Shown here: positions 1-64,000 of the stretch, in pieces
Layout of the letters: the number at the start of each line of letters is the position of its first letter
How positions within the stretch are numbered: position 1 is the stretch's first letter
NCBI GenBank assembly: GCA_902571055.1
Contig: CACGAM010000004.1
Coordinates: 55,966-119,965, forward strand
DNA length: 64,000 nt
Reading direction: 5' to 3'
From: an uncultured Pelagibacteraceae bacterium
GTDB lineage: Bacteria > Pseudomonadota > Alphaproteobacteria > Pelagibacterales > Pelagibacteraceae
The notes under the pieces: model-generated
The model's input: the letters and a program-made list of their open reading frames with translations, nothing else
The model's database searches: none
What the model was told of the DNA's origin: nothing
Program-made: the position numbers and the translations under genes

Positions 1-2601
1 ATTTTCAATTGGTTCAACCTCTTCAATCCCTACAGATGTTTTTTTATTAAAATCAACTAAATCTCTTAAACTTATAGGTGGTAGGTTATAAATGCCTTTA
101 GCATATTTTTTATATGTTTCGTATGAGCCTGTTGCTACCGCACTTTGTAAAAGATGTATTAATTTCCCTTGATACTGATGTTTTTCACCATTTTTTCTAT
201 ATCTATAAATTCCACCAATTGGCAGAATATTTGCACCAGTTTGAAAAGCATCTTTATGAATTGATCTAATTTTTTTTTCTATTCCTGTTAATCCAATTCC
301 AGAAATTTTGGACATCATTCCAGGGAAATACTCATTAACTACAGTTCTACTTAAACCTACTGTTTCAAAGTTACACCCACCTCTATAAGAACTTAAAACT
401 GATATACCCATCTTAGACATTATTTTAAGCAGTCCAAGATTAACTGATTTAATATATCTAACTATACAATCTTCGAAACTTAAATTTTTGAATAATTTTT
501 TTTTAAATCTTTCATACAAACTATCAAAGGCTAAATATGGATTTACTGTGGTTGCACCAACACCTATTACGGTTGCAAAAGAATGTGTATCTAAACATTC
601 ACCTGATTGCACGTTTATTGAAACATACCCTCTAAGTCCCAATTTAACCAAATTTGTATGAATTGCACCAACGCTTAATAGAGTTGGTATAGGATATTTA
701 TCATCTGAAATATCTTTATCAGATATGACTATTTGCGTTATTCCTTGTCTAACAGCAATTTCAGTCTCTTTTTTAAGCCTATTTAAAGCGTCTTCGAGTG
801 TTTCTCCATTTTTAAAAGTGCAGTCGAAAATTTTATAATTGTTTCCAAAGTAAGTTATAAACTTTTGAAACTGCGAATTTGATAAGATTGGGCTGTTTAA
901 AACGTATATGTTTTCCTCTGTAAGATTATTAAAATCAAGAATATTTCCTAAATTACCAAATCGAGTTTTTAAACTCATAACTTTATTCTCTCTTAATGAG
1001 TCAATTGGAGGGTTAGTAACTTGACTAAAATTTTGTCTGAAGTAATGATATAAAGGTCTGTATTTATCTGAAAGGACTGCTAAAGGTGTATCATCTCCCA
1101 TTGATCCAGTTGCTTCTTTCGCATCTTCCGCCATTGGATGGAGAATTAGTTCTAAATCCTCTAAACTATATCCAAAAGTGTGCTGACGTTTTCTAAGCTC
1201 TACACCCTCATAATTATTATTTTCTTCTTCTATAGGAAACTTTTTATCTAGGTCAATTATTTGATTATTAAAATGTTTATACTCTTTCGCTAAATAATCT
1301 TTGATCTGGCTATTTGTAAATACTTTACCCTTTTCAATTCTAACACCTATTATCTCTCCAGGTCCCAATCTTCCTTTTCTTATGATTTTCTTTTCATTTA
1401 GATCAACCATACCGGTCTCAGATCCTGCAAATAAAAGTTTATCTCTAGTTATGGTAAATCTTAACGGTCTTAATCCATTTCTGTCTGATGCTGCAATTAC
1501 CCATTCGTTATCAGTGCCTGCTAATGCTGCTGGTCCATCCCAAGGCTCCATTGTGCTATTTAAAAAATTGAACAATTTTAATTGATTTTTTGGTAAGATT
1601 TTACTTTTCTTCGACCAAGCATCTGGTATCAACATTAGCTTGGTTAACGGTGCTGAGTGACCTGACATACTTAAAAGTTCAAATACGTTATCCAATGATG
1701 CTGAGTCTGAATTACCTTCAGGAATTACTGGTTTTAAATTTTCCATGTTTTCATAGTTTGAATCAAACATTTCTTCCTCGTGAACTTTCATCCAGTTTAC
1801 ATTTCCCTTTAATGTATTTATCTCACCATTATGTGCAATTGATCTGAAAGGTTGAGCTAGGTCCCAGCTTGGTGCTGTATTGGTTGAAAATCTTTGGTGA
1901 AATATTGCATATCTTGATATGAACCTTTCATCTTTTAGGTCTAGGTAAAAATCTGATAATGCTTCTGCTAAAAACATTCCTTTATAAATAATTGACTTTG
2001 AGCTGAAAGAACAAATATAAAAATTATTCAAATGTTTCTGACTACAGGACTTTTCTATTTTTCTTCTAGTCTCGTAGAGTTTTCTCTCTAAATTTTTACC
2101 TCTAATTTCTTTATCATTTGTTTTAAATAAAACTTGAGCTATTTCTGGTCTTGTTAGCTCGGCTTTTTCACCTAAAACTTTTGGATCTACTGGAACTTGC
2201 CTCCATCCATAGATGTAAAAATTATTTTTGGTTAATTCGCTCTCAACTATAGTTCTGCAGCTTTCCTGTGCAGAATAATCATTTCTTGGAAGAAATATCA
2301 TACCCACACAAACTTCATCTTCAGAATTATGTTCGTGGCCTGTGACCTCAATTTTTTCTACAAAAAAATCAGATGGTATTTCAATATGAATACCTGCACC
2401 ATCACCTGTTTTCCCATCCGCATCGACGGCTCCCCTGTGCCAAACAGCTTTCAGTGCTTGTATTCCGTATTCTACTACTTTTCTACTTTTTTTACCTTCG
2501 GTTGAAGCTACTAATCCAACACCACATGCGTCATGCTCCATTTTTTCTGAGTAGACATGGTTTTTCGTAAGTTTTTTTAAATTCTTATTTCTTAAATTCA
2601 T
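1..2601 (-). CDS. gltB: glutamate synthase (NADPH) large subunit, partial (C-terminus beyond window)
   Basis: Makes glutamate from glutamine and 2-oxoglutarate together with GltD. The ORF track misses it because it runs off the window edge. Reading the minus strand from the ATG at 2601 gives MNLRNKNLKKL..., then the glutaminase signature EKMEHDACGVGLVAS. The N-terminal nucleophile Cys is at about residue 26, so a 25-residue propeptide would be removed. HRGAVDADGKTGDGAGI follows, typical of the family. About 867 codons are present, covering the amidotransferase and central domains. The reading ends near LRDLVDFNKKTSVGIEEVEP, just before the FMN synthase domain, so roughly the last 600 residues are missing. 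The start overlaps the gltD stop by one base (TGATG), so the two are translationally coupled in the order gltD-gltB. Confidence 0.96.
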   Translation of the reverse strand, partial: MNLRNKNLKKLTKNHVYSEKMEHDACGVGLVASTEGKKSRKVVEYGIQALKAVWHRGAVDADGKTGDGAGIHIEIPSDFFVEKIEVTGHEHNSEDEVCVGMIFLPRNDYSAQESCRTIVESELTKNNFYIYGWRQVPVDPKVLGEKAELTRPEIAQVLFKTNDKEIRGKNLERKLYETRRKIEKSCSQKHLNNFYICSFSSKSIIYKGMFLAEALSDFYLDLKDERFISRYAIFHQRFSTNTAPSWDLAQPFRSIAHNGEINTLKGNVNWMKVHEEEMFDSNYENMENLKPVIPEGNSDSASLDNVFELLSMSGHSAPLTKLMLIPDAWSKKSKILPKNQLKLFNFLNSTMEPWDGPAALAGTDNEWVIAASDRNGLRPLRFTITRDKLLFAGSETGMVDLNEKKIIRKGRLGPGEIIGVRIEKGKVFTNSQIKDYLAKEYKHFNNQIIDLDKKFPIEEENNNYEGVELRKRQHTFGYSLEDLELILHPMAEDAKEATGSMGDDTPLAVLSDKYRPLYHYFRQNFSQVTNPPIDSLRENKVMSLKTRFGNLGNILDFNNLTEENIYVLNSPILSNSQFQKFITYFGNNYKIFDCTFKNGETLEDALNRLKKETEIAVRQGITQIVISDKDISDDKYPIPTLLSVGAIHTNLVKLGLRGYVSINVQSGECLDTHSFATVIGVGATTVNPYLAFDSLYERFKKKLFKNLSFEDCIVRYIKSVNLGLLKIMSKMGISVLSSYRGGCNFETVGLSRTVVNEYFPGMMSKISGIGLTGIEKKIRSIHKDAFQTGANILPIGGIYRYRKNGEKHQYQGKLIHLLQSAVATGSYETYKKYAKGIYNLPPISLRDLVDFNKKTSVGIEEVEPIEN

Positions 2602-4034
2602 CAAGCAACTTTTTTCTTTCTCTTTGAGTTTACATATTTAATGATTTGATCGGAAACATCTCTTCCATCTTTTATAGCCCAAACAACTAGAGATGCTCCT
2701 CTAACGATATCACCAGCAGCAAAAACCCCCGGCACTGAAGTTTCCATTGTTTCATAATCAATTTTAATTGTTCCCCACTTAGTAACTTTTAGTCTTTCCT
2801 CATTAAATAAATTTGGTAAATCTTCTGGATCAAAACCCAAAGACTTAATTACTAAATCAGCATTAATAATATAATTTGAGTCTTTAATTATTTCTGGTCT
2901 TCTCCTTCCGCTGTCATCAGGTTCTCCAAGATTAATTTTATTTACTTCAACGCTTTCAACTTTATTATTTCCATTAAATTTTGCTGGACTTGACAGCCAT
3001 ACAAATTCTATTCCTTCCTCCTCTGCATTTTGAACCTCTCTAGCTGACCCAGGCATATTCTCTTTATCTCGCCTATATAAACATTTTACAGATTTTGCCT
3101 CTTGTCTGATTGCCGTTCTTACACAATCCATTGCTGTATCGCCCCCTCCGATTACAACCACATTTTTTCCCTTGGCGTTTAAAGTACCGTTATCGAATAA
3201 TTCTACTTTATCTCCTAAGCCTTTTTTGTTTGAAGCAGTCAAAAATTCCATTGCTGGGAATATATTAGCTAAGTCGCTACCTGGTAAATTTATTTCTCTT
3301 GCTTTGTAAACACCAGTAGAAATTAAAATTGCGTCGTGCCTATCTCTTAAATCCTTTAATGAAGTGTCTTTACCTACTTCAAAATTATGAACAAACTTTA
3401 TTCCACTTTTTTCTAATAGTTGAGTCCTTCTTTGAACAACATATTTTTCAAGTTTAAAATTAGGTATACCATAAATTAAAAGTCCACCTGATCTGTCATA
3501 TCGGTCATAAATAGTTACTTGGAAATTTTGTTTTCTAAGTTCCTCTGCACAGGCTAGACCAGCAGGTCCAGCACCTATTATACCGATGCTTTCACTTCTT
3601 TCTTCTTTAACTTGAATTGGTTTAACCCAACCTTGCTCCCACGCATTCTCTGTAATGAATTTTTCTACTGAACCAATCGTTACAGTTCCATGACCTGATT
3701 GCTCTATAACACAGTTGCCCTCGCATAATCGATCTTGAGGACATATTCTCCCACAGACCTCGGGCATATTATTTGTACTTTGAGATAGCTGATATGCTTC
3801 CTCTAACCTACCCTCAGCAGTTAATTTTAGCCAATCAGGTATATTGTTGCTCAAAGGACAGTGAACCTGGCAAAAAGGTACACCACATTGAGAACACCTG
3901 CTTGATTGCTCTTTTGCTTTTGGCGAAATAAACTCTTTATAAATCTCATTAAAGTCGTCTTTTCGCTCCTTTACACCTCTTTTAGGTGGTGTTTGTTGAC
4001 CTAAATCCACAAATTTAAGCATTTTTTCCGACAT
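2601..4034 (-). CDS. gltD: glutamate synthase small subunit (NADPH-dependent)
   Basis: Electron-input subunit of glutamate synthase: it oxidises NADPH on FAD and passes electrons through Fe-S clusters to GltB. The N-terminus carries the cluster cysteines CSQCGVPFCQVHCPLSNNIP and CGRICPQDRLCEGNC. An FAD dinucleotide fold (IGIIGAGPAGLACAEELRK) and an NADPH fold (VVVIGGGDTAMDCVRTA) follow, and the C-terminal FAD motif VPGVFAAGDI is present. The track begins at a GTG (4052). I prefer the in-frame ATG at 4034 (MSEKMLKFVDLGQQTPPKR), or the next ATG at 4022, because family members start close to this motif. Length (477 aa) is normal. It leads the operon with gltB. Confidence 0.95.
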   Translation of the reverse strand: MSEKMLKFVDLGQQTPPKRGVKERKDDFNEIYKEFISPKAKEQSSRCSQCGVPFCQVHCPLSNNIPDWLKLTAEGRLEEAYQLSQSTNNMPEVCGRICPQDRLCEGNCVIEQSGHGTVTIGSVEKFITENAWEQGWVKPIQVKEERSESIGIIGAGPAGLACAEELRKQNFQVTIYDRYDRSGGLLIYGIPNFKLEKYVVQRRTQLLEKSGIKFVHNFEVGKDTSLKDLRDRHDAILISTGVYKAREINLPGSDLANIFPAMEFLTASNKKGLGDKVELFDNGTLNAKGKNVVVIGGGDTAMDCVRTAIRQEAKSVKCLYRRDKENMPGSAREVQNAEEEGIEFVWLSSPAKFNGNNKVESVEVNKINLGEPDDSGRRRPEIIKDSNYIINADLVIKSLGFDPEDLPNLFNEERLKVTKWGTIKIDYETMETSVPGVFAAGDIVRGASLVVWAIKDGRDVSDQIIKYVNSKRKKKVA

Positions 4035-4052
4035 AGTGAAGGACTCGTACAC

Positions 4053-4210
4053 TAAAACTAGTCACTCTGAAAGTTAAATAAGGACAATAGTACTGTCTTA
4101 TTATTTAAAAAAGTTAGCAATTTGAGCCATTTTTACAAATTGAGCATATTAGATATGCATTCATGGAATTGCTTTATTTTGATTTTATTTAGTTTTAGAA
4201 AAATAAATCA
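4053..4210. promoter_or_regulatory. divergent gltD / uppP control region with two inverted repeats
   Basis: A 158-bp gap between the minus-strand glt operon and plus-strand uppP. It holds a perfect 6+6 dyad GCATAT-TAG-ATATGC (4144-4158). It also holds a longer imperfect repeat, AATAAGGACA...TGTCTTATT (4077-4102), which would form a 9-bp stem with a 7-base loop and one bulged G in the glt leader. The first looks like a protein operator; the second could be an RNA hairpin or another operator. I could not assign a convincing -35/-10 pair for either gene, and no known riboswitch is recognised. Confidence 0.4.
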
Positions 4211-4978
4211 ATGACCTCTTATTATTTAGAAATTTTATTACTTTCCATTATCCAAGGCATATCAGAGTTTATTCCTGTAAGCTCATCTGCACATTTATTT
4301 TTATTTTCAAAAATTAAAGAGTCGAATTTTTCGTCTTTAGAAATTGATGTTAGTCTGCATTTAGGGTCCCTTATTGCAATTATAGTATATTTTTGGAAAG
4401 ACCTTTTAAATGTTTATAAAAGTAAAGAGTTATTGAACTTAATATTTTTTGGATCAATACCTTTGTTAATTGTCGGTTTCTTTTTTTATAGTTTTGGATT
4501 TATTGATCATGTTAGAAACTTAAAAGTAATTGCTTGGACAACTCTAATATTTGGTGTTCTTTTATATTTTTCTGATAAAAAAATTCAGAATAAAAATATT
4601 AAAAAAAATTTGAATCTAAAAAACATATTCTTAATTGGTTTTTTTCAAGCATTATCTATAATTCCAGGTGTGAGTAGATCGGGTATAATTATTACAGGTT
4701 GTAGATTTTCAAACTTTAATAGAGTTGATGCAGCAAAAATTTCTTTTTTTTTATCGATACCCGCATTAGCAGGTGCAAGTTTTTTAAGCTTGAATGATAT
4801 GCCAGATAAAACATTCGAATTTAATTTAGCAATATTCTTATCAATTTTATTTTCATTTATTTTTTCATATATGACAATAAAATTTTTACTTTACTATTTA
4901 AAAAAATTCTCCTTAAATATTTTTGTTTACTATAGATTAGTATTGTCTTTATTATTATTTATTATCGCGTACAGTTAG
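4211..4978 (+). CDS. uppP: undecaprenyl-diphosphatase (UppP/BacA)
   Basis: Integral membrane enzyme that dephosphorylates undecaprenyl diphosphate to recycle the lipid carrier for peptidoglycan synthesis. The two family signatures are present: QGISEFIPVSSSAH (residues 15-28, catalytic acidic/Ser-rich loop) and PGVSRSG (152-158, phosphate binding). Several hydrophobic segments fit the multi-pass topology, and 255 aa is near the usual 260-280. The ATG at 4211 overlaps the TGA of a 19-codon upstream reading frame that I regard as chance. It converges with the EamA transporter, and the two 3' ends overlap by 24 bp. Confidence 0.95.
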   Translation: MTSYYLEILLLSIIQGISEFIPVSSSAHLFLFSKIKESNFSSLEIDVSLHLGSLIAIIVYFWKDLLNVYKSKELLNLIFFGSIPLLIVGFFFYSFGFIDHVRNLKVIAWTTLIFGVLLYFSDKKIQNKNIKKNLNLKNIFLIGFFQALSIIPGVSRSGIIITGCRFSNFNRVDAAKISFFLSIPALAGASFLSLNDMPDKTFEFNLAIFLSILFSFIFSYMTIKFLLYYLKKFSLNIFVYYRLVLSLLLFIIAYS

Positions 4979-5860
4979 TTTTTTAAATGATGGTGTAATT
5001 TGGGATAGGATAACTGCGATTAGAATTATAAAGCAACCTAATATATTACTGAAATCTAACATTTGGTTAAGTATTATCCATCCTGCCAATGCTGCAAATA
5101 CTCCCTCTAAAGAGTAGATTATAGCAGCAGGGGCTTCCTCAATATTTTTTTGTGCATACATTTGCAAAGTAAAAGCAATTCCTCCAGACAGAAAACCAGC
5201 GTAAATAATCGAATAGTTTTCTAAAAGAATATTTGTCAAATTAATTTCTTCAAATAATAACGCAAATAAAAGTGAGTACATGCCAACCAATATTGCCTGT
5301 AATGCTGCAAAAAATATTGGAATATCAAATTTCTCCATAAATTTTCCTGCAAAGATTATATGCAATGCCCAAAATACTGAACATAATATTACTAAGCTGT
5401 CTCCAATCAAAATTTCTGAATTTGAAAAATCACTTAAGAAGTAAACACCAATAATACAAAGTAATATTGAAGGCCATATACTCCAATGTACTTTGATTTT
5501 GTAAATTATGAATAAAATTATTGGAACTAATGGAACATAGAAAACCGTAAAAAATGCTGCATTGGCTATGTTGGTGTACAATAAAGATGTTTGTTGAAGG
5601 TAAGTGCCAAAAAATAATGATAAACTCATCAAAAATAAATATTTAAAGAAAAGTTTTTTATCTAAATTTATATTTTCAATTATTTTTCCCCTTTCAACTA
5701 AAATGGCTATTGGTAAGACTGTTACAAATCCTACAAAAAACCTTGCTGCGTTAAAAGTTAATGGACCAATATTGTCCATTCCAGTATCTTGAGCAATAAA
5801 AGCTGTTCCCCAAATAAAAGTTGTGATTAAGGCGCAAATTAAGGATATCGATTTACTCAT
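4955..5860 (-). CDS. EamA-family (DMT superfamily) transporter
   Basis: Inner-membrane permease of the drug/metabolite transporter superfamily, with two EamA repeats of about five helices each (residues about 5-140 and 150-290). It opens with MSKSISLICALITTFIWGTAFIAQ, the typical first EamA helix with its conserved FIWGT. The second repeat starts near GDSLVILCSVFWALHIIFAGK. Family members export amino acids, metabolites or nucleotide sugars, and the sequence alone does not identify the substrate. It lies 8 bp downstream of the dioxygenase gene and is probably co-transcribed with it. Confidence 0.85.
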   Translation of the reverse strand: MSKSISLICALITTFIWGTAFIAQDTGMDNIGPLTFNAARFFVGFVTVLPIAILVERGKIIENINLDKKLFFKYLFLMSLSLFFGTYLQQTSLLYTNIANAAFFTVFYVPLVPIILFIIYKIKVHWSIWPSILLCIIGVYFLSDFSNSEILIGDSLVILCSVFWALHIIFAGKFMEKFDIPIFFAALQAILVGMYSLLFALLFEEINLTNILLENYSIIYAGFLSGGIAFTLQMYAQKNIEEAPAAIIYSLEGVFAALAGWIILNQMLDFSNILGCFIILIAVILSQITPSFKKLTVRDNK

Positions 5861-5868
5861 TTATAAGG

Positions 5869-6963
5869 TTAAATGATATTGTGTATTCTACATGAGCTGT
5901 CAAAATCTTCTTTATTAATATAACAGCCAGACATTTTTCTTTCCCCGCTAAATGATCCTCTGCCGTGAAGTATTCTCCAATTATTAAATATTAATAATTC
6001 CCCTGGGTTAAGCACGTGTCTCCACTGATATTCTTTATTATTTGCAATTAAATCAAATTCTTTTATAGCTTCATAAAATTTTTTAGTTTTATCTTCACTC
6101 AATTTAAATGGTGCACGGTCATAATTGTTAAAACTAACTTGAATTAGTTCATTATCGGTATTAACCCTAAATATAGGTCTTTTTGCTTTAAGGAAAACTC
6201 CATCTCCAATATATTGACCAGTGACTTCAATCTGGGTTAATAAATCATAAATTTCTTTTTTCTCTTTTTTGATTTTTTCCGCAATTTTAAAACCATCAAC
6301 CATTATAGATTCTCCTCCAGAAGCCTTGTAATGACAACACAGCAACAATTGAAGACCTGGAGCATCATTGCTGTAAGTAGAATCTGTGTGTGGTCTAAGC
6401 TCCTCTTGTGTGTATGCACTGTCTGCCTTATCCTCATTAGACTCAAAACTCCATAACCCACCAAAAATAGATTCTCTTACATAACCAATTTTTTTAGCTA
6501 TTTTTTCTACTGAGCTCATTTCAGTTTTACAATTTTGAATTACAGTAAATCCATAGTCGTATAATTTTTTTAGAAAAAGTTTGTAACCATCCTCTGAAAT
6601 GGCTTCATTAAAATCTGTGTATATATTTTGGTCTAGATCCTTATTTGTCCAAATTTTTAAATTTTGATATTTATTATTAGATTTTGTTAAATTGTTTAAA
6701 AAAAAATCAGCAGTATAATTTATACTTTTATTCAAATCGGACCAAAAAATATCAACGGAATGACCATTATCTTTTACCTCTGCTTTTTTAACATGTAAAT
6801 TTGTATCTAATTTTGCTGTAAATATTTTTCTTTGATGACTTCTCTTATCCCAGCTATTATCATCCTGAGCATGATCTCTTAGCCAAATATTCAAAAAAAT
6901 TTCTTCTTTATTAGAAAAAAAAATTTTTAGTTTATCAGGCAATATTTCCACATTTTTAATCAT
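5869..6963 (-). CDS. TauD/TfdA-family dioxygenase, gamma-butyrobetaine hydroxylase-like
   Basis: Predicted Fe(II)/2-oxoglutarate oxygenase. The facial triad is visible: H192-T-D194 in ELRPHTDSTYSND and H333 in WRILHGRGSF, with R342 (GERKMSG) as the probable 2-oxoglutarate anchor. The N-terminal about 90 residues (LPDKLKIFF...IWLRDHAQDD) match the DUF971-type domain that precedes the catalytic domain in gamma-butyrobetaine and trimethyllysine hydroxylases. The cysteines that bind zinc in that domain are absent here. Activity on a trimethylammonium compound is a family inference; the substrate is unknown. The gene lies upstream of the EamA exporter with an 8-bp gap. Confidence 0.82.
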   Translation of the reverse strand: MIKNVEILPDKLKIFFSNKEEIFLNIWLRDHAQDDNSWDKRSHQRKIFTAKLDTNLHVKKAEVKDNGHSVDIFWSDLNKSINYTADFFLNNLTKSNNKYQNLKIWTNKDLDQNIYTDFNEAISEDGYKLFLKKLYDYGFTVIQNCKTEMSSVEKIAKKIGYVRESIFGGLWSFESNEDKADSAYTQEELRPHTDSTYSNDAPGLQLLLCCHYKASGGESIMVDGFKIAEKIKKEKKEIYDLLTQIEVTGQYIGDGVFLKAKRPIFRVNTDNELIQVSFNNYDRAPFKLSEDKTKKFYEAIKEFDLIANNKEYQWRHVLNPGELLIFNNWRILHGRGSFSGERKMSGCYINKEDFDSSCRIHNII

Positions 6964-7035
6964 TTTTTATAAGTAATAATATTTCTACCACAATTGTATC
7001 TATTTTAGGACAAGTTTTAATATTTAAATATCTAT

Positions 7036-7140
7036 ATGTTTAAATTAATTATCAAAAAATTATTTAATGTTAATAAAAGTGATGACCTAGATGCCAGGGT
7101 TTGGATACAATATACTTTACTTAGAAAGAGATTTGATTAA
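7036..7140 (+). CDS. hypothetical 34-residue protein
   Basis: Short ORF too small for the track, in the 186-bp gap between the dioxygenase and thiolase genes. It reads MFKLIIKKLFNVNKSDDLDA... and ends LLRKRFD before TAA. The N-terminal half is basic and amphipathic, and the C-terminal half (ARVWIQYTLL) is less AT-driven than random gap sequence, which is why I list it. No clear Shine-Dalgarno is visible and I do not recognise the family. It could be spurious. Confidence 0.33.
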   Translation: MFKLIIKKLFNVNKSDDLDARVWIQYTLLRKRFD

Positions 7141-7149
7141 ATTTAAAAA

Positions 7150-8262
7150 TTAGTCTCTTTCGATACACATCGCAATACCCATTCCTCCACCAATACAAAG
7201 AGTTCCTAAACCTTTTTTTGCATTTCTTCTAATCATTTCATGAATTAAAGTAACAATTATTCTCGTACCAGAGGCTCCTATAGGATGGCCAAGAGCAATA
7301 GCTCCTCCATTTACATTTACAATTTCTTTTGGTATTTTTAGATCTTTAATAACTGCTAAACTTTGAGCTGCAAAAGCTTCGTTAGACTCGACTAAATCCA
7401 AATCTTTTATTTCCCAATTAGCTTTTTCAAGTGCTTTTTTTGCTGATGGTATAGGACCTGATCCCATTAATGCAGGATCAACACCGCAAGAAGCCCAGGA
7501 GACTATTTTTACTAAAGGATTTAATTTTCTTCTTTCTGATTCACTTCGCTGCATCATAATAACCCCTGCAGCACCATCATTAATTCCAGAAGAGTTTCCT
7601 GGGGTAACAGTTCCATTCTCCTTAAAAATTGTTTTTAATTTTGCCAAGCTGTCAGTTGTAACATCGGATCTTGGATGCTCATCTAAAACATCAAATTCGT
7701 CTAAAATTTCTTCCTTAAACTTATTATTTTTTATCGCTTCTTGTGCTTTAGCCTGAGATTCAAAAGCAAATTTATCTTGTTCTTTTCTCGAAATATTCCA
7801 TTTTTCTGCAACATTCTCAGCCGTAACACCCATATGATATTTGTTATAAACATCTATTAGTCCATCTTTAAGCATCACATCTTTATCACAATTTGTCATA
7901 CTCTCTTGACCGCCAGCAAGTACGATACTTGCGTCATTTAACTTTAAATTTTGATATGCGGAAACAATACTTCTTAATCCTGAACCACAAACTTGATTAA
8001 CGATATAAGCCGTTTTGTTTATAGGTATTTCAGCCTTGATTGCTGCTTGTCTTGCTGGATTTTGACCTGTATTACCTGTAAGTACTTGCCCCATTACAAC
8101 TTCATTTATATGCTCTGGAGAAATTTTGGATATTTTCAATAAATTTTTTATAACAGAGGCACCTAAATCGTGAGCTTGATAAGATGACAGACTACCTTTA
8201 TATTTGCCTATTGGTGTTCGTATAGCGTTAGTGATAACAATATCATTAAAATTTTTTGACAT
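7150..8262 (-). CDS. acetyl-CoA C-acetyltransferase (thiolase), shortened loop
   Basis: Condenses two acetyl-CoA to acetoacetyl-CoA or runs the reverse thiolysis. The catalytic residues are all there: nucleophile Cys92 in [10 protein letters not shown], His326 in GHPIGASG and Cys356 in LCIGGGMG. Similarity to biosynthetic thiolases is high along the C-terminal half ([18 protein letters not shown]). At 370 aa it is about 22 residues short. About 16 are missing between GGQESM and LKDGL, where tetrameric thiolases carry the tetramerisation loop, and about 9 more after EEILDEF. Both look like clean in-frame losses. With the nearby acetoacetyl-CoA synthetase it suggests acetoacetate or short-chain acyl metabolism. 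A relative such as BktB or an acyl-specific thiolase cannot be excluded. Confidence 0.9.
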
Positions 8263-8328
8263 TTCAAATACAATAATTGCTAAATTAATAAATTACATTA
8301 AAAATATAAAGAATTTAAATATAAAAGT

Positions 8329-8405
8329 GCGCCTGTAGCTCAATTGGATAGAGCGCTTGGCTACGGACCAGGAGGTTCTGGGTTCGACTCCTAGCAGGCG
8401 CACCA
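8329..8405 (+). tRNA. tRNA-Arg (anticodon ACG)
   Basis: Full cloverleaf: acceptor stem GCGCCTG/CAGGCGC, D arm GCTC...GAGC, anticodon stem CTTGG/CCAGG around the loop CTACGGA (anticodon ACG, so A34 would be deaminated to inosine by TadA), and a T arm CTGGG-TTCGACT-CCTAG. The CCA end is encoded (8403-8405). The gene is 77 nt. It lies 95 bp before the thioesterase gene, and the ORF-track start for that gene falls inside the tRNA. Confidence 0.97.
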
Positions 8406-8500
8406 GGAAAGGAATCTATGAAAATATCTTTACAATCTTCTGTGATTTACTTTTTTTTAATTGTTGCAATAATATTAATTTTAATAACATTGATTATATA

Positions 8501-8911
8501 ATGAAGAAATTTGAAAATATAAGTACAAAACCTGGTTTTATGAAACATAACGGTGGGTTAATGTTTCGAAAAATTAACAAGAATAAATATCAATTTAAAA
8601 CTACCGTAAAAAAAATTCATTTAAATAGAGCAGGAATTACTCATGGAGGATTTCTTTCTGGAATTATAGATGCGGGCTCTGGTACAGCGGTACACAGAGC
8701 CTCAGGTAACAAACATGTCTGTGTAACAATATCTCTAGATATCAAATTTATAGGATCTAGTGAAAAAGGTGACAAAATCATTGGAGATGTAGAAATACAA
8801 AAAGTTACAAACTCTCTTATTTTTATGAGATGTAAATTATCTTCAAATAAAAAAATTTTAGCAATTGGCTCTGGTGTGTGGAAAAAAACTAGAAAAAACT
8901 TTATTAATTAA
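8501..8911 (+). CDS. PaaI-type hotdog-fold acyl-CoA thioesterase
   Basis: Predicted to hydrolyse an acyl-CoA thioester. The hotdog signature is NRAGITHGGFLSGIIDAGSG, that is HGG followed by the helix carrying the catalytic Asp and then GTA. The rest (VTISLDIKFIGSSEKGDKI...AIGSGVWKK) follows the PaaI/YbgC strand pattern, at 136 aa. The track starts it at 8357 inside tRNA-Arg, which is impossible for a distinct CDS. The ATG at 8501 (MKKFENISTKPGFMKHNGG) gives the normal family length. The substrate is not determinable. The next small ORF overlaps its stop (TAATG). Confidence 0.85.
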   Translation: MKKFENISTKPGFMKHNGGLMFRKINKNKYQFKTTVKKIHLNRAGITHGGFLSGIIDAGSGTAVHRASGNKHVCVTISLDIKFIGSSEKGDKIIGDVEIQKVTNSLIFMRCKLSSNKKILAIGSGVWKKTRKNFIN

Positions 8912-9012
8912 TGAAAAAAAAATTTAAGTATATTTTGTATGGATTAATATATGTAATATTAATTTTTTTAATGGCACTATATTTTTATAAAAATGGTATA
9001 AGTTTAATTTAA
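8911..9012 (+). CDS. single-pass membrane microprotein, 33 aa
   Basis: Small ORF missed by the track: MKKKFKYILYGLIYVILIFL... ending YKNGISLI. A basic N-terminus precedes one hydrophobic helix of about 18-20 residues. Its ATG overlaps the thioesterase TAA by one base (TAATG), the arrangement used by genuine coupled genes elsewhere in this window. It ends exactly where the convergent acetoacetyl-CoA synthetase gene ends. Function unknown; it is listed because of the overlap and the clean helix. Confidence 0.45.
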   Translation: MKKKFKYILYGLIYVILIFLMALYFYKNGISLI

Positions 9013-10968
9013 CTAATCTCTAAGCTCTTTAATATTTTCAAAATTTTTTAGTATTTCTGGGTTAGAAATAGCTTCAATATTTTTAATTTTGTTTCCCTCA
9101 ATTATATTTTTTACAGCCAATTCAACAATTTTACCATTTTTAGTTCTAGGTATATCTCCAATTTGGATTAATTTATTTGGGACATGTCTAGGAGAAGCAT
9201 ATTTACGTATGCTTTTTTTTATTTCTATTTTGAGTTTTTCAGATAATTTTATATTTTTTTTTAAGACTAAAAATAAAATAATCCTAATATCATTGTTCCA
9301 GTTTTGACCTATCGCTAATCCTTCTTCTATCTCAGAAAATCTCTCAAGAACAGTGTAAATTTCGGCTGTACCTAATCTTACTCCCCCAGGATTTAAAGTT
9401 GCATCTGATCTCCCATAAATCACAAAACTATTTGATTTAGTTTTTTCTGCAAAATCCCCATGATGCCAAACTCCTGGGTATTTGTTAAAATAAGCATTTT
9501 TAAATTTAGTATCATTTTTATCTTTCCAAAATTTTATTGGCATTGATGGAAATGCATTTTTGCAAACTAATTCACCTTTTTTATTTTTTACCGATTTACC
9601 TTTATCATTGTAAACATCTACATCCATTCCAAGACCGCAGTTTTGAATCTGGCCTTTGACAACAGGTTCATAAATGTTCCCCAAAACAAAACAAGAGACA
9701 ATGTCAGTCCCACCTGAAATTGATGCTAAATGAACATTTGATTTAACTTTTTTATAAATGAATTCAAAACCATTACCTGATAATGGAGAACCTGTTGAGC
9801 AAATAGTTCTTAATTTCTCTAGCTTATATTTTGATTTAATATTTACTTTATCTTTATTGAGTGTATCAATGTATTTAGCACTGACTCCAAATAATGTAAC
9901 TTTTTCCTCATTTGCAATTTTGAATAGTAGGTCTTTTCTTTTATACATTGGAAAGCCATCAAATAATAATAAAGATGCTTTAGACGATAAAGCGCTAACA
10001 AGCCAATTCCACATCATCCATCCGCAGGTGGTGAAATAAAAAACTTTATCTCCAGGTTTTATATCACAATGCAATTGATGCTCTTTCAAATGTTGTAATA
10101 ATACACCACCTGCTCTATGACAAATACATTTTGGTTTTCCTGTAGTGCCACTAGAATATAAAATTGCAAGTTCGTGCTCGAAGTCAAATTTTTTAAATTC
10201 AATTTTCGACGTATTAGTTTTAAGAATATCTTTCCACTTATAGATTTTTATTTTTTTTATTTTTTTTGTATCTAAATTTTTTTTACCAGGATAATTTATC
10301 ACCAAAACTTTTTTTATACTTTTTATATTTTTGATAATTTCTGGGACTCTGCTTAAAACGTTTATTTCTTTACCATTATAGTAATATCTATCTACAACGA
10401 TTAAAATCTTTGGATCAATTTGAGAAAATCTTTCAATCACACCTTGTGTACCAAAATCAGGAGAACAAGATGACCATATTGCTCCTATTGAGGATGTTGC
10501 TAAAAAGGATTCAACAGTACCTATTATATTTGGTAAGTAGGCAGCAACTCTATCTTTTGATTTAATACCATTAGTTTTTAAAAATGAAATGATCTTGCTT
10601 GTATTATTATAAAGACCTTTCCACGTTTTTTTTTCAGTGAAACCATTTTCAGATTTAAATGTAATCGCTAAATCTGCATCTTTTTTTCTAAGCATATTTT
10701 CAGCAAAATTTAATTTAGAGTTAAATAAAAATTTACTTTGATACAAATTTTTGGATAGTTTTATTTTTTCTTTTTTTTCACCATATACTTTAGCAAAATC
10801 CCAAATTGAACTCCAAAAATGTTTAGGTTGTTTTATGCTCCAATCAAGTAAACTTTTATAATTTTTAATTTTTTTTGTTTTGTAATTGATTTTTAGAAAT
10901 TTTTCGTAACGGTAAAGATTAGAGTTTTCTATCTGACTTGTACTGGCTTTCCACAAAATTTTAGTCAT
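9013..10968 (-). CDS. aacS: acetoacetyl-CoA synthetase
   Basis: ANL-superfamily ligase that activates acetoacetate to acetoacetyl-CoA using ATP. The N-terminus (WKASTSQIENSNLYRYEKFL...FWSSIWDFAKVYG) is the acetyl/acetoacetyl-CoA synthetase cap domain. The P-loop YSSGTTGKPK is at 271-280, the adenylate motif is YGRSDATLNPGGVRLG, and the C-terminal catalytic Lys is K613 in RTKNGKIVE. Length 651 matches AacS. The W-rich FTTCGWMMWNW segment is also typical. With the thiolase 750 bp away on the same strand it completes acetoacetate to acetyl-CoA. A role in using ketone-body-like compounds or polyhydroxybutyrate products is inference. Confidence 0.9.
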   Translation of the reverse strand: MTKILWKASTSQIENSNLYRYEKFLKINYKTKKIKNYKSLLDWSIKQPKHFWSSIWDFAKVYGEKKEKIKLSKNLYQSKFLFNSKLNFAENMLRKKDADLAITFKSENGFTEKKTWKGLYNNTSKIISFLKTNGIKSKDRVAAYLPNIIGTVESFLATSSIGAIWSSCSPDFGTQGVIERFSQIDPKILIVVDRYYYNGKEINVLSRVPEIIKNIKSIKKVLVINYPGKKNLDTKKIKKIKIYKWKDILKTNTSKIEFKKFDFEHELAILYSSGTTGKPKCICHRAGGVLLQHLKEHQLHCDIKPGDKVFYFTTCGWMMWNWLVSALSSKASLLLFDGFPMYKRKDLLFKIANEEKVTLFGVSAKYIDTLNKDKVNIKSKYKLEKLRTICSTGSPLSGNGFEFIYKKVKSNVHLASISGGTDIVSCFVLGNIYEPVVKGQIQNCGLGMDVDVYNDKGKSVKNKKGELVCKNAFPSMPIKFWKDKNDTKFKNAYFNKYPGVWHHGDFAEKTKSNSFVIYGRSDATLNPGGVRLGTAEIYTVLERFSEIEEGLAIGQNWNNDIRIILFLVLKKNIKLSEKLKIEIKKSIRKYASPRHVPNKLIQIGDIPRTKNGKIVELAVKNIIEGNKIKNIEAISNPEILKNFENIKELRD

Positions 10969-11132
10969 AATTTCTTATATTGAAATAATTTCAATTATGT
11001 TATTCTTTAATTATAAAAAAAAGAAAAATGAGAACTTTTCATTGAACGATTCGGACTATTTTTAACCTATTTTTGTTCTTTTTAGATAACAATATGTAGT
11101 TATAAAAATAATTGATATACAAATAGTAGATA

Positions 11133-13607
11133 ATGCAAAAAGATAAAATCACCGCTGTTCTTGGCCCTACAAATACTGGAAAAACTTTTATGGCTATCGA
11201 AACAATGCTTGGTTTTGACTCGGGTATGATTGGCTTCCCATTACGATTACTAGCAAGAGAGGTGTACGATAAAATTGTTAACAGAGTAGGCATAAGCAAT
11301 GTTGCTTTAATTACTGGAGAAGAAAAAATAATACCAGCTAATTCAAAATACTTTTTGTGTACAGTAGAGTCGATGCCAATTGATAAACAATTAGATTTTG
11401 TTGGTATCGATGAAATTCAGATGTGCTCAGATCGGGAAAGGGGTCATATTTTTACAGACAGATTATTAAATTTAAGAGGTGAAAAACTAACTATGCTAAT
11501 GGGATCTAACACAATGAAATCACTATTATCAAATTTAAAAGAAGATATAGAATTCATAGGCAAAGATAGGCTTTCGCAACTTACTTATAGTGGCTATAAA
11601 AAAATATCTAGAATAGAGCGAAAAAGTGCAATTATAGCTTTCTCTGCTGAAGAGGTATACGCGATTGCAGAACTTTTAAGGAGACAGAAGGGTGGAGCAG
11701 CTATTGTCATGGGTTCACTAAGTCCTAAAACAAGAAACTCTCAAGTTGAGTTATACCAGAAAGGTGATGTTGATTATTTGGTAGCTACAGATGCAATAGG
11801 AATGGGTATCAATATGGATTTAGATAATATTTATTTTTCTAATCTAAAGAAATTTGATGGAAAAAAACTAAGAAGACTTAATTTATCAGAGATTGGGCAA
11901 ATTTCAGGACGAGCGGGTCGAAATAAAAACGATGGTTCTTTCGGTATAACTGGAGAATGTAAAGAAATTACTTCCGAAGAAGTCGAACTTTTAGAGAATC
12001 ATAAATTTGAGGATGTAAGAAATATATTTTGGAGAAATTCAAATTTAGACTTTAGATCTATAAACAATTTAATAAAAACCTTAGAGGAAAAGCCAGACAA
12101 AGATTGGTTGAGAAGAATAAGTGAATGTGAAGATGAAAAAGTGCTTAAATATTTGATAAAAGATAATGATCTTAACATTGAGGAAAAATCCGAAGAATTA
12201 AAACTTTTGTGGGAATGTTGTCAAATTCCAGATTTTGTTAAAAAAACATATGGACATCATCTTGAGATAGTTAAAAAAGTTTTTCAATTTTTAAAAGGTG
12301 GTAAAGCAAAAATTACTAATCAATATATGAAAGCTCAATTATCAAATCTAGATAAGTTAGAGGGAAATGTAGATTCTATTTCGCATAGAATTGCTAATGT
12401 AAGAACTTGGTCTTATGTCGCGAATAAATCAAATTGGGTCGAAAATCAGGATTACTGGATAGAAAGGACCAAATACTTGGAAGATAAATTATCTGATAGA
12501 CTGCATGAAGAATTAACGAAGAGCTTTATAGACAAAAGAGCAAGTGTTTTAGCAAAAGGTTTAAAGCAAGATATTACTTTTGAAACAAAAATTATTGAAA
12601 ATGAAAAAGTTCTTATAAACGATCAATTCATAGGCACATTAAAGGGATTGAAAATGGATTTAGACCTTAAAATAGGAGCACTAGATGCAGACATTAAATC
12701 GTTAAAGAAAGCTGCAAGACAAAATGTTGCCCCTGAAATATTAAGAAGAATTAATTTAATTTTGAAATGTAATGATTTTGAATTAAACGAGGACTTTAAA
12801 ATTTATTGGAATAAATATCCAATAGCAAGATTATGTCCTGGTAAAAATTATTTGAGTCCTGAAATTGAATTAATTATAGATGACATGATTGAGTTTACAG
12901 ATCAAAAAGACCTTAAAGATTACCTTTTAAAATGGCTATCAGATAAAATTACAATTGAATTAGATTCTTTATTTAAACTTAAGTCCACAAAAGAGAGTAA
13001 CTCACTGGTAAGAGCCTTAAGCTATCAATTATATGAAAATTATGGAGTAGTAAAAAGGGAGAAGGTAGGATCATTAGTAAAAAAACTAACCCAGGAAGAC
13101 AGAAAATCTTTAAGAGATATAGGTGTCAAATTTGGTAGATATCATATTTTTCTTTTTAAATTATTCAAACCCAAACAAGTTTCATTAAGAGTTTTATTGT
13201 GGAAAAATTTTAAACAAATTAATTTATCACTAAAACCTCCAACATTTGGTTTAAATTTTACAGATAATTCAAAATTTGAAAATAAAGATTTTATGTTGCT
13301 GTGTGGCTTTGAGAAATTTGATAGGTTTTTTGTGAGAATTGACATTTTAGAAAGACTGTTTATTCATATTATAAAAAATAATTTAGAAAATAATCAGGAA
13401 GTAAAACTTGTCCCTGAAATGTTAAATTTATTAGGATGCAATAAAGAAAATTTTATAAAATTAATAAAAAATATGAATTATAAGCTATTTGAAAAAAATA
13501 ATGAGACATATTTTAAATATAATCCTAGAAAAATTAATTATACACAAAAAAATAAATTTAATAATGACAACCCATTTAATGTTTTAAACCAGATAAACTT
13601 TGATTAA
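11133..13607 (+). CDS. SUV3-like superfamily 2 RNA helicase
   Basis: ATP-dependent helicase of the alphaproteobacterial family related to mitochondrial SUV3. Motif I is GPTNTGKT (11-18), motif II is DEIQ (93-96), motif III is MGSNTM and motif V is ATDAIGMGINMD (about 218-229). Motif VI is QISGRAGR (256-263). The first 280 residues form the helicase core; the remaining about 540 are SUV3-type helical and accessory regions. In mitochondria SUV3 works with the degradosome, so an RNA-turnover role is likely but not shown. It is the first gene of a tight four-gene operon, and its stop overlaps the next ATG (TAATG). Relatives usually have an S4 RNA-binding gene next; here a TerB-like gene takes that place. 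Confidence 0.88.
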   Translation: MQKDKITAVLGPTNTGKTFMAIETMLGFDSGMIGFPLRLLAREVYDKIVNRVGISNVALITGEEKIIPANSKYFLCTVESMPIDKQLDFVGIDEIQMCSDRERGHIFTDRLLNLRGEKLTMLMGSNTMKSLLSNLKEDIEFIGKDRLSQLTYSGYKKISRIERKSAIIAFSAEEVYAIAELLRRQKGGAAIVMGSLSPKTRNSQVELYQKGDVDYLVATDAIGMGINMDLDNIYFSNLKKFDGKKLRRLNLSEIGQISGRAGRNKNDGSFGITGECKEITSEEVELLENHKFEDVRNIFWRNSNLDFRSINNLIKTLEEKPDKDWLRRISECEDEKVLKYLIKDNDLNIEEKSEELKLLWECCQIPDFVKKTYGHHLEIVKKVFQFLKGGKAKITNQYMKAQLSNLDKLEGNVDSISHRIANVRTWSYVANKSNWVENQDYWIERTKYLEDKLSDRLHEELTKSFIDKRASVLAKGLKQDITFETKIIENEKVLINDQFIGTLKGLKMDLDLKIGALDADIKSLKKAARQNVAPEILRRINLILKCNDFELNEDFKIYWNKYPIARLCPGKNYLSPEIELIIDDMIEFTDQKDLKDYLLKWLSDKITIELDSLFKLKSTKESNSLVRALSYQLYENYGVVKREKVGSLVKKLTQEDRKSLRDIGVKFGRYHIFLFKLFKPKQVSLRVLLWKNFKQINLSLKPPTFGLNFTDNSKFENKDFMLLCGFEKFDRFFVRIDILERLFIHIIKNNLENNQEVKLVPEMLNLLGCNKENFIKLIKNMNYKLFEKNNETYFKYNPRKINYTQKNKFNNDNPFNVLNQINFD

Positions 13608-14032
13608 TGTTTGATTTCCTAAAAGATAAAACTGCTGATAAAAGCAAAAGAGAATTTTCTTTAATAGAGGTGGCTTGTCTATTAATTCACGCTTCTAAAA
13701 TAGATCAAAATTATACAGAAAAAGAGAAGGAAATTGTTAAAAAAACATTATTAAATCTTGATACAAGCCCAAATGAAATCGAAAAGATTATTAAGGAAGC
13801 AGAAAAAATAGAAAGCGATTCAAATCAAATCTTAGATTTTACAAAAAATTTAAAAAATATAGATGAAGAAATGAAATTAATTGTTATTGAGTCTCTATGG
13901 GAAATTATTTACTCAGATAATAAATCCGACATGTATGAGGCAAATTTGATGAGAAGATTAACAGGACTGTTATATCTAGATCCAAAAAAAGTTGGTGAAA
14001 TAAAAGAAAGAGTAAATTTAAAATTTAAATGA
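13607..14032 (+). CDS. TerB-like protein
   Basis: All-alpha 141-residue protein resembling the TerB/COG4103 fold: [20 protein letters not shown] (an acidic helix with the typical A-x-x-D), then [12 protein letters not shown] and [31 protein letters not shown], a duplicated helical pattern. TerB domains are found in stress and membrane-associated contexts and some bind metals; the molecular function is not established. It starts on the helicase stop (TAATG), and its stop overlaps the ferredoxin ATG by four bases, so all are coupled. No signal peptide or membrane segment. Confidence 0.72.
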
Positions 14033-14352
14033 CTTATATAGTTAATGATAAATGTATTAAATGTAAATTAATGACTTGTGTCGAAGTTTGTCCAGTTGAT
14101 TGTTTTTATGAAGGAAAAAATATGCTTGTAATTAAACCTGATGAGTGTATAGATTGTGGCGTTTGTGAACCTGAGTGTCCTATAGGTGCGATTGAACCAG
14201 ACACAAATGAAGGAACAGAGAAATGGTTAGAGATTAATAAAAAATATTCAGATGTATGGCCGAATATTAAAGAAAAAAAAGAAAGTCCTTACGGAGATAA
14301 ATTAAAAGATGAAAAAAATAAATTTGAAAAGTATTTTGAAGAAAACATTTAA
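14029..14352 (+). CDS. fdxA: 7Fe-type ferredoxin FdxA
   Basis: Small electron carrier with one [3Fe-4S] and one [4Fe-4S] cluster. Cysteines C9, C12, C17, C21 and C25 lie in the first part ([21 protein letters not shown]) and C40, C43, C46 and C50 in [19 protein letters not shown]. Length 107 matches alphaproteobacterial FdxA. The C-terminal tail (about 55 residues, ending [10 protein letters not shown]) is acidic and helical. Fourth codon-coupled gene set member: ATGA overlap with the TerB-like gene, and 44 bases of overlap with carD. Its redox partner is unknown. Confidence 0.93.
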
Positions 14353-15166
14353 AAAAAAAAATAATCAGACTAAATCTGTATCTAAAAAGAAGAAATCTGT
14401 AAAAGCTGAAAAGATAAAAAAAAACCTCAAAATAGTAAAATTAAGAAAAAATAATGAAAAAAAAATAAAAGATGGTAAAAAAATCAAACAAAAGAAAAGT
14501 GAGAATAATGAGCAAAATTTAAGACTTACTAAAAATATTTCAGATCAAAAACCAGAGATAAAAAAGATAAAAAAACAATCTACTGAAAAAAGAGTTTACA
14601 AAATAAAAGACTATGTTGTTTATCCTAAACATGGAGTAGGTCAAATTATTGAGTTCAAGAAAATTAATATCGGTGGTATTGATGTAGAGACTTACGTCTT
14701 AAAATTTGAAAAAGACAAAGCTAGCGGAATGATACCCGTTAATAAACAATTACATTTGAGACCTTTAGCTACAATAAATCAAATTAATAAATGTGTAAGC
14801 ATACTTAAAAGTAAGCCTAAGATTAAGAGGTCTATGTGGAGTAGAAGAGCACAGGAATACGAAGCAAAAATATCGTCGGGTAAAATCTATGAGTTAGCAG
14901 AAGTAGTTAGAGACCTAAATAAAGGTGAAGATCTAATGATAGACCAATCCTATAGCGAAAGACAGCTATTCGAAAAAGCATATGAAAGACTACTTACAGA
15001 ATTTCAGATAGTTTTAGGCACAAATTTAGAGAACACTCAAAAAAAATTGGATAAAGCGTTAAAAAGAAATCTAGATAAAGAAGCTACTAAAGCAGCTTCT
15101 AACGAAGCTAAAGTTACTCCAGACAATACAGTAAGTGAAACTAACGAAGTTTCCGAGAGCGTATAA
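14309..15166 (+). CDS. carD: CarD/CdnL-family RNA polymerase-binding regulator with Lys-rich N-terminal extension
   Basis: Transcription regulator that binds the RNA polymerase beta subunit and stabilises open complexes, typically at rRNA and other core promoters. The CarD_CdnL_TRCF domain starts near residue 97 ([18 protein letters not shown]). The C-terminal DNA-contacting helical domain follows, with [28 protein letters not shown]. The first about 95 residues are almost all Lys, Ile, Asn and Glu, a long disordered basic extension. An in-frame stop at 14303 makes the ATG at 14309 the first available start; a later non-ATG start cannot be excluded. It overlaps fdxA by 44 bases. A terminator hairpin begins at its stop. 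Confidence 0.9.
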
Positions 15167-15203
15167 AAAAAAACGCTTCCCACGCAATCGCCATGAGAAG
15201 CGT
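15165..15203 (-). terminator. intrinsic terminator of the 23-aa peptide gene, possibly bidirectional
   Basis: On the minus strand the stem ACGCTTC...GAAGCGT (7 bp, 17-base loop that can pair further inside) is followed at once by eight to nine T residues. That is a canonical Rho-independent terminator for the gene at 15231-15302. Read on the plus strand just after the carD stop, the same stem is followed by ATTTTATT, so it may also end the carD operon. Confidence 0.82.
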
Positions 15204-15230
15204 ATTTTATTAAAGAAAAAGAATACTAAA

Positions 15231-15302
15231 CTATCTTCTTCTTCTTTTCTTAGCTTTTTTAGCTTTCTTTTTCTTTTTAGCTTTTTTTCTTCTTTTAGCC
15301 AT
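15231..15302 (-). CDS. 23-residue Lys/Arg-rich basic peptide
   Basis: Too short for the ORF track. The minus-strand ATG at 15302 opens MAKRRKKAKKKKKAKKAKKR followed by RRR and TAG; apart from the initiator Met, only Lys, Arg and Ala are used. The gene is strongly supported as a unit by a Shine-Dalgarno AAGGGAG six bases before the ATG, an upstream 7-bp hairpin, a TTGACA box and a strong intrinsic terminator after the stop. Such a charge pattern suggests RNA or DNA binding: a ribosome-associated microprotein, an AURKAIP1/COX24-like mini protein, or a histone-H1-tail-like peptide. I do not recognise a specific family. Codons are mixed (AAA, AAG, GCT, AGA), so it is not a simple repeat tract. 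Confidence 0.7.
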   Translation of the reverse strand: MAKRRKKAKKKKKAKKAKKRRRR

Positions 15303-15308
15303 TTTTAG

Positions 15309-15379
15309 CTCCCTTGTTTTACGAATCATTATTGATTCGCGCTTATATAATTTTTATTTTTTTTAATTAGTTATGTCAA
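15309..15379 (-). promoter_or_regulatory. promoter, 5' hairpin and Shine-Dalgarno of the 23-aa peptide gene
   Basis: On the minus strand: a perfect -35 TTGACA (15374-15379), 17 bases, then TAAAAA (15351-15356) as a weak -10. Transcription is expected near 15344. The transcript would begin with GCGCGAATCA-ATAA-TGATTCG, a perfect 7-bp stem with a 4-base loop (15322-15339), followed by AAGGGAG (15309-15315) six bases before the ATG. The hairpin may protect the 5' end or be a dyad operator. An alternative -10 is TATATA at 15343-15350, but its spacing to TTGACA is too long. Confidence 0.55.
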
Positions 15380-15488
15380 TTCTTTAATTAAATTAAAAAA
15401 AACAAAAAAATTTTATTTTTTTTTAAATTTTAATTAATTTAAAAAAAGTTAAGTAAATTGCGATTAATAAACTATTTATTTGGTTTAT
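15380..15488. other. AT-rich gap with no gene recognised
   Basis: The rest of the 322-bp interval between carD and the acyl-CoA ligase gene. It consists of A- and T-runs with no start codon followed by a meaningful reading frame and no clear hairpin with a U-tract. It could carry the 3' end of the ligase transcript or UP-element-like A-tracts for the peptide promoter. Confidence 0.4.
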
Positions 15489-17198
15489 TTATTGATAAAG
15501 TTTTTCAATGGAATTTTTATATTTTTGAATAATTTTAAATCTTTTTAACTTTAAAGTTGGTGTTAACATTCCATTCTCAATTGAAAATTTTTCATTAATT
15601 AAAAAATATTTTTTAATTTTTTCAATTTTCGATAAATTATTATTAATTTTTTCAATTTCGTCTCTAATTTCGACTTTATCTAAATCTTTTTTGTCATTAC
15701 TTAACACTAACAATGCAATTAAATAAGGTTTGTTTTCTCCATACACTATTGCTTGATCAAAAAGATTTGAATTTATAATTTCATTTTCAATCTTTAAGGG
15801 ACTTATGTTGTCACCTCCGGGTGTAATTATAATATCTTTTTTTCTGTCAGTTATTTTAAGATAATTTTTTTCGAAAACTCCAATATCTCCTGTGTATAAC
15901 CATCCGTCTTTCAAAACTTTATTGGTCTCTACGGTATTATTCCAATAACCCAACATAACATTTTCGCCTTTGACTAATATCTCTCCATCTTCAGCTATTT
16001 TAACTTCATTTCCTTTAAATGGAGGTCCTACTGTATCAACTCTTATATCATCTATTGGATTGCAGCTTACCACCGGTGAAGCCTCAGTTAGACCATAACC
16101 TTGCAAAGTAGGCAATCCTATTGCATTAAGAAAATAACCAACTTCTTTGTCCAAGGCACCACCTCCTGAAACAAAAGTTTTAAGAGAACCCCCAAATTGT
16201 GCTTTAATTTTTTTTCTGATTATTTTATCTAGTAGGAAATTTTGAATTTTTTCAAAAATATTTAAAGGTATTTTTCTATTTTTTTTTAAACCTAAACTAA
16301 TTGTTTTGTCAATTAATACTTTTTTAATACCCTTTATTTTTTCGAAATTAGAATTTATCTTTTGAAATAAGTTTTGATAAAATCTTGGCACGGCTGTCAT
16401 AATATCGGGAGAACAATCGTTCATATTCTTTATTAATTTTTCAATACTTTCCGCATAAAACACTTTTGCATTTACACTAACTTGAACAAACTGGACCGTA
16501 TGCTCATAGGAATGAGAAAGAGGTAACCAGGTAAGAAATTTCGGATTATTTTTTTTAATTAGTGGGTTTAAAAGTTCAATTGCTCCCTCGCAGTTATTTA
16601 AAATTCCACCATGACTTAGCATGACGCCTTTTGGATTTCCTTGTGTCCCTGAAGTATAAATTATGCAAGCTACATCTTTTCTATTCAGATTAGATGGAAA
16701 ATTAATGTTATTTTCTTTTGTTTGAATTATTAAATTATTTATATTTACATAATTCTTAGGATCTAAATCTTCTATTTTTTCAAAAGAAAATATCTTTTTT
16801 ATAAAATTTTTTTTTTTTACTATATTTTTTATCTTATTAAATTGTTCATTGTTTGAAACAAATATAACTGTTGGACCACAATCATCAATGATGTACTCAT
16901 AGTCTTTCTCGATATAAGTTGTATAGGCTGGAACAGTAATTGATTGCGAAAGCATGATTGACATATCAGAAATAAACCACTCAGGTCTGTTTTCAGATAT
17001 TAGTAAACATCTATCACCTTTTGTAACAAATTTGCTTAGTTCTGTAGAGAGAATATTAATTGATTTAAATACCTCTGACCAACTATAACTTTTTTTTGGT
17101 TCTTTAAGATTTGTTAACAGAATTTCATTCTTATCTTTTAGTGACGAATATTTTTCAAAGAAAAGCTGATTTAGATTATTAATATTTTTTATGTTCAT
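15489..17198 (-). CDS. long-chain fatty-acid--CoA ligase (AMP-forming, COG1022 type)
   Basis: ANL-superfamily enzyme activating a fatty acid to its CoA thioester. The P-loop YTSGTQGNPKG is at 181-191, followed by FLTWLPLSHSYEHT, which is typical of long-chain (FAA1-like) ligases. GYGLTEASPVVS is the adenylate-binding motif, and GWLYTGDIGVFE and LKITDRKKDIIITPGGDNISP form the hinge region. At 569 aa it is slightly short, since the C-terminal subdomain is compact. It is not clustered with beta-oxidation genes. Exact chain length is unknown; a related carboxylic-acid ligase is possible. Confidence 0.85.
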   Translation of the reverse strand: MNIKNINNLNQLFFEKYSSLKDKNEILLTNLKEPKKSYSWSEVFKSINILSTELSKFVTKGDRCLLISENRPEWFISDMSIMLSQSITVPAYTTYIEKDYEYIIDDCGPTVIFVSNNEQFNKIKNIVKKKNFIKKIFSFEKIEDLDPKNYVNINNLIIQTKENNINFPSNLNRKDVACIIYTSGTQGNPKGVMLSHGGILNNCEGAIELLNPLIKKNNPKFLTWLPLSHSYEHTVQFVQVSVNAKVFYAESIEKLIKNMNDCSPDIMTAVPRFYQNLFQKINSNFEKIKGIKKVLIDKTISLGLKKNRKIPLNIFEKIQNFLLDKIIRKKIKAQFGGSLKTFVSGGGALDKEVGYFLNAIGLPTLQGYGLTEASPVVSCNPIDDIRVDTVGPPFKGNEVKIAEDGEILVKGENVMLGYWNNTVETNKVLKDGWLYTGDIGVFEKNYLKITDRKKDIIITPGGDNISPLKIENEIINSNLFDQAIVYGENKPYLIALLVLSNDKKDLDKVEIRDEIEKINNNLSKIEKIKKYFLINEKFSIENGMLTPTLKLKRFKIIQKYKNSIEKLYQ

Positions 17199-17205
17199 AA
17201 TATTT

Positions 17206-17292
17206 TGGTGGGCAAAGAGAGAATCGAACTCTCACAGTATTGCTACTATTGGATTTTGAGTCCAACGCGTCTACCAATTCCGCCATTCGCCC
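17206..17292 (-). tRNA. tRNA-Leu (anticodon CAA)
   Basis: Minus-strand class II tRNA of 87 nt: acceptor GGGCGAA/TTTGCCC (one G-T pair), anticodon stem TTGGA-CTCAAAA-TCCAA (anticodon CAA), a long variable arm (TAGTAGCAATACTG region), T arm GAGAG-TTCGATT-CTCTC, and an encoded CCA end. The long variable arm and the anticodon both identify leucine. It lies 7 bp upstream of the ligase gene on the same strand. Confidence 0.97.
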
Positions 17293-17357
17293 ATACATTA
17301 ATATATTAATATTTAATTTAAATAGTATAAAAAGAATATTACAAAATAAAAGTAAAT

Positions 17358-17969
17358 ATGTTTAAAAAGCTTTATAATAAAACAATTAAATTAGCTGGAC
17401 ATAAAAGTTCTAAATTAATACTTGGAATAATATCATTTATAGAAAGTTTTATTTTTCCAATTCCTCCTGATGTTCTGATTATTCCAATGACAATAGCAAA
17501 AAAAAATGATTGGGTTAAAATAGCTTTTGTAGCAACTACAGGATCTGTTTTAGGTGCTTTACTTGGATATTTAATTGGTTTTGTTTTCTTTAATGAAATT
17601 GGTGTAAAAATTTTTGAACTATATAGTGTAGACAATACCTCTTTTTTAAAAGAAAAGATTTCTTCAGAGGGCGGTGTAATTGCTTGGGTGTCTCTTTTAG
17701 CAATTGCAGGATTTACCCCCGTTCCTTTTAAACTTTTAACAATAACTAGTGGCTTTGTGGGATTCAATATTTTTTATTTTATAATAGTTTCTGCTATTAC
17801 AAGAGGCACAAGATTTTTTTTAATTTCTTTTTTGATTGGTAAATTTGGTTCTGCTATGAAGGAAATAATCGAAAAAAAGCTGATTAAAGTATCAATTGTT
17901 ATAAGCATTATAATTATAGTTATTGCTTTTTTCGTTTACAAATTTTTAAAAGGTTTTATTACATTATGA
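17358..17969 (+). CDS. YqaA-like membrane protein (SNARE-associated/VTT family)
   Basis: Inner-membrane protein of the DedA-related YqaA branch (COG1238), 203 aa. The family pattern is visible: ESFIFPIPPDVLIIPMTIA near residue 30, a glycine-rich segment GSVLGALLGYLIGFVFF, and AGFTPVPFKLLTITSGFVGF, the re-entrant loop shared with VTT proteins. DedA/VTT proteins move lipids or undecaprenyl phosphate across membranes; for this branch the substrate is unproved. It overlaps dsbB by four bases (ATGA), starting a three-gene operon with dsbB and coq7. Confidence 0.82.
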   Translation: MFKKLYNKTIKLAGHKSSKLILGIISFIESFIFPIPPDVLIIPMTIAKKNDWVKIAFVATTGSVLGALLGYLIGFVFFNEIGVKIFELYSVDNTSFLKEKISSEGGVIAWVSLLAIAGFTPVPFKLLTITSGFVGFNIFYFIIVSAITRGTRFFLISFLIGKFGSAMKEIIEKKLIKVSIVISIIIIVIAFFVYKFLKGFITL

Positions 17970-18460
17970 TTAAGAACTACATAGGTGAAAAACAATTCTT
18001 TTTAATTATATTCTTAGTAAGTATTTTTTCTTTACTAGGCGCTGTGTACATTGAATACGTTTTAAAAGTTTATGCATGTAAACTTTGTGTCTATCAAAGA
18101 ATACCTTTTATATTATCTGTGTTTATTTGCTTTTTTGGATACAATTTAAACAACAAAACTATTTGGCTTGCAGCATTAGTAGGTATTTTTGCTCTAAATG
18201 CTTTTTTATCAGGATATCACGTAGGTATAGAAAACTCAATTTTTTCAGAATTTAGTGGATGCACAAATGACAGCTTAAATATTCAAGACAAGGACCAGTT
18301 ATTAGACAAATTAAAAGATATAAATATTTCCTGTAAAGATGTTGTTTTTAAGATATTTGGGTTATCACTTGCGACGATAAATTTGATCATTTCATTGACT
18401 ATAATAACACTTGGAATTAGATATTTTAATTATGCAAAAAACAAACAAAAAAAAACTTGA
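17966..18460 (+). CDS. dsbB: disulfide bond formation protein DsbB
   Basis: Inner-membrane quinone reductase that reoxidises the periplasmic thiol oxidase DsbA. It has four predicted helices. The first periplasmic pair is C38-x-x-C41 in YACKLCVYQRIPF, a close match to the family ACxLCxxQR motif; the second pair is C99 (SGCTND) and C123 (ISCKDV). At 164 aa the length is normal. It follows the YqaA-like gene by an ATGA overlap, and its end overlaps the coq7 start by 29 bases. The link to coq7 is thematically apt because DsbB passes electrons to ubiquinone. Confidence 0.9.
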   Translation: MIKNYIGEKQFFLIIFLVSIFSLLGAVYIEYVLKVYACKLCVYQRIPFILSVFICFFGYNLNNKTIWLAALVGIFALNAFLSGYHVGIENSIFSEFSGCTNDSLNIQDKDQLLDKLKDINISCKDVVFKIFGLSLATINLIISLTIITLGIRYFNYAKNKQKKT

Positions 18461-18965
18461 AGAATTTATAAGAGTAGATCACGCAGGTGAAAGAGGTGCG
18501 ATTAAAATTTATGAAGGGCAACTTTTAGCATTAAATACAATATATAAAGATAACCAATTGAAAGAAATAATTGAAGAAATGAGAGAGCACGAGAGAGAGC
18601 ATTGTGATTATTTTGAAAATGAAATAAAAAAAAGAGAAATTAAACCTACTAAGTTTCTCCCATTATGGGATTTATTAGGTGTAGGTTTAGGTTTTGGAAC
18701 TACACTGCTCGGTAAAAAAGCTGCTATGCTATGTACCGCCTCTGTTGAAGAAGTAATAGATAAACATTATCAAGACCAAATAAATCAAATTAAAGATGAT
18801 GAAAAAGAATTAAGGGATAAAATCATAAAATTTAGAGAAGATGAACTACATCATAAAGATATTGCATACGAAAAAGGTGCATCTAAGGAGGGATTTTACT
18901 CTATATTAGATAAAGTTATTAAAACTGGTTCAAAAATTGCAATAAATATATCTGAAAAAATATAA
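18432..18965 (+). CDS. coq7: 3-demethoxyubiquinol 3-hydroxylase (Coq7/CAT5)
   Basis: Di-iron monooxygenase that catalyses the penultimate hydroxylation of ubiquinone synthesis. Iron ligands are visible: E20 in VDHAGERGAIKIYEGQ, E54-x-x-H57 in EHEREHC, the central Glu of ASVEEVIDKHYQ, and a second ExxH in DELHHKD. The track begins at a TTG (18411); the ATG at 18432 (MQKTNKKKLEEFIRVDHAGER) gives the usual N-terminus and 177 aa. It overlaps dsbB by 29 bases. Its presence supports ubiquinone as the main quinone, with ubiE and ubiB elsewhere in the window. Confidence 0.93.
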   Translation: MQKTNKKKLEEFIRVDHAGERGAIKIYEGQLLALNTIYKDNQLKEIIEEMREHEREHCDYFENEIKKREIKPTKFLPLWDLLGVGLGFGTTLLGKKAAMLCTASVEEVIDKHYQDQINQIKDDEKELRDKIIKFREDELHHKDIAYEKGASKEGFYSILDKVIKTGSKIAINISEKI

Positions 18966-19535
18966 TTAAGGTTCTAACTCTACATCCCAGTATAAATAGT
19001 CCATCCAACTCTTGTGAAGAAAATTGGGTGGAAAGTTTTTACCATTTCTGTGTAAATCCTCAGTACTAGGTCTGAAAGGCTTTTGACTTAAAATCATTCC
19101 TGAATTTTCATAAAGTCTTCCGCCTTTTTTAACATTACAACCAGAACATGCCGTTACAACATTATCCCAATCGGTTTTACCACCTTTTGATCTTGGTAGT
19201 AGATGATCGAAAGTTAATTCACTTTTACTTCCGCAATAAACACAACTGAATTTATCTCTTAAAAAAACGTTAAATCTTGTAAAGTTGGGATTTGATAATG
19301 GTTTCACAAACGACTTAAGTGCTATTACACTAGGGAGTTTCATGCTGAATGATGGACTTCTGATTACTCTATCATAGTAGCTTACTATAGAAACTCTATC
19401 TAAATAAACAGATTTAATTGCGTCTTGCCAACTCCATAATGACAACGGATAGTAACTTAAAGGTCTATAATCAGCATTAAGAACTAAAGCAGGGCATTTT
19501 TCTAGTGACAAACTGTTGTCCAATGTAGATATCAT
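18966..19535 (-). CDS. HNH endonuclease-family protein
   Basis: A 189-residue protein of the HNH family widespread in Alphaproteobacteria. The N-terminal half (CPALVLNADYRPLSYYPLSL, then WSWQDAIKSVYLDRVSIVSYY) is the conserved lead domain of this group. The C-terminal HNH site is CVYCGSKSELTFDHLLPRSKGG, then DNVVTACSGCNVKKGG, with two CxxC zinc knuckles, the metal-binding DH and the following Asn. These genes are chromosomal housekeeping genes rather than phage or restriction genes; the biological substrate is not known to me. It converges with coq7 without a gap. Confidence 0.85.
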   Translation of the reverse strand: MISTLDNSLSLEKCPALVLNADYRPLSYYPLSLWSWQDAIKSVYLDRVSIVSYYDRVIRSPSFSMKLPSVIALKSFVKPLSNPNFTRFNVFLRDKFSCVYCGSKSELTFDHLLPRSKGGKTDWDNVVTACSGCNVKKGGRLYENSGMILSQKPFRPSTEDLHRNGKNFPPNFLHKSWMDYLYWDVELEP

Positions 19536-19588
19536 TTCAAAAGACTAACCTAAATGAAATAATAATTCAATGTTACAAATTAAAAAAA

Positions 19589-20248
19589 TTAATTATTTAA
19601 ATTTTCTTTTATAAAATTTATAGCCATTGAAGAGGCTTCTAATGGTATATTATGATCACAGTTATCTATCATTTTTGTGTCACAATGAATTTTATTTCTG
19701 ATAAAAAAATCTTTTGCGTCGAGAAGATTATCAGGAGTTACAACATTGTCTAAATTACCATGAATTAACAAAGTTTTAGTTTTTGAACTTATCCTTTCTG
19801 ATAGATTTTTTTTGTTTATTATTTTTCCAGAAAAACCAACTAAACAATTGAATGGTATCTGAGTAGTAAGAGCAACATTTATTGCCATCATGCACCCTTG
19901 ACTGAAACCTGATAAGCAAATATCAGAATTCTTCAGTTTATATTCATTTTTAATCTCTGATAAAAATTTATTAATTTTTATTTCAGCATTTAATGACTGA
20001 TTTAGAATATAATTTTCATCATCTATAGATAAATCAAACCACTGAAATCCTGATGGGTTGATTTTACACCTCTCATGACCATTTGGACATATGATTACCG
20101 TATTTTTTAAATGTCTTTTCCAATTATGTGATAGCATACTTATGTCACTACCATCGCCTCCATAGCCATGTAATAGTACAATTGCTTTTTTTATATCCTC
20201 ATTTTCTTTTGGCTTTATAGTAATGCTATCTAAACTAAAATTTTTCAT
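19589..20248 (-). CDS. alpha/beta hydrolase, carboxylesterase/phospholipase family
   Basis: A 219-aa esterase of the YpfH/carboxylesterase-2 type. VLLHGYGGDGSDI forms the oxyanion region, the nucleophile Ser116 is in LSGFSQGCM, and the acid Asp is in HGNLDNVVTPD. The His is in NCDHNIPLEA. Signal peptide absent, so cytoplasmic. Substrate unknown; family members hydrolyse short-chain esters and some act on acyl-proteins or lysophospholipids. It sits 8 bp downstream of the tlpA-like gene and is probably co-transcribed with it. Confidence 0.83.
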   Translation of the reverse strand: MKNFSLDSITIKPKENEDIKKAIVLLHGYGGDGSDISMLSHNWKRHLKNTVIICPNGHERCKINPSGFQWFDLSIDDENYILNQSLNAEIKINKFLSEIKNEYKLKNSDICLSGFSQGCMMAINVALTTQIPFNCLVGFSGKIINKKNLSERISSKTKTLLIHGNLDNVVTPDNLLDAKDFFIRNKIHCDTKMIDNCDHNIPLEASSMAINFIKENLNN

Positions 20249-20256
20249 TTATTTAT

Positions 20257-20787
20257 TTAGTCAAAATTTTTTAACCATTTAATTAGTTTTTTATCCTCAA
20301 AATCTACACTGCCTAAAATTCTTGCAAATTCCTCGCCTTTTTTATTAATTAATAAGGTTGTAGGTAAACCTCTAAGCAAAAGTTTGTTTGGTAACTTCAT
20401 ATCAATATCGTGATAAATTTTTAAATTTTTAATTCCTACTTCTTCAAAAAATATTTCAGACTTAGAAATTTTTTCACTACCAACATTAATTGGCAAAATT
20501 TCTAAGTTGTTAAAATTTTTTTCACTGGATAATTTATCTAATGATGGCATTTCCTCTCTACAAGGAGCACACCAAGTCGCCCAAAAATTAATAATTAAAA
20601 ATTTATCTTTAAAATCATTCAATTTGATTAATTTATTATTGGTGTTTTGAAATTCAATGTTTTCAAGTTTTTTAGGTTGTTTATGTAGAATTAGATTTTT
20701 AATTTTCGGGACCTCTATTGAATATGCTGAACTTGATGATATTAAATATATAAAAATAATAAATAATTTAATAAACAATGATTTCAT
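20257..20787 (-). CDS. TlpA-like periplasmic thiol-disulfide oxidoreductase
   Basis: Thioredoxin-fold protein with an N-terminal signal or anchor segment (MKSLFIKLFIIFIYLISSSSAYS). The active site is WATWC73APC76REEMP, with the cis-Pro loop LRGLPTTLLINKKG. TlpA/ResA proteins reduce apocytochrome or other periplasmic cysteines. The upstream about 60 residues form the usual beta-hairpin of the TlpA group. It is transcribed away from argH, from a 15-bp divergent spacer, so the promoters of both lie inside coding sequence or overlap tightly. Confidence 0.85.
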   Translation of the reverse strand: MKSLFIKLFIIFIYLISSSSAYSIEVPKIKNLILHKQPKKLENIEFQNTNNKLIKLNDFKDKFLIINFWATWCAPCREEMPSLDKLSSEKNFNNLEILPINVGSEKISKSEIFFEEVGIKNLKIYHDIDMKLPNKLLLRGLPTTLLINKKGEEFARILGSVDFEDKKLIKWLKNFD

Positions 20788-20802
20788 TGAAAAATACTTA
20801 TC

Positions 20803-22194
20803 ATGACAAAAAATAAAAACAACACGTCAGTTTGGAACACGAGAATAAAAAAATCCTCCTCGCTGTTTCAAAAATTAGGAAGTTCAATAAGCTTTGATAA
20901 ACGACTTTTTAGAGAAGATATACAGGCCTCAATTGCCCATGTGGAAATGCTTTTTAAAAAAAAGATAATTAATTTTAAAGTTAAAAATAAAATTATTTTT
21001 GGACTTAACAGAATTAGAAATGAAATTGTTAAAAAAAAACATAAATTTGATAATAAAGATGAAGATATTCATATGAGTATTGAGAAAAGGTTGTTTGAAA
21101 TTATTGGAGAAGATGCTGGCCATGTTCATACGGCTAGATCAAGGAACGACCAAGTCATTACGGATTTAAAGTTATGGATGATAAAAAGCACTAATGAAAT
21201 AATTAAGTTATTAAATGTTTCGTCTAAATTAATAATAAAAATTTCTGAAAAAAACATTTATACAATAATGCCGGGCTTTACACATTTAAAAAATGCACAA
21301 GCTATTTCATTCTCACATTACATGCTTGCCTATGTAGAAATGTTTTCCAGGGATAAATTACGATTTAAGAATAATTTAAAAAATTTAAAGGAAAATCCAT
21401 TGGGTGTAGCTGCTTTAACAGGTACATCATTTGACATAGATCGAAATTATACAACAAAAAAACTTGGATTTACAAATCCTACTAGAAATTCAATTGATAC
21501 AGTATCAGATAGAGATTTTGTAACAGATTTTCTTTACTCGGCTTCGTTATGTTCAATGCATATATCAAGACTTTCAGAAGAATTTATTATTTGGAATTCG
21601 GATGCATACAATTTGATATTTTTAAATGACAAAATTGTTACTGGTTCGTCTATTATGCCTCAGAAAAAAAATCCTGACCCTCTGGAATATTTAAGAGGAA
21701 AAACAGGAGGAATTTATGGTAACCTTTTCTCTATGCTTACTATTTTGAAAGGTTTACCCTTATCATATTTTAAAGACTTACAAGATGACAAAAAAATAGT
21801 TTTTGATGCTTTTGATAATTTGAAAAATTGTATTTTAGTTATGAATGAAGTTTTATCTAACTTTAGTGTTAATAAAGAACAAATGACCAATCTATCAAAA
21901 CAAGGTTTTATTACAGCGACGGATCTAGCAGATTATTTTGTAAAACAATTAAGATATCCCTTTAGAAAAGCATATATATTAACTGCAAAAATAATAAATT
22001 TTTGCGAAAAGAATAAAAAAAACTTACAAGATTTGACTTTAAAAGAAATACAAAAATTCGAACCTAACATTAAAGCTGATGTATTAAAAATATTTGATTT
22101 AAATGTTTCCATTAAATCAAAAAAATCTTTTGGTGGAACTTCTTTTGAAAACATAAAAAAAATGATAAAGTCTTACAAAAGTGATTTGAAATGA
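20803..22194 (+). CDS. argH: argininosuccinate lyase
   Basis: Final step of arginine synthesis: argininosuccinate to arginine and fumarate. The fumarase-superfamily signature GSSIMPQKKNPDPLEYLRGK is present, with the substrate loops HVHTARSRNDQ and GVAALTGTSFDIDR. Length 463 is normal. It overlaps the tiny lipoprotein gene by an ATGA and is the first gene of argH-lptM-lysA-plsC, the typical alphaproteobacterial argH-lysA arrangement. Confidence 0.96.
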   Translation: MTKNKNNTSVWNTRIKKSSSLFQKLGSSISFDKRLFREDIQASIAHVEMLFKKKIINFKVKNKIIFGLNRIRNEIVKKKHKFDNKDEDIHMSIEKRLFEIIGEDAGHVHTARSRNDQVITDLKLWMIKSTNEIIKLLNVSSKLIIKISEKNIYTIMPGFTHLKNAQAISFSHYMLAYVEMFSRDKLRFKNNLKNLKENPLGVAALTGTSFDIDRNYTTKKLGFTNPTRNSIDTVSDRDFVTDFLYSASLCSMHISRLSEEFIIWNSDAYNLIFLNDKIVTGSSIMPQKKNPDPLEYLRGKTGGIYGNLFSMLTILKGLPLSYFKDLQDDKKIVFDAFDNLKNCILVMNEVLSNFSVNKEQMTNLSKQGFITATDLADYFVKQLRYPFRKAYILTAKIINFCEKNKKNLQDLTLKEIQKFEPNIKADVLKIFDLNVSIKSKKSFGGTSFENIKKMIKSYKSDLK

Positions 22195-22313
22195 TTAAAA
22201 AATTAATATTCGTTATTATTATTTTAAATTTGGTATTTTCTTGCGGAAAAAAAGGAGATCCTGAATATAAAGGAAGCAATTTTAAAGTATTGAACAAAAT
22301 AGTAGTTGCTTAA
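22191..22313 (+). CDS. lptM: small LptM/YifL-like lipoprotein, 40 aa
   Basis: Missed by the track. MIKKLIFVIIILNLVFSCGKKGDP... has a short signal peptide with lipobox VFSC and the CGKKGDP motif that marks the YifL/LptM group (CGLKGPL in enterobacteria). The gene is linked to lysA/dapF-type lysine genes there as well. LptM assists oxidative maturation of the LPS translocon LptD in E. coli; that role here is inference. It starts on the argH stop (ATGA) and ends on the lysA start (TAATG), so the three genes are coupled. Confidence 0.85.
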   Translation: MIKKLIFVIIILNLVFSCGKKGDPEYKGSNFKVLNKIVVA

Positions 22314-23527
22314 TGAAATATAAAAATGGTCATTTTTATATAGAAAAAGTGAGTGCTAGCAAGATCGCAAAAAAATACAGCACTCCGACTTATGTTTACT
22401 CATTTGAGAAAATTGTTAGTAATATTAAAAAATTTAAAACAAATTTTAAAAAAATTGATCCAATAATCTGTTTTTCAGTAAAATCTAATGCCAATCTGAA
22501 TATTCTAAAAATTATTAAAAGTCATAATATAGGCGCAGATGTAGTATCAAAAGGAGAAATGATGTTGGCTTTAAAAGCCGGTATAGATGTAAAGAAAATA
22601 GTATTTTCAGGTATAGGGAAAACATCAAATGAAATTGATTATGCAATTAAAAAAAATATACTATTAATAAATGCTGAGTCAGAGGATGAAATAATTAATA
22701 TCGAAAAAATTGCAAGAAAAAATAAAAAAAAAGTTAGCATTGGCATTAGGCTAAACCCTGATATAGACGCAAGGACAATAAATAAAATTTCGACAGGAAA
22801 AAAGGAAAATAAATTCGGTGTTGATATTAATACCTTTAAAAAAATAATTAGAATTTACAAAAATTCAAAATTTTTGGAGTTTAATTGTCTAAGTGTCCAT
22901 ATTGGTAGTCAAATAACAAGTCATAAACCCTATAAAACAATGCTGAATGTAATTCAAAAATGTTTGAATCAATGTAATCATAAATTCAGATTTATAGACC
23001 TTGGTGGTGGTATGGGTATTCAGTACACTAAAAATGATAATTTACTAAACTATAAAAAATATAGCTCTATGATACAAAAATTTTTAGAAAAAAATAAAGT
23101 TAAAATAATCTTTGAACCTGGAAGATCTATAATAGGTAACGCAGCAATTATTTTAACCAAAGTTACATATATAAAAAAAAGTGGAACAAAATTTTTTGTA
23201 ATTTTAGATACTGCAATGAATGATTTTATTAGACCTGCCTTATACGGTTCAATTCATAGAATACTTCCGTATAAAATTAGTAAAAATAAAACTAATAAAA
23301 AACATGAATTTGTTGGACCAATTTGCGAAACGACTGACAAATTCTTAGAAACTTCAAGTTTTCAGAAACTTACAAGTGGCGATTTATTGATTATTTGTGA
23401 TGTAGGCGCATATGGAATGGTTCTATCATCAAATTATAATCTTAGACCTGCTTCACCAGAAATATTGGTTAAAGGCCTAAAAACCTTAGTAATTAAAAAG
23501 AGACAAAAAATTACAGATTTAATTTAA
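22313..23527 (+). CDS. lysA: diaminopimelate decarboxylase
   Basis: PLP enzyme of the alanine-racemase fold that makes lysine from meso-diaminopimelate. The PLP lysine is K57 in CFSVKSNANL. The LSVHIGSQI, LGGGMGI and FEPGRSI motifs (PLP phosphate site) are present. The C-terminal catalytic Cys lies in GPICETTDKF, and the carboxyl-terminal motif is GAYGMVLSSNYN. Length 404 is normal. Start overlaps the LptM-like stop. Confidence 0.96.
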   Translation: MKYKNGHFYIEKVSASKIAKKYSTPTYVYSFEKIVSNIKKFKTNFKKIDPIICFSVKSNANLNILKIIKSHNIGADVVSKGEMMLALKAGIDVKKIVFSGIGKTSNEIDYAIKKNILLINAESEDEIINIEKIARKNKKKVSIGIRLNPDIDARTINKISTGKKENKFGVDINTFKKIIRIYKNSKFLEFNCLSVHIGSQITSHKPYKTMLNVIQKCLNQCNHKFRFIDLGGGMGIQYTKNDNLLNYKKYSSMIQKFLEKNKVKIIFEPGRSIIGNAAIILTKVTYIKKSGTKFFVILDTAMNDFIRPALYGSIHRILPYKISKNKTNKKHEFVGPICETTDKFLETSSFQKLTSGDLLIICDVGAYGMVLSSNYNLRPASPEILVKGLKTLVIKKRQKITDLI

Positions 23528-23535
23528 CTAATAAT

Positions 23536-24234
23536 ATGATTAGAGGAATTTTTTTTAAATTTTTTTTTTATTTAGGTTTTGTTTTAATATGCATTATTTT
23601 TTTACCAGCATTAATAATGCCAAGTAATATTGCGTCATTTGGTGGTAAGTTATCAGGATATTGGGCAAAATTTTGTTTAAGAATATTTTTATCAACAAAA
23701 ATAATTATTAAAGGTCTTGAAAATATTGATAGAGGTAATAAATTTTTTATTGCTTGTACTCATCAATCCCAGTTTGAAACCTTCTTTTTGCAAACAATAT
23801 TTAAATCACCTTTTTTTATTTTAAAAAAGGAATTAATAAGAATTCCAATATTTGGTTCATTTTTAAAAAAAATAGGATGTATAGAAATAAATAGAAATAA
23901 AATTAGTAAGGATAATATTGATTTTTATGAGAGAGTAAAATTATCAATTCATAAGAGAAATAGCCCCTTAATAATTTTTCCACAAGGTACAAGATACGAT
24001 GTGAAAGATAGACCAGATTTTAAAAAAGGAGCCTCAAGAATTTACAATTTAAACATTAAATGTCTTCCAGTTGTTTTAAACTCAGGATCAGTTTGGCCTA
24101 AAAAAGGCGTAATGAAATCAAACAAAAAATTGATAATTTCAATTTTAAAACCCTTTGAAATTGGATTAGAAGGCAAAGTTTTTTTGAAAAGTTTACAAAA
24201 TAAAATGTATGAAGAGTTGGATAAGATAATTTAG
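23536..24234 (+). CDS. plsC: 1-acyl-sn-glycerol-3-phosphate acyltransferase
   Basis: Membrane-bound acyltransferase adding the second acyl chain in phosphatidic acid synthesis. An N-terminal hydrophobic helix (FFKFFFYLGFVLICIIFLPALI) precedes the active site TH76QSQFE81, the HX4E form of the usual HX4D box, which is common in the alphaproteobacterial branch. FPQGTR (148-153) replaces the usual FPEGTR. The PVVLNSGSVWPKKGVMKS region fits the same branch. Length 232 is normal. It ends 4 bp into the convergent dnaN gene. Confidence 0.87.
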   Translation: MIRGIFFKFFFYLGFVLICIIFLPALIMPSNIASFGGKLSGYWAKFCLRIFLSTKIIIKGLENIDRGNKFFIACTHQSQFETFFLQTIFKSPFFILKKELIRIPIFGSFLKKIGCIEINRNKISKDNIDFYERVKLSIHKRNSPLIIFPQGTRYDVKDRPDFKKGASRIYNLNIKCLPVVLNSGSVWPKKGVMKSNKKLIISILKPFEIGLEGKVFLKSLQNKMYEELDKII

Positions 24235-25343
24235 CCTTTCATTGGCATTACGACATAAATACTATCAAAATCTGAAGGATCTTTTATTAGGGCGGGCGAT
24301 CCAGTATCTTTCAAAAAAAATTCAATTTTATTACCATCTAATTGTGAAGCGATGTCTAAAAGATATCTTGAATTGAAACTGATATCTAACTCATGGTCAA
24401 ACTTAACATTTAAATTTTCATTGCCGTCTCCGCTATTGGTATTGTTAACTGATAAATCTAATTTATCCTTAGATAATTTAAACTTTACTCCGTCCTTTTT
24501 ATCTAATGAAACAGATGCAACTCTATCTACTGAATTTAAAAATAATTTTAAATCGATTTCCAATTTTTTTTGGTTTTCTTTAGGAATAACTTGAGTATAG
24601 TTAGGAAATTTACCATCAATTAATTTTGAAATTAATACACTAGTTCCAAGTTTAAACTTTATTTTTGATTTAGTTGTTGAGACTTTTACATCTCCATTAT
24701 TATCCTCTAATAGAGAGCAAAGTTGAAATATTGTTTTTTTTGGTAGTATAAGAGAATCAATTTTTACATCATCTTTTAGTCTTAGTTTTGATATAGACAT
24801 TCTATGGCTATCAGTTGCAGCTGCAGTTAAATAACTATTATTGTTTATATTTGTTATATGTAAAAAGATGCCACTTAAATAATGTCTTGTTTCATCAGAT
24901 GATATTGAAAATTTACATTTATTTAATAATTTAAGAAGACCCTTTGAATTTATTTCGAATTCTTTTTCATTAAAATCCTCATCGGTGACAGGGAATTCTG
25001 TTGAGCTAATGCAGTTTAAATTAAAGACTGAATTTTCCGATTCTAAATTTAGCTTGGAGTCATTAATATTCGAAAAATTAATTTTCTTCCCAGATGAGAT
25101 TTTCCTTATTATATCATACATAATTGATGAGGATGTTGTAGTTTTTCCCTCCTCTTGTATATCCACATTTTCGATTTCATGAATAAAAATTACATCTAAA
25201 TCTGTAGCTGTAAGTTTTAATTTTGAGTTTGAGGCATCCAAGAGTACATTTGATAAAATTGGCAATGTGCTTCTTTTTTCAATTACTCCCTGACAATAAT
25301 TAAGGGATTTTTGAATATCTTGTTGATTGACACTAAATTTCAT
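24231..25343 (-). CDS. dnaN: DNA polymerase III beta sliding clamp
   Basis: Ring-shaped processivity clamp. MKFSVNQQDIQKSLNYCQGVIEKRSTLPILSN opens the first of three similar domains of about 120 residues. ATDLDVIFIHE and TDSHRMSISKL belong to the standard pattern, and it ends in the usual VMPMKG. Length 370 matches. Its start overlaps the dnaA stop by 11 bases, giving the conserved dnaA-dnaN pair. Confidence 0.97.
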   Translation of the reverse strand: MKFSVNQQDIQKSLNYCQGVIEKRSTLPILSNVLLDASNSKLKLTATDLDVIFIHEIENVDIQEEGKTTTSSSIMYDIIRKISSGKKINFSNINDSKLNLESENSVFNLNCISSTEFPVTDEDFNEKEFEINSKGLLKLLNKCKFSISSDETRHYLSGIFLHITNINNNSYLTAAATDSHRMSISKLRLKDDVKIDSLILPKKTIFQLCSLLEDNNGDVKVSTTKSKIKFKLGTSVLISKLIDGKFPNYTQVIPKENQKKLEIDLKLFLNSVDRVASVSLDKKDGVKFKLSKDKLDLSVNNTNSGDGNENLNVKFDHELDISFNSRYLLDIASQLDGNKIEFFLKDTGSPALIKDPSDFDSIYVVMPMKG

Positions 25344-26745
25344 TACTCTTATTTAATAAAATTTGATTTTTTAAATTATCTATGTTTGTATTAAGTTCAT
25401 TATCAATTTTCTTCAGTCTTTCAATAGTCTTTACAGAATGTATTACAGTTGTGTGATCTCTATTAGCAAATGCCCTACCTATCTCTGGTAAAGATTTAGA
25501 TGTCAATGACTTCGCTAAATATATTGCTGTCTGCCTAGGTCTTACCAAGTACCTTGATCTTCTAGAAGATAACATTTCATTTTTACTGATTTTAAAAAAT
25601 TTGCATACTTCAGTTTGTATAACATCCATTGTTACCTTATTTTCTGGAATACTTAGTAGGTCTTTTAAGATGACTTTTGTTTCTGCTAAAGAAGGCACTT
25701 TGTTATAAATTCTCGAAAATGAAAATATTCTATTTAGAGCACCTACGAGCTCTCTGATGCTTGTTTTAATTTCAGTGCTAATAAAAATTTTTATTTCTTC
25801 AGATATTTCTATACTATTGGAATTAAGGTATTTTAATTCATCTGATTTAATTTTAATTATTTTATATCTTAGTTCTTTATCCGGGTTTTGAATATCAACA
25901 ACAAGCCCTCCAGAAAATCTTGATTTTATACGCTCTTGTATACGAACTAATTTACTTGGCGGGCGATCAGCTGAGACTATAATTTGTGATCCTTTATCAA
26001 GTAGAGCATTAAATGTATGAAAAAATTCTTCCTGCATTGCTTCTTTTCCATTCATAAATTGGATATCGTCAATTAACAAAACATCTGTATTTCTAAAGTA
26101 TTCCTTAAATTTTACCATATCATTTGATTTTATGGATTTTACAAATTGATACATAAATCTTTCTGCTGAAATAAACATAACCTTGTTTATGTTTTTTAAT
26201 TTCAGACCAATTGCATTCAATAAATGAGTTTTACCCATACCAACTCCACCGTAAATATAAAGAGGGTTGTAATGCGAAATATCATTTGAGACTTTTTTTG
26301 AAGCTTCAAATGCTAACCTGTTACTTTCTCCTATAACAAAATTTTCGAAATTTTTATTTGGGTCTATTCTATTGTATTGTAAGTAACTATCCTTTAAAAA
26401 AGATATGTTTTTATTTGCAAATGATTTTAAATCTGTCTTTTTTTCAGTAAGTTTGCTGTCTTTTGGTGTATCGATGATAAATTCAACTCTAATTATCTCT
26501 TTTTTTTGAATTTTGATTATTTGTAAAATTTGATCTAAATATCGTGAGGTAATCCAATCTCTGATAAATCTGGTTGAAACCGAAAGAAGTAAATAATTTT
26601 TGTATTCCTCAACAAAAACTATTTTCTTTAACCAGCTTTCAAATATTTCGCTACCAAATTTTTCTTTGAAAACTATCTGAACATCTTTCCAGATAATTTT
26701 TTTTTCAAATATTTGATCTGAATTTTGAGTTAAATTATTTCCCAT
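25333..26745 (-). CDS. dnaA: chromosomal replication initiator DnaA
   Basis: AAA+ initiator that binds DnaA boxes and opens the origin. Domain I is at 1-100 (IVFKEKFGSEIFESWLKKI). The AAA+ domain has Walker A GGVGMGKTHLL (166-176), Walker B VLLIDDIQFM and sensor motifs. Domain IV carries the DNA-binding helix-turn-helix signature: RPRQTAIYLAKSLT, then LPEIGRAFANRDHTTVIHS. Length 470 is normal. A promoter candidate lies about 190 bp upstream. Confidence 0.97.
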   Translation of the reverse strand: MGNNLTQNSDQIFEKKIIWKDVQIVFKEKFGSEIFESWLKKIVFVEEYKNYLLLSVSTRFIRDWITSRYLDQILQIIKIQKKEIIRVEFIIDTPKDSKLTEKKTDLKSFANKNISFLKDSYLQYNRIDPNKNFENFVIGESNRLAFEASKKVSNDISHYNPLYIYGGVGMGKTHLLNAIGLKLKNINKVMFISAERFMYQFVKSIKSNDMVKFKEYFRNTDVLLIDDIQFMNGKEAMQEEFFHTFNALLDKGSQIIVSADRPPSKLVRIQERIKSRFSGGLVVDIQNPDKELRYKIIKIKSDELKYLNSNSIEISEEIKIFISTEIKTSIRELVGALNRIFSFSRIYNKVPSLAETKVILKDLLSIPENKVTMDVIQTEVCKFFKISKNEMLSSRRSRYLVRPRQTAIYLAKSLTSKSLPEIGRAFANRDHTTVIHSVKTIERLKKIDNELNTNIDNLKNQILLNKSNEI

Positions 26746-27063
26746 GGAATAATTCAGTTAGAACTTTGGAAATAATTATTCAATAAAATTATTTTAATTT
26801 TAAAAAATATTTAAAATCTGCAATTGTAAAATTTAAACTAGAATGCAACTAATAGTTAAACCAAAATTAAGTTAGTACAAAAAATATTACTTAAAGTTTT
26901 TTTGTCTCTTACAATATATAGATGCCGATGAATATTTTTTATTTATATTTTGTGTCAAATTAAAAATAAATATCTTCTAAGTTGAAAAGCTTAGTTTTAA
27001 AAAAAATTTAGTGCAAAGAATTGGTTGGAATCAAAACTACTTAAAGTTGTTTATGCTACCTAA
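26746..27063 (-). promoter_or_regulatory. dnaA leader and promoter region
   Basis: 318-bp gap between rpsT and dnaA. On the minus strand a perfect TTGACA (26953-26958) is followed after 18 bases by TATTCA (26929-26934). This predicts a start near 26922 and a leader of about 175 nt, long for this genome. The repeat TACTTAAAGTT occurs twice (near 26889 and 27038). I searched by eye for TTATNCACA DnaA boxes on both strands and found none, so the region is not supported as an origin. No reading frame longer than about 13 codons was noticed. Confidence 0.45.
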
Positions 27064-27324
27064 CTAAAGGTTGTTTATTTTTTTTGTTATTCTTGAAATA
27101 TTTCTTGACGCATTTTTCTTTTTAATAATGCCAGTTTTCGCTATTTTCATTAACTCAGAATTAAGCTTTGGTAAAAATTTTAAAGCTTCATTTTTGTCTT
27201 TTTTTTCTAACAAAATATTCATTTTTTTTATAGCTTTTCTAAACCTATTCTTCCTTGATTTATTAACTACTGTTTGTTTAGAAATTCGTCTAATTCGTTT
27301 AATTGCAGATTTTGTGTTTGCCAT
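27064..27324 (-). CDS. rpsT: 30S ribosomal protein S20
   Basis: Helical primary rRNA-binding protein of the small subunit. MANTKSAIKRIRRISKQTVVNKSRKNR is the family N-terminus, so I use the ATG at 27324 rather than the upstream ATG at 27336 (MFAT...) given by the track. The protein is then 86 aa, the normal size. NASRNISRITKKIN closes the last helix. It is flanked by mutM upstream and dnaA downstream, the common alphaproteobacterial order. Confidence 0.95.
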   Translation of the reverse strand: MANTKSAIKRIRRISKQTVVNKSRKNRFRKAIKKMNILLEKKDKNEALKFLPKLNSELMKIAKTGIIKKKNASRNISRITKKINNL

Positions 27325-27375
27325 AGTCGCGAACATATAACTTGCTATTTATATGTGGTCAATAAAATAATAAAT

Positions 27376-28239
27376 TTATTTTTGACAGTTATTACAATAA
27401 AATGTTGATCTATTAGAAATAGTAAGTTTTTTAATTTTTTTTTTACATCTTAAATTAGGACAATTTTTGTTATCTTTATTGTAAACTTTAAATTCATTTT
27501 GAAATGACCCAGTGTTACCATCTGAGTTTTTAAAATCTCTTATAGATGACCCACCCTTTTGGATAGCTTTATTTAAAATATATCTTGTTGAAATGATTAT
27601 ATTTCTTATTTCTTTTAAGTTTAAGCTATTTGCTAATCTGATTGGTCTAATTTTTGAATGGAATAAAATTTCGCTTGCATAAATATTTCCAATTCCTGAG
27701 ATAATTTTTTGATCTAGTAATACACTTTTGATATTTTTTTTTGATAAATTTAAATTTTTTTTCAAGTATTCTAAATTAAAATTTTTACTTAATGGTTCAC
27801 AACCATTTCTGCTAAAGTAATTATTAAAAGCTCTCTTATTTTCAAATAGTTTTATAAATCCAAATCTTCTCGGATCGTTATAAATTATCTTAAAGTCTTT
27901 AAAATAAAAAATTAAATGATTGTGTTTTTTACCTAACACCGGAGAGTTATAAAAACTTAAATTTGTTTTTTTATTTTCAAATTTATTTTTGACTATGTGA
28001 AGTGTTCCTGACATACCAAGATGTATACAAAAAAAAGTATAGTCATCTAATGAGATTGTAATGTATTTAGCTTTTCTAGAAATATTTAATATTTTTTTAC
28101 CTTTAAGTTTTTTTTCGAAATTATTATCTACTTTGTATCTAAGGTTTCGATTATTTACTTTAACTTTAAGTATATTTCTTAAATATACGCTTTTCTGGAG
28201 TGACCGTTTGACGATTTCTACTTCTGGCAATTCTGGCAT
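27376..28239 (-). CDS. mutM: formamidopyrimidine-DNA glycosylase (Fpg/MutM)
   Basis: Removes 8-oxoguanine and other oxidised purines and nicks the abasic site. The N-terminal catalytic Pro2-Glu3 is in MPELPEVEIVKRSL. The H2TH domain lies in the middle (SGIGNIYASEILF). The C-terminal zinc finger is NCPNLRCKK...FYCNNCQK. The 287-aa length is normal. Divergent from ubiE with only 30 bp between the two start codons. Confidence 0.95.
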   Translation of the reverse strand: MPELPEVEIVKRSLQKSVYLRNILKVKVNNRNLRYKVDNNFEKKLKGKKILNISRKAKYITISLDDYTFFCIHLGMSGTLHIVKNKFENKKTNLSFYNSPVLGKKHNHLIFYFKDFKIIYNDPRRFGFIKLFENKRAFNNYFSRNGCEPLSKNFNLEYLKKNLNLSKKNIKSVLLDQKIISGIGNIYASEILFHSKIRPIRLANSLNLKEIRNIIISTRYILNKAIQKGGSSIRDFKNSDGNTGSFQNEFKVYNKDNKNCPNLRCKKKIKKLTISNRSTFYCNNCQK

Positions 28240-28269
28240 TTAATATTATATTACCATTTTAAAAAAATT

Positions 28270-28974
28270 ATGACCCAAAATTTACAACAAAATAGATCAT
28301 TCGTCGAAAATGTTTTTAGCACGGTCTTTGAAAGATATGATGTAATGAATGACTTGATGTCTTTTGGAATGCACAGAATATGGAAACAAAGGTTACTAAA
28401 CATTATGCGTCCCTCAGATGATCAATCTTTGATTGATGTAGGTTGTGGAACAGGTGATATATGCGATTTATTTTCTAAACATACGAGCAATGACACAAAA
28501 ATTTTAGCAATTGATCCAAATATTAACATGATTGAAAAATGTAAAAAAAGATTAGGCCATCTAAAAAATTTAGATTTGAAAATTTGTAACGGAGAAAAAT
28601 TGAAAGTTAAGGATAATAGTTTTGATTTTTATACAATTAGTTTTGGTCTAAGAAATACAGCAGATATTGAAAAAACCATATCAGAAGCTTATCGCGTACT
28701 AAAAAAAGGTGGTCGTTTCTTTTGTTTGGAATTTTCAAAAATTGATAATGATAATTTGGATTTTATTTACAAACAATATTCCAGGATAATTCCAAGAATC
28801 GGTAGATATGTAGTTGGAGATAGTAAGCCGTATGAATATTTAATTAAAAGTATAGAAAATTTTGTAAACCAAGAAGAGTTATTAGAAGTTTTGAAAAGTA
28901 AAAATTTCAAAAATTGTAACTACATCAATTTAAATGGTGGGATAGTTGCTATACATTATGGTTGGAAAATATAA
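28270..28974 (+). CDS. ubiE: ubiquinone/menaquinone C-methyltransferase UbiE
   Basis: SAM-dependent methyltransferase acting on the demethoxy quinone ring. The N-terminus VFSTVFERYDVMNDLMSFGMHRIWK and SAM motif LIDVGCGTGDICDLF are family signatures, with ISFGLRNTADIEK and GGRFFCLEFSKI further on. Length 234. It leads the operon ubiE-ubiB-coaBC-dut-ThiF-SH3, and its stop overlaps ubiB (TAATG). Confidence 0.95.
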   Translation: MTQNLQQNRSFVENVFSTVFERYDVMNDLMSFGMHRIWKQRLLNIMRPSDDQSLIDVGCGTGDICDLFSKHTSNDTKILAIDPNINMIEKCKKRLGHLKNLDLKICNGEKLKVKDNSFDFYTISFGLRNTADIEKTISEAYRVLKKGGRFFCLEFSKIDNDNLDFIYKQYSRIIPRIGRYVVGDSKPYEYLIKSIENFVNQEELLEVLKSKNFKNCNYINLNGGIVAIHYGWKI

Positions 28975-30542
28975 TGATAAAAAAAATTGTAACACTATTT
29001 AAAATAGCCAGAACCTTAGCATTATCAGATGCCTTAGATGTTATTTACAAAATACATCAACCACCACTTAGTCTTAAAATTTTTTTTAAATTATTTTCTA
29101 TTAAGTTTTCAAAAAAAAACAACGAAACTTCGAATTTAAGTGATGAAGAAAAACTTTGTAATTCAATTCAAAATATGGGTACGAGCTTTATAAAACTAGG
29201 TCAATTCTTATCCACAAGACCTGACATTATTGGGGAGAAGTTATCAAATAAGTTGGAAAAATTACAAGATAGAGTTCCTGAATTTCCTTTATTAGAAGCT
29301 AAAGAAATATTAAAAAAAAACATTGGTGAACAAAATTATAACTTAGTTTTAAATCTTAGTGAACCAGTAGCAGCAGCATCAATTGCACAGGTTCATAAAG
29401 CACAAATAGATGATAACGGGACAATTAAAGATGTTGCTATAAAAATTTTGAGACCAAATATAAAAAAAATTTTTAATGAACAGATTGATGCACTAATGCT
29501 TTTTGCTTATTTTGTTGAAAGTACAATTAAAAGCACAAGAAGATTGAAACTTGTTGAAGTTGTATTTTTATTGAAACAAATTACTAATCACGAGATGGAT
29601 CTTAGATTTGAGGCAGCTGCAGCAAACGAATTTGCTGAGAATACTAAAAATGACGTTGGATTTAAAGTTCCAAAAATTTATTGGAATTTTACAAGTGAGG
29701 AAGTGCTTACACTAGATTGGATTGAGGGAGTTTCAATAAGAGAGAAAAACGAATTAGAGAAGAAAAATATTAACATTAAAAGTATAGCGAATGATGTGAT
29801 TCAGCATTTTTTAAGACACGCAGTTAGAGATGGGTTTTTCCATGCGGATATGCATCAAGGGAATTTATTCGTAAATGAGAACGGTCAGATTGTGCCTGTT
29901 GATTTCGGAATAATGGGTAGAATCGATAAGATTAATAGAAGATTTCTTGCTGAGATTTTATACGGTTTTATAAAAAGAGATTATAAAAAAGTTGCAGAAG
30001 TCCATATTCTTGCAGGACTGGTCCCTAAAGATACTCAAGTTGAATCTCTTTCACAAGCTTTAAGATCTATAGGTGAGCCGATTTTTGGACAGAAAGTTAA
30101 GGATATTTCAGGGGGGAAATTGTTAAAACAATTATTTGATATTACTGATAAGTTTAATATGCAAACTCAACCTCAGCTTTTGATGTTACAGAAAACTATG
30201 GTCGTTGTGGAAGGGGTGGCAAGAAAATTAAATCCAGATACCAATATATGGGATACCTCTAAACCAGTTTTGGAAAAATGGCTAAAAGAAAGTAAAGATC
30301 CAATAAATAATTTTAAAGATACGATTAAGGATACAGCTGAAGCATTAAAAAGACTACCTGAACTTCCTGAGATAATGGACAAAGCTAATCAGGCATTAAC
30401 CTACTTGTCTAGCGGACAGATACCACAAACTTCAACATCTTATTCTGCATTTAAAGAAAAACAATTAGAAATTAAATCATTTAGAAATCAAAGTATTATT
30501 GGTATAATATTCCTTGTTTTTTTTGGTATCATAGTATTTTAA
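28974..30542 (+). CDS. ubiB: UbiB-family atypical kinase/ATPase for ubiquinone synthesis
   Basis: ABC1/ADCK/UbiB protein supporting ubiquinone synthesis. The diagnostic motif is SFIKLGQFLSTRPDII (KxGQ), the Ala-rich loop is AAASIAQVHKAQ, the catalytic region is FFHADMHQGNLFV, and the metal-binding DFG is VDFGIMG. A C-terminal hydrophobic segment (SIIGIIFLVFFGIIVF) anchors it in the membrane. The track starts it at a TTG (28962); I use the ATG at 28974, which overlaps the ubiE stop and gives 522 aa. Confidence 0.93.
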   Translation: MIKKIVTLFKIARTLALSDALDVIYKIHQPPLSLKIFFKLFSIKFSKKNNETSNLSDEEKLCNSIQNMGTSFIKLGQFLSTRPDIIGEKLSNKLEKLQDRVPEFPLLEAKEILKKNIGEQNYNLVLNLSEPVAAASIAQVHKAQIDDNGTIKDVAIKILRPNIKKIFNEQIDALMLFAYFVESTIKSTRRLKLVEVVFLLKQITNHEMDLRFEAAAANEFAENTKNDVGFKVPKIYWNFTSEEVLTLDWIEGVSIREKNELEKKNINIKSIANDVIQHFLRHAVRDGFFHADMHQGNLFVNENGQIVPVDFGIMGRIDKINRRFLAEILYGFIKRDYKKVAEVHILAGLVPKDTQVESLSQALRSIGEPIFGQKVKDISGGKLLKQLFDITDKFNMQTQPQLLMLQKTMVVVEGVARKLNPDTNIWDTSKPVLEKWLKESKDPINNFKDTIKDTAEALKRLPELPEIMDKANQALTYLSSGQIPQTSTSYSAFKEKQLEIKSFRNQSIIGIIFLVFFGIIVF

Positions 30543-30549
30543 TCTAGAA

Positions 30550-31749
30550 ATGAATTATTTAAATAATAAAAAAATACTTCTTATAATATGTGGAGGAATT
30601 TCTGCATATAAAAGTCTCGATTTAATAAGATTGCTAAAAAAAAATGGATCTAGTGTTAAAACAATTCTTACTAAATCTGCAGAGAAATTTGTTACACCTT
30701 TATCAGTGGTCTCATTATCACAAGAGAAAATTTATACAGATATATTTGATTATAATAATGAAGCTGAAATGGACCATATATCATTATCTAGGTGGGCTGA
30801 CATAGTTTTAATCGTCCCTGCAACAGCAAATACTATAGCAAAACTAAGTAATGGAATAACTGATGACCTTGCTACAACTGTTGTTTTAGCCTCAGATAAA
30901 AAAATCTTTTTAGCACCAGCAATGAATGTCAGAATGTGGGAACATGTTTCCAATAAACACAATGTTCAAAAAGTAAGAGAGTTTGGATACAATGTAATAG
31001 GCCCAGATATAGGTGATATGGCTTGTGGTGAATATGGTGAAGGAAAAATGTCGAGTGTGGAGTGTATTTTTAATGAAATTAATAATTACTTTAAAAACAT
31101 TAGTAATAATAAAAAGCTAAAAGCTTTGGTAACTGCAGGCCCCACTGTAGAGCCAATTGATCCTGTAAGATTCATATCTAATAGATCAAGCGGAAAGCAG
31201 GGATATGAAATTGCAAAAGCATTAGCTGATAATGGATACGATACAACTCTTATAACAGGGCCAACAAACCTAAAAATTCCCTCCAATTTAAGTGTAATAA
31301 AAATTAATACTGCCGATCAAATGCTTGAACAAACATTAAAAAATTTACCAGCTGATGTAGCTATCTTTTCTGCTGCCGTTTCAGACTATAAAATAGATAA
31401 CTTTAGTGAATCTAAAATTAAAAAATCAGAAAACATGAAATTAAACTTAACGAGAAACAGCGATATTCTAAACTTAGTATCTAAACATAACTCTTTAAGG
31501 CCTAAATTGGTAATTGGTTTTTCAGCAGAAACAGATAATCTCGAGAAAAATTCTAAAATTAAATTGAATGAAAAGAATTGCGACTGGATTATTGCGAATG
31601 ATGTAAGTAACAAAGATATAGGTTTTAATTCAGATTTTAACGAAGTTTCAATATTTTATAAAAATAGAAAATCAGAAATCATACCTAAAATGAAAAAAGC
31701 TTTGTTAGCAAAAGAAATTGTAGAGAAAATTAATCAAGAATTAAATTGA
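30550..31749 (+). CDS. coaBC: bifunctional phosphopantothenoylcysteine decarboxylase / phosphopantothenate--cysteine ligase
   Basis: Two consecutive steps of coenzyme A synthesis. The N-terminal FMN decarboxylase domain (about 1-185) contains LIICGGISAYKSLDLIRLL, the PASANT-like loop VPATANTIAKLSNGI and the active-site APAMNVRMW. The C-terminal ligase domain (about 190-399) contains VTAGPTVEPIDPVRFISNRS and SSGKQGYEIA. Length 399 is normal. It lies 8 bp after ubiB and 4 bp before dut, as in many bacteria. Confidence 0.95.
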   Translation: MNYLNNKKILLIICGGISAYKSLDLIRLLKKNGSSVKTILTKSAEKFVTPLSVVSLSQEKIYTDIFDYNNEAEMDHISLSRWADIVLIVPATANTIAKLSNGITDDLATTVVLASDKKIFLAPAMNVRMWEHVSNKHNVQKVREFGYNVIGPDIGDMACGEYGEGKMSSVECIFNEINNYFKNISNNKKLKALVTAGPTVEPIDPVRFISNRSSGKQGYEIAKALADNGYDTTLITGPTNLKIPSNLSVIKINTADQMLEQTLKNLPADVAIFSAAVSDYKIDNFSESKIKKSENMKLNLTRNSDILNLVSKHNSLRPKLVIGFSAETDNLEKNSKIKLNEKNCDWIIANDVSNKDIGFNSDFNEVSIFYKNRKSEIIPKMKKALLAKEIVEKINQELN

Positions 31750-31753
31750 TAAT

Positions 31754-32191
31754 ATGATCAAGGTTATGATTAAGAAACTTGATCCTAATGTTGAGATGCC
31801 TGAATATAAAACTTCAGGGTCTTCAGGTGTTGATTTAATGGCGAATTTAGATGAGAAAATTACTCTAAAATCTGGAGAGTCTTGCATAGTGCCTACTGGA
31901 TTATCTATCTCTATACCTAAAGATTGCGAGGTGCAAATTAGGCCGAGATCAGGGCTAGCAGCAAAGTCTCAAATAACAGTTTTAAATACACCAGGAACAA
32001 TTGATAGCGATTATAGGGGTGAACTTAAAATTATTCTTTTTAACCATAGTAAAAAGGAATTTATAATAAATAATAAAGATAGGATTGCACAAATGGTGCT
32101 TATGCCGATATTAAAATTCGACTTTCAAGAAACAGATGATTTAGATAATAGCGTAAGGGGATCTGGCGGGTTCGGTTCAACGGGTAAATGA
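31754..32191 (+). CDS. dut: deoxyuridine 5'-triphosphate nucleotidohydrolase
   Basis: Trimeric dUTPase that hydrolyses dUTP to dUMP and keeps uracil out of DNA. The five conserved motifs are present: SGVDLMANL, PRSGLAAK, NTPGTIDSDYRGELK, DRIAQMVLMP and RGSGGFGSTG. Length 145 is normal. Located directly after coaBC (the classic coaBC-dut pair), with an ATGA overlap to the ThiF-like gene. Confidence 0.96.
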   Translation: MIKVMIKKLDPNVEMPEYKTSGSSGVDLMANLDEKITLKSGESCIVPTGLSISIPKDCEVQIRPRSGLAAKSQITVLNTPGTIDSDYRGELKIILFNHSKKEFIINNKDRIAQMVLMPILKFDFQETDDLDNSVRGSGGFGSTGK

Positions 32192-32934
32192 GTTTTGGAT
32201 TAAACAAATACCAACTTGAAAAATATTCAAGGCAAATAATATTGAAAGACGTGGGTGCCTTAGGTCAAAAAAAAATTATTAAATCAAAGGTGTTAATCAT
32301 AGGGATGGGTGGTTTAGGTTGCCCTGTTGCAGAATTTTTAACAAGAGCAGGCATAGGAAATATAGGTATAGTTGATTTTGATAAAGTTGATTTATCAAAC
32401 ATTCATCGTCAAAGTCTTTTTAATTTAAAAGATTTAAAGAAATCAAAAGTGATAGCTGCAAAAAAAAAATTAAATAAAATTAATACTCAAACTAAAGTTA
32501 AATGTTATAATTTAAAATTAAATAAAAAAAATCAAATTAAAATTATTAAAAACTATGACTATATCGTTGATGGATCTGATAATTTCGAAACCAAACTTTT
32601 AGTAAATGATTTTTGTAAAAAATATAAAAAATTTCTTGTTACAGGTGCTATAAGTAAATTTAATGGACATATTTTTAGTTTTGATTTTAAGAATAAAAAT
32701 ACTCCTTGTATAAGAAGTTTTTATCAAGAAGAAAATATATCTGACGAAATACTAAACTGCGACTATGAGGGAATTTTAGGTACTGTGGCAAGCACGATAG
32801 GATCAATTCAATCTAATGAAATTTTAAAAAAAATATTGAATATTGGTAAAAATCTTAATGGTTATGTGCTTATTTTAGATTTATTAAATTTGAATTTTAG
32901 AAAAGTTAAATATAATAAAATAAAAAGTTTTTAG
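32188..32934 (+). CDS. ThiF/MoeB/HesA-family adenylyltransferase, zinc site lost
   Basis: E1-like enzyme that adenylates the C-terminus of a small sulfur carrier protein, as in thiamine or molybdopterin synthesis. The nucleotide loop GMGGLGCPVAEFLTRAGIG, the Asp of VDGSDNFETK and the IHRQSLF segment are intact. The likely active-site Cys is in LNCDYEGILGT. The zinc-binding pair is missing: the usual CxxC reads TPCIRSF here, and no second CxxC follows, as the protein ends soon after (248 aa). The sulfur carrier partner is not in the window. Sulfur carrier specificity (ThiS, MoaD or other) is undetermined. Confidence 0.8.
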   Translation: MSFGLNKYQLEKYSRQIILKDVGALGQKKIIKSKVLIIGMGGLGCPVAEFLTRAGIGNIGIVDFDKVDLSNIHRQSLFNLKDLKKSKVIAAKKKLNKINTQTKVKCYNLKLNKKNQIKIIKNYDYIVDGSDNFETKLLVNDFCKKYKKFLVTGAISKFNGHIFSFDFKNKNTPCIRSFYQEENISDEILNCDYEGILGTVASTIGSIQSNEILKKILNIGKNLNGYVLILDLLNLNFRKVKYNKIKSF

Positions 32935-32937
32935 CAA

Positions 32938-33387
32938 ATGTGCTTTAAAAAAATTTTAATATTCACTTACTTTATTTTTTTTTTCACAAGCAATGCATAT
33001 TCATCTGAAAGTTTTTTCTTAATGTTAAAAAATAGCAAAGTAAATGTTAGGTATGGCCCGAGCTTTAACTATCCAATTAAGTTCATATACAAAAAAAGAT
33101 TTCTTCCAGTTGAAGTAATTGACAAGAAAGAAAATTTTAGACGTATTATTGACCACAAAAAAAATAGTGGTTGGATACATATATCTCAATTACAAAAAGT
33201 GAAATCTGTAATTACATTAGATGATATTAATATTTTTAAAAAACCCTCTAAATTTTCAAAACCAGTTGTGAAGGCAAAGACAGGAAGGCTTTTATTAATA
33301 AAAAAATGTGAAAAGAGTTGGTGTAAAATTGAAACAGGTAAATATTCAGGATGGGTTGAGGTCAGGAGTCTTTGGGGAAGAAATTAA
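32938..33387 (+). CDS. secreted SH3 (bacterial SH3b) domain protein
   Basis: 149-aa protein with a signal peptide (MCFKKILIFTYFIFFFTSNAYS) and two bacterial SH3 repeats. The first is KVNVRYGPSFNYPIKFIYKK...SGWIHISQL; the second starts near ITLDDINIFKKPS and ends KYSGWVEVRSLWG. This fits the DUF1058/SH3_4 group, which binds peptidoglycan or acts at the cell envelope. Last gene of the ubiE operon, four bp after the ThiF-like gene. Confidence 0.8.
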   Translation: MCFKKILIFTYFIFFFTSNAYSSESFFLMLKNSKVNVRYGPSFNYPIKFIYKKRFLPVEVIDKKENFRRIIDHKKNSGWIHISQLQKVKSVITLDDINIFKKPSKFSKPVVKAKTGRLLLIKKCEKSWCKIETGKYSGWVEVRSLWGRN

Positions 33388-33401
33388 ATTAATTCTTTTT
33401 T
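33378..33401. terminator. weak hairpin at the SH3 / DUF2061 convergence
   Basis: AAGAAATT-AAATT-AATTCTT forms about 7 bp with one bulged A and is followed on the plus strand by a T run. It overlaps the stop codon of the SH3 gene, so any terminator is embedded in the 3' end. Confidence is low because such AT-only dyads are frequent in this genome. Confidence 0.3.
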
Positions 33402-33637
33402 GAGAATTTGTTGGTCCAAACTTTATCAAGCACAAAGTACCAGATTGAATTAGCTAACGGCTCAACTATTGCGTCCGTTAAAGCTATCATAAAGGTAACA
33501 TCAGCAATTAACATCAAACATATTATTGCTATAGCAAAATGTCCAATTGTATAAATTAGAGTTCTTAATAACGAGCCTCTATTATTTTTAAATATACTTT
33601 TACTAGTTTGAAATATACCTTGTGTAAGTTCTACCAT
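33389..33637 (-). CDS. DUF2061-family membrane protein
   Basis: 82-aa inner-membrane protein with two helices (RTLIYTIGHFAIAIICLMLIA and FMIALTDAIVEPLANSIWYFVLDKVW), ending in the WTNK that resembles the DUF2061 ending (HERVW). No molecular function is known for this family. It starts 6 bp downstream of the katG stop on the same strand, so the two are almost certainly co-transcribed, an association that has no explanation yet. Confidence 0.7.
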   Translation of the reverse strand: MVELTQGIFQTSKSIFKNNRGSLLRTLIYTIGHFAIAIICLMLIADVTFMIALTDAIVEPLANSIWYFVLDKVWTNKFSKKN

Positions 33638-33643
33638 AACAAC

Positions 33644-35857
33644 TTAATTTATTTTTTTATCAAACCTATCAAGGTTCATTACTTTTGACCAGACTTTTGA
33701 AAAATCTTTTATAAATTTTGCGTTTGAGTCATCTGAGGCATACACTTCTGCAATAGCTCTTAATTGAGAATTTGAACCAAATATTAGGTCCACCCTCGAA
33801 CCTTCCCAAATAACTTTATTTGTTTTTCTATTTTTACCTTGAAAATATTGCTCGTTTTCATCTTTTTCACTCCATGTAATGTTCATGTCCAATAAATTTT
33901 TAAAATAATCATTTGTTAATGTGCCAACTTTTTTGGTTAAAACTCCATAGTTTGATCCATCGAAATTTGTGCCTAAAACTCTCATACCCCCAAATAGTAC
34001 GGTCATTTCTGGACCTGTTAATTGCATTAATTGTGCCTTGTCAATTAACATTTCTTCTGGTGAGGTTGTTGATTTGCTTTTATGATAATTTACAAACCCA
34101 TCTGCTTTTGGTTCTAATAAATTAAATGAAAAAACATCTGTCTGTTCTTGTTTTGCATCACCTCTTCCTTGCATAAACGGAACTTTTATTTTATGTCCAG
34201 ATTTTTTTGCAGCTTTTTCAACTGCTGTATTTCCAGCTAAAACTATTAAATCTGCCAAAGAGACATTTTTGGTTTTTTTATCGAATTTGTTTTTAATTTT
34301 TTCTAAGACTTTTATTACCTTATCTACCTTTGCAATTTTATTTATATCCCAATCTTTTTGTGGCTGTAGTCTTATTCTAGCACCATTTGCTCCACCTCTT
34401 TTATCTGAGCCTCTAAAAGTCGATGCTGAGGCCCATGCCGCTGATACCAGTTGAGAAATTGACAAACCTGATTTTAAAATTTTGTTTTTAAGAAAATTTA
34501 TATCTTTAGTATTTAATTTGTATTTTTGCTTTGGAACAGGATCTTGCCAAATTAAATCTTCTTTAGGGACATCTGGTCCTAAATAACAAACTTTTGGACC
34601 CATGTCCCTGTGAGTTAATTTAAACCATGCTCTTGCAAAAGCATCATGAAATTCTTTTGGATTTTTATGAAAATGTTTTGTAATTGGACCATAGCTAGGA
34701 TCTACTTTTAGAGAGATATCTGTAGTTTGCATCATTGGAGGATGCATTTTGTTTTTTTCATGAGCATCTGGAACCATTTTAATTTGTTGGCCATTTTTCT
34801 TAGGTGTCCACTGATGTGCTCCCGCAGGGCTTTTTGTAAGTTCCCAGTCATGCCCGTACAAACAATCTAAATATCCCATATCCCATTTAATTGGATTTTG
34901 TGTCCAAGCTCCTTCAATACCACTGCTTATTGTATCAATACCTTTTCCGCTTTTATAATTGCTATTCCAACCAGTTGATTGTTCATGAATTTTTGAACCT
35001 TCTGGCTCAGGTCCTTTATGAGACTCTGGTGCTGCTCCGTGAGATTTTCCAAATGTATGACCACCAGCCACTAGTGCTGCCGTCTCGTAATCATTCATTG
35101 CCATTCTCCCAAAAGTTTCTCTTATATCATGAGCTGCTAACATAGGATCTGGGTTAGCGTCTGGTCCTTGCGGATTAACATATATTAAACCCATATGTGA
35201 AGCTCCGAGAGGTTGTTCTAGATCTCTTTTCCCGCTATATCGATTTACTCCAAGCCATTCTTTTTCAGATCCCCAATAGATATCATCTTCAGGTTCCCAT
35301 ATGTCTTCTCTACCTGCACCAAAGCCAAATGTTTTAAATCCCATAGAGTCCAAAGCAATATTTCCAACCAAAATAAATAAATCAGCCCACGAAATTTTGT
35401 TTCCATATTTTTTCTTTATTGGCCACAACAATAATCTTGCTTTATCTAAGTTGACATTATCTGGCCAACTATTTAAAGGTGCAAATCTTTGATTTCCTGT
35501 TCCCGCTCCACCTCTGCCGTCAGCAGTTCTGTATGTACCAGCTGCATGCCATGCTAACCTTATAAATAATGGACCGTAATGACCATAGTCAGCTGGCCAC
35601 CAGTCTTGAGAGTCAGTCATTAGATTATGTAAATCCTTCTTCAATTTTTTATAGTTTAATTTTTTAAATTCTTTTTCATACTTAAACTTTCCATCCATAG
35701 GACTGACTAAGTTTGAATGCTGACTTAAAATTTTTAAATTTAAACTGTTTGGCCACCAATCCCTATTAGATGTTCCTTTTCCAGTAGGATGTTTTGGAGG
35801 TGTTCCAACACCAGTAAACGGACATTTTGATTTTTCTTTTAGAATTTCTCTACTCAT
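33644..35857 (-). CDS. katG: catalase-peroxidase KatG
   Basis: Bifunctional haem enzyme that removes hydrogen peroxide. The distal site R100-L-A-W103-H104 and proximal His267 ([10 protein letters not shown]) are present. The three residues of the Met-Tyr-Trp cofactor are all visible: W103, Y226 (LIYVNPQG) and M252 (RETFGRMAM). Length 737 covers both the catalytic N-terminal and the vestigial C-terminal peroxidase domain. A 12-residue N-terminal region includes KCPF, as in other KatGs. Its promoter carries an Irr-box-like dyad, and the irr gene lies just upstream. Confidence 0.97.
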
Positions 35858-35863
35858 ATATAG

Positions 35864-35891
35864 ATTATAACTATTCTAAAGTAATAATCAA
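35864..35891 (-). promoter_or_regulatory. katG promoter with Irr-box-like dyad
   Basis: On the minus strand: -35 TTGATT (35886-35891), 16 bases, -10 TATAAT (35864-35869). The expected start is about 7 bases on, at the A of the katG ATG, so the mRNA would be leaderless. The sequence TTAGAATAGTTATAA (35865-35879) matches the known Irr box pattern TTAGAA-N3-TTCTAA on one side with one mismatch on the other and sits inside the promoter spacer and -10. The Irr gene is next upstream, which supports regulation by iron/haem status. Confidence 0.5.
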
Positions 35892-35925
35892 GAGAGTTGC
35901 GTCAAATTTAACTTAAATTTAATAA

Positions 35926-36342
35926 TTAATTATTCTGAACTTTAACTAATACTTCTATTGATTTAATCTTTTTACCAGGAATTTTTTTATTTATTTTAAC
36001 TGGTTCTACTTCACAATCATGAATGTCTATTAATTGATTCTTATCCTCATCATAAAAATGGTGATGGTCAGAAACATTTGTATCATAATAGCTTTGTTCA
36101 GAATTTACTGCGATTTGCTTTAAATATCCCTTGCCTAAAAATGCGTGCACCGTGTTATATATTGTAGCTAAAGAAATTTTTTCATTTGTTTTTTGTGCAA
36201 CAATTTTTGAAAGTTCGTTAATGGAAAAGTGAAAGGTTTCTTTGCCGCCAAATAAAATTTCACAGATCTTTATTCTTTGCCTTGTTGGCCTTAAGCCAGA
36301 ATTTCTGAGTTTTGCAACAAAATCAAGGTTATTACTCATCAT
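35926..36342 (-). CDS. irr: iron response regulator Irr (Fur superfamily)
   Basis: Alphaproteobacterial transcription factor that senses haem or iron status. The DNA-binding part is NSGLRPTRQRIKICEILFGG, with the recognition helix SLATIYNTVHAFLGKGYLKQ. The histidine stretch SDHHHFYDEDKNQLIDI is the Irr-type metal/haem-binding region, and the YYDTNVSDHHHF match is close to rhizobial Irr. The track starts at a TTG (36390). I prefer the ATG pair at 36342/36339 (MMSNNLDFVAKLRNSGLRPTRQR), which gives the family-length N-terminus of 138 aa. The irr-fabA-fabB-fabI neighbourhood is the conserved one. The N-terminal haem regulatory Cys-Pro motif of Bradyrhizobium Irr is absent. Confidence 0.88.
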   Translation of the reverse strand: MMSNNLDFVAKLRNSGLRPTRQRIKICEILFGGKETFHFSINELSKIVAQKTNEKISLATIYNTVHAFLGKGYLKQIAVNSEQSYYDTNVSDHHHFYDEDKNQLIDIHDCEVEPVKINKKIPGKKIKSIEVLVKVQNN

Positions 36343-36409
36343 AAATATACTTATCTTGAGGAAATTTATATTAAATTGTGCCATAATCAAGTACTAAGAT
36401 ATTTTGTTA

Positions 36410-36910
36410 ATGAAGAAAAATTCCTTCAATTATAAAGAGTTAATTAATTGTGCTAATGGCGAACTTTTTGGACCTGGAAATGCAAAACTTCCTTCTCCTC
36501 CGATGCTTATGTTTGACAGAATCACAGAAATTAAAGAAAATACAGGAGAATTTAAAAAGGGTATTATAAAAGCTGAATTAGATATTAAAAATGAACTTTG
36601 GTTTTTCGATTGTCATTTTAAAGAAGATCCAGTAATGCCGGGTTGTTTGGGTTTAGATGCAATGTGGCAATTGGTTGGTTTTTATTTAGGATGGCTTGGT
36701 AACCCTGGTAGAGGAAGAGCTTTAGGAGTTAATAGTGTTAAGTTTACAGGAGAAGTGCTCAAAAACTGCAAAACTGCCTTTTATCAAATAGATATGAAGA
36801 GAATACTTATTAAAGAGGGTACAACAGTAGGTCTTGCAAACGGAATTTTGATGGCAGATGGAAAAAAAATTTATAGTGCTGAAAATTTAAAAGTAGGATT
36901 GTTCAAATAA
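36410..36910 (+). CDS. fabA: 3-hydroxydecanoyl-ACP dehydratase/isomerase
   Basis: Introduces the cis double bond during anaerobic-type unsaturated fatty acid synthesis. Active-site His69 is in [13 protein letters not shown] and Asp83 in [10 protein letters not shown], both characteristic of FabA rather than FabZ. Length 166 is normal. The track starts at a TTG (36404); the ATG at 36410 gives [12 protein letters not shown]. Divergent from irr across a 67-bp spacer. The fabB ATG overlaps the stop (TAATG). Confidence 0.95.
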
Positions 36911-38121
36911 TGAAAAGAGTTGTTGTCACAGGTATTGGTATTGTTTCTTGTTTGGGAAATAATCAAGAGGAAGTTTATCAATCTTTATTAAATTCTAAGT
37001 CAGGAATAACTTTTTCGGAGGAGTACAAAGAGTACAATTTAAAAAGTCATGTTCACGGTAAACCGAATATTAAACTTGAAGACCATGTTGATAGAAAAGT
37101 TATAAGATTTATGGGACCTGGATCTGCTTACAACTATATTTCAATGGCAGAAGCAGTGAAAGACTCTGGATTAGAGGAAAAAGAAGTTAGTCATATTTCT
37201 ACAGGGATGATAATGGGTTCCGGAGGTCCCTCAATCGAAAATGTAATATTAGCAGCGGATAAGACAAGAGAAAAAAGTCCAAAAAGAATGGGTCCCTTTG
37301 TTGTACCAAGAACCATGTCAAGTACAGCTTCAGCTACTTTGGCTGTACCTTTTAAAATTAAAGGTGTTAATTATACAATTAGCTCTGCTTGCGCAACAAG
37401 TGGTCATTGTATTGGAAATGCGATGGAATTAATTCAATTAGGTAAACAAAATATTATATTTGCAGGCGGAAGTGATGAAGTTCATTTTGCTATGACTGCT
37501 ATGTTCGATGCAATGACAGCTCTTTCTTCAAAATATAACGAAACTCCAGAAAAAGCCTCTAGACCTTATGACAAAACTAGAGATGGATTCGTTATATCAG
37601 GAGGTGGAGGAGTTTTAGTTTTAGAGGAATACGAACATGCAAAATCAAGAGGTGCTAAAATTTATGCGGAGATTACTGGTTATGGTGCTACTTCAGATGG
37701 ATACGACATGGTAGCTCCATCTGGTGAAGGAGCAGTTAGATGTATGCAAATGGCGTTAAATACCTCTAAGAAAAAAATTGATTATATTAATACTCATGGA
37801 ACCTCTACACCAGTAGGTGATATAACAGAATTGAGAGCTGTGGGAAAAGTATTTAATGATTATAAACCTAAAATAAGTTCAACGAAATCGCTAGCGGGCC
37901 ACTCACTTGGTGCTACTTCTGTTCATGAAGCAGTTTATAGTATAATTATGATGAAAAATAATTTTATTGCAGCTTCAGCTAATATTACTGATATGGACGA
38001 TGAAGCAAAAAATTATCCTATAGTCACAAAAGTAGAAAAAGGCGTTAATTTAGATTCTGTTATGTCTAACAGTTTTGGTTTTGGAGGAACAAACGCAACA
38101 TTAGTTTTTGAGAAAGTTTAA
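36910..38121 (+). CDS. fabB: beta-ketoacyl-ACP synthase I
   Basis: Elongates unsaturated acyl-ACP. The nucleophile C161 is in [13 protein letters not shown]; the two catalytic His are in [13 protein letters not shown] and [10 protein letters not shown]. Lys and [12 protein letters not shown] complete the KAS pattern. The FabB (rather than FabF) assignment rests on pairing with fabA and on sequence style. Length 403. Coupled to fabA by TAATG; 3 bp gap to fabI. Confidence 0.95.
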
Positions 38122-38124
38122 ATT

Positions 38125-38910
38125 ATGAGTTTAATGCATGGTAAAAAAGGTCTTGTTATGGGTGTAGCAAATGAAAGGTCCATAGCCTGGGGAATTGCGC
38201 AAAAACTTTCTGAGTCTGGGGCAGAGCTTGCATTCACTTATCTTGGAGATGCATTAAAAAAAAGGGTTGTTCCATTAGCAGAAAAATTAAACTCAAATTT
38301 AACATTTAGCTGTGATGTTGAAAAAAAAGATGAAGTCATAAAGCTATTTGAAGATATAAAATTAAAATGGGGACAAATAGATTTTGTTGTGCATGCAATA
38401 GCGTTTTCAGACAAATCTGAATTATCAGGGGAATATCTTAATACATCAAGGGAAAATTTTTTAAGAAGTATGTTGATTTCATGTTTTTCTTTTACAGAAG
38501 TTGCTAAAGAAGCGTCTAAAGTTATGAATAAAAATGGAAGTTTGGTAACTCTTAGTTATGAAGCAAGTAAAGCAATTCCTAACTACAACGTTATGGGCGT
38601 TTGTAAAGCAGCTTTAGAAGCAAGTGTCAAATATCTAGCAAGAGATTTGGGATCAAAAGGTATACGAGTAAATGCTATAAGTGCTGGTCCAATAAAAACA
38701 CTTGCAGCATCAGCAATTGGTGATGCCAAATTTCTTTATAAATGGAATGCTGATCACTCTTTTCTAAAGAGAAATGTAGATAATATGGATGTTGGTAATT
38801 CTGCGTTATATTTATTAAGTGATATGGCAGGAGGAGTTACTGGTGAAATTCATTATGTAGATGCAGGTTATAACAAAGTGGGAATGCCAGATCCAAAAAA
38901 TATCTCTTAA
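38125..38910 (+). CDS. fabI: enoyl-ACP reductase (NADH)
   Basis: Final reduction of each fatty acid elongation round. NADH-binding motif GVANERSIAWGIAQKLSE; catalytic Tyr-x6-Lys in LSYEASKAIPNYNVMGVCKAAL, with the Y and K spacing of the FabI subgroup. The ISAGPIKTLAASAI segment is the substrate loop. Length 261 is normal. Third gene of fabA-fabB-fabI. Confidence 0.95.
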   Translation: MSLMHGKKGLVMGVANERSIAWGIAQKLSESGAELAFTYLGDALKKRVVPLAEKLNSNLTFSCDVEKKDEVIKLFEDIKLKWGQIDFVVHAIAFSDKSELSGEYLNTSRENFLRSMLISCFSFTEVAKEASKVMNKNGSLVTLSYEASKAIPNYNVMGVCKAALEASVKYLARDLGSKGIRVNAISAGPIKTLAASAIGDAKFLYKWNADHSFLKRNVDNMDVGNSALYLLSDMAGGVTGEIHYVDAGYNKVGMPDPKNIS

Positions 38911-38913
38911 ATA

Positions 38914-39027
38914 ATGTCCAAAAGATATAGTGGAAAATCATTTAAAGACTCAAGCGTTAATAAAAAACCTAAGTTGTCGGTTAAAGAAAAAAGAAGGTTA
39001 AAAAAGGAAAAAAAGAGAAGAAAATAG
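38914..39027 (+). CDS. small basic protein, 37 aa
   Basis: Too short for the track: MSKRYSGKSFKDSSVNKKPK followed by LSVKEKRRLKKEKKRRK and TAG, three bp after fabI on the same strand. The C-terminal half is an almost continuous Lys/Arg/Glu helix, and the N-terminal half is polar. Probably RNA-interacting if expressed. I do not recognise the family, and the poly-A-rich composition makes chance preservation possible. Confidence 0.42.
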   Translation: MSKRYSGKSFKDSSVNKKPKLSVKEKRRLKKEKKRRK

Positions 39028-39028
39028 T

Positions 39029-39253
39029 TTAACAACAACCGCAGCCTTTTTTTTCTTTATTTTTAACTTTATCTTTGTTCACATTCTCATTAAGCTTATT
39101 CTCTTTTAATTCAACAGCCTGTTTTTCTTTTAAAATTTTGTCTTCAAAGTATGCATAAAGAGATGGAAATCCTAGTTTAGTTGCTTTCTTTTGCTCGTAA
39201 TTTTTTCTTCCTTTAAGATTTTCAATTATTTTAATAATTTCTTGGTTTTGCAT
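39029..39253 (-). CDS. hypothetical protein with C-terminal CGCC motif
   Basis: 74-aa protein: MQNQEIIKIIENLKGRKNYE, a helical segment ATKLGFPSLYAYFEDKILKE, a highly charged linker, then KKGCGCC at the very end. The final three cysteines could bind a metal or be a lipidation/thiol site. The central GFPSLYAY segment looks constrained, which supports a real gene. It follows pnp on the same strand after 10 bp, so it ends the nusA-pnp operon. Function unknown. Confidence 0.62.
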   Translation of the reverse strand: MQNQEIIKIIENLKGRKNYEQKKATKLGFPSLYAYFEDKILKEKQAVELKENKLNENVNKDKVKNKEKKGCGCC

Positions 39254-39263
39254 TTATATTTTC

Positions 39264-41336
39264 TTAAATTGCTGCTTGTTTTATAGACAATTTAACTTTT
39301 CCCCTATCAAAACCTATTACTTTGACTTTTACTTCGTCACCTTCTTTTACCACATCTGTTACTTTTGCTACTCTTTTATCTGCAAGTTCAGAGATATGAA
39401 CAAGTCCATCTTGTTTTCCCAAAAAGTTTACAAATGCTCCAAATTCCATAATCTTCATAACTTTACCATTATAAATTTTATTCAATTCAGCTTTGGCAGT
39501 AAGATCTTTAATAAACTGTAAAGCGATATTTCGAGACTCTTCATCTGGTGCGGCGACTGTTACAACTCCTTCGTCGTTTACATCAACTTTCGCACCTGAT
39601 TTTTCAACTATTTCTCTTATTGTTGCACCACCTTTTCCAATTACAGTAGCAATATCTTTTTTATCTACAGTAATTTTTTCCATCTTTGGAGTGTGTTTAC
39701 CAACACCATCTCTTGATTTATCTAAGGCTTTATTCATTTCTCCCAATATATGAATTCTTCCGTCTTTAGCTTGTTTTAAAGCTTGTTCCATTATTTCAAA
39801 TGTAATTCCTGTAATCTTAATATCCATTTGAAGAGATGTAATTCCATCTTTAGTTCCTGCAACTTTAAAATCCATATCACCTAGGTGATCCTCATCTCCT
39901 AGAATATCTGACAGTACACTAAAATCATCACCCTCTTTAATTAAACCCATAGCAATACCTGCAACAGGTTCTTTTATTGGAACACCAGCGTCCATTAATG
40001 CGAGTGAAGTTCCACAAACTGTTGCCATTGAGGACGATCCATTAGACTCTGTAATTTCTGATACTATCCTAAATGTATAAGGGAAACTTTCTTTTGACGG
40101 TAAAGATGAATTTATTGCTCTCCACGCAAGCTTTCCATGTCCAATTTCTCTTCTTCCAGTACCAATTCGTCCAGTTTCACCAACCGAAAATGGTGGAAAA
40201 TTGTAATGAAGCATAAATCTTTCTCTTTGAAGGCCTTCTAAACTTTCAATTCTCTGCTCATCATCAGATGTTCCAAGTGTAGTTGTAACTATTGCTTGCG
40301 TTTCTCCTCTTGTGAATAATGCAGAACCATGTGTTCTTGGTAAAATTCCAACCTCACACATAATTGGTCTTACGTCTGAAAGTCCTCTTCCATCAATCCT
40401 ATTTTTATTTTTTAGAATATCTGTTCTAACTATTCTTTTTTCTAAACTTTTAAGCTCAGAGTTAACATCTAAATCTGTAAAGTTTTCATTATCTTCAAAT
40501 AATTTTTTAGCTTTATCTGTTATTTCAGAAATAAGATTTGATCTTTCCTGCTTATCTTTAATCGAGAATGCCTTTTTTAATTCATCAGTAAATTCATCTT
40601 CGATTTTTTTCTTAACTTCAGATAGATCTTTTTTCTCAACGACCCATTCAGGTTTTTTACATTCTTTAGCAAGTTCTTCGATCATATTAATTACTGGGAC
40701 AAAATTTTCATGTCCAAATTTAACTGCATTTAACATTTCTTCCTCGGTTAATCCGCTAGTCTCCGACTCAACCATTAAAACCGCATCTTTTGTACCCGCA
40801 ACAACGAGATCTAATTTCGAATTTTCTAATTCTTTTTTTGATGGATTTAAAACATATTTTCCATCAATAAAACCAACCCTTGATGCTCCAACAGGTCCCA
40901 TGAATGGCATGCCTGATATAGCTAAAGCTGCTGATGATGCTATGATTGACAATATGTCTGCTTCATTTTCTTTATCATAAGATATTACCGTTGGAAGTAG
41001 TTGTACTTCATTTTTAAATTCATCTGGAAACAACGGTCTTATTGGTCTATCAATTAATCTTGATATTAAAGTTTCACTTTCTGTAGGTCTTGCTTCTCTT
41101 TTAAAATAACCTCCAGGAATTTTTCCTGCAGCGTAATATTTTTCTTGATAGTTTACTGACAATGGAAAATAATCTACATCTGGATTTATTTTTTTTGCTC
41201 CCACAACAGTTGCTAAAACTACTGTTTCTCCACATTTTGCAATTATTGCACCATCTGCCTGTCTTGCAATTTTACCTGTCTCTAAACTTATTTTTTTTCC
41301 GTTTATTTCAATTTCTTTTTTAAATACTTTAAACAT
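39264..41336 (-). CDS. pnp: polyribonucleotide nucleotidyltransferase (PNPase)
   Basis: 3'-to-5' phosphorolytic exoribonuclease of the degradosome. Two RNase PH domains are visible ([22 protein letters not shown] near residue 22 and [20 protein letters not shown] later), a KH domain ([22 protein letters not shown]) and a C-terminal S1 domain ([28 protein letters not shown]). Length 690 is normal. The start codon follows the rpsO stop directly (TAA-ATG), the conserved rpsO-pnp arrangement. Confidence 0.97.
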
Positions 41337-41582
41337 TTATTTCCTTAGATTTAATTTTGATAATACTTGTTTATAAGCATCATTTTTATTTTTTTTGAGA
41401 TACTCTAATAATTTTTTTCTCTTGTTGACTGCTTTGAGCAAACCTACAGAAGAATGTTTATCTTTTTTGTTGTTTTTTATATGATTTGATAAATTTTCTA
41501 TTTTATCTGTAAGTTGTGCGACTTGCACTTCAGAGGATCCAGTATCCTTTTCATGAATTGCTAATTCTTTTTTTTTATTCAT
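41337..41582 (-). CDS. rpsO: 30S ribosomal protein S15, shortened N-terminus
   Basis: Binds 16S rRNA helices 20-22. The DTGSSEVQVAQLTDKI and KKNKNDAYKQVLSKLNLR segments are S15. At 81 aa it is about 8 residues shorter at the N-terminus than the common 89. The near-universal HSRRGLL is HSSVGLL here, which removes a conserved Arg pair. AGGA precedes the ATG (AAAAGGAATAA-ATG), so the start is supported. Adjacent to pnp and 9 bp after rbfA; truB, normally between rbfA and rpsO, is absent. Confidence 0.93.
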   Translation of the reverse strand: MNKKKELAIHEKDTGSSEVQVAQLTDKIENLSNHIKNNKKDKHSSVGLLKAVNKRKKLLEYLKKNKNDAYKQVLSKLNLRK

Positions 41583-41591
41583 TTATTCCTT

Positions 41592-41954
41592 TTACTTATT
41601 TGTTTGTTTTATTAAGTTTTCTATTTTCTCTGCATAATCAAAAGAATCGTCCTTAACAAATAAAATTTTTGGTAAAAATTTCATTGCTACCTTTTTTGAC
41701 AAAACTTTTCTTATTACAAATGAGAATTCTTTTAATTTATCAACAGCTTCCTTCGAGTCTTTACCACCTAGTGGTAAAACAAATGCTTTTGCCGTTTTTA
41801 AATCCGGACTCATTCTTACTTCTGTAACTGTTATTTCTTTTGTTTCTAGGTTTGGTAGTTTTGCTTCGTCTCTAATAAAAATCATACTTAAAGCCTGTTT
41901 TATCATTTCTCCAACTCTTAATTGTCTCTGCGAGACGGGCTTACTATTTTTCAT
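41592..41954 (-). CDS. rbfA: ribosome-binding factor A
   Basis: Late 30S subunit assembly factor. QRQLRVGEMIKQALSMIF is the N-terminal signature; TVTEVRMSPDLKTAKAFV and KKVAMKFLPKILFVKDDSFDYAEKIENLI are the KH-like fold. Length 120 is normal. The start overlaps the infB stop by four bases (ATGA). Confidence 0.94.
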   Translation of the reverse strand: MKNSKPVSQRQLRVGEMIKQALSMIFIRDEAKLPNLETKEITVTEVRMSPDLKTAKAFVLPLGGKDSKEAVDKLKEFSFVIRKVLSKKVAMKFLPKILFVKDDSFDYAEKIENLIKQTNK

Positions 41955-44173
41955 TGTATAGATCTTTCTAGAATTTTTGAGTTGTAAACCTCAATAATAT
42001 CCTTTTTCTGAAAATCACTAAAATCCTTTAAGGTAATACCGCATTCGAGTCCAGCGGAAACTTGCTTGGCTTGGTTTTTTTCCCTAAAAATAGACCCTAT
42101 TTTACCATTAAACACTATACTGCCATCTCTAATGACTCTTGCACTAGAATCTTGTGTTATTTCACCCTCTAGGACCTTTGAACCAGCGACTTTACCTACT
42201 TTTGAAACTTTAAATATTTCAAGTATCTCAGCAGAACCTATTATTTTTTCCTCGACATCAGGTGTTAGCAAACCTGACATTTTATTTTTTATAAAATCAA
42301 TTACTTCATAAATTATATTATAAGAGTTGATAGATATTTTTTCTTGCTCAGCTAATTTTTTAGCTTCTTTTGTGGGTTTTACATTAAATGCTATTAATAT
42401 TGCACTTGAAGCTTTAGCTAATGTCACATCTGTTTCAGTTATCATGCCAATATCAGATAATATTATTTTTTGAGAAACCTCATCGTGTTTGATATTAGAT
42501 ATTGCATTTTTAATTGCTTCAGAAGATCCATGAACATCTGATTTAATTATAATATTTAACTCTTCTATTTTACTTTCTTTAAATACAAATTCTTTATTTA
42601 TTATAGATATAGGGCTTTTTCCCTCTTTATACTCTTGTAATCTTGCATCACTTATTGATTTAGCTTCTTTTTCATTTTTTAAAACAATGAAATCATCTCC
42701 AGCTTTAGCCGCTCCATTGATACCTAAAATTTCTACAGGAGTTGCTGGTAACGCTATGCCCACATTATCGCCTTTATCATTAACTATTGCTCTTACCTTG
42801 CCCCATTTTAGGCCACTGACAAAATAATCTCCTTTTTTTAATGTACCAGCTGTAACTATAGTGTTAACAACAGGTCCCCTTCCGGTGTCAATCTTTGACT
42901 CAAGAACAATTCCTTTTGCAGATTTTTCAAAATTGGTTTTTAGATCAAGCATCTCTGCTTGTAGAAGAACAGCTTCAATTAATTTATCTAAATTTTTCTG
43001 AGTTTTTGTTGATATATCGACCATTAGAGTATCGCCTGACATCTCCTCTGAAATTAATTCGTATTCAAGTAATTGATTTCTTACATTTGATGGATTTGAT
43101 TCTGGCAAGTCACATTTGTTAATCGCAACTACAATTGGTACCTTCGCAGCTTTAGCATGTTGAATTGACTCCACTGTTTGTGGTTTTACACCATCATCTG
43201 CTGCAACAACTAGAATTACTATATCAGTTAATTTTGAACCTCTGGCTCTCATTTCAGTAAAAGCTGCATGACCTGGTGTATCTATAAAGGTAATATTTTT
43301 ATTTTTATAGTTGATTTGATAAGCTCCAATATGTTGTGTTATGCCGCCGTATTCTCCATCAATAACTTTCGTATTTCTTAACGAATCTAAAACCGATGTT
43401 TTGCCGTGGTCAACATGTCCCATAACTGTTATTATTGGAGGTCTATTTTTCAGGTTTTCGTTTTTATCCTCTATAATTTTGTCAATAATCTCATCTGTTT
43501 TTTGTTCTCTTAAAGGTATATGTCCGAACTCTTTTACAAGATATTCAGCTGTATCCTCGTCTATTGTATGATTTATTGTAACTGTTAGACCAATACCTAA
43601 TAAATGTTTAATAATATTACTAGACTGCTCTGCCATTCTATTAGCAAGCTCTCTTATTGTTATTACCTTGGGAATTTTTATTTCCCTTTTAATGTGCTTG
43701 GTTTCATTTTTTAAATCTGGATTTTTTAATTCTCGATTTTCTTTTAATTTAGCTCTTCTAAGAGATGCTATACTTCTTGATCTTGAACCTATTTCTTCTT
43801 CACTTAATGCTCTAGATAGTGTTAGTTTAGTCTCTCTCTTATTTGTACTTAGTTTTCTCTTATTTGTATCCTTAAGGACAACCTCACCCTTAAGTCTTTT
43901 AGTTGCTCTTTGTTCGGCTAATTTTCTTTTATCGAAATCCGACTTAATATTTCTTTGATCAATAAATGAATTTTTAGTTGGTATATGTCTTTCTTGAGTT
44001 TTAAAATTATTATTACTTCTGTTTATTTTTTGATGAGAGGGTTTTCTTAATATTCTACCAGCTTTTCTCTCAATAAATACTGCATTTTTTGATTGCGATT
44101 TAGCCTGCTCTATACTGCTTAAAGTTTTTCTTGAAGAACCAGTGATCGATAATTTTAACTTTTTTTTTTCCAT
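41951..44173 (-). CDS. infB: translation initiation factor IF-2
   Basis: GTPase that places fMet-tRNA on the ribosome. A short basic N-terminal part (about 160 residues) is followed by the IF2-N segment (ITIRELANRMAEQSSNIIKHL), then the G domain with GHVDHGKTSVLDSL, DTPGHAAF and NKCD. Domains II-IV follow, ending in the fMet-tRNA-binding C2 part. At 740 aa it is shorter than most IF2s because the N-terminal extension is reduced. Ten bp gap to nusA; ylxR, usually between them, is missing. Confidence 0.96.
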   Translation of the reverse strand: MEKKKLKLSITGSSRKTLSSIEQAKSQSKNAVFIERKAGRILRKPSHQKINRSNNNFKTQERHIPTKNSFIDQRNIKSDFDKRKLAEQRATKRLKGEVVLKDTNKRKLSTNKRETKLTLSRALSEEEIGSRSRSIASLRRAKLKENRELKNPDLKNETKHIKREIKIPKVITIRELANRMAEQSSNIIKHLLGIGLTVTINHTIDEDTAEYLVKEFGHIPLREQKTDEIIDKIIEDKNENLKNRPPIITVMGHVDHGKTSVLDSLRNTKVIDGEYGGITQHIGAYQINYKNKNITFIDTPGHAAFTEMRARGSKLTDIVILVVAADDGVKPQTVESIQHAKAAKVPIVVAINKCDLPESNPSNVRNQLLEYELISEEMSGDTLMVDISTKTQKNLDKLIEAVLLQAEMLDLKTNFEKSAKGIVLESKIDTGRGPVVNTIVTAGTLKKGDYFVSGLKWGKVRAIVNDKGDNVGIALPATPVEILGINGAAKAGDDFIVLKNEKEAKSISDARLQEYKEGKSPISIINKEFVFKESKIEELNIIIKSDVHGSSEAIKNAISNIKHDEVSQKIILSDIGMITETDVTLAKASSAILIAFNVKPTKEAKKLAEQEKISINSYNIIYEVIDFIKNKMSGLLTPDVEEKIIGSAEILEIFKVSKVGKVAGSKVLEGEITQDSSARVIRDGSIVFNGKIGSIFREKNQAKQVSAGLECGITLKDFSDFQKKDIIEVYNSKILERSIQ

Positions 44174-44183
44174 TCCTCATGCC

Positions 44184-45737
44184 TCAAACTTTGTAAATTT
44201 TATCTCTTGCTGACATTATTAAATCGTCAGCTTCTTTCTTTGACAAAGCAAAATCTTCTAAATATCCTCTTATTTTAACTTTTTCACCTTTAATTTCGTC
44301 TAAACTACCAGTCAGTTCATCTGATGCCAAGTCAGCAAAATCACTCAATTTTAAAATATTTTGTTCTCCTAATGTAACTAACATCCCTGGAGTTAGTCCT
44401 TTATGGTTTATCAGGTCGTTCTCCAAACCTAAATCTTTAATTTTCTTTGATATTTCTTCTAGATCTTTTTGGTGATATTCTTTTGCTCTATCTATTAACT
44501 CTTTAGCTGTTTCATTCTCTATTCCCTCAATTTTTGAAAGCTGTTCCTCTGTTGTGTCCTTTATTTCATCTATAGTTGAAAAACCCTCTGCAACAAGTAA
44601 TTGACCTAATGTTTCGTCTAACTCTAAATTTTTTATCAAATTTTCAGTTTTTTCTTTAAAGTCTATTTGTCTTCTCTCAGAGTCCTCTTGATCGGTCATT
44701 ATATTTATTTCATAATTAAGAAGTTTAGTTGCAAGTCTTACATTTTGACCCCTACGTCCAATCGCTTTGCTTAAGTTTTCCTCCGTTAAAATGACATCTA
44801 GTTTTTTATTTTGTTGATCAACATTTACTCTTAACACTTCTGCTGGAGACAGTGCGTTAGCTACTACAATTGCAGGATCCTCAGACCAATTTACAATATC
44901 AATTTTTTCACCCTGAAGCTCGTTTACAACAGCTTGTACTCTGCTACCTCTCATACCTACGCAAGCTCCGACCGGATCTAATGATGTGTCTATTGCTTTT
45001 ACACATATTTTAGCTCTACTCCCAGGATCTCGTGAAGAAGATTTTATTTCTATGAGTCCATCGTATATTTCTGGGACCTCTTGAATAAATAGTTTTTCCA
45101 TAAACTTATGATTTGCTCTAGAAAGAAATATTTGCTGCCCTCTCTGTTCTCTTCTTACATCTAAGCAATACGATTTAACTCTGTCTCCTGCTTTAATATT
45201 TTCTCTAGGTATCATCTCGCTTTTTTGAATTATTGCTTCAGTGCCACCTAGATCTACAATCACGTTTCCAAACTCCAACCTTTTTACTATACCGCTCAAT
45301 ATAGTATCTTTTTTATCTTTAAAGTCGTTATACTGTCTTTCTCTTTCTGCTTCTCTAACGCTAAATGTGATCACTTGTTTTGCAGTTTGGGCAGCAATTC
45401 TTCCAAAATCAAATGATGGCAATGGTTGAAGTATTTCATCACCAATTTTCTTTTCCTCATTATCTTTATTAATTGAAATAGCTTCATTCAATCCTATCTC
45501 CAAATTTAAGTTCATAGGTTTTTCTACAATTTTTAATTTTCTAAAAATTCCAATATCCCCATTGTCTCTATTAATTTGAACAGTTATTTCATTTTCTGAC
45601 CCGAACTTTGATTTAGCAGCTTTTGCTATACCATTTTCCATTGAATCGATTATTAATTCTTTATCAATAGATTTCTCTAAGGCTACAGCCTCAGCTATCC
45701 TTAACAATTCTAATTTATCTGCTCTTCTATTTAACAT
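44184..45737 (-). CDS. nusA: transcription termination/antitermination factor NusA
   Basis: RNA polymerase-binding factor that promotes pausing and intrinsic termination. N-terminal domain (LELLRIAEAVALEKSIDKELI), S1 domain (ILSGIVKRLEFGNVIVDLGGTEA), KH1/KH2 domains (GACVGMRGSRVQAVVNELQ and KAIGRRGQNVRLATKLL), then two acidic repeats (about 370-510). The track extends to a GTG at 45770 that lies beyond the terminator hairpin, so I use the ATG at 45737 (MLNRRADKLELL), 517 aa. rimP, normally upstream, is absent. An intrinsic terminator lies in its leader. Confidence 0.95.
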   Translation of the reverse strand: MLNRRADKLELLRIAEAVALEKSIDKELIIDSMENGIAKAAKSKFGSENEITVQINRDNGDIGIFRKLKIVEKPMNLNLEIGLNEAISINKDNEEKKIGDEILQPLPSFDFGRIAAQTAKQVITFSVREAERERQYNDFKDKKDTILSGIVKRLEFGNVIVDLGGTEAIIQKSEMIPRENIKAGDRVKSYCLDVRREQRGQQIFLSRANHKFMEKLFIQEVPEIYDGLIEIKSSSRDPGSRAKICVKAIDTSLDPVGACVGMRGSRVQAVVNELQGEKIDIVNWSEDPAIVVANALSPAEVLRVNVDQQNKKLDVILTEENLSKAIGRRGQNVRLATKLLNYEINIMTDQEDSERRQIDFKEKTENLIKNLELDETLGQLLVAEGFSTIDEIKDTTEEQLSKIEGIENETAKELIDRAKEYHQKDLEEISKKIKDLGLENDLINHKGLTPGMLVTLGEQNILKLSDFADLASDELTGSLDEIKGEKVKIRGYLEDFALSKKEADDLIMSARDKIYKV

Positions 45738-45746
45738 TTTATTACC

Positions 45747-45770
45747 AAAAAAAAATGGGCCGAAGCCCAC
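45747..45770 (-). terminator. intrinsic terminator in the nusA leader (UUCG tetraloop)
   Basis: On the minus strand TGGGC-TTCG-GCCCA (45756-45769) is followed by nine T residues (45747-45755). The stem is GC-rich in an AT-rich genome and has the very stable UUCG loop. It ends 9 bases before the nusA ATG, so it can end the metK transcript or act as an attenuator for nusA. Confidence 0.88.
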
Positions 45771-45795
45771 TTTCAGATTTCAACGATGTAACAGA

Positions 45796-45823
45796 AATAT
45801 AGATAATTTTTTTAATTATTCAA
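45796..45823 (-). promoter_or_regulatory. predicted promoter between metK and the nusA terminator
   Basis: TTGAAT (45818-45823), 16 bases, TATATT (45796-45801) on the minus strand. If used, transcription starts near 45789 and the terminator lies 20-40 nt into the leader, so nusA would be under attenuation. AT-rich look-alikes are common, so this needs a 5' end map. Confidence 0.4.
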
Positions 45824-45829
45824 TATATA

Positions 45830-46993
45830 TTACTTATTAAAAATATTAGATTTATCAGTCTTTTCCCAAGAAAATGAGCCATCTGACTCGGTATCTCTTC
45901 CGAAATGACCGTAAGCTGCTGTTTTCTGATAAATTGGTTTATTTAAACCTAGCATTTCCCTTATTCCTCGCGGACTTAAATCAAAATTCTCATTAATTAA
46001 TTTTTCTACATACCTATTCTTATCTTCATCATTGTCAAAAAGATCAACATAAATTGAAAGAGGTTTAGAAACACCAATAGCATAAGCAAGCTGTATCAAA
46101 CATCTTTTTGCTATTTTTGATGCAACTACATTTTTTGCAAGGTATCTTGAAGCATAAGCTGCAGATCTATCTACTTTTGTTGGATCTTTTCCTGAAAAAG
46201 CTCCTCCACCGTGCGGTGCTGCTCCGCCATAGGTATCAACAATTATTTTTCTGCCAGTTAGTCCACTGTCTCCATCTGGTCCACCTATAACAAAATTTCC
46301 AGTCGGGTTTACATAAATTTCTTCTTCTTTTAATTCTCCTAATAAATTTTTGGGAATAGATTTTTCAATATAAGGTTTTACAAGCTCTCTTACTTTTTTT
46401 TGATCTACATCCTCTGAATGTTGCGTTGAAATTACAACAGATTTAACCGCTGCTGGAATTCCATCTCTATATTCAATTGTTATTTGACTTTTTGAATCTG
46501 GTTCAATATTTTTTAATTTTCCAGATTTTCTATCTTCTGCCATAAGTCTTAATATTTTATGTGAATAATGAATCGGTGCGGGCATTAATACATCTGTTTC
46601 ATCGCATGCATAACCAAACATAATACCTTGATCTCCTGCTCCTTCATCTTTATTTCCGGATGAATCAACTCCCATTGCTATATCCGATGACTGTGCGTGA
46701 AGATGACTCTCTATTTTTGTTTGCTCCTTCCAACTAAATCCATCCTGGTCGTAACCAATATCTTTTATACATTCTCTAACATTATGAATGAGTTCATCAT
46801 TATTTATTTTTGGACCTCTAACTTCACCAGCTAACACAACTTTATTTGTAGTTGTCAATGTTTCACACGCTACTCTTGACTGAGGCTCTTTTGATAAAAA
46901 CGAGTCTACCACCATATCTGAAATTCTATCGCAAACTTTGTCTGGATGACCTTCGGATACTGACTCACTAGTAAATAGGTAGTTTTTTTTCAT
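45830..46993 (-). CDS. metK: S-adenosylmethionine synthase
   Basis: Makes SAM from methionine and ATP. Motifs: [20 protein letters not shown] at the N-terminus, [16 protein letters not shown], and the P-loop-like [19 protein letters not shown]. Length 387 is normal. It starts on the lnt stop (TAATG) and is the last gene of the tsaB-metK operon. No SAM riboswitch is possible upstream because lnt overlaps the start. Confidence 0.97.
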
Positions 46994-48531
46994 TATAGGT
47001 CCTTTCTTTTTAAAAAAAAAGCAAACGTAATATAAATTAAAAGAAAATAAAAGAAGATCTTGTTACCTTGCTTGGAGAAAATAGTTTCTTTGATAAATTT
47101 AACATTTTTAACTTCTATAACACCACTTTTAGTTGATTTTATTTTTTCCTCAATTTTACCAATAGGATTTATATGAGCAGATATACCGTTATTAGATGAT
47201 CTATATAAGTTTTTACCTTCCTCAATAGCTCTGAATATTGAATGAGAAAAATGTTGTTCGGGACCTATGCTAGAACCAAACCAACCATCCTCTGAAATAT
47301 TTATTATGTAATCAAAATCTTTAGATTGTTTATTCAAATTACCAGTATAGATTATTTCATAACAAATTAAGGGCAAAAATTTATATTTTCCAACACTTAT
47401 AAATTCTCTTTCTAAAGAATCCGAGAAAGAGTTATATCCTTGGGTTATTTTTTTTAAACCTAATTTACTTAAAAAATTTTCAAAAGGTAAGAATTCGCCA
47501 AAAGGTACTAGATTGTTTTTATCGTACTTTGCAAGTACATTTAGCTGATTATTCAATAAGACCATAGAGTTAAATATTCTAAAATTATCAGTTCTGTTTA
47601 TGCCTAATATTATTTTATGATTTTTTGAAAAATTTTTAAAAAAAATTTTTTTGTAGTTATTTAAATCTTCTAAATATATACCAGACAATATTCCCTCAGG
47701 AAAAATAAATAGTGTTTTTATATTTGTATCTGGACGACTAATTTTTATTATTTCATAAATTTTATTTATTGGACTTTCATTAGAAAAATACCTGTTTAAC
47801 TGTATTTTTGGAGAGACAATAACAATTTTTGACTCTAATACTTGAGTCTTCACCTGCGAAAATTTTTCTATTCTTTTAAATCCATATATATTATTTGTAA
47901 CTACAGCAATAAATATAGCAAGGAAAAGTAAAATCTTTATTTTTATTTTGATTCTAAAAAATATTAATGATGGAAAGACAAATAAAGTAATAGCAAGTAA
48001 ATTTAAGGAGTAGGTGCCTATTTGTGACAAAATTTGAATGGAATATGTTAACTCTGATAGACTAAAAGCAGTTAGGTTCCATGGAAAGCCTGTTAAAATT
48101 GTTCCTCTTAAATATTCGAAAAACGATATGACGCTAGCAAAATATAAAATTGATGAAAAATTATAATTAAGCCTAAAAAATGATAGAACTAGAAAAGCTA
48201 TACCATAGAAAATTGAGAGAAATAAAGGTATCAGAATTAGAGATACTGGTATCAAAAATTTAAAAGTATCATCAAATTTCAAAGAATTAGATATCCAATA
48301 TAAATTTGAAAAAAAATAACCAAAACCAAATAATAATCCCAAGATAAATAAATATTTTTTATTACCATTTAGAAAATTACAAAAAATAAATAGTAAGGAG
48401 TAAACAAAAAAATTTATAAAGAAGTGATTATAAGGTGGTAGTGTAAATGATGAGAAAACACCCAGCAAAATACTGAAAACAAAAATAAGGTATTTATTTT
48501 TTTTTATTTTATCTTTAATTTGTACTTTCAA
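46993..48531 (-). CDS. lnt: apolipoprotein N-acyltransferase
   Basis: Adds the third acyl chain to lipoproteins in the inner membrane. Six to seven helices fill residues about 13-215, then a nitrilase-type domain with catalytic Glu ([11 protein letters not shown]), Lys ([20 protein letters not shown]) and Cys ([11 protein letters not shown]). Length 512 is normal. Overlaps ybeY by 17 bases and metK by one. Confidence 0.92.
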
Positions 48532-48961
48532 TGTAATTTAATATTTTTTTTTCTAGTTTATGCATTTTTTCATATTCTCTAATTTTTTTATGATCATATC
48601 CAAGTAGGTGAAGATAGCCGTGAACCCACATCTTATCAAACTCATAGTTAAAATTAGACTTTTTTGAGCGCTTATTCACTATCTCATAACTAATAGCAAT
48701 ATCGCCTAAATATCCTATTTTTTTTTTTATAATATTTATAGGAAATGAAAGAACATCAGTAGGTTTATTTTTTTTTCTAAATCTTAAATTTAATTGTCTC
48801 ATTTTTTCACTATTAGTTAAAAATATTGAAATTTCTTGTGAGTTATAGGTTATTGTAAATTTTTTTAATAATTTGTTAAATTTTTTTTTTAAGTAATAGT
48901 CGGGACGCTTAATTTTTTTTTTCCAAATAATTTTATCTAAAATAACATTGACTTTTATCAT
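48515..48961 (-). CDS. ybeY: endoribonuclease YbeY
   Basis: Zn-dependent RNase for 16S rRNA 3' maturation and quality control. The metal-binding motif HGYLHLLGYDHKKIREYEKMH contains the three His, and LRFRKKNKPTDVLSFP is the second signature. The N-terminus is very basic (IIWKKKIKRPDYYLKKKFNKL). Length 148. Overlaps phoH by four bases and lnt by 17. Confidence 0.93.
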   Translation of the reverse strand: MIKVNVILDKIIWKKKIKRPDYYLKKKFNKLLKKFTITYNSQEISIFLTNSEKMRQLNLRFRKKNKPTDVLSFPINIIKKKIGYLGDIAISYEIVNKRSKKSNFNYEFDKMWVHGYLHLLGYDHKKIREYEKMHKLEKKILNYIESTN

Positions 48962-49962
48962 CCATTATCTTTGTCTTTGTTGTAAGCTTTGACTATTTTA
49001 GATACTAAAGGATGCCTTACAACATCTTTGTGATCAAAATCAATAGTTGAAATTTCATTAATACCTCCGAGGATTTTTTTTGATCTTTCTAATCCAGATA
49101 AAGATTTGTTAGGCAAATCTATTTGGGATGGATCGCCGTTAATAACTAGCTTAGAATTTTCACCAATTCTAGTTAAAAACATTTTAATTTGTGTATCAGT
49201 AGCATTTTGCGCCTCGTCTAATATAGCAAAAGAATTTTTTAAAGTTCTTCCTCTCATGAAGGCTAATGGTGCTATTTCTATATCTCCAATTTCAATTTTT
49301 TTCTGTATTTTTTCATAATCCAAAAGATCGTATAATGAATCGTATAATGGTCGAAGATATGGATCAACTTTTTCTCTCATATCACCAGGTAGAAATCCAA
49401 GCCTTTCTCCCGCTTCAACTGCGGGTCGGGAAAGTATTATTCTTTCAATTTTTTTTTCAAGGAGCATTGTGAGAGCAACTGCTACTGCAAGAAAAGTTTT
49501 CCCTGTTCCAGCAGGTCCTGCTGAAATAATTATATCTTTCTCATTTAAAGCTCTCACATAGTTTTTCTGTTTTTCAGATCTTGGAATTACTGATTTTTTT
49601 GGTGTCTTAATAATATAATCAATTTTACTTAATTTTGTTTTATTTTCACTAATCATAAATTTAGTAATGGATGAATGTACATCTTTTTTTTCTATTGATC
49701 CATTTATTAAAAATTGTTCAGACAAAAAAATAATGGCATTCTTAATTAATTCATTTTTTTTTGAACTTCCTTTAACGGATATAGAATTTCCCCTTGTATA
49801 AATACTACTTTGAGTAATATTCTCTAATTCTTTAATATTGCTGTTAAACTCACCTACTACACCTGATAACAATTCGTTACTATTGAAAATTATACTAAGA
49901 GTATCATTGTCAGAATAAACTACTTTGACATTTGATTTAATATTTTGAATTATATTTTTCAA
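48958..49962 (-). CDS. PhoH-like ATPase
   Basis: P-loop ATPase with an N-terminal KH-like segment (about 1-95) and an ATPase domain: Walker A SAGPAGTGKTFLAVAVAL, the RPAVEAGERLGFLPGDMREKVDPY segment, and Walker B FAILDEAQNAT. The family is linked to ybeY and thought to act in RNA metabolism. Length 334. It follows miaB directly without a gap. Confidence 0.92.
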   Translation of the reverse strand: MKNIIQNIKSNVKVVYSDNDTLSIIFNSNELLSGVVGEFNSNIKELENITQSSIYTRGNSISVKGSSKKNELIKNAIIFLSEQFLINGSIEKKDVHSSITKFMISENKTKLSKIDYIIKTPKKSVIPRSEKQKNYVRALNEKDIIISAGPAGTGKTFLAVAVALTMLLEKKIERIILSRPAVEAGERLGFLPGDMREKVDPYLRPLYDSLYDLLDYEKIQKKIEIGDIEIAPLAFMRGRTLKNSFAILDEAQNATDTQIKMFLTRIGENSKLVINGDPSQIDLPNKSLSGLERSKKILGGINEISTIDFDHKDVVRHPLVSKIVKAYNKDKDNG

Positions 49963-51297
49963 TTATGCAGCTTTATATTTTAAATTTGTTATTTTTCCAA
50001 ATAATGTATTTTGGTTGTACTTATAAATATGAACATTAACTAGCTTACCTATGTGTTCGTCTTTTCCCTCAATTATTACAGAATTCAAATACTTATTTCT
50101 CCCAAACAGTTTATTTTGGGATTTTATTTTATTTTCAACTAAAACATTTATATTCTTTTTTAGCAGACTTTTGTTTGTATTAATTTGATGAGTGAATAAA
50201 ATTTTTTGTATTTTTTCTAATCTATCTTTTGATATAGCTTTATCTACTAAATTTAAATCTGCAGCCCTAGTTCCAGGTCTTGGACTGAAAATAAAAGAAA
50301 AGGAGTTTATAAATTTTATTTTTTCAACCAAGAGAAGTGTTTCTTCAAAATCTTTATCCTCTTCACCAGGATAACCAATTATAAAATCACTTGAAAATTT
50401 TATTTCATCATTGATTTTAATTATTTTTTCATATTTTTCTAAATATTGTTCAACAGTATGTTTTCTATTCATAAAATTTAAAATTTTATTTGATCCACTT
50501 TGGATTGGTAAATGTACAAATGGCATTAATTTATTACAATTTTTATAGCAATCAATTAAATCGTCCGTCATATCTAATGGATGAGAGGTTGTATATCTTA
50601 CTCTTTCCAACTCTGTATATGTTTCAAGTTTTTTGATTAAGTCAGACAATCTAAATTCTTTAGATTTATTTTTATAGGAATAAGCATTTACGTTTTGTCC
50701 TAGTAGCGTAATTTCTTTTACTCCATTCTCTATTAGCTGTTCTGCTTCGCTAATTATTTTGTCAAAAGGTCTAGAATATTCTGGTCCTCTTGTAAAAGGT
50801 ACAACACAAAAATGACAGAATTTATCACATCCCTCTTGTATTGTTAGAAAAGATGAAACTTTATTACTATCATTTTTGATTGTATCAAAATGTTTAAACT
50901 TTTCTATAGTATCAATTTCCGTTTCTTCTAACTGATTTGACTTAACATGTTTTTTTACCAAATCATTAATTTTGTGATAAGCTTGAGGTCCAATTACTAT
51001 ATCAATGTAAGGTTCTCTTTTAAACATCTCCTCATTTTCGGCTTGAGCAACACATCCAGCAATTACTACTATCGGTTTCTTTTTATTCCTAAAGATTTTT
51101 CGTACTCTTCCAACTTCGTGATATACTTTTTCTTTAGCCTTATCTCTAATATGGCAGGTATTTAAAACATAACAGTCTGCATCAATTTGATTATCTGTTT
51201 TTTCAAAATTAATATTTTTTAAAGAGTCATAAATTCTGTTGGAGTCATATTCGTTCATTTGACAACCAAATGTCTTAATATAAATTTTTTTTTTCAT
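49963..51297 (-). CDS. miaB: tRNA-2-methylthio-N6-isopentenyladenosine synthase
   Basis: Radical-SAM methylthiotransferase for A37 of certain tRNAs. The UPF0004 N-terminal domain has cluster cysteines in KTFGCQMNEYDSNRIYD, LNTCHIRDKAKEK and IAGCVAQAE. The radical SAM motif is EGCDKFCHFCVVP, and a C-terminal TRAM domain (about 380-440) is present. Length 444 is normal. Five bp after the fur-family gene. Confidence 0.94.
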   Translation of the reverse strand: MKKKIYIKTFGCQMNEYDSNRIYDSLKNINFEKTDNQIDADCYVLNTCHIRDKAKEKVYHEVGRVRKIFRNKKKPIVVIAGCVAQAENEEMFKREPYIDIVIGPQAYHKINDLVKKHVKSNQLEETEIDTIEKFKHFDTIKNDSNKVSSFLTIQEGCDKFCHFCVVPFTRGPEYSRPFDKIISEAEQLIENGVKEITLLGQNVNAYSYKNKSKEFRLSDLIKKLETYTELERVRYTTSHPLDMTDDLIDCYKNCNKLMPFVHLPIQSGSNKILNFMNRKHTVEQYLEKYEKIIKINDEIKFSSDFIIGYPGEEDKDFEETLLLVEKIKFINSFSFIFSPRPGTRAADLNLVDKAISKDRLEKIQKILFTHQINTNKSLLKKNINVLVENKIKSQNKLFGRNKYLNSVIIEGKDEHIGKLVNVHIYKYNQNTLFGKITNLKYKAA

Positions 51298-51302
51298 TTA
51301 AA

Positions 51303-51728
51303 TTATTTTTTTTTAACGCCGTATAGCTCAAGCTTATGATCAATTAAATCATAGCCATACTTTTCTGCAATTTTTTTTTGTAGGTTATGAATATCGTTAT
51401 CGCTGAACTCAATTATATGTCCAGTCTTTACATCAATTAAATGATCATGGTGACTTTCTCTAATCTCCTCATATCTAGCTTTACCGCCTTTAAAATCGTG
51501 TTTAGTTAGGATACCAGCTTCCTCGAAGATTTTTACGGTTCTATAGACTGTTGCAATACTTATTTTTGGATCAATTTTTGATACCCTATTATATAATTCA
51601 TCTACATCTGGATGATCGGCCTCTCCATATGTTTCTTTAGACTCCGACATTACTCTCGCTATAACTCTACGTTGATCCGTTAATTTAATTCCTTTAGATA
51701 TGCATTTATCCTCAATTGTGTCTGACAT
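51303..51728 (-). CDS. fur: Fur-family metal regulator (Fur/Mur)
   Basis: Repressor with winged-helix DNA-binding part (GIKLTDQRRVIARVM, then SIATVYRTVKIFEEAGIL) and the metal-binding ESHHDHLIDVKTGHIIEF. In Alphaproteobacteria this position in the miaB operon belongs to Fur, which in many members responds to manganese (Mur); specificity is not decided from sequence. Length 141. Distinct from Irr at 35.9 kb. Confidence 0.88.
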   Translation of the reverse strand: MSDTIEDKCISKGIKLTDQRRVIARVMSESKETYGEADHPDVDELYNRVSKIDPKISIATVYRTVKIFEEAGILTKHDFKGGKARYEEIRESHHDHLIDVKTGHIIEFSDNDIHNLQKKIAEKYGYDLIDHKLELYGVKKK

Positions 51729-51736
51729 ATAATTAT

Positions 51737-52111
51737 TTAACCCGAATATATAGGATTAATCAAGTTTTTCATTAAAACTCCTTTTTCTGACAATTCAAGG
51801 AGTTTTTTATAATCATTATCTTCAATTTGATTGGATGAAAAACCATACAAATTAATGTTGTTTGACATAGATAATGCTTTACACGATACAATCGAGGATC
51901 TTATGCTTGAAAATTTTCCTGGTCCTACATTTACAAACAAATTTTTAATATGATCAAATTTTAAGTTATTTTTTTTTAAAAAATCAAATATAATTATGCT
52001 CATCTTATCAAAGTTTTCTTTAGTATTAGAATATTCGTTAGTATAAGATTGTTCATTTGTAATGATTTTTAAAAAAACTTTATCTTTTGCAGCGTCAACT
52101 ATTAAATTCAT
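51737..52111 (-). CDS. tsaB: TsaB-like protein, strongly shortened
   Basis: Partner of TsaD in t6A37 tRNA modification. The recognisable parts are the N-terminal ASKHA start (MNLIVDAAKDKVFLKIIT), the motif VNVGPGKFSSIRSSIVSCKAL (canonical GPGSFTGIRIG), and the C-terminal INPIYSG. At 124 residues against about 220, most of the second half-domain is missing, and the usual FTG is FSS. It is placed in front of fur-miaB as in relatives (with rimI lost). It could be degenerate but still a scaffold; no frameshift is evident. Confidence 0.75.
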   Translation of the reverse strand: MNLIVDAAKDKVFLKIITNEQSYTNEYSNTKENFDKMSIIIFDFLKKNNLKFDHIKNLFVNVGPGKFSSIRSSIVSCKALSMSNNINLYGFSSNQIEDNDYKKLLELSEKGVLMKNLINPIYSG

Positions 52112-53117
52112 AATTTTAATAACATTAATATCAAAATCTTACGCAGTTGAAAATACAAACAAATTTTATTCAAAAGATGAAGGTGTTATATCAATTATGT
52201 ATCATAGGTTTAACGAAAATAAGTACCCTTCTACGAATATTCAAATGGAAATATTTAAGAAACAAATTGAAATTATAGAAAATAATAATTTTGATTATAT
52301 CACTCCATCGAGTTTTTTAGATAACTTTAATAAACCTAAAAGTAAAAAAAAAGTATTAATTACAATAGATGATGGCTTTAGTTCATTTTACGAAAATGCT
52401 TGGCCGTATTTAAAAAGTAAAAAAATTCCATTTATTTTATTTGTATCTACTGAACCTGTTGGATCAAATGGTTATATGACTTGGGAACAAATAAAAGAAA
52501 TAGAAAAAGAAGATTTTGTATTTATTGGGAATCATTCACATAGCCATGAGTATTTACTTAACATAGGGCATGAAGAATTCGCCAAAGATATAAATAAATC
52601 TATAGAAATTTTTAAAAAAAAATTGGGCTATAACCCTAAGTATTTTTCATATCCATTTGGTGAATACAGTTTAAAGCAAAAATTATTTATTAAAGAAAAT
52701 TTTGAAATTGCATTTGGCCAACATTCTGGAGTAATTGATGTTAATAAAGATAAATTTGAATTGCCGAGATTTCCAATAAATGAGGAGTATGGTGACTTAG
52801 AGAGATTTGATTTTTTAACTAAGTTAAAACCATTAGAATATAAAAAAGTTAATTTAAATGATAGTTACATATTACCATCAAATAATCCCCCAAAGCTCTC
52901 AATCGAATTTTTTGAAGACCAAAAAAATATTAATAAAATAAATTGTTTCTCTAACGAGGGAAATAAATGGGATAAAACCAAAATTAATTTTATTGAAAAT
53001 AAAATGTTTGTAGAATTTAGGAATAAGTTTACTTTTAGAAGAGGTAGAATTAATTGTTCAATGAAAGATGAAACAGGCTGGAGATGGTTTGGTCTGCAGT
53101 TTTCTATAAAAAGTTAA
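52062..53117 (+). CDS. secreted polysaccharide deacetylase
   Basis: NodB-type carbohydrate esterase (CE4), 351 aa. Signal peptide FIILITLISKSYA after a basic start, then MYHRF, the catalytic VLITIDDGFSSFYENAW (metal-binding DD), the FIGNHSHSHEYL histidines and YFSYPFGEYSL. A C-terminal beta region of about 100 residues follows. Target may be peptidoglycan or exopolysaccharide. The ATG at 52062 is inside the 5' end of tsaB on the other strand (50-bp head-to-head overlap), yet gives a good signal peptide. Confidence 0.83.
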   Translation: MIFKKTLSFAASTIKFIILITLISKSYAVENTNKFYSKDEGVISIMYHRFNENKYPSTNIQMEIFKKQIEIIENNNFDYITPSSFLDNFNKPKSKKKVLITIDDGFSSFYENAWPYLKSKKIPFILFVSTEPVGSNGYMTWEQIKEIEKEDFVFIGNHSHSHEYLLNIGHEEFAKDINKSIEIFKKKLGYNPKYFSYPFGEYSLKQKLFIKENFEIAFGQHSGVIDVNKDKFELPRFPINEEYGDLERFDFLTKLKPLEYKKVNLNDSYILPSNNPPKLSIEFFEDQKNINKINCFSNEGNKWDKTKINFIENKMFVEFRNKFTFRRGRINCSMKDETGWRWFGLQFSIKS

Positions 53118-54244
53118 ATGTTTTCTTTAAGATTTTTGCTAAGCGGAAGTATTTTGGCTTTATCAAAATCTTTAAGATTATTTTGTACAATAATCTTTTT
53201 TAGAGTTTTTGTGTACTCCTCCCCTGTCTCTGCATAAGAATTCAGAAAATTTGCAAGTTCTAGACTATTAAGAGGTTCATCATTATCTCTTTGAATAGCT
53301 CTAACTTTTCTAAACTCTTTGTAACTCGAATGTGTGTTTAGATTTCTTTGATAAGCTCGTACTGAAGCTTTAAGAACACTAAATGCCATTACTTTGTGTT
53401 TGTCATTTTTATCAGAACCAGCTGGTTTTATACCCTCTCCAGAATAAGTCCATTGACCAAAAAGTGCATTTCCTTCAATTGCAAACCTTGATGTTCCCCA
53501 TCCAGTCTCCTTAGCTGCTTGAGCTATTGCTAATGAAACAGGTATCTCATCCATTCTCACTTTAAGAGTGGACACATCTTTATTTACAACACCATATTGT
53601 TTAAATTTATTATTTAACCAATTTTTTTCCGCTTTCGAATTTATGTTTTTATTCAAGATTTTAAAAAGTGTACTTCTGTCTCTTCTGATTCTGTTGTTTT
53701 CACTTAAAATTAATGGCAAAACAATCTTTATAAATAACTCTTTTCTAGCTTTAGTGCTCTGTATTTGCTTAAGTTCCACCGGCAACATTCCAACTTCGAA
53801 AGGTTTTACAATATTTTCTATTCTTACAACTTCTAAAGTATAATTCTTATCAAGAAACATTTGATTTAAAGTTGATGCTTCAATTCTAACTGACTTTGAT
53901 GGCCCTTTTTTAAATTCTATATCCTCGACTAAATGTCTAGGATCTAAACCATCATCAACAGAGTTTTCTGTAATTAAAGTCTCACCAGACAGAACTTTCT
54001 CTAGGTATTTCTTTGAATAATTTTCTACGACTGCTGATTTTTCAAATTTATCTACGATTAATTTAGAACTTAACGGTAACGAAAAAAAGATTGATATTAA
54101 AACTAAACTAACGACACTGGTAAAAATTAAACTTTTATAATCTTTATAAAGTGATTTATTTTTTAATTTGTAAACTTTAAAACCTTTTTTAATCAGGATT
54201 TTTTTTAACTGATTCGTTGACATAGATTTATACATATTTACCAT
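53114..54244 (-). CDS. Bax-like glucosaminidase-domain membrane protein
   Basis: 376 residues with one N-terminal membrane helix (SLIFTSVVSLVLISIFFSL, about 40-60). A C-terminal endo-beta-N-acetylglucosaminidase-type domain follows from about 230: VSLAIAQAAKETGWGTSRFA, then EGNALFGQWTYSGEGI, the family's catalytic Glu region. This matches the Bax/FlgJ-like group thought to cleave peptidoglycan. Converges with the deacetylase gene (4-bp overlap), so both envelope-polymer enzymes lie together. Confidence 0.82.
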   Translation of the reverse strand: MVNMYKSMSTNQLKKILIKKGFKVYKLKNKSLYKDYKSLIFTSVVSLVLISIFFSLPLSSKLIVDKFEKSAVVENYSKKYLEKVLSGETLITENSVDDGLDPRHLVEDIEFKKGPSKSVRIEASTLNQMFLDKNYTLEVVRIENIVKPFEVGMLPVELKQIQSTKARKELFIKIVLPLILSENNRIRRDRSTLFKILNKNINSKAEKNWLNNKFKQYGVVNKDVSTLKVRMDEIPVSLAIAQAAKETGWGTSRFAIEGNALFGQWTYSGEGIKPAGSDKNDKHKVMAFSVLKASVRAYQRNLNTHSSYKEFRKVRAIQRDNDEPLNSLELANFLNSYAETGEEYTKTLKKIIVQNNLKDFDKAKILPLSKNLKENI

Positions 54245-54262
54245 AAAAATAAATAATTTTCG

Positions 54263-54805
54263 TTAAATTGATATAACTTCCTTAACTTCAGGAATATAAT
54301 GACAAAGTAGATTTTCAACACCTTTTTTTAACGTTAGAGTTGAGCTTGGACACCCTGAGCAACTACCTTTTAACTTCACAGTTACGACACCCTCGGAAAA
54401 TTTTTGAAACACTATATCGCCACCATCTCTTGAAACCGCAGGTCGAATTTTAGTTTCGAGCAAATTAACTATTTTCTTTTCAAGTTCACTTAAATTTTCA
54501 GATTCATTTTGAGAATCCTCATCCTGAATTACACAGTCATTACCTTTAGAATAATAATCATTTATATAAGAAATAATAATATGTTTTGCCTCAGACCATT
54601 CTATATTATTCTTTTTATTTACAGATAAAAAATCTTCATAAAGAAATACGCTTAAAATTCCATTTATTGAAAGTATATTTCTTATAAGCCCATTATTTGT
54701 ATCTTTTAAGTCTAGAACTTCGACAGGACCAATCTTTGAAACTTTTTTTCCAGGAACAAATTTTAAAGAATTTGGGTTTGGTGTATTTTGAGTTTGCACA
54801 AACAT
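54263..54805 (-). CDS. NifU-family Fe-S cluster scaffold (NfuA-like)
   Basis: Delivers Fe-S clusters. The N-terminal Nfu-N domain is FVQTQNTPNPNSLKFVPG; the C-terminal NifU domain has IRPAVSRDGGDIVFQ and cluster ligands C-x-x-C in LKGSCSGCPSSTLTLKKGV. Length 180, as in alphaproteobacterial NfuA. Cytoplasmic. It sits between trpS and the Bax-like gene on the same strand. Confidence 0.93.
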   Translation of the reverse strand: MFVQTQNTPNPNSLKFVPGKKVSKIGPVEVLDLKDTNNGLIRNILSINGILSVFLYEDFLSVNKKNNIEWSEAKHIIISYINDYYSKGNDCVIQDEDSQNESENLSELEKKIVNLLETKIRPAVSRDGGDIVFQKFSEGVVTVKLKGSCSGCPSSTLTLKKGVENLLCHYIPEVKEVISI

Positions 54806-54852
54806 AAAACTTATATAGACCTTATTTCATAAAATTAAAGATCTAATTGTTG

Positions 54853-55854
54853 TTAAAAACCAATAATTTTCTTTATCTCACTAACTTTTTTTGACGAAAT
54901 TGTATCAGCTTTAGCATTTCCATCTGTTAATACACTATCAATAAAAGTAAAATCTTTTTTTAGCTTGCTCATTTCAATAGATATTGGGTAAATTTTTTCA
55001 ACTGCTATTTCTGAGAGTTTTTTTTTAAATTCAGAAAAACTCTTTCCTGAAAATTCTTTGATTGTTTTGTTAATTTCTTGATTATTTAATAAAGAATAAA
55101 TTCCAAGTAAATTTTTAGCCTCAGGCCTATTTTCCAATCCCTTTATGTTATCTGGCAAAGCCAAAGTATCGGTTTTAGCTTTTTTTATTTTATTCTCAAT
55201 TTCTTCTTTTGAATCATTTAAATTTATTCTGCTCATTTCAGAGGGATCGGATTTGCTCATTTTTTTGGTTCCATCCTTTAAACTCATAATTCTAGCAAAT
55301 TCCTTTTGGATCATTGGTTCTGGTATTTTTAAGAAATCATTTGAGTTGAAGTCCAAATTAAATTTCTGAGCAATATCTCTTGTCAATTCTAAATGCTGTT
55401 TTTGATCTTCACCAACTGGAACATGTGTTGTATCATACAGCAATATATCTGCTGCCATTAGAACAGGGTAAACATATAAACCAACGCTTGCTTTCTCTTT
55501 ATCTTTTCCCGCCTTTTCTTTGAATTGCGTCATCCTATTTAACCAACCCATTCTCGCAGAACACCCTAAAATCCAAGAAAATTCAGAATGTGCAGCGACC
55601 ATTGATTGTTGAAAAATTATACTTTTTTTGTGATCAAGACCGCTAGCAATAAATGCTGCTGTGGTTTCTCTAATGTTAGCTTTTAATCTAACTGGGTCCT
55701 GTTTAACTGTAATTGCGTGTAGATCTACTACACAATAAATACAGTCTGTATTATTTTGATTTTGAAAATTTACAAAATTTTTTATCGCACCAAGATAATT
55801 TCCTAGATGAAGATTTCCGGTAGGCTGAACTCCAGAAAAAATTTTTTTACTCAT
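54853..55854 (-). CDS. trpS: tryptophanyl-tRNA synthetase
   Basis: Class I aminoacyl-tRNA synthetase. HIGH-like motif [19 protein letters not shown], the KMSKS motif in [12 protein letters not shown], and [17 protein letters not shown] in the substrate pocket. Length 333 is normal. Four bp after murJ, so probably co-transcribed with it. Confidence 0.97.
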
Positions 55855-55857
55855 AAT

Positions 55858-57387
55858 TTAGTACTTTAATTTAATATCGGACAATTTGAAAGCTTTTGTA
55901 AAAATTGATAACAAAATGTATGAGAATAAAGTTATTATTACAATAATTATCATACTGAGAAGTTTATAATTACTGTTATAGATTAAGCTCTCTGAAAATT
56001 TACTTATCATAAAATAAAAGAAATAAGAGGATATGAAAACTATACACATGATTTTAAGTAATGATAAGATTAAGTTTAATTTTACATTATAATAACTTTT
56101 TTTATTTAAATAATAAAATAATAATAATACATTAATCCAAGAAGATATCGTTGTAGCAATAGGAATTATTATAAATCCAACATCTTTAAAGAAGAATACA
56201 CTTATAACGATGTTAAATATTACAGAAACCAAGGAATAATAAAAAGGTATTTTTGTATTTTGTCTTGCAAATAAAAAAGATGAAAAAATTTTTATCAAAG
56301 CAAATGATGGCAATCCAAAAGCAAAATAATATAGAGCTCTAGCAGAATTTTTTACACTTGCCTCATCAAATGAACCATATCCAAATAGACTTGAAGTAAT
56401 TTCTTCAGATGCAATTATTAAAGCAAACATCGCTGGTAAACTTAAGAATAAGCTCAATTCAATTGATTTATTTTGTATTAATTCAACTTTTATTTTATCT
56501 TTAGATTGAATATATTTACTAAGACTGGGTAACAGCACAGTACCAATTGCTATGCCTGCAATTGCTAAATTTATTTGGTAAATTCTGTCAGCATAATACA
56601 AATATGAAACAGCATTAGCCTGAAATGATGCTATAATAGTTCCTACTAATATATTTATTTGGGTAACACCAGAGGAAAATATACTTGGTATTAGTTTATT
56701 AAAAAATATTTTAACTTTTTTTGTAATCTTCAAATCGAATTTTAATTTTGGTAAAAAATATTTTTTAACAACATTAAAAAGTATAATAAGTTGAATAATA
56801 CCAGCAAAAGAAACTCCATATGCTAAATAAATTACTAGAATATCATTTTCGTATTTTAAAAAAAACAAGATAAGTATTAATATGATATTCAATACAATCG
56901 GAGTTGCTGCAGCTATTCCAAATTTATTATGAGAGTTTAATATAGCAGAAAAGAAAGATGCTAAACTAATGAACAATAAAAAGGGAAATGTAATTCTTGT
57001 AAGTAGTATAGTTAACTCAAGTTTATCGCTACTTTCATTAAATCCTGGAGCAATTACAAATATAAATAAAGGCATCAATAGCTCTATAATTAAAGTTATC
57101 AGCAGAAGACCTAGTAATAAAAATTTAAAAATATCGTTAGAGAAATTCTCAGCATTTTTTTTTGATCTGACCATCTCGGATGAATAAATTGGAACGAATG
57201 CAGCATTAAATGTTCCCTCTGAAAATAACCTTCTAAATGTGTTTGGAATTCTAAACGCAACAAAAAAAGCATCGGCAATTGGACCCGATCCCAAGTTTAT
57301 AGCTATTAGAAAATCCCTAAGATAACCCAAAATCCTACTCAATATAGTATAAAAACTAAAGGTGCCGGTTGACTTAATTAGATTCAT
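55858..57387 (-). CDS. murJ: lipid II flippase MurJ
   Basis: MOP-superfamily transporter that flips the peptidoglycan precursor lipid II. Fourteen-helix pattern, with N-terminus TGTFSFYTILSRILGYLRDFLIA and FRIPNTFRRLFSEGTFNAAFVPIYS, the strongest family signature. Length 509 is normal. A 48-bp divergent spacer separates it from maeB. Confidence 0.95.
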   Translation of the reverse strand: MNLIKSTGTFSFYTILSRILGYLRDFLIAINLGSGPIADAFFVAFRIPNTFRRLFSEGTFNAAFVPIYSSEMVRSKKNAENFSNDIFKFLLLGLLLITLIIELLMPLFIFVIAPGFNESSDKLELTILLTRITFPFLLFISLASFFSAILNSHNKFGIAAATPIVLNIILILILFFLKYENDILVIYLAYGVSFAGIIQLIILFNVVKKYFLPKLKFDLKITKKVKIFFNKLIPSIFSSGVTQINILVGTIIASFQANAVSYLYYADRIYQINLAIAGIAIGTVLLPSLSKYIQSKDKIKVELIQNKSIELSLFLSLPAMFALIIASEEITSSLFGYGSFDEASVKNSARALYYFAFGLPSFALIKIFSSFLFARQNTKIPFYYSLVSVIFNIVISVFFFKDVGFIIIPIATTISSWINVLLLFYYLNKKSYYNVKLNLILSLLKIMCIVFISSYFFYFMISKFSESLIYNSNYKLLSMIIIVIITLFSYILLSIFTKAFKLSDIKLKY

Positions 57388-57435
57388 AAATCATATTAGT
57401 GATAACTTAGTTCTATTTTTATATCTAATAAAAAA

Positions 57436-59724
57436 ATGAAGAAAAAAAATATTGAGCATTATTCAGATAAAGAAGCATTAGATTTTCATAATAGTAATAA
57501 ATCTGGCAAGATTGAGATCATATCGTCGAAACCGATGACTACCAAAAGAGATTTGGCATTAGCATATTCGCCAGGAGTTGCAGCACCTGTAAAAGCTATA
57601 TCTGAAAATCCTGAGCTAGCTTATGATTATACGACAAAAGGAAACCTTGTGGCTGTAATAAGTAATGGTTCTGCGATACTTGGATTAGGTAACTTAGGGG
57701 CTATTGCCTCAAAGCCTGTAATGGAAGGAAAGGCTGTATTATTTAAAAGATTTGCAGATATAGATGCTATTGATCTTGAAATAGACTCAAACGACTCAGA
57801 TGAGATTATTAATTCTATAAAAAATTTTGCAAAAAGCTTTGGTGGAATAAATCTTGAAGATATAGCTGCTCCTGCGTGCTTTGTTATAGAGGATAAATTA
57901 AAAAAATTATTAGATATTCCAGTCTTCCATGATGATCAGCATGGTACCGCTATTATTACATATGCTGCATTAATGAATGCATTAGATATTCAAAAGAAAC
58001 ATAAAAAAAAAATAAAAATTGTTGTAAATGGGGCTGGCGCATCAGCAATGGCTTGTACGAATTTGCTCCTTAAGTCGGGTGTTAAAAAATCAAATATAAT
58101 AATGTTAGATAGTAAAGGCGTAATTAACAATAAAAGAAAAAATCTTAACAAATGGAAGTCTTTCTACGCATCCAACACTAAAGCTAAAAATTTAAAAGAA
58201 GCAATAAAAGACGCAGATGTCTTTTTAGGCTTATCTTCTGCAGGCGTATTAAGTAAAGAAAATGTTATTAGCATGTCAAAAAATCCAATTATTTTTGCTT
58301 GCGCTAATCCTGATCCTGAGATTACTCCTGAGGAAGTAGAGGATGTAAGAAAAGATGCTATTATAGCAACAGGAAGATCTGATTATCCAAATCAAGTGAA
58401 TAACTTAATAGGTTTTCCTTACATTTTTAGGGGTGCCTTAGATGTTAGGGCTAAAACAATTAATGATGAAATGAAAATAGCAGCAGCAAATGCAATTGCA
58501 TCACTTGCTAGAGAAAGAGTTCCAGATGAAGTTGTTGCAGCTATGGGTGGTGAAAGGCCAAAATATGGAAAAGAGTATATAATTCCATCAACTTTTGACC
58601 CTAGACTTATTAATGTAATTCCCGTTGCTGTCGCAAAAGCTGCAATCAAAACCGGTGTAGCTAGAAAAAGAATAGATAACTTTGATTTATATTCTGAGCA
58701 ACTTAAACAAAGACTGGACCCTTCAGTTACAATTATGCAGGGAATTAATTCACAAATCAAAAAAACTCAAAAGAGAGTTGTTTTCGCAGATGGTGAAGAT
58801 GAGAATACATTGAAAGCTGCAATAGCTTTTAAAAATAGCGGATTAGGTATACCTATATTAGTTGCAAAAGACAAAGTTGTGAAAGAAAGACTTAAAGATA
58901 TAGGTTATAGTGAAAACTTCAATATCGAAATTATAAATTCTACAAAGAAAAGTTTAAGAGAAAAATATTCTAATTATATATTTAAAAAACTACATAGATC
59001 TCAAGGACTTTTAGAAAGAGACTGCGATCGTCTGATTAGAAATGATAGAGTTATATGGGGTTCTTGCATGGTTGCATGTGGAGATGCAGATGCAATGGTA
59101 ACCGGAAATACGAGAAGATATGGACAATCTTTACAAAAAATTATCAAGGTAGTGGATCCTAGACCTGGAGAAATTATGTTTGGCTTAAATATGGTAGTGA
59201 ATAAAGGCAGAACAGTTTTCATAGGAGATACAAGTGTTCATGAATACCCTACGTCGAAACAATTGGCTGAAATAGCAATTTCATCTGCTAGAGTTGTAAG
59301 ACTCTTCGGTTTCACCCCTAAAATAGCATTTTTATCTCATTCCACATTCGGTCAACCTATGACTAGTCGTACTAAACATATAAGAGATGCTGTAGAAATT
59401 TTGAAAAAAATGAAAGTAGATTTCAAATTTGATGGTGACATGCAACCTGATGTGGCACTCAATGATGAGTACAAAGAATTATACCCTTTATCCGATATTG
59501 TTGGAAACGCTAACGTATTAATTATGCCAGGTCAACATAGTGCTGCTATATCTTACAAAATTATGAAATCAATGAGTAGCGCAAAAGTAATTGGACCACT
59601 CTTAATTGGTTTAGGTGCTGCAATTGAAATTGCACCCTTAAGATGTTCAACCTCAGAAATCTTAAATCTAGCCTCAGTGGCTGCATACTCGGCAGGTGTC
59701 ATTGATTATAATAAAAAAAATTAA
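57436..59724 (+). CDS. maeB: NADP-dependent malic enzyme with C-terminal phosphotransacetylase-like domain
   Basis: Oxidative decarboxylation of malate to pyruvate. The N-terminal malic enzyme (about 1-420) has YSPGVAAPVKAI, the HDDQHGTAIIT metal-binding motif and the dinucleotide fold IVVNGAGASAMACTNLLL. The C-terminal about 330 residues (from about 430) are PTA-like (VVFADGEDENTLKAA, MTSRTKHIRDAVEILKK) and regulatory in this family. Length 762 is normal. Ends 4 bp into the convergent BON lipoprotein gene. Confidence 0.95.
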   Translation: MKKKNIEHYSDKEALDFHNSNKSGKIEIISSKPMTTKRDLALAYSPGVAAPVKAISENPELAYDYTTKGNLVAVISNGSAILGLGNLGAIASKPVMEGKAVLFKRFADIDAIDLEIDSNDSDEIINSIKNFAKSFGGINLEDIAAPACFVIEDKLKKLLDIPVFHDDQHGTAIITYAALMNALDIQKKHKKKIKIVVNGAGASAMACTNLLLKSGVKKSNIIMLDSKGVINNKRKNLNKWKSFYASNTKAKNLKEAIKDADVFLGLSSAGVLSKENVISMSKNPIIFACANPDPEITPEEVEDVRKDAIIATGRSDYPNQVNNLIGFPYIFRGALDVRAKTINDEMKIAAANAIASLARERVPDEVVAAMGGERPKYGKEYIIPSTFDPRLINVIPVAVAKAAIKTGVARKRIDNFDLYSEQLKQRLDPSVTIMQGINSQIKKTQKRVVFADGEDENTLKAAIAFKNSGLGIPILVAKDKVVKERLKDIGYSENFNIEIINSTKKSLREKYSNYIFKKLHRSQGLLERDCDRLIRNDRVIWGSCMVACGDADAMVTGNTRRYGQSLQKIIKVVDPRPGEIMFGLNMVVNKGRTVFIGDTSVHEYPTSKQLAEIAISSARVVRLFGFTPKIAFLSHSTFGQPMTSRTKHIRDAVEILKKMKVDFKFDGDMQPDVALNDEYKELYPLSDIVGNANVLIMPGQHSAAISYKIMKSMSSAKVIGPLLIGLGAAIEIAPLRCSTSEILNLASVAAYSAGVIDYNKKN

Positions 59725-60314
59725 TCTTTTTGAATTCTTAAGTCTTCTACTAATAGAATACTAGTTATTACGTCTTTTATATCTAAAATTTCTTTAGCTT
59801 CCTTAACAATCTCATCTTTTTCATCTTCAGATTGGGCGATTCCATAAACATAAATAACTTTTTTAAATGTATCTATATTATAGTTAACTGCTTTAATTTT
59901 TTTATTAAATATCATTGCAGATCTAAGTTGAGACGTAATTAAAATATCTTTTGCTGATTGCTGAAAATTAAATTCCTCTTTGATTTTTAAATCGTTTTTA
60001 ACAGATCTTGCTCCCTTTGTTTCCCAAGCAAGTTTTGTGATTTGTAATTTTTCCTCAGGCGTATCAATCTTTCCCGTTAGAAAGATTCTTCCATCTAGGA
60101 CTTTTGTCTTAACACTTAATAGGTAGTTTTTGTTCATTGCAACTAACCTTGCATCTAAACTTTTGTCCATGATAGAGTCATCAATTTGTGTTCCTAAAGT
60201 TCTAGGATCCATAGCTATAGATACACCAGTACCAAAAACTCCAGTAGAAGAGGCCCCTATACATCCTGATAATAAAAATAAAATAATTAAATTTAAAATA
60301 TATTTATTTTTCAT
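59721..60314 (-). CDS. BON-domain outer-membrane lipoprotein
   Basis: 197 residues with a lipoprotein signal (FLLSGC at about 13-18) and two BON domains, about 50-120 (KTKVLDGRIFLTGKIDTPEEKL) and 125-192 (AMIFNKKIKAVNYNIDTFKKVIYVYGIAQ). Resembles DolP/YraP and OsmY, which support envelope integrity. Its start overlaps the rsmI stop by 11 bases, the same rsmI-linked position as in other Proteobacteria. Confidence 0.87.
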   Translation of the reverse strand: MKNKYILNLIILFLLSGCIGASSTGVFGTGVSIAMDPRTLGTQIDDSIMDKSLDARLVAMNKNYLLSVKTKVLDGRIFLTGKIDTPEEKLQITKLAWETKGARSVKNDLKIKEEFNFQQSAKDILITSQLRSAMIFNKKIKAVNYNIDTFKKVIYVYGIAQSEDEKDEIVKEAKEILDIKDVITSILLVEDLRIQKD

Positions 60315-61170
60315 TTTTTATTTCAAGACAGTATTTGTATATTTCTGACTTTGATATTTTATTATCATTATCTAAAATTTTTAAAATATCTTTTATACTT
60401 AATTTTTTTATTAATATTTTTATTTTGTTTTTATCAGATTCGGAGAGTTTTCCTGAGTAATTTTTGATTTTTTTCTCTTCAGAAATTACAATTGTTATTT
60501 CACCTTTTAAGGTATAATCGTCCTTATTTAAATCTTTAACATCGCATCTGAAATATTCCTCATAATACTTGGTAATTTCTTTACAAATAACTATTTTTCT
60601 AGAATAAAAATATTTGTGAATTAACTTACAAATTTTATTAAATTTTTTTGATGATATAAAAAATACAATTGTAGAAGGTATGCTTGATAAAAATTTAAAA
60701 TCTTTTTCGATTTCATTCTTTTTATCAGATATGAAACCATTAAAGTAAAAATTACTTGAAAAACCACTTACCGACACTGCCGCTGTAACTGAAGAGGGTC
60801 CAGGAATTGGAAATATATTTATTTTTTTTTTAACACACTCCTCGACTATTAGCCTGCCTGGATCAGATAACACAGGCGTGCCCGCATCTGATACTAATGA
60901 AACAATTTGACCTGAATTAAGTAATTCAATTATTTTTTTTATGTTTTTGCTCTCGTTAAACTTATGGTTCGAAATAAGTGTTGATTTGATATTAAAATGG
61001 CTTGTTAATTTTTTTGTTACTCTGGTATCCTCACAAAAAATATGTTTGGAATTTTTTAATACCTCTATTGCTCTAAAAGTAATATCACCAAGATTTCCTA
61101 TGGGAGTAGATACGATATATAAACCATTTTTAAACTTATTTTTGTCTATTTCTGGGTGCATAATTATCAT
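60304..61170 (-). CDS. rsmI: 16S rRNA (cytidine-1402-2'-O)-methyltransferase RsmI
   Basis: SAM-dependent tetrapyrrole-methylase-fold enzyme. LYIVSTPIGNLGDITFRAIEVL is the family start, with CEDTRVTKKL, LVSDAGTPVLSDPG and FPIPGPSSVTAAVSVSG. About 289 aa. The track begins at a TTG (61173); the ATG at 61170 or at 61161 (MHPEIDKNKF) is more likely. The N-terminus of the LpoA-like gene starts 21 bp away on the other strand, the conserved divergent pair. Confidence 0.94.
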   Translation of the reverse strand: MIIMHPEIDKNKFKNGLYIVSTPIGNLGDITFRAIEVLKNSKHIFCEDTRVTKKLTSHFNIKSTLISNHKFNESKNIKKIIELLNSGQIVSLVSDAGTPVLSDPGRLIVEECVKKKINIFPIPGPSSVTAAVSVSGFSSNFYFNGFISDKKNEIEKDFKFLSSIPSTIVFFISSKKFNKICKLIHKYFYSRKIVICKEITKYYEEYFRCDVKDLNKDDYTLKGEITIVISEEKKIKNYSGKLSESDKNKIKILIKKLSIKDILKILDNDNKISKSEIYKYCLEIKNEK

Positions 61171-61191
61171 CAATATATTATTAGATTGGTC

Positions 61192-62343
61192 ATGAAAACT
61201 TTTAAAAAAATAATTTTAATTTTTTTTGTCATTTTTGGATTTAACAAACAAGTTTTTTCATCTGAAACAATAAATATTGGACTTCTTGTTCCTCTTTCAG
61301 GGGAATATAAAGACATCGGAAATTCTATCGTTAACTCCATAAGACTGGCACTAAACTCTATAGATAATAAAAGAATTAGAATATTGCCAAGAGATACAAA
61401 ATCAGACCCGACTGAGGCTTTGAAAGTTGCTAAGGAATTATATACAAACTATGGTACAAAGATTGTTATTGGACCCATCTTTAATTCTAGTACAAAATTC
61501 TTAATTAATTTACCCGAAGTAACCTTTCTTTCTTTTACAAATAAATTAACAAATAATAAATCCAATGTAATAAGCGCAGGTGTAAACGCAGTCTCACAAA
61601 TCGACGCCATAAAAAAATTTCAAGAAATAAATAATTTAGAAAGAACTTTTTTCTTGTTACCCAATAATGATTTTAAATTAGAAATTGAAAATGCGATTTC
61701 AAAAACGAAGATAAAATTAAAAGATAAATTTGTTTATGATTCTGACCCAACAAAATTAACTGCTCAAATCGAAAAAATTACAAGATATCCACAAAGGAAA
61801 CAAAATTTAATTGATGAAATTAAAAGATTAGAAAAATCAAATGATCCAAATAAAGATGTTAAAATCGAAAAATTAGAAAAAAAAGATACATTGGGCGGTA
61901 TCAATTTTGACTCGATCATAATAGGTGACTTTGATGAGAATTTAAAAAGTGTAGCTACATCTTTGCTTTACACTGATGTTTCTTCAAAAAGAGTTAACTA
62001 TATTAGTCTCAATCAATGGTTTGATAGAAGTTTATTAGAGGAAACATCCTTGCAGCCAATATTTTTTCCATCTGTTAATAAATCGAACTACGAAAGTTTT
62101 ATTAAAGATTATAAAAAAAAATTTGACGATACTCCTAATCAAATTTCGTTTTTGAGTTATGATATATTAGGACTTGTATATTACTTGCTCCTGCAAAATA
62201 ATTTTGAAATAGACAATAAAATATTCACAAAAAAAAACAAATTTAAGGGTAAAATTGGAATTTTTAAAATCAACAAAAATAATATTACGCATGATCTAAG
62301 TTTTTATTCTGTTGAAAATAAAAAATTTAAAAAAATTTTCTGA
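61192..62343 (+). CDS. LpoA-like penicillin-binding protein activator (periplasmic binding fold)
   Basis: Signal peptide MKTFKKIILIFFVIFGFNKQVFSS followed by a type I periplasmic-binding fold (INIGLLVPLSGEYKDIGNSIVNSIRLALN; IVIGPIFNSSTKFL). The position divergent to rsmI is where LpoA orthologs lie, so it may stimulate a class A penicillin-binding protein; a ligand-binding ABC-type role is the alternative. No lipobox Cys is visible, so probably a soluble periplasmic protein. The track begins upstream at 61156; the ATG at 61192 gives the signal peptide, 383 aa. 3' end overlaps rdgB by 17 bases. Confidence 0.8.
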   Translation: MKTFKKIILIFFVIFGFNKQVFSSETINIGLLVPLSGEYKDIGNSIVNSIRLALNSIDNKRIRILPRDTKSDPTEALKVAKELYTNYGTKIVIGPIFNSSTKFLINLPEVTFLSFTNKLTNNKSNVISAGVNAVSQIDAIKKFQEINNLERTFFLLPNNDFKLEIENAISKTKIKLKDKFVYDSDPTKLTAQIEKITRYPQRKQNLIDEIKRLEKSNDPNKDVKIEKLEKKDTLGGINFDSIIIGDFDENLKSVATSLLYTDVSSKRVNYISLNQWFDRSLLEETSLQPIFFPSVNKSNYESFIKDYKKKFDDTPNQISFLSYDILGLVYYLLLQNNFEIDNKIFTKKNKFKGKIGIFKINKNNITHDLSFYSVENKKFKKIF

Positions 62344-62929
62344 TTTGTTTAAATGCTTTAAATCTATGATCAATCTTGTGCTTCATTTCAGGTCTCATTT
62401 GCCCAAATGTAATTTTTTTTCCTATTGGAATAAATATTGGATCATATCCAAATCCTCTACTCCCCAATTTTTTTTTAGAAATCGTTCCTTCAATTTTACC
62501 AATTACATTTACAGTTTTAAAATCAGGTCCATAGATTGCTAATGCACATTTAAACCTGGCTTTTATATTTCTCTTTTTCCAATTTTTATCTTTGAGGTTA
62601 ATTTTTTTAAAAACTTTTTTTATAGCCGAATTAAAATTATTTTTTTTGCCAGACCATCTTGCTGAATAAATCCCAGGTGCTTTATTTAACAAATCGATTT
62701 CGAGACCAGAGTCATCGGCTAAGCAGATCTTACCTGTCAATTTAGAGTAATATTTTGCTTTTAATAATGCATTACCTTTAAATGTTTTGCTGGTCTCCTT
62801 CGGACTTTTAGCTATTATGTTTTTTAGACTTAAAACTTTCACTTTTTTAGGAATAAGGTCTCTAATTTCTCTTAATTTTCCCTTATTATTTGTGCCAATT
62901 ACTATTTCTCTTATTTTTTGTCTTTGCAT
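62327..62929 (-). CDS. rdgB: XTP/dITP diphosphatase
   Basis: Removes non-canonical purine nucleotides (XTP, ITP). VIGTNNKGKLREIRDLI and CLADDSGLEIDLLNKAPGIYSARW are the HAM1 signatures, and GSRGFGYDPIFIP is the last motif. Length 200. Overlaps the LpoA-like 3' end by 17 bases and is divergent from grpE with a 36-bp spacer. Confidence 0.95.
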   Translation of the reverse strand: MQRQKIREIVIGTNNKGKLREIRDLIPKKVKVLSLKNIIAKSPKETSKTFKGNALLKAKYYSKLTGKICLADDSGLEIDLLNKAPGIYSARWSGKKNNFNSAIKKVFKKINLKDKNWKKRNIKARFKCALAIYGPDFKTVNVIGKIEGTISKKKLGSRGFGYDPIFIPIGKKITFGQMRPEMKHKIDHRFKAFKQIRKFF

Positions 62930-62965
62930 CTAGAAATTAATAATTTACTTACCATATAGATAACT

Positions 62966-63598
62966 ATGAACAAAGAAGAAACCTCAAAAAAAAATGATAA
63001 GTCTATTGATACTGAAAATAATCAAATAGATAAAAATAACATAGACCAACCAGAGAAAGAAAACACAAATGAAGTTAAAGAACTCTCTTTAGATGAAAAA
63101 ATAAAAGAGTTAGAGGAAAAAATTGTTAGACTTTATGCGGAAATGGAAAATCAAAGGAGACGGTATGATAAAGAAAAAGATGAGGCCTTTGAATACGGTG
63201 GTTTTTCTTTTGCAAAAGAGGCACTAAATTTATTAGATAACCTAGAACGTGCGAAAGAGTCACTTAACAATGATGAGACTATAAAAGATCAAGATATTTT
63301 AAAAAAAGTAATTAGTCATTTAAATATTATTTACAGAGATGTACTTTCAATATTCAAGAAAAATAATATTGAGCCCATAAAATCTATAGATCAAAAACTT
63401 GATCCAAATTTACATCAAGCAATGATGGAAATTGAGGATAATTCAAAAGAACCCGGGATTATTGTGCAAGAAATACAAAAAGGATTTATAATGAAAGATA
63501 GACTTTTAAGACCATCTTTAGTTGGAGTATCAAAAAAAGAAGTCCGAGAGGATGTTAAGAAAGCAGAAAAGCCTCAAAAAAACGAGGAAAAACAATGA
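62966..63598 (+). CDS. grpE: nucleotide exchange factor GrpE
   Basis: ADP/ATP exchange factor for DnaK. A long charged N-terminal coiled-coil (about 1-80), then YAEMENQRRRYDKEKDEAFEY and the C-terminal beta wing FIMKDRLLRPSLVGVSK. Length 210 is normal. No CIRCE inverted repeat is visible in the 36-bp upstream spacer. Directly upstream of dnaK. Confidence 0.95.
   Translation: MNKEETSKKNDKSIDTENNQIDKNNIDQPEKENTNEVKELSLDEKIKELEEKIVRLYAEMENQRRRYDKEKDEAFEYGGFSFAKEALNLLDNLERAKESLNNDETIKDQDILKKVISHLNIIYRDVLSIFKKNNIEPIKSIDQKLDPNLHQAMMEIEDNSKEPGIIVQEIQKGFIMKDRLLRPSLVGVSKKEVREDVKKAEKPQKNEEKQ

Positions 63599-64000
<402 letters not shown>

Follow-up and report, generated by a model that had tools for sequence, protein, structure and literature searches.

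A conserved gene for a lysine-rich microprotein beside carD in Pelagibacterales, and the possible relation of its product to histone H1 tails

The window analysed here, a stretch of 64,000 nucleotides from an uncultured Pelagibacteraceae bacterium, carries a compact unit on the minus strand between positions 15165 and 15379. Its open reading frame (15231-15302) encodes a peptide of 23 amino acids, MAKRRKKAKKKKKAKKAKKRRRR, ends with a TAG stop (15233-15231), and is preceded by the Shine-Dalgarno (SD) sequence AAGGGAG (15309-15315), located 6 nt before the ATG (15302). Upstream, a −35 box TTGACA (15374-15379) can be read from the sequence, followed at 17-bp spacing by a weak putative −10 box TAAAAA (15351-15356), and the promoter boxes place the predicted +1 near 15344. 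Just past this putative start lies a 5' element, CGAATCA-ATAA-TGATTCG (15322-15339), which forms a hairpin and includes two GANTC sites. The unit ends with a terminator hairpin, ACGCTTCTCATG/CGTGGGAAGCGT (15173-15203), and a tract of 8 U (15165-15172) that overlaps the carD stop codon. All the elements claimed in a preliminary description of this DNA (promoter box, 5' hairpin, AAGGGAG, ORF and terminator) were thus found, on the minus strand; for the terminator, the hairpin and its U-tract stand as described, while the stem, given there as 7 bp, is 12 bp long when G-U pairs are counted.

The convergent neighbour is carD (cdnL; 14309-15166, plus strand), the product of which carries the Pfam domains CarD_TRCF_RID and CarD_C and, at the N-terminus, an extension of about 100 aa that is rich in Lys. 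The upstream neighbour (15489-17198, minus strand) encodes an AMP-binding (acyl-CoA ligase-like) enzyme and is convergent to carD in 138 loci, on the same strand in none. An in-frame ATG at 15329, upstream of the microprotein start, would give a 32-aa alternative reading, but it lies within the 5' hairpin, apparently has no SD sequence and is shared by very close relatives only. The minus-strand transcript is predicted to be structured, with a folding z-score of −5.45 against dinucleotide shuffles. Much of genus 1 retains a 3' UTR segment, TTAGTATTCTTT (15206-15230, minus strand), for which base-pairing with the ORF's Lys codons is predicted in the window.

The microprotein sequence is too simple to serve as a query, and homologous loci were located via CarD. 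At the family level the CarD searches reached 163 of 197 genomes, at the order level 101 of 117 and at the class level 99 of 114, in addition to 80 GTDB loci, and from these, selected CarD loci with enough flanking DNA were scanned for the ORF. The order sample consists of the Pelagibacteraceae and one sister family (f2), with duplicate places removed, some genomes possibly being included under two accessions. When the interval after carD was compared in this way across Pelagibacterales, as the preliminary description had proposed, a Lys/Arg-rich ORF was detected at the same position and on the same strand in 169 of the 170 evaluable loci, 145 in the family of the window (every genus sampled) and 24 in f2; in five additional loci the contig edge lies within 140 bp of carD. 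The single exception, L122, reads MAKRRKGGKKKKKAK and is then frameshifted in an A-rich stretch, representing either an assembly error or a genuine loss. At L083, an inserted gene of about 0.8 kb separates the microprotein unit from carD, both of which are undamaged, terminator included. Since the conservation spans the order, a chance origin of the ORF is ruled out. Among 50 loci of other alphaproteobacterial families (30 at the class level and 20 from mostly small genomes), scanned at the position beside carD, no homologue was found.

The preliminary description had named one pattern that would speak against a gene, hairpins kept and frame lost in relatives, and the opposite was observed, the frame being retained at every evaluable locus except L122. 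The length of the ORF ranges from 19 to 58 codons in Pelagibacteraceae and from 60 to 99 in f2, and the differences are whole codons. Within sets of the same length, the variable sites number 89, 126 and 183 for codon positions 1, 2 and 3, respectively. A crude N/S ratio was 0.06 for the 25-codon set, 0.31 for the 27-codon set and 0.54 overall, values inflated because the same-length sets mix genera between which Lys, Arg and Ala positions do not strictly correspond. An SD-like site is present at 168 of 169 loci, the remaining one being severed by a contig end.

The choice of Lys codons is also distinctive. AAG makes up 199 of 473 Lys codons (42%) before Lys, as against 15 of 311 (5%) before Arg or Ala, and in 60 distinct peptides the mean length of the longest A-run is 7.27 nt, as against 9.64 nt with Lys codons shuffled within genes (lowest mean among 2000 shuffles, 8.98 nt), both samples consisting of related, hence not independent, sequences. 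The genes of the window show no such placement, with AAG at 12-13% before Lys as well as overall. Ribosomes of E. coli slide along runs of A (PMC4363877), and the AAG placement therefore fits selection for clean translation; polymerase slippage could be an additional contributor to the short A-runs. The kept frame, the whole-codon lengths, the third-position variation and the AAG placement strongly support the protein-coding gene claimed at the outset, and we conclude with high confidence, as far as sequence comparison can tell, that the locus holds a real, conserved and translated microprotein gene.

The flanking signals are conserved as well. CGAATCA is present in 166 of 167 leaders, and its distance from TTGAC is 33-36 nt in 163 of 166 loci, the other three being cut or diverged there. 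This arm of the 5' hairpin is near-invariant while the pairing arm changes between genera: the arms are AACGAATC/GATTCGTT in genus 1, ATCACATAA/TTATGTGAT in genus 9, TCACTTAAAA/TTTTAAGTGA in genus 12 and GAATCA/TGATTC in f2. As the partner arms differ by genus, the hairpin is maintained through different pairings. The terminator was found with covarying arms in 163 of 169 loci, with compensatory arms between genera such as AACGCTTCTCATA/TGTGAGAGGCGTT, AAACGCTCTCT/AGAGGGCGTTT and AGCATTGA/TCAATGCT. Among the six loci without a terminator by scan, three show a hairpin and a short T-run by eye, and in the f2 loci L161-L163 none was found either by scan or by eye. The gene thus appears to form an independent transcription unit with its own conserved promoter and terminator. 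The locus is absent from the section on SAR11 promoters of a Red Sea SAR11 study of transcription start sites (PMC5069720).

The product is best described by its composition. In Pelagibacteraceae it consists of 56% Lys, 19% Arg and 17% Ala, and in f2 of 49% Lys, 25% Ala, 10% Arg and 7% Pro. The f2 gene, at the same position, with a shared AACGAATCA leader and a strong SD, encodes a protein of 60-99 aa, MEELKVIFAKARKKAKKKAAPKKKRKAAKRKPAKKKAAPKK...KKRR, made of Ala/Lys/Pro repeats of the KKAAPKK type and resembling the C-terminal tail of histone H1. In genera 12, 9 and 7 the product has 29-58 residues, with AKKKAPAKKRK motifs in genus 12, and in the remaining genera mostly 19-31 residues of Lys, Arg and Ala. 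The length tracks the CarD tree, in which f2 stands outside the family and genera 5, 7, 9 and 12 stand apart from the short-form clade. Composition is retained while length and residue order drift, and the two termini (MAK[RK][RK]... and ...RRRR) show stronger conservation than charge alone would demand, a point against a purely charge-driven role. The short and long forms are probably homologous, as judged from position, leader and length gradient, their sequences not being alignable. The simplest reading would be one gene, the product of which became shorter in Pelagibacteraceae and, in genus 1, grew slightly again through added AKKK units; because the outgroup has no such gene, growth in f2 is an alternative.

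Sequence searches of Pfam, NCBIfam and PDB gave no family for any form tried. Neither Hc1 (PF07432) nor linker histone (PF00538) was matched at E<=10 by the long forms and one 30-aa form, or at E<=1 in Pfam by the 23-aa form, although the low-complexity correction of HMMER may conceal such a match. Literature searches for SAR11 together with histone-H1-like or lysine-rich small proteins returned nothing.

Bacterial proteins that resemble the H1 C-terminal domain include chlamydial Hc1 and Hc2, AlgP, and the lysine-rich tails of mycobacterial HupB and of streptomycete HupS and TopA. Like the microprotein family, with the KKAAPKK repeats of its f2 form, they are Lys/Ala(/Pro)-rich, repetitive, of low complexity and highly basic; the Pelagibacteraceae form differs from them in being stand-alone and only 19-58 residues long (mostly 20-30), in having more Arg and in mostly lacking Pro. 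The Lys/Ala/Pro-rich, repetitive composition of this class is seen in the f2 form and weakly in the 23-aa form, and the label H1-like, as applied here, would refer to composition and repeat pattern. Protamine-like peptides are likewise very short, disordered and composed of basic residues, but the microprotein is dominated by Lys rather than Arg, belongs to a growing bacterium and has no sequence relation to protamines.

CarD itself is unusual in this order. In both families its N-terminal extension is 91-150 aa long with a net charge of +23 to +62 (in the window it is encoded by 14309-14615, plus strand), as against a median of 14 aa and a charge of 0 in 28 other alphaproteobacterial CarDs, at least one of which bears a long and charged tail. 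At L161 of f2 the extension contains VAKKKVAKKK repeats, and the CarD tail may represent another H1-like polycation encoded here. Across the order, microprotein length rises with tail charge (rho 0.45); this may only reflect the family split, since within genus 1 the two are uncorrelated (rho 0.16, p 0.10).

The microprotein is almost certainly a disordered polycation, judging from its composition. The drift of length and residue order under a constant composition suggests charge-driven binding to nucleic acids rather than a fixed binding pocket or ribosomal site, and the H1-tail-like long form in f2 tips the balance towards nucleic-acid or nucleoid binding over ribosome binding. We somewhat favour, at slightly better than even chances, a miniaturised H1-tail-like nucleic-acid-binding (nucleoid or DNA-binding) protein. 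Such a protein would act like the histone H1 C-terminal tail or a protamine, its charge offsetting that of the phosphate backbone irrespective of sequence, and would help to condense or coat DNA, possibly RNA too, in a streamlined cell; SAR11 would have shortened it to about the minimum that is still strongly positive. The main rival, which we consider rather unlikely, is a ribosome- or rRNA-associated microprotein that threads into rRNA and stabilises the ribosome. Size, charge and order-wide conservation fit this role, the strong SD and the dedicated promoter would suit a housekeeping product, and bTHX, bS22 and mS38 are similarly strongly basic with 20-40 residues. These have fixed, non-repetitive sequences, however, unlike the microprotein, and a range of 19-99 residues within one order is unlike a structural ribosomal slot. 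Moreover, the short forms lack aromatic and His residues, the 23-aa peptide has no Pfam match, and the f2 form is repetitive in the manner of H1 tails. COX24_C (PF08213), the domain family of mS38, was unmatched in the genome of the window even at E<=10, and membership in this family was rejected.

That the microprotein is a partner of CarD/CdnL and RNA polymerase, acting with the basic CarD tail on promoter DNA as a two-gene transcription module, is less probable still. It would account for the constant adjacency of the two genes in the order, L083 with its one intervening gene excepted, and for a CarD tail so much longer and more charged than elsewhere. Myxococcus xanthus CarD offers a precedent, in which an RNA polymerase-binding domain is joined to a DNA-binding part (PMC4374960). 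SAR11 CarD resembles this protein, with its HMGA-like DNA-binding domain, in having a basic, DNA-binding-like region added, but the basic part of the M. xanthus protein is C-terminal and in the same chain, and the SAR11 microprotein is a separate gene. The genes are convergent with separate promoters, so that they form no operon, and adjacency may reflect nothing more than inertia; besides, the charge of the tail is uncorrelated with peptide length within the genus. A small RNA, or an antisense RNA to the 3' end of carD, with a fortuitous open frame would agree with the structured transcript and the conserved 5' hairpin and terminator, and A-rich DNA readily gives Lys codons. Among known RNA families only a sub-threshold match to PyrR was detected (26.4 bits, where the gathering score is 54; E 0.88), and a survey of structured RNAs in Pelagibacter (PMC2704228) does not mention carD. 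The frame kept in 169 of 170 loci, the whole-codon length changes, the SD in all complete leaders, the third-position bias, the AAG placement and the gradation into a 60-99 aa protein make this explanation highly improbable and effectively refute it; non-coding RNA with a chance frame was rejected on frame conservation, codon-position bias and AAG placement. We also rejected, as having next to no probability, a Lys/Arg leader peptide of a transcription attenuator. A short ORF rich in the codons of one amino acid and followed by a terminator is indeed the attenuator layout, but no same-strand gene lies past the terminator, which runs into carD antisense, and the f2 form has 60-99 aa.

SAR11 is one of the most abundant groups of organisms in the sea and serves as a model of genome streamlining; the organisation of its nucleoid is little known. 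The microprotein gene is carried by nearly every member examined, being too short and simple for gene callers and its product invisible to tryptic proteomics. If the H1-tail-like protein proposed above is correct, the locus offers a natural series from 99 down to about 20 residues, on which to study how little polycation a nucleoid (or a ribosome) needs.

The element at the promoter is specific to this gene. The CGAATCA inverted repeat has a single site in each of six of 12 genomes and none elsewhere, and the promoter pattern (TTGAC...CGAATCA) has at most one site per genome in the 12, at the microprotein gene only. With each at no more than one site per genome, the CGAATCA element is gene-specific, and a regulon sharing it was rejected. 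CGAATCA (15333-15339, minus strand) stays constrained where its first bases have no pairing partner, and more tightly than GANTC would need. Methylation of GANTC occurs in Pelagibacter (PMC9516812); eight of 10 Pelagibacterales genomes encode GcrA, which was not found in the 82%-complete genome of the window. Because the invariant block extends beyond GANTC and is found immediately downstream of the putative +1, a role of GANTC methylation at this promoter can be considered only as a possibility. A more speculative proposal, to which we give a low probability, is that the microprotein and the CarD tail form an order-specific pair of H1-tail-like polycations, and that the +1 element with its CcrM site couples synthesis to replication. 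If so, few known conserved nucleoid proteins would be as small as the microprotein. The leaders of L139, L147, L150 and L171 (genera 7, 9 and 12, and f2) contain CTCC or ACCTCT upstream of an SD of the GGAGG type, a possible anti-SD sequence that might mask the start site.
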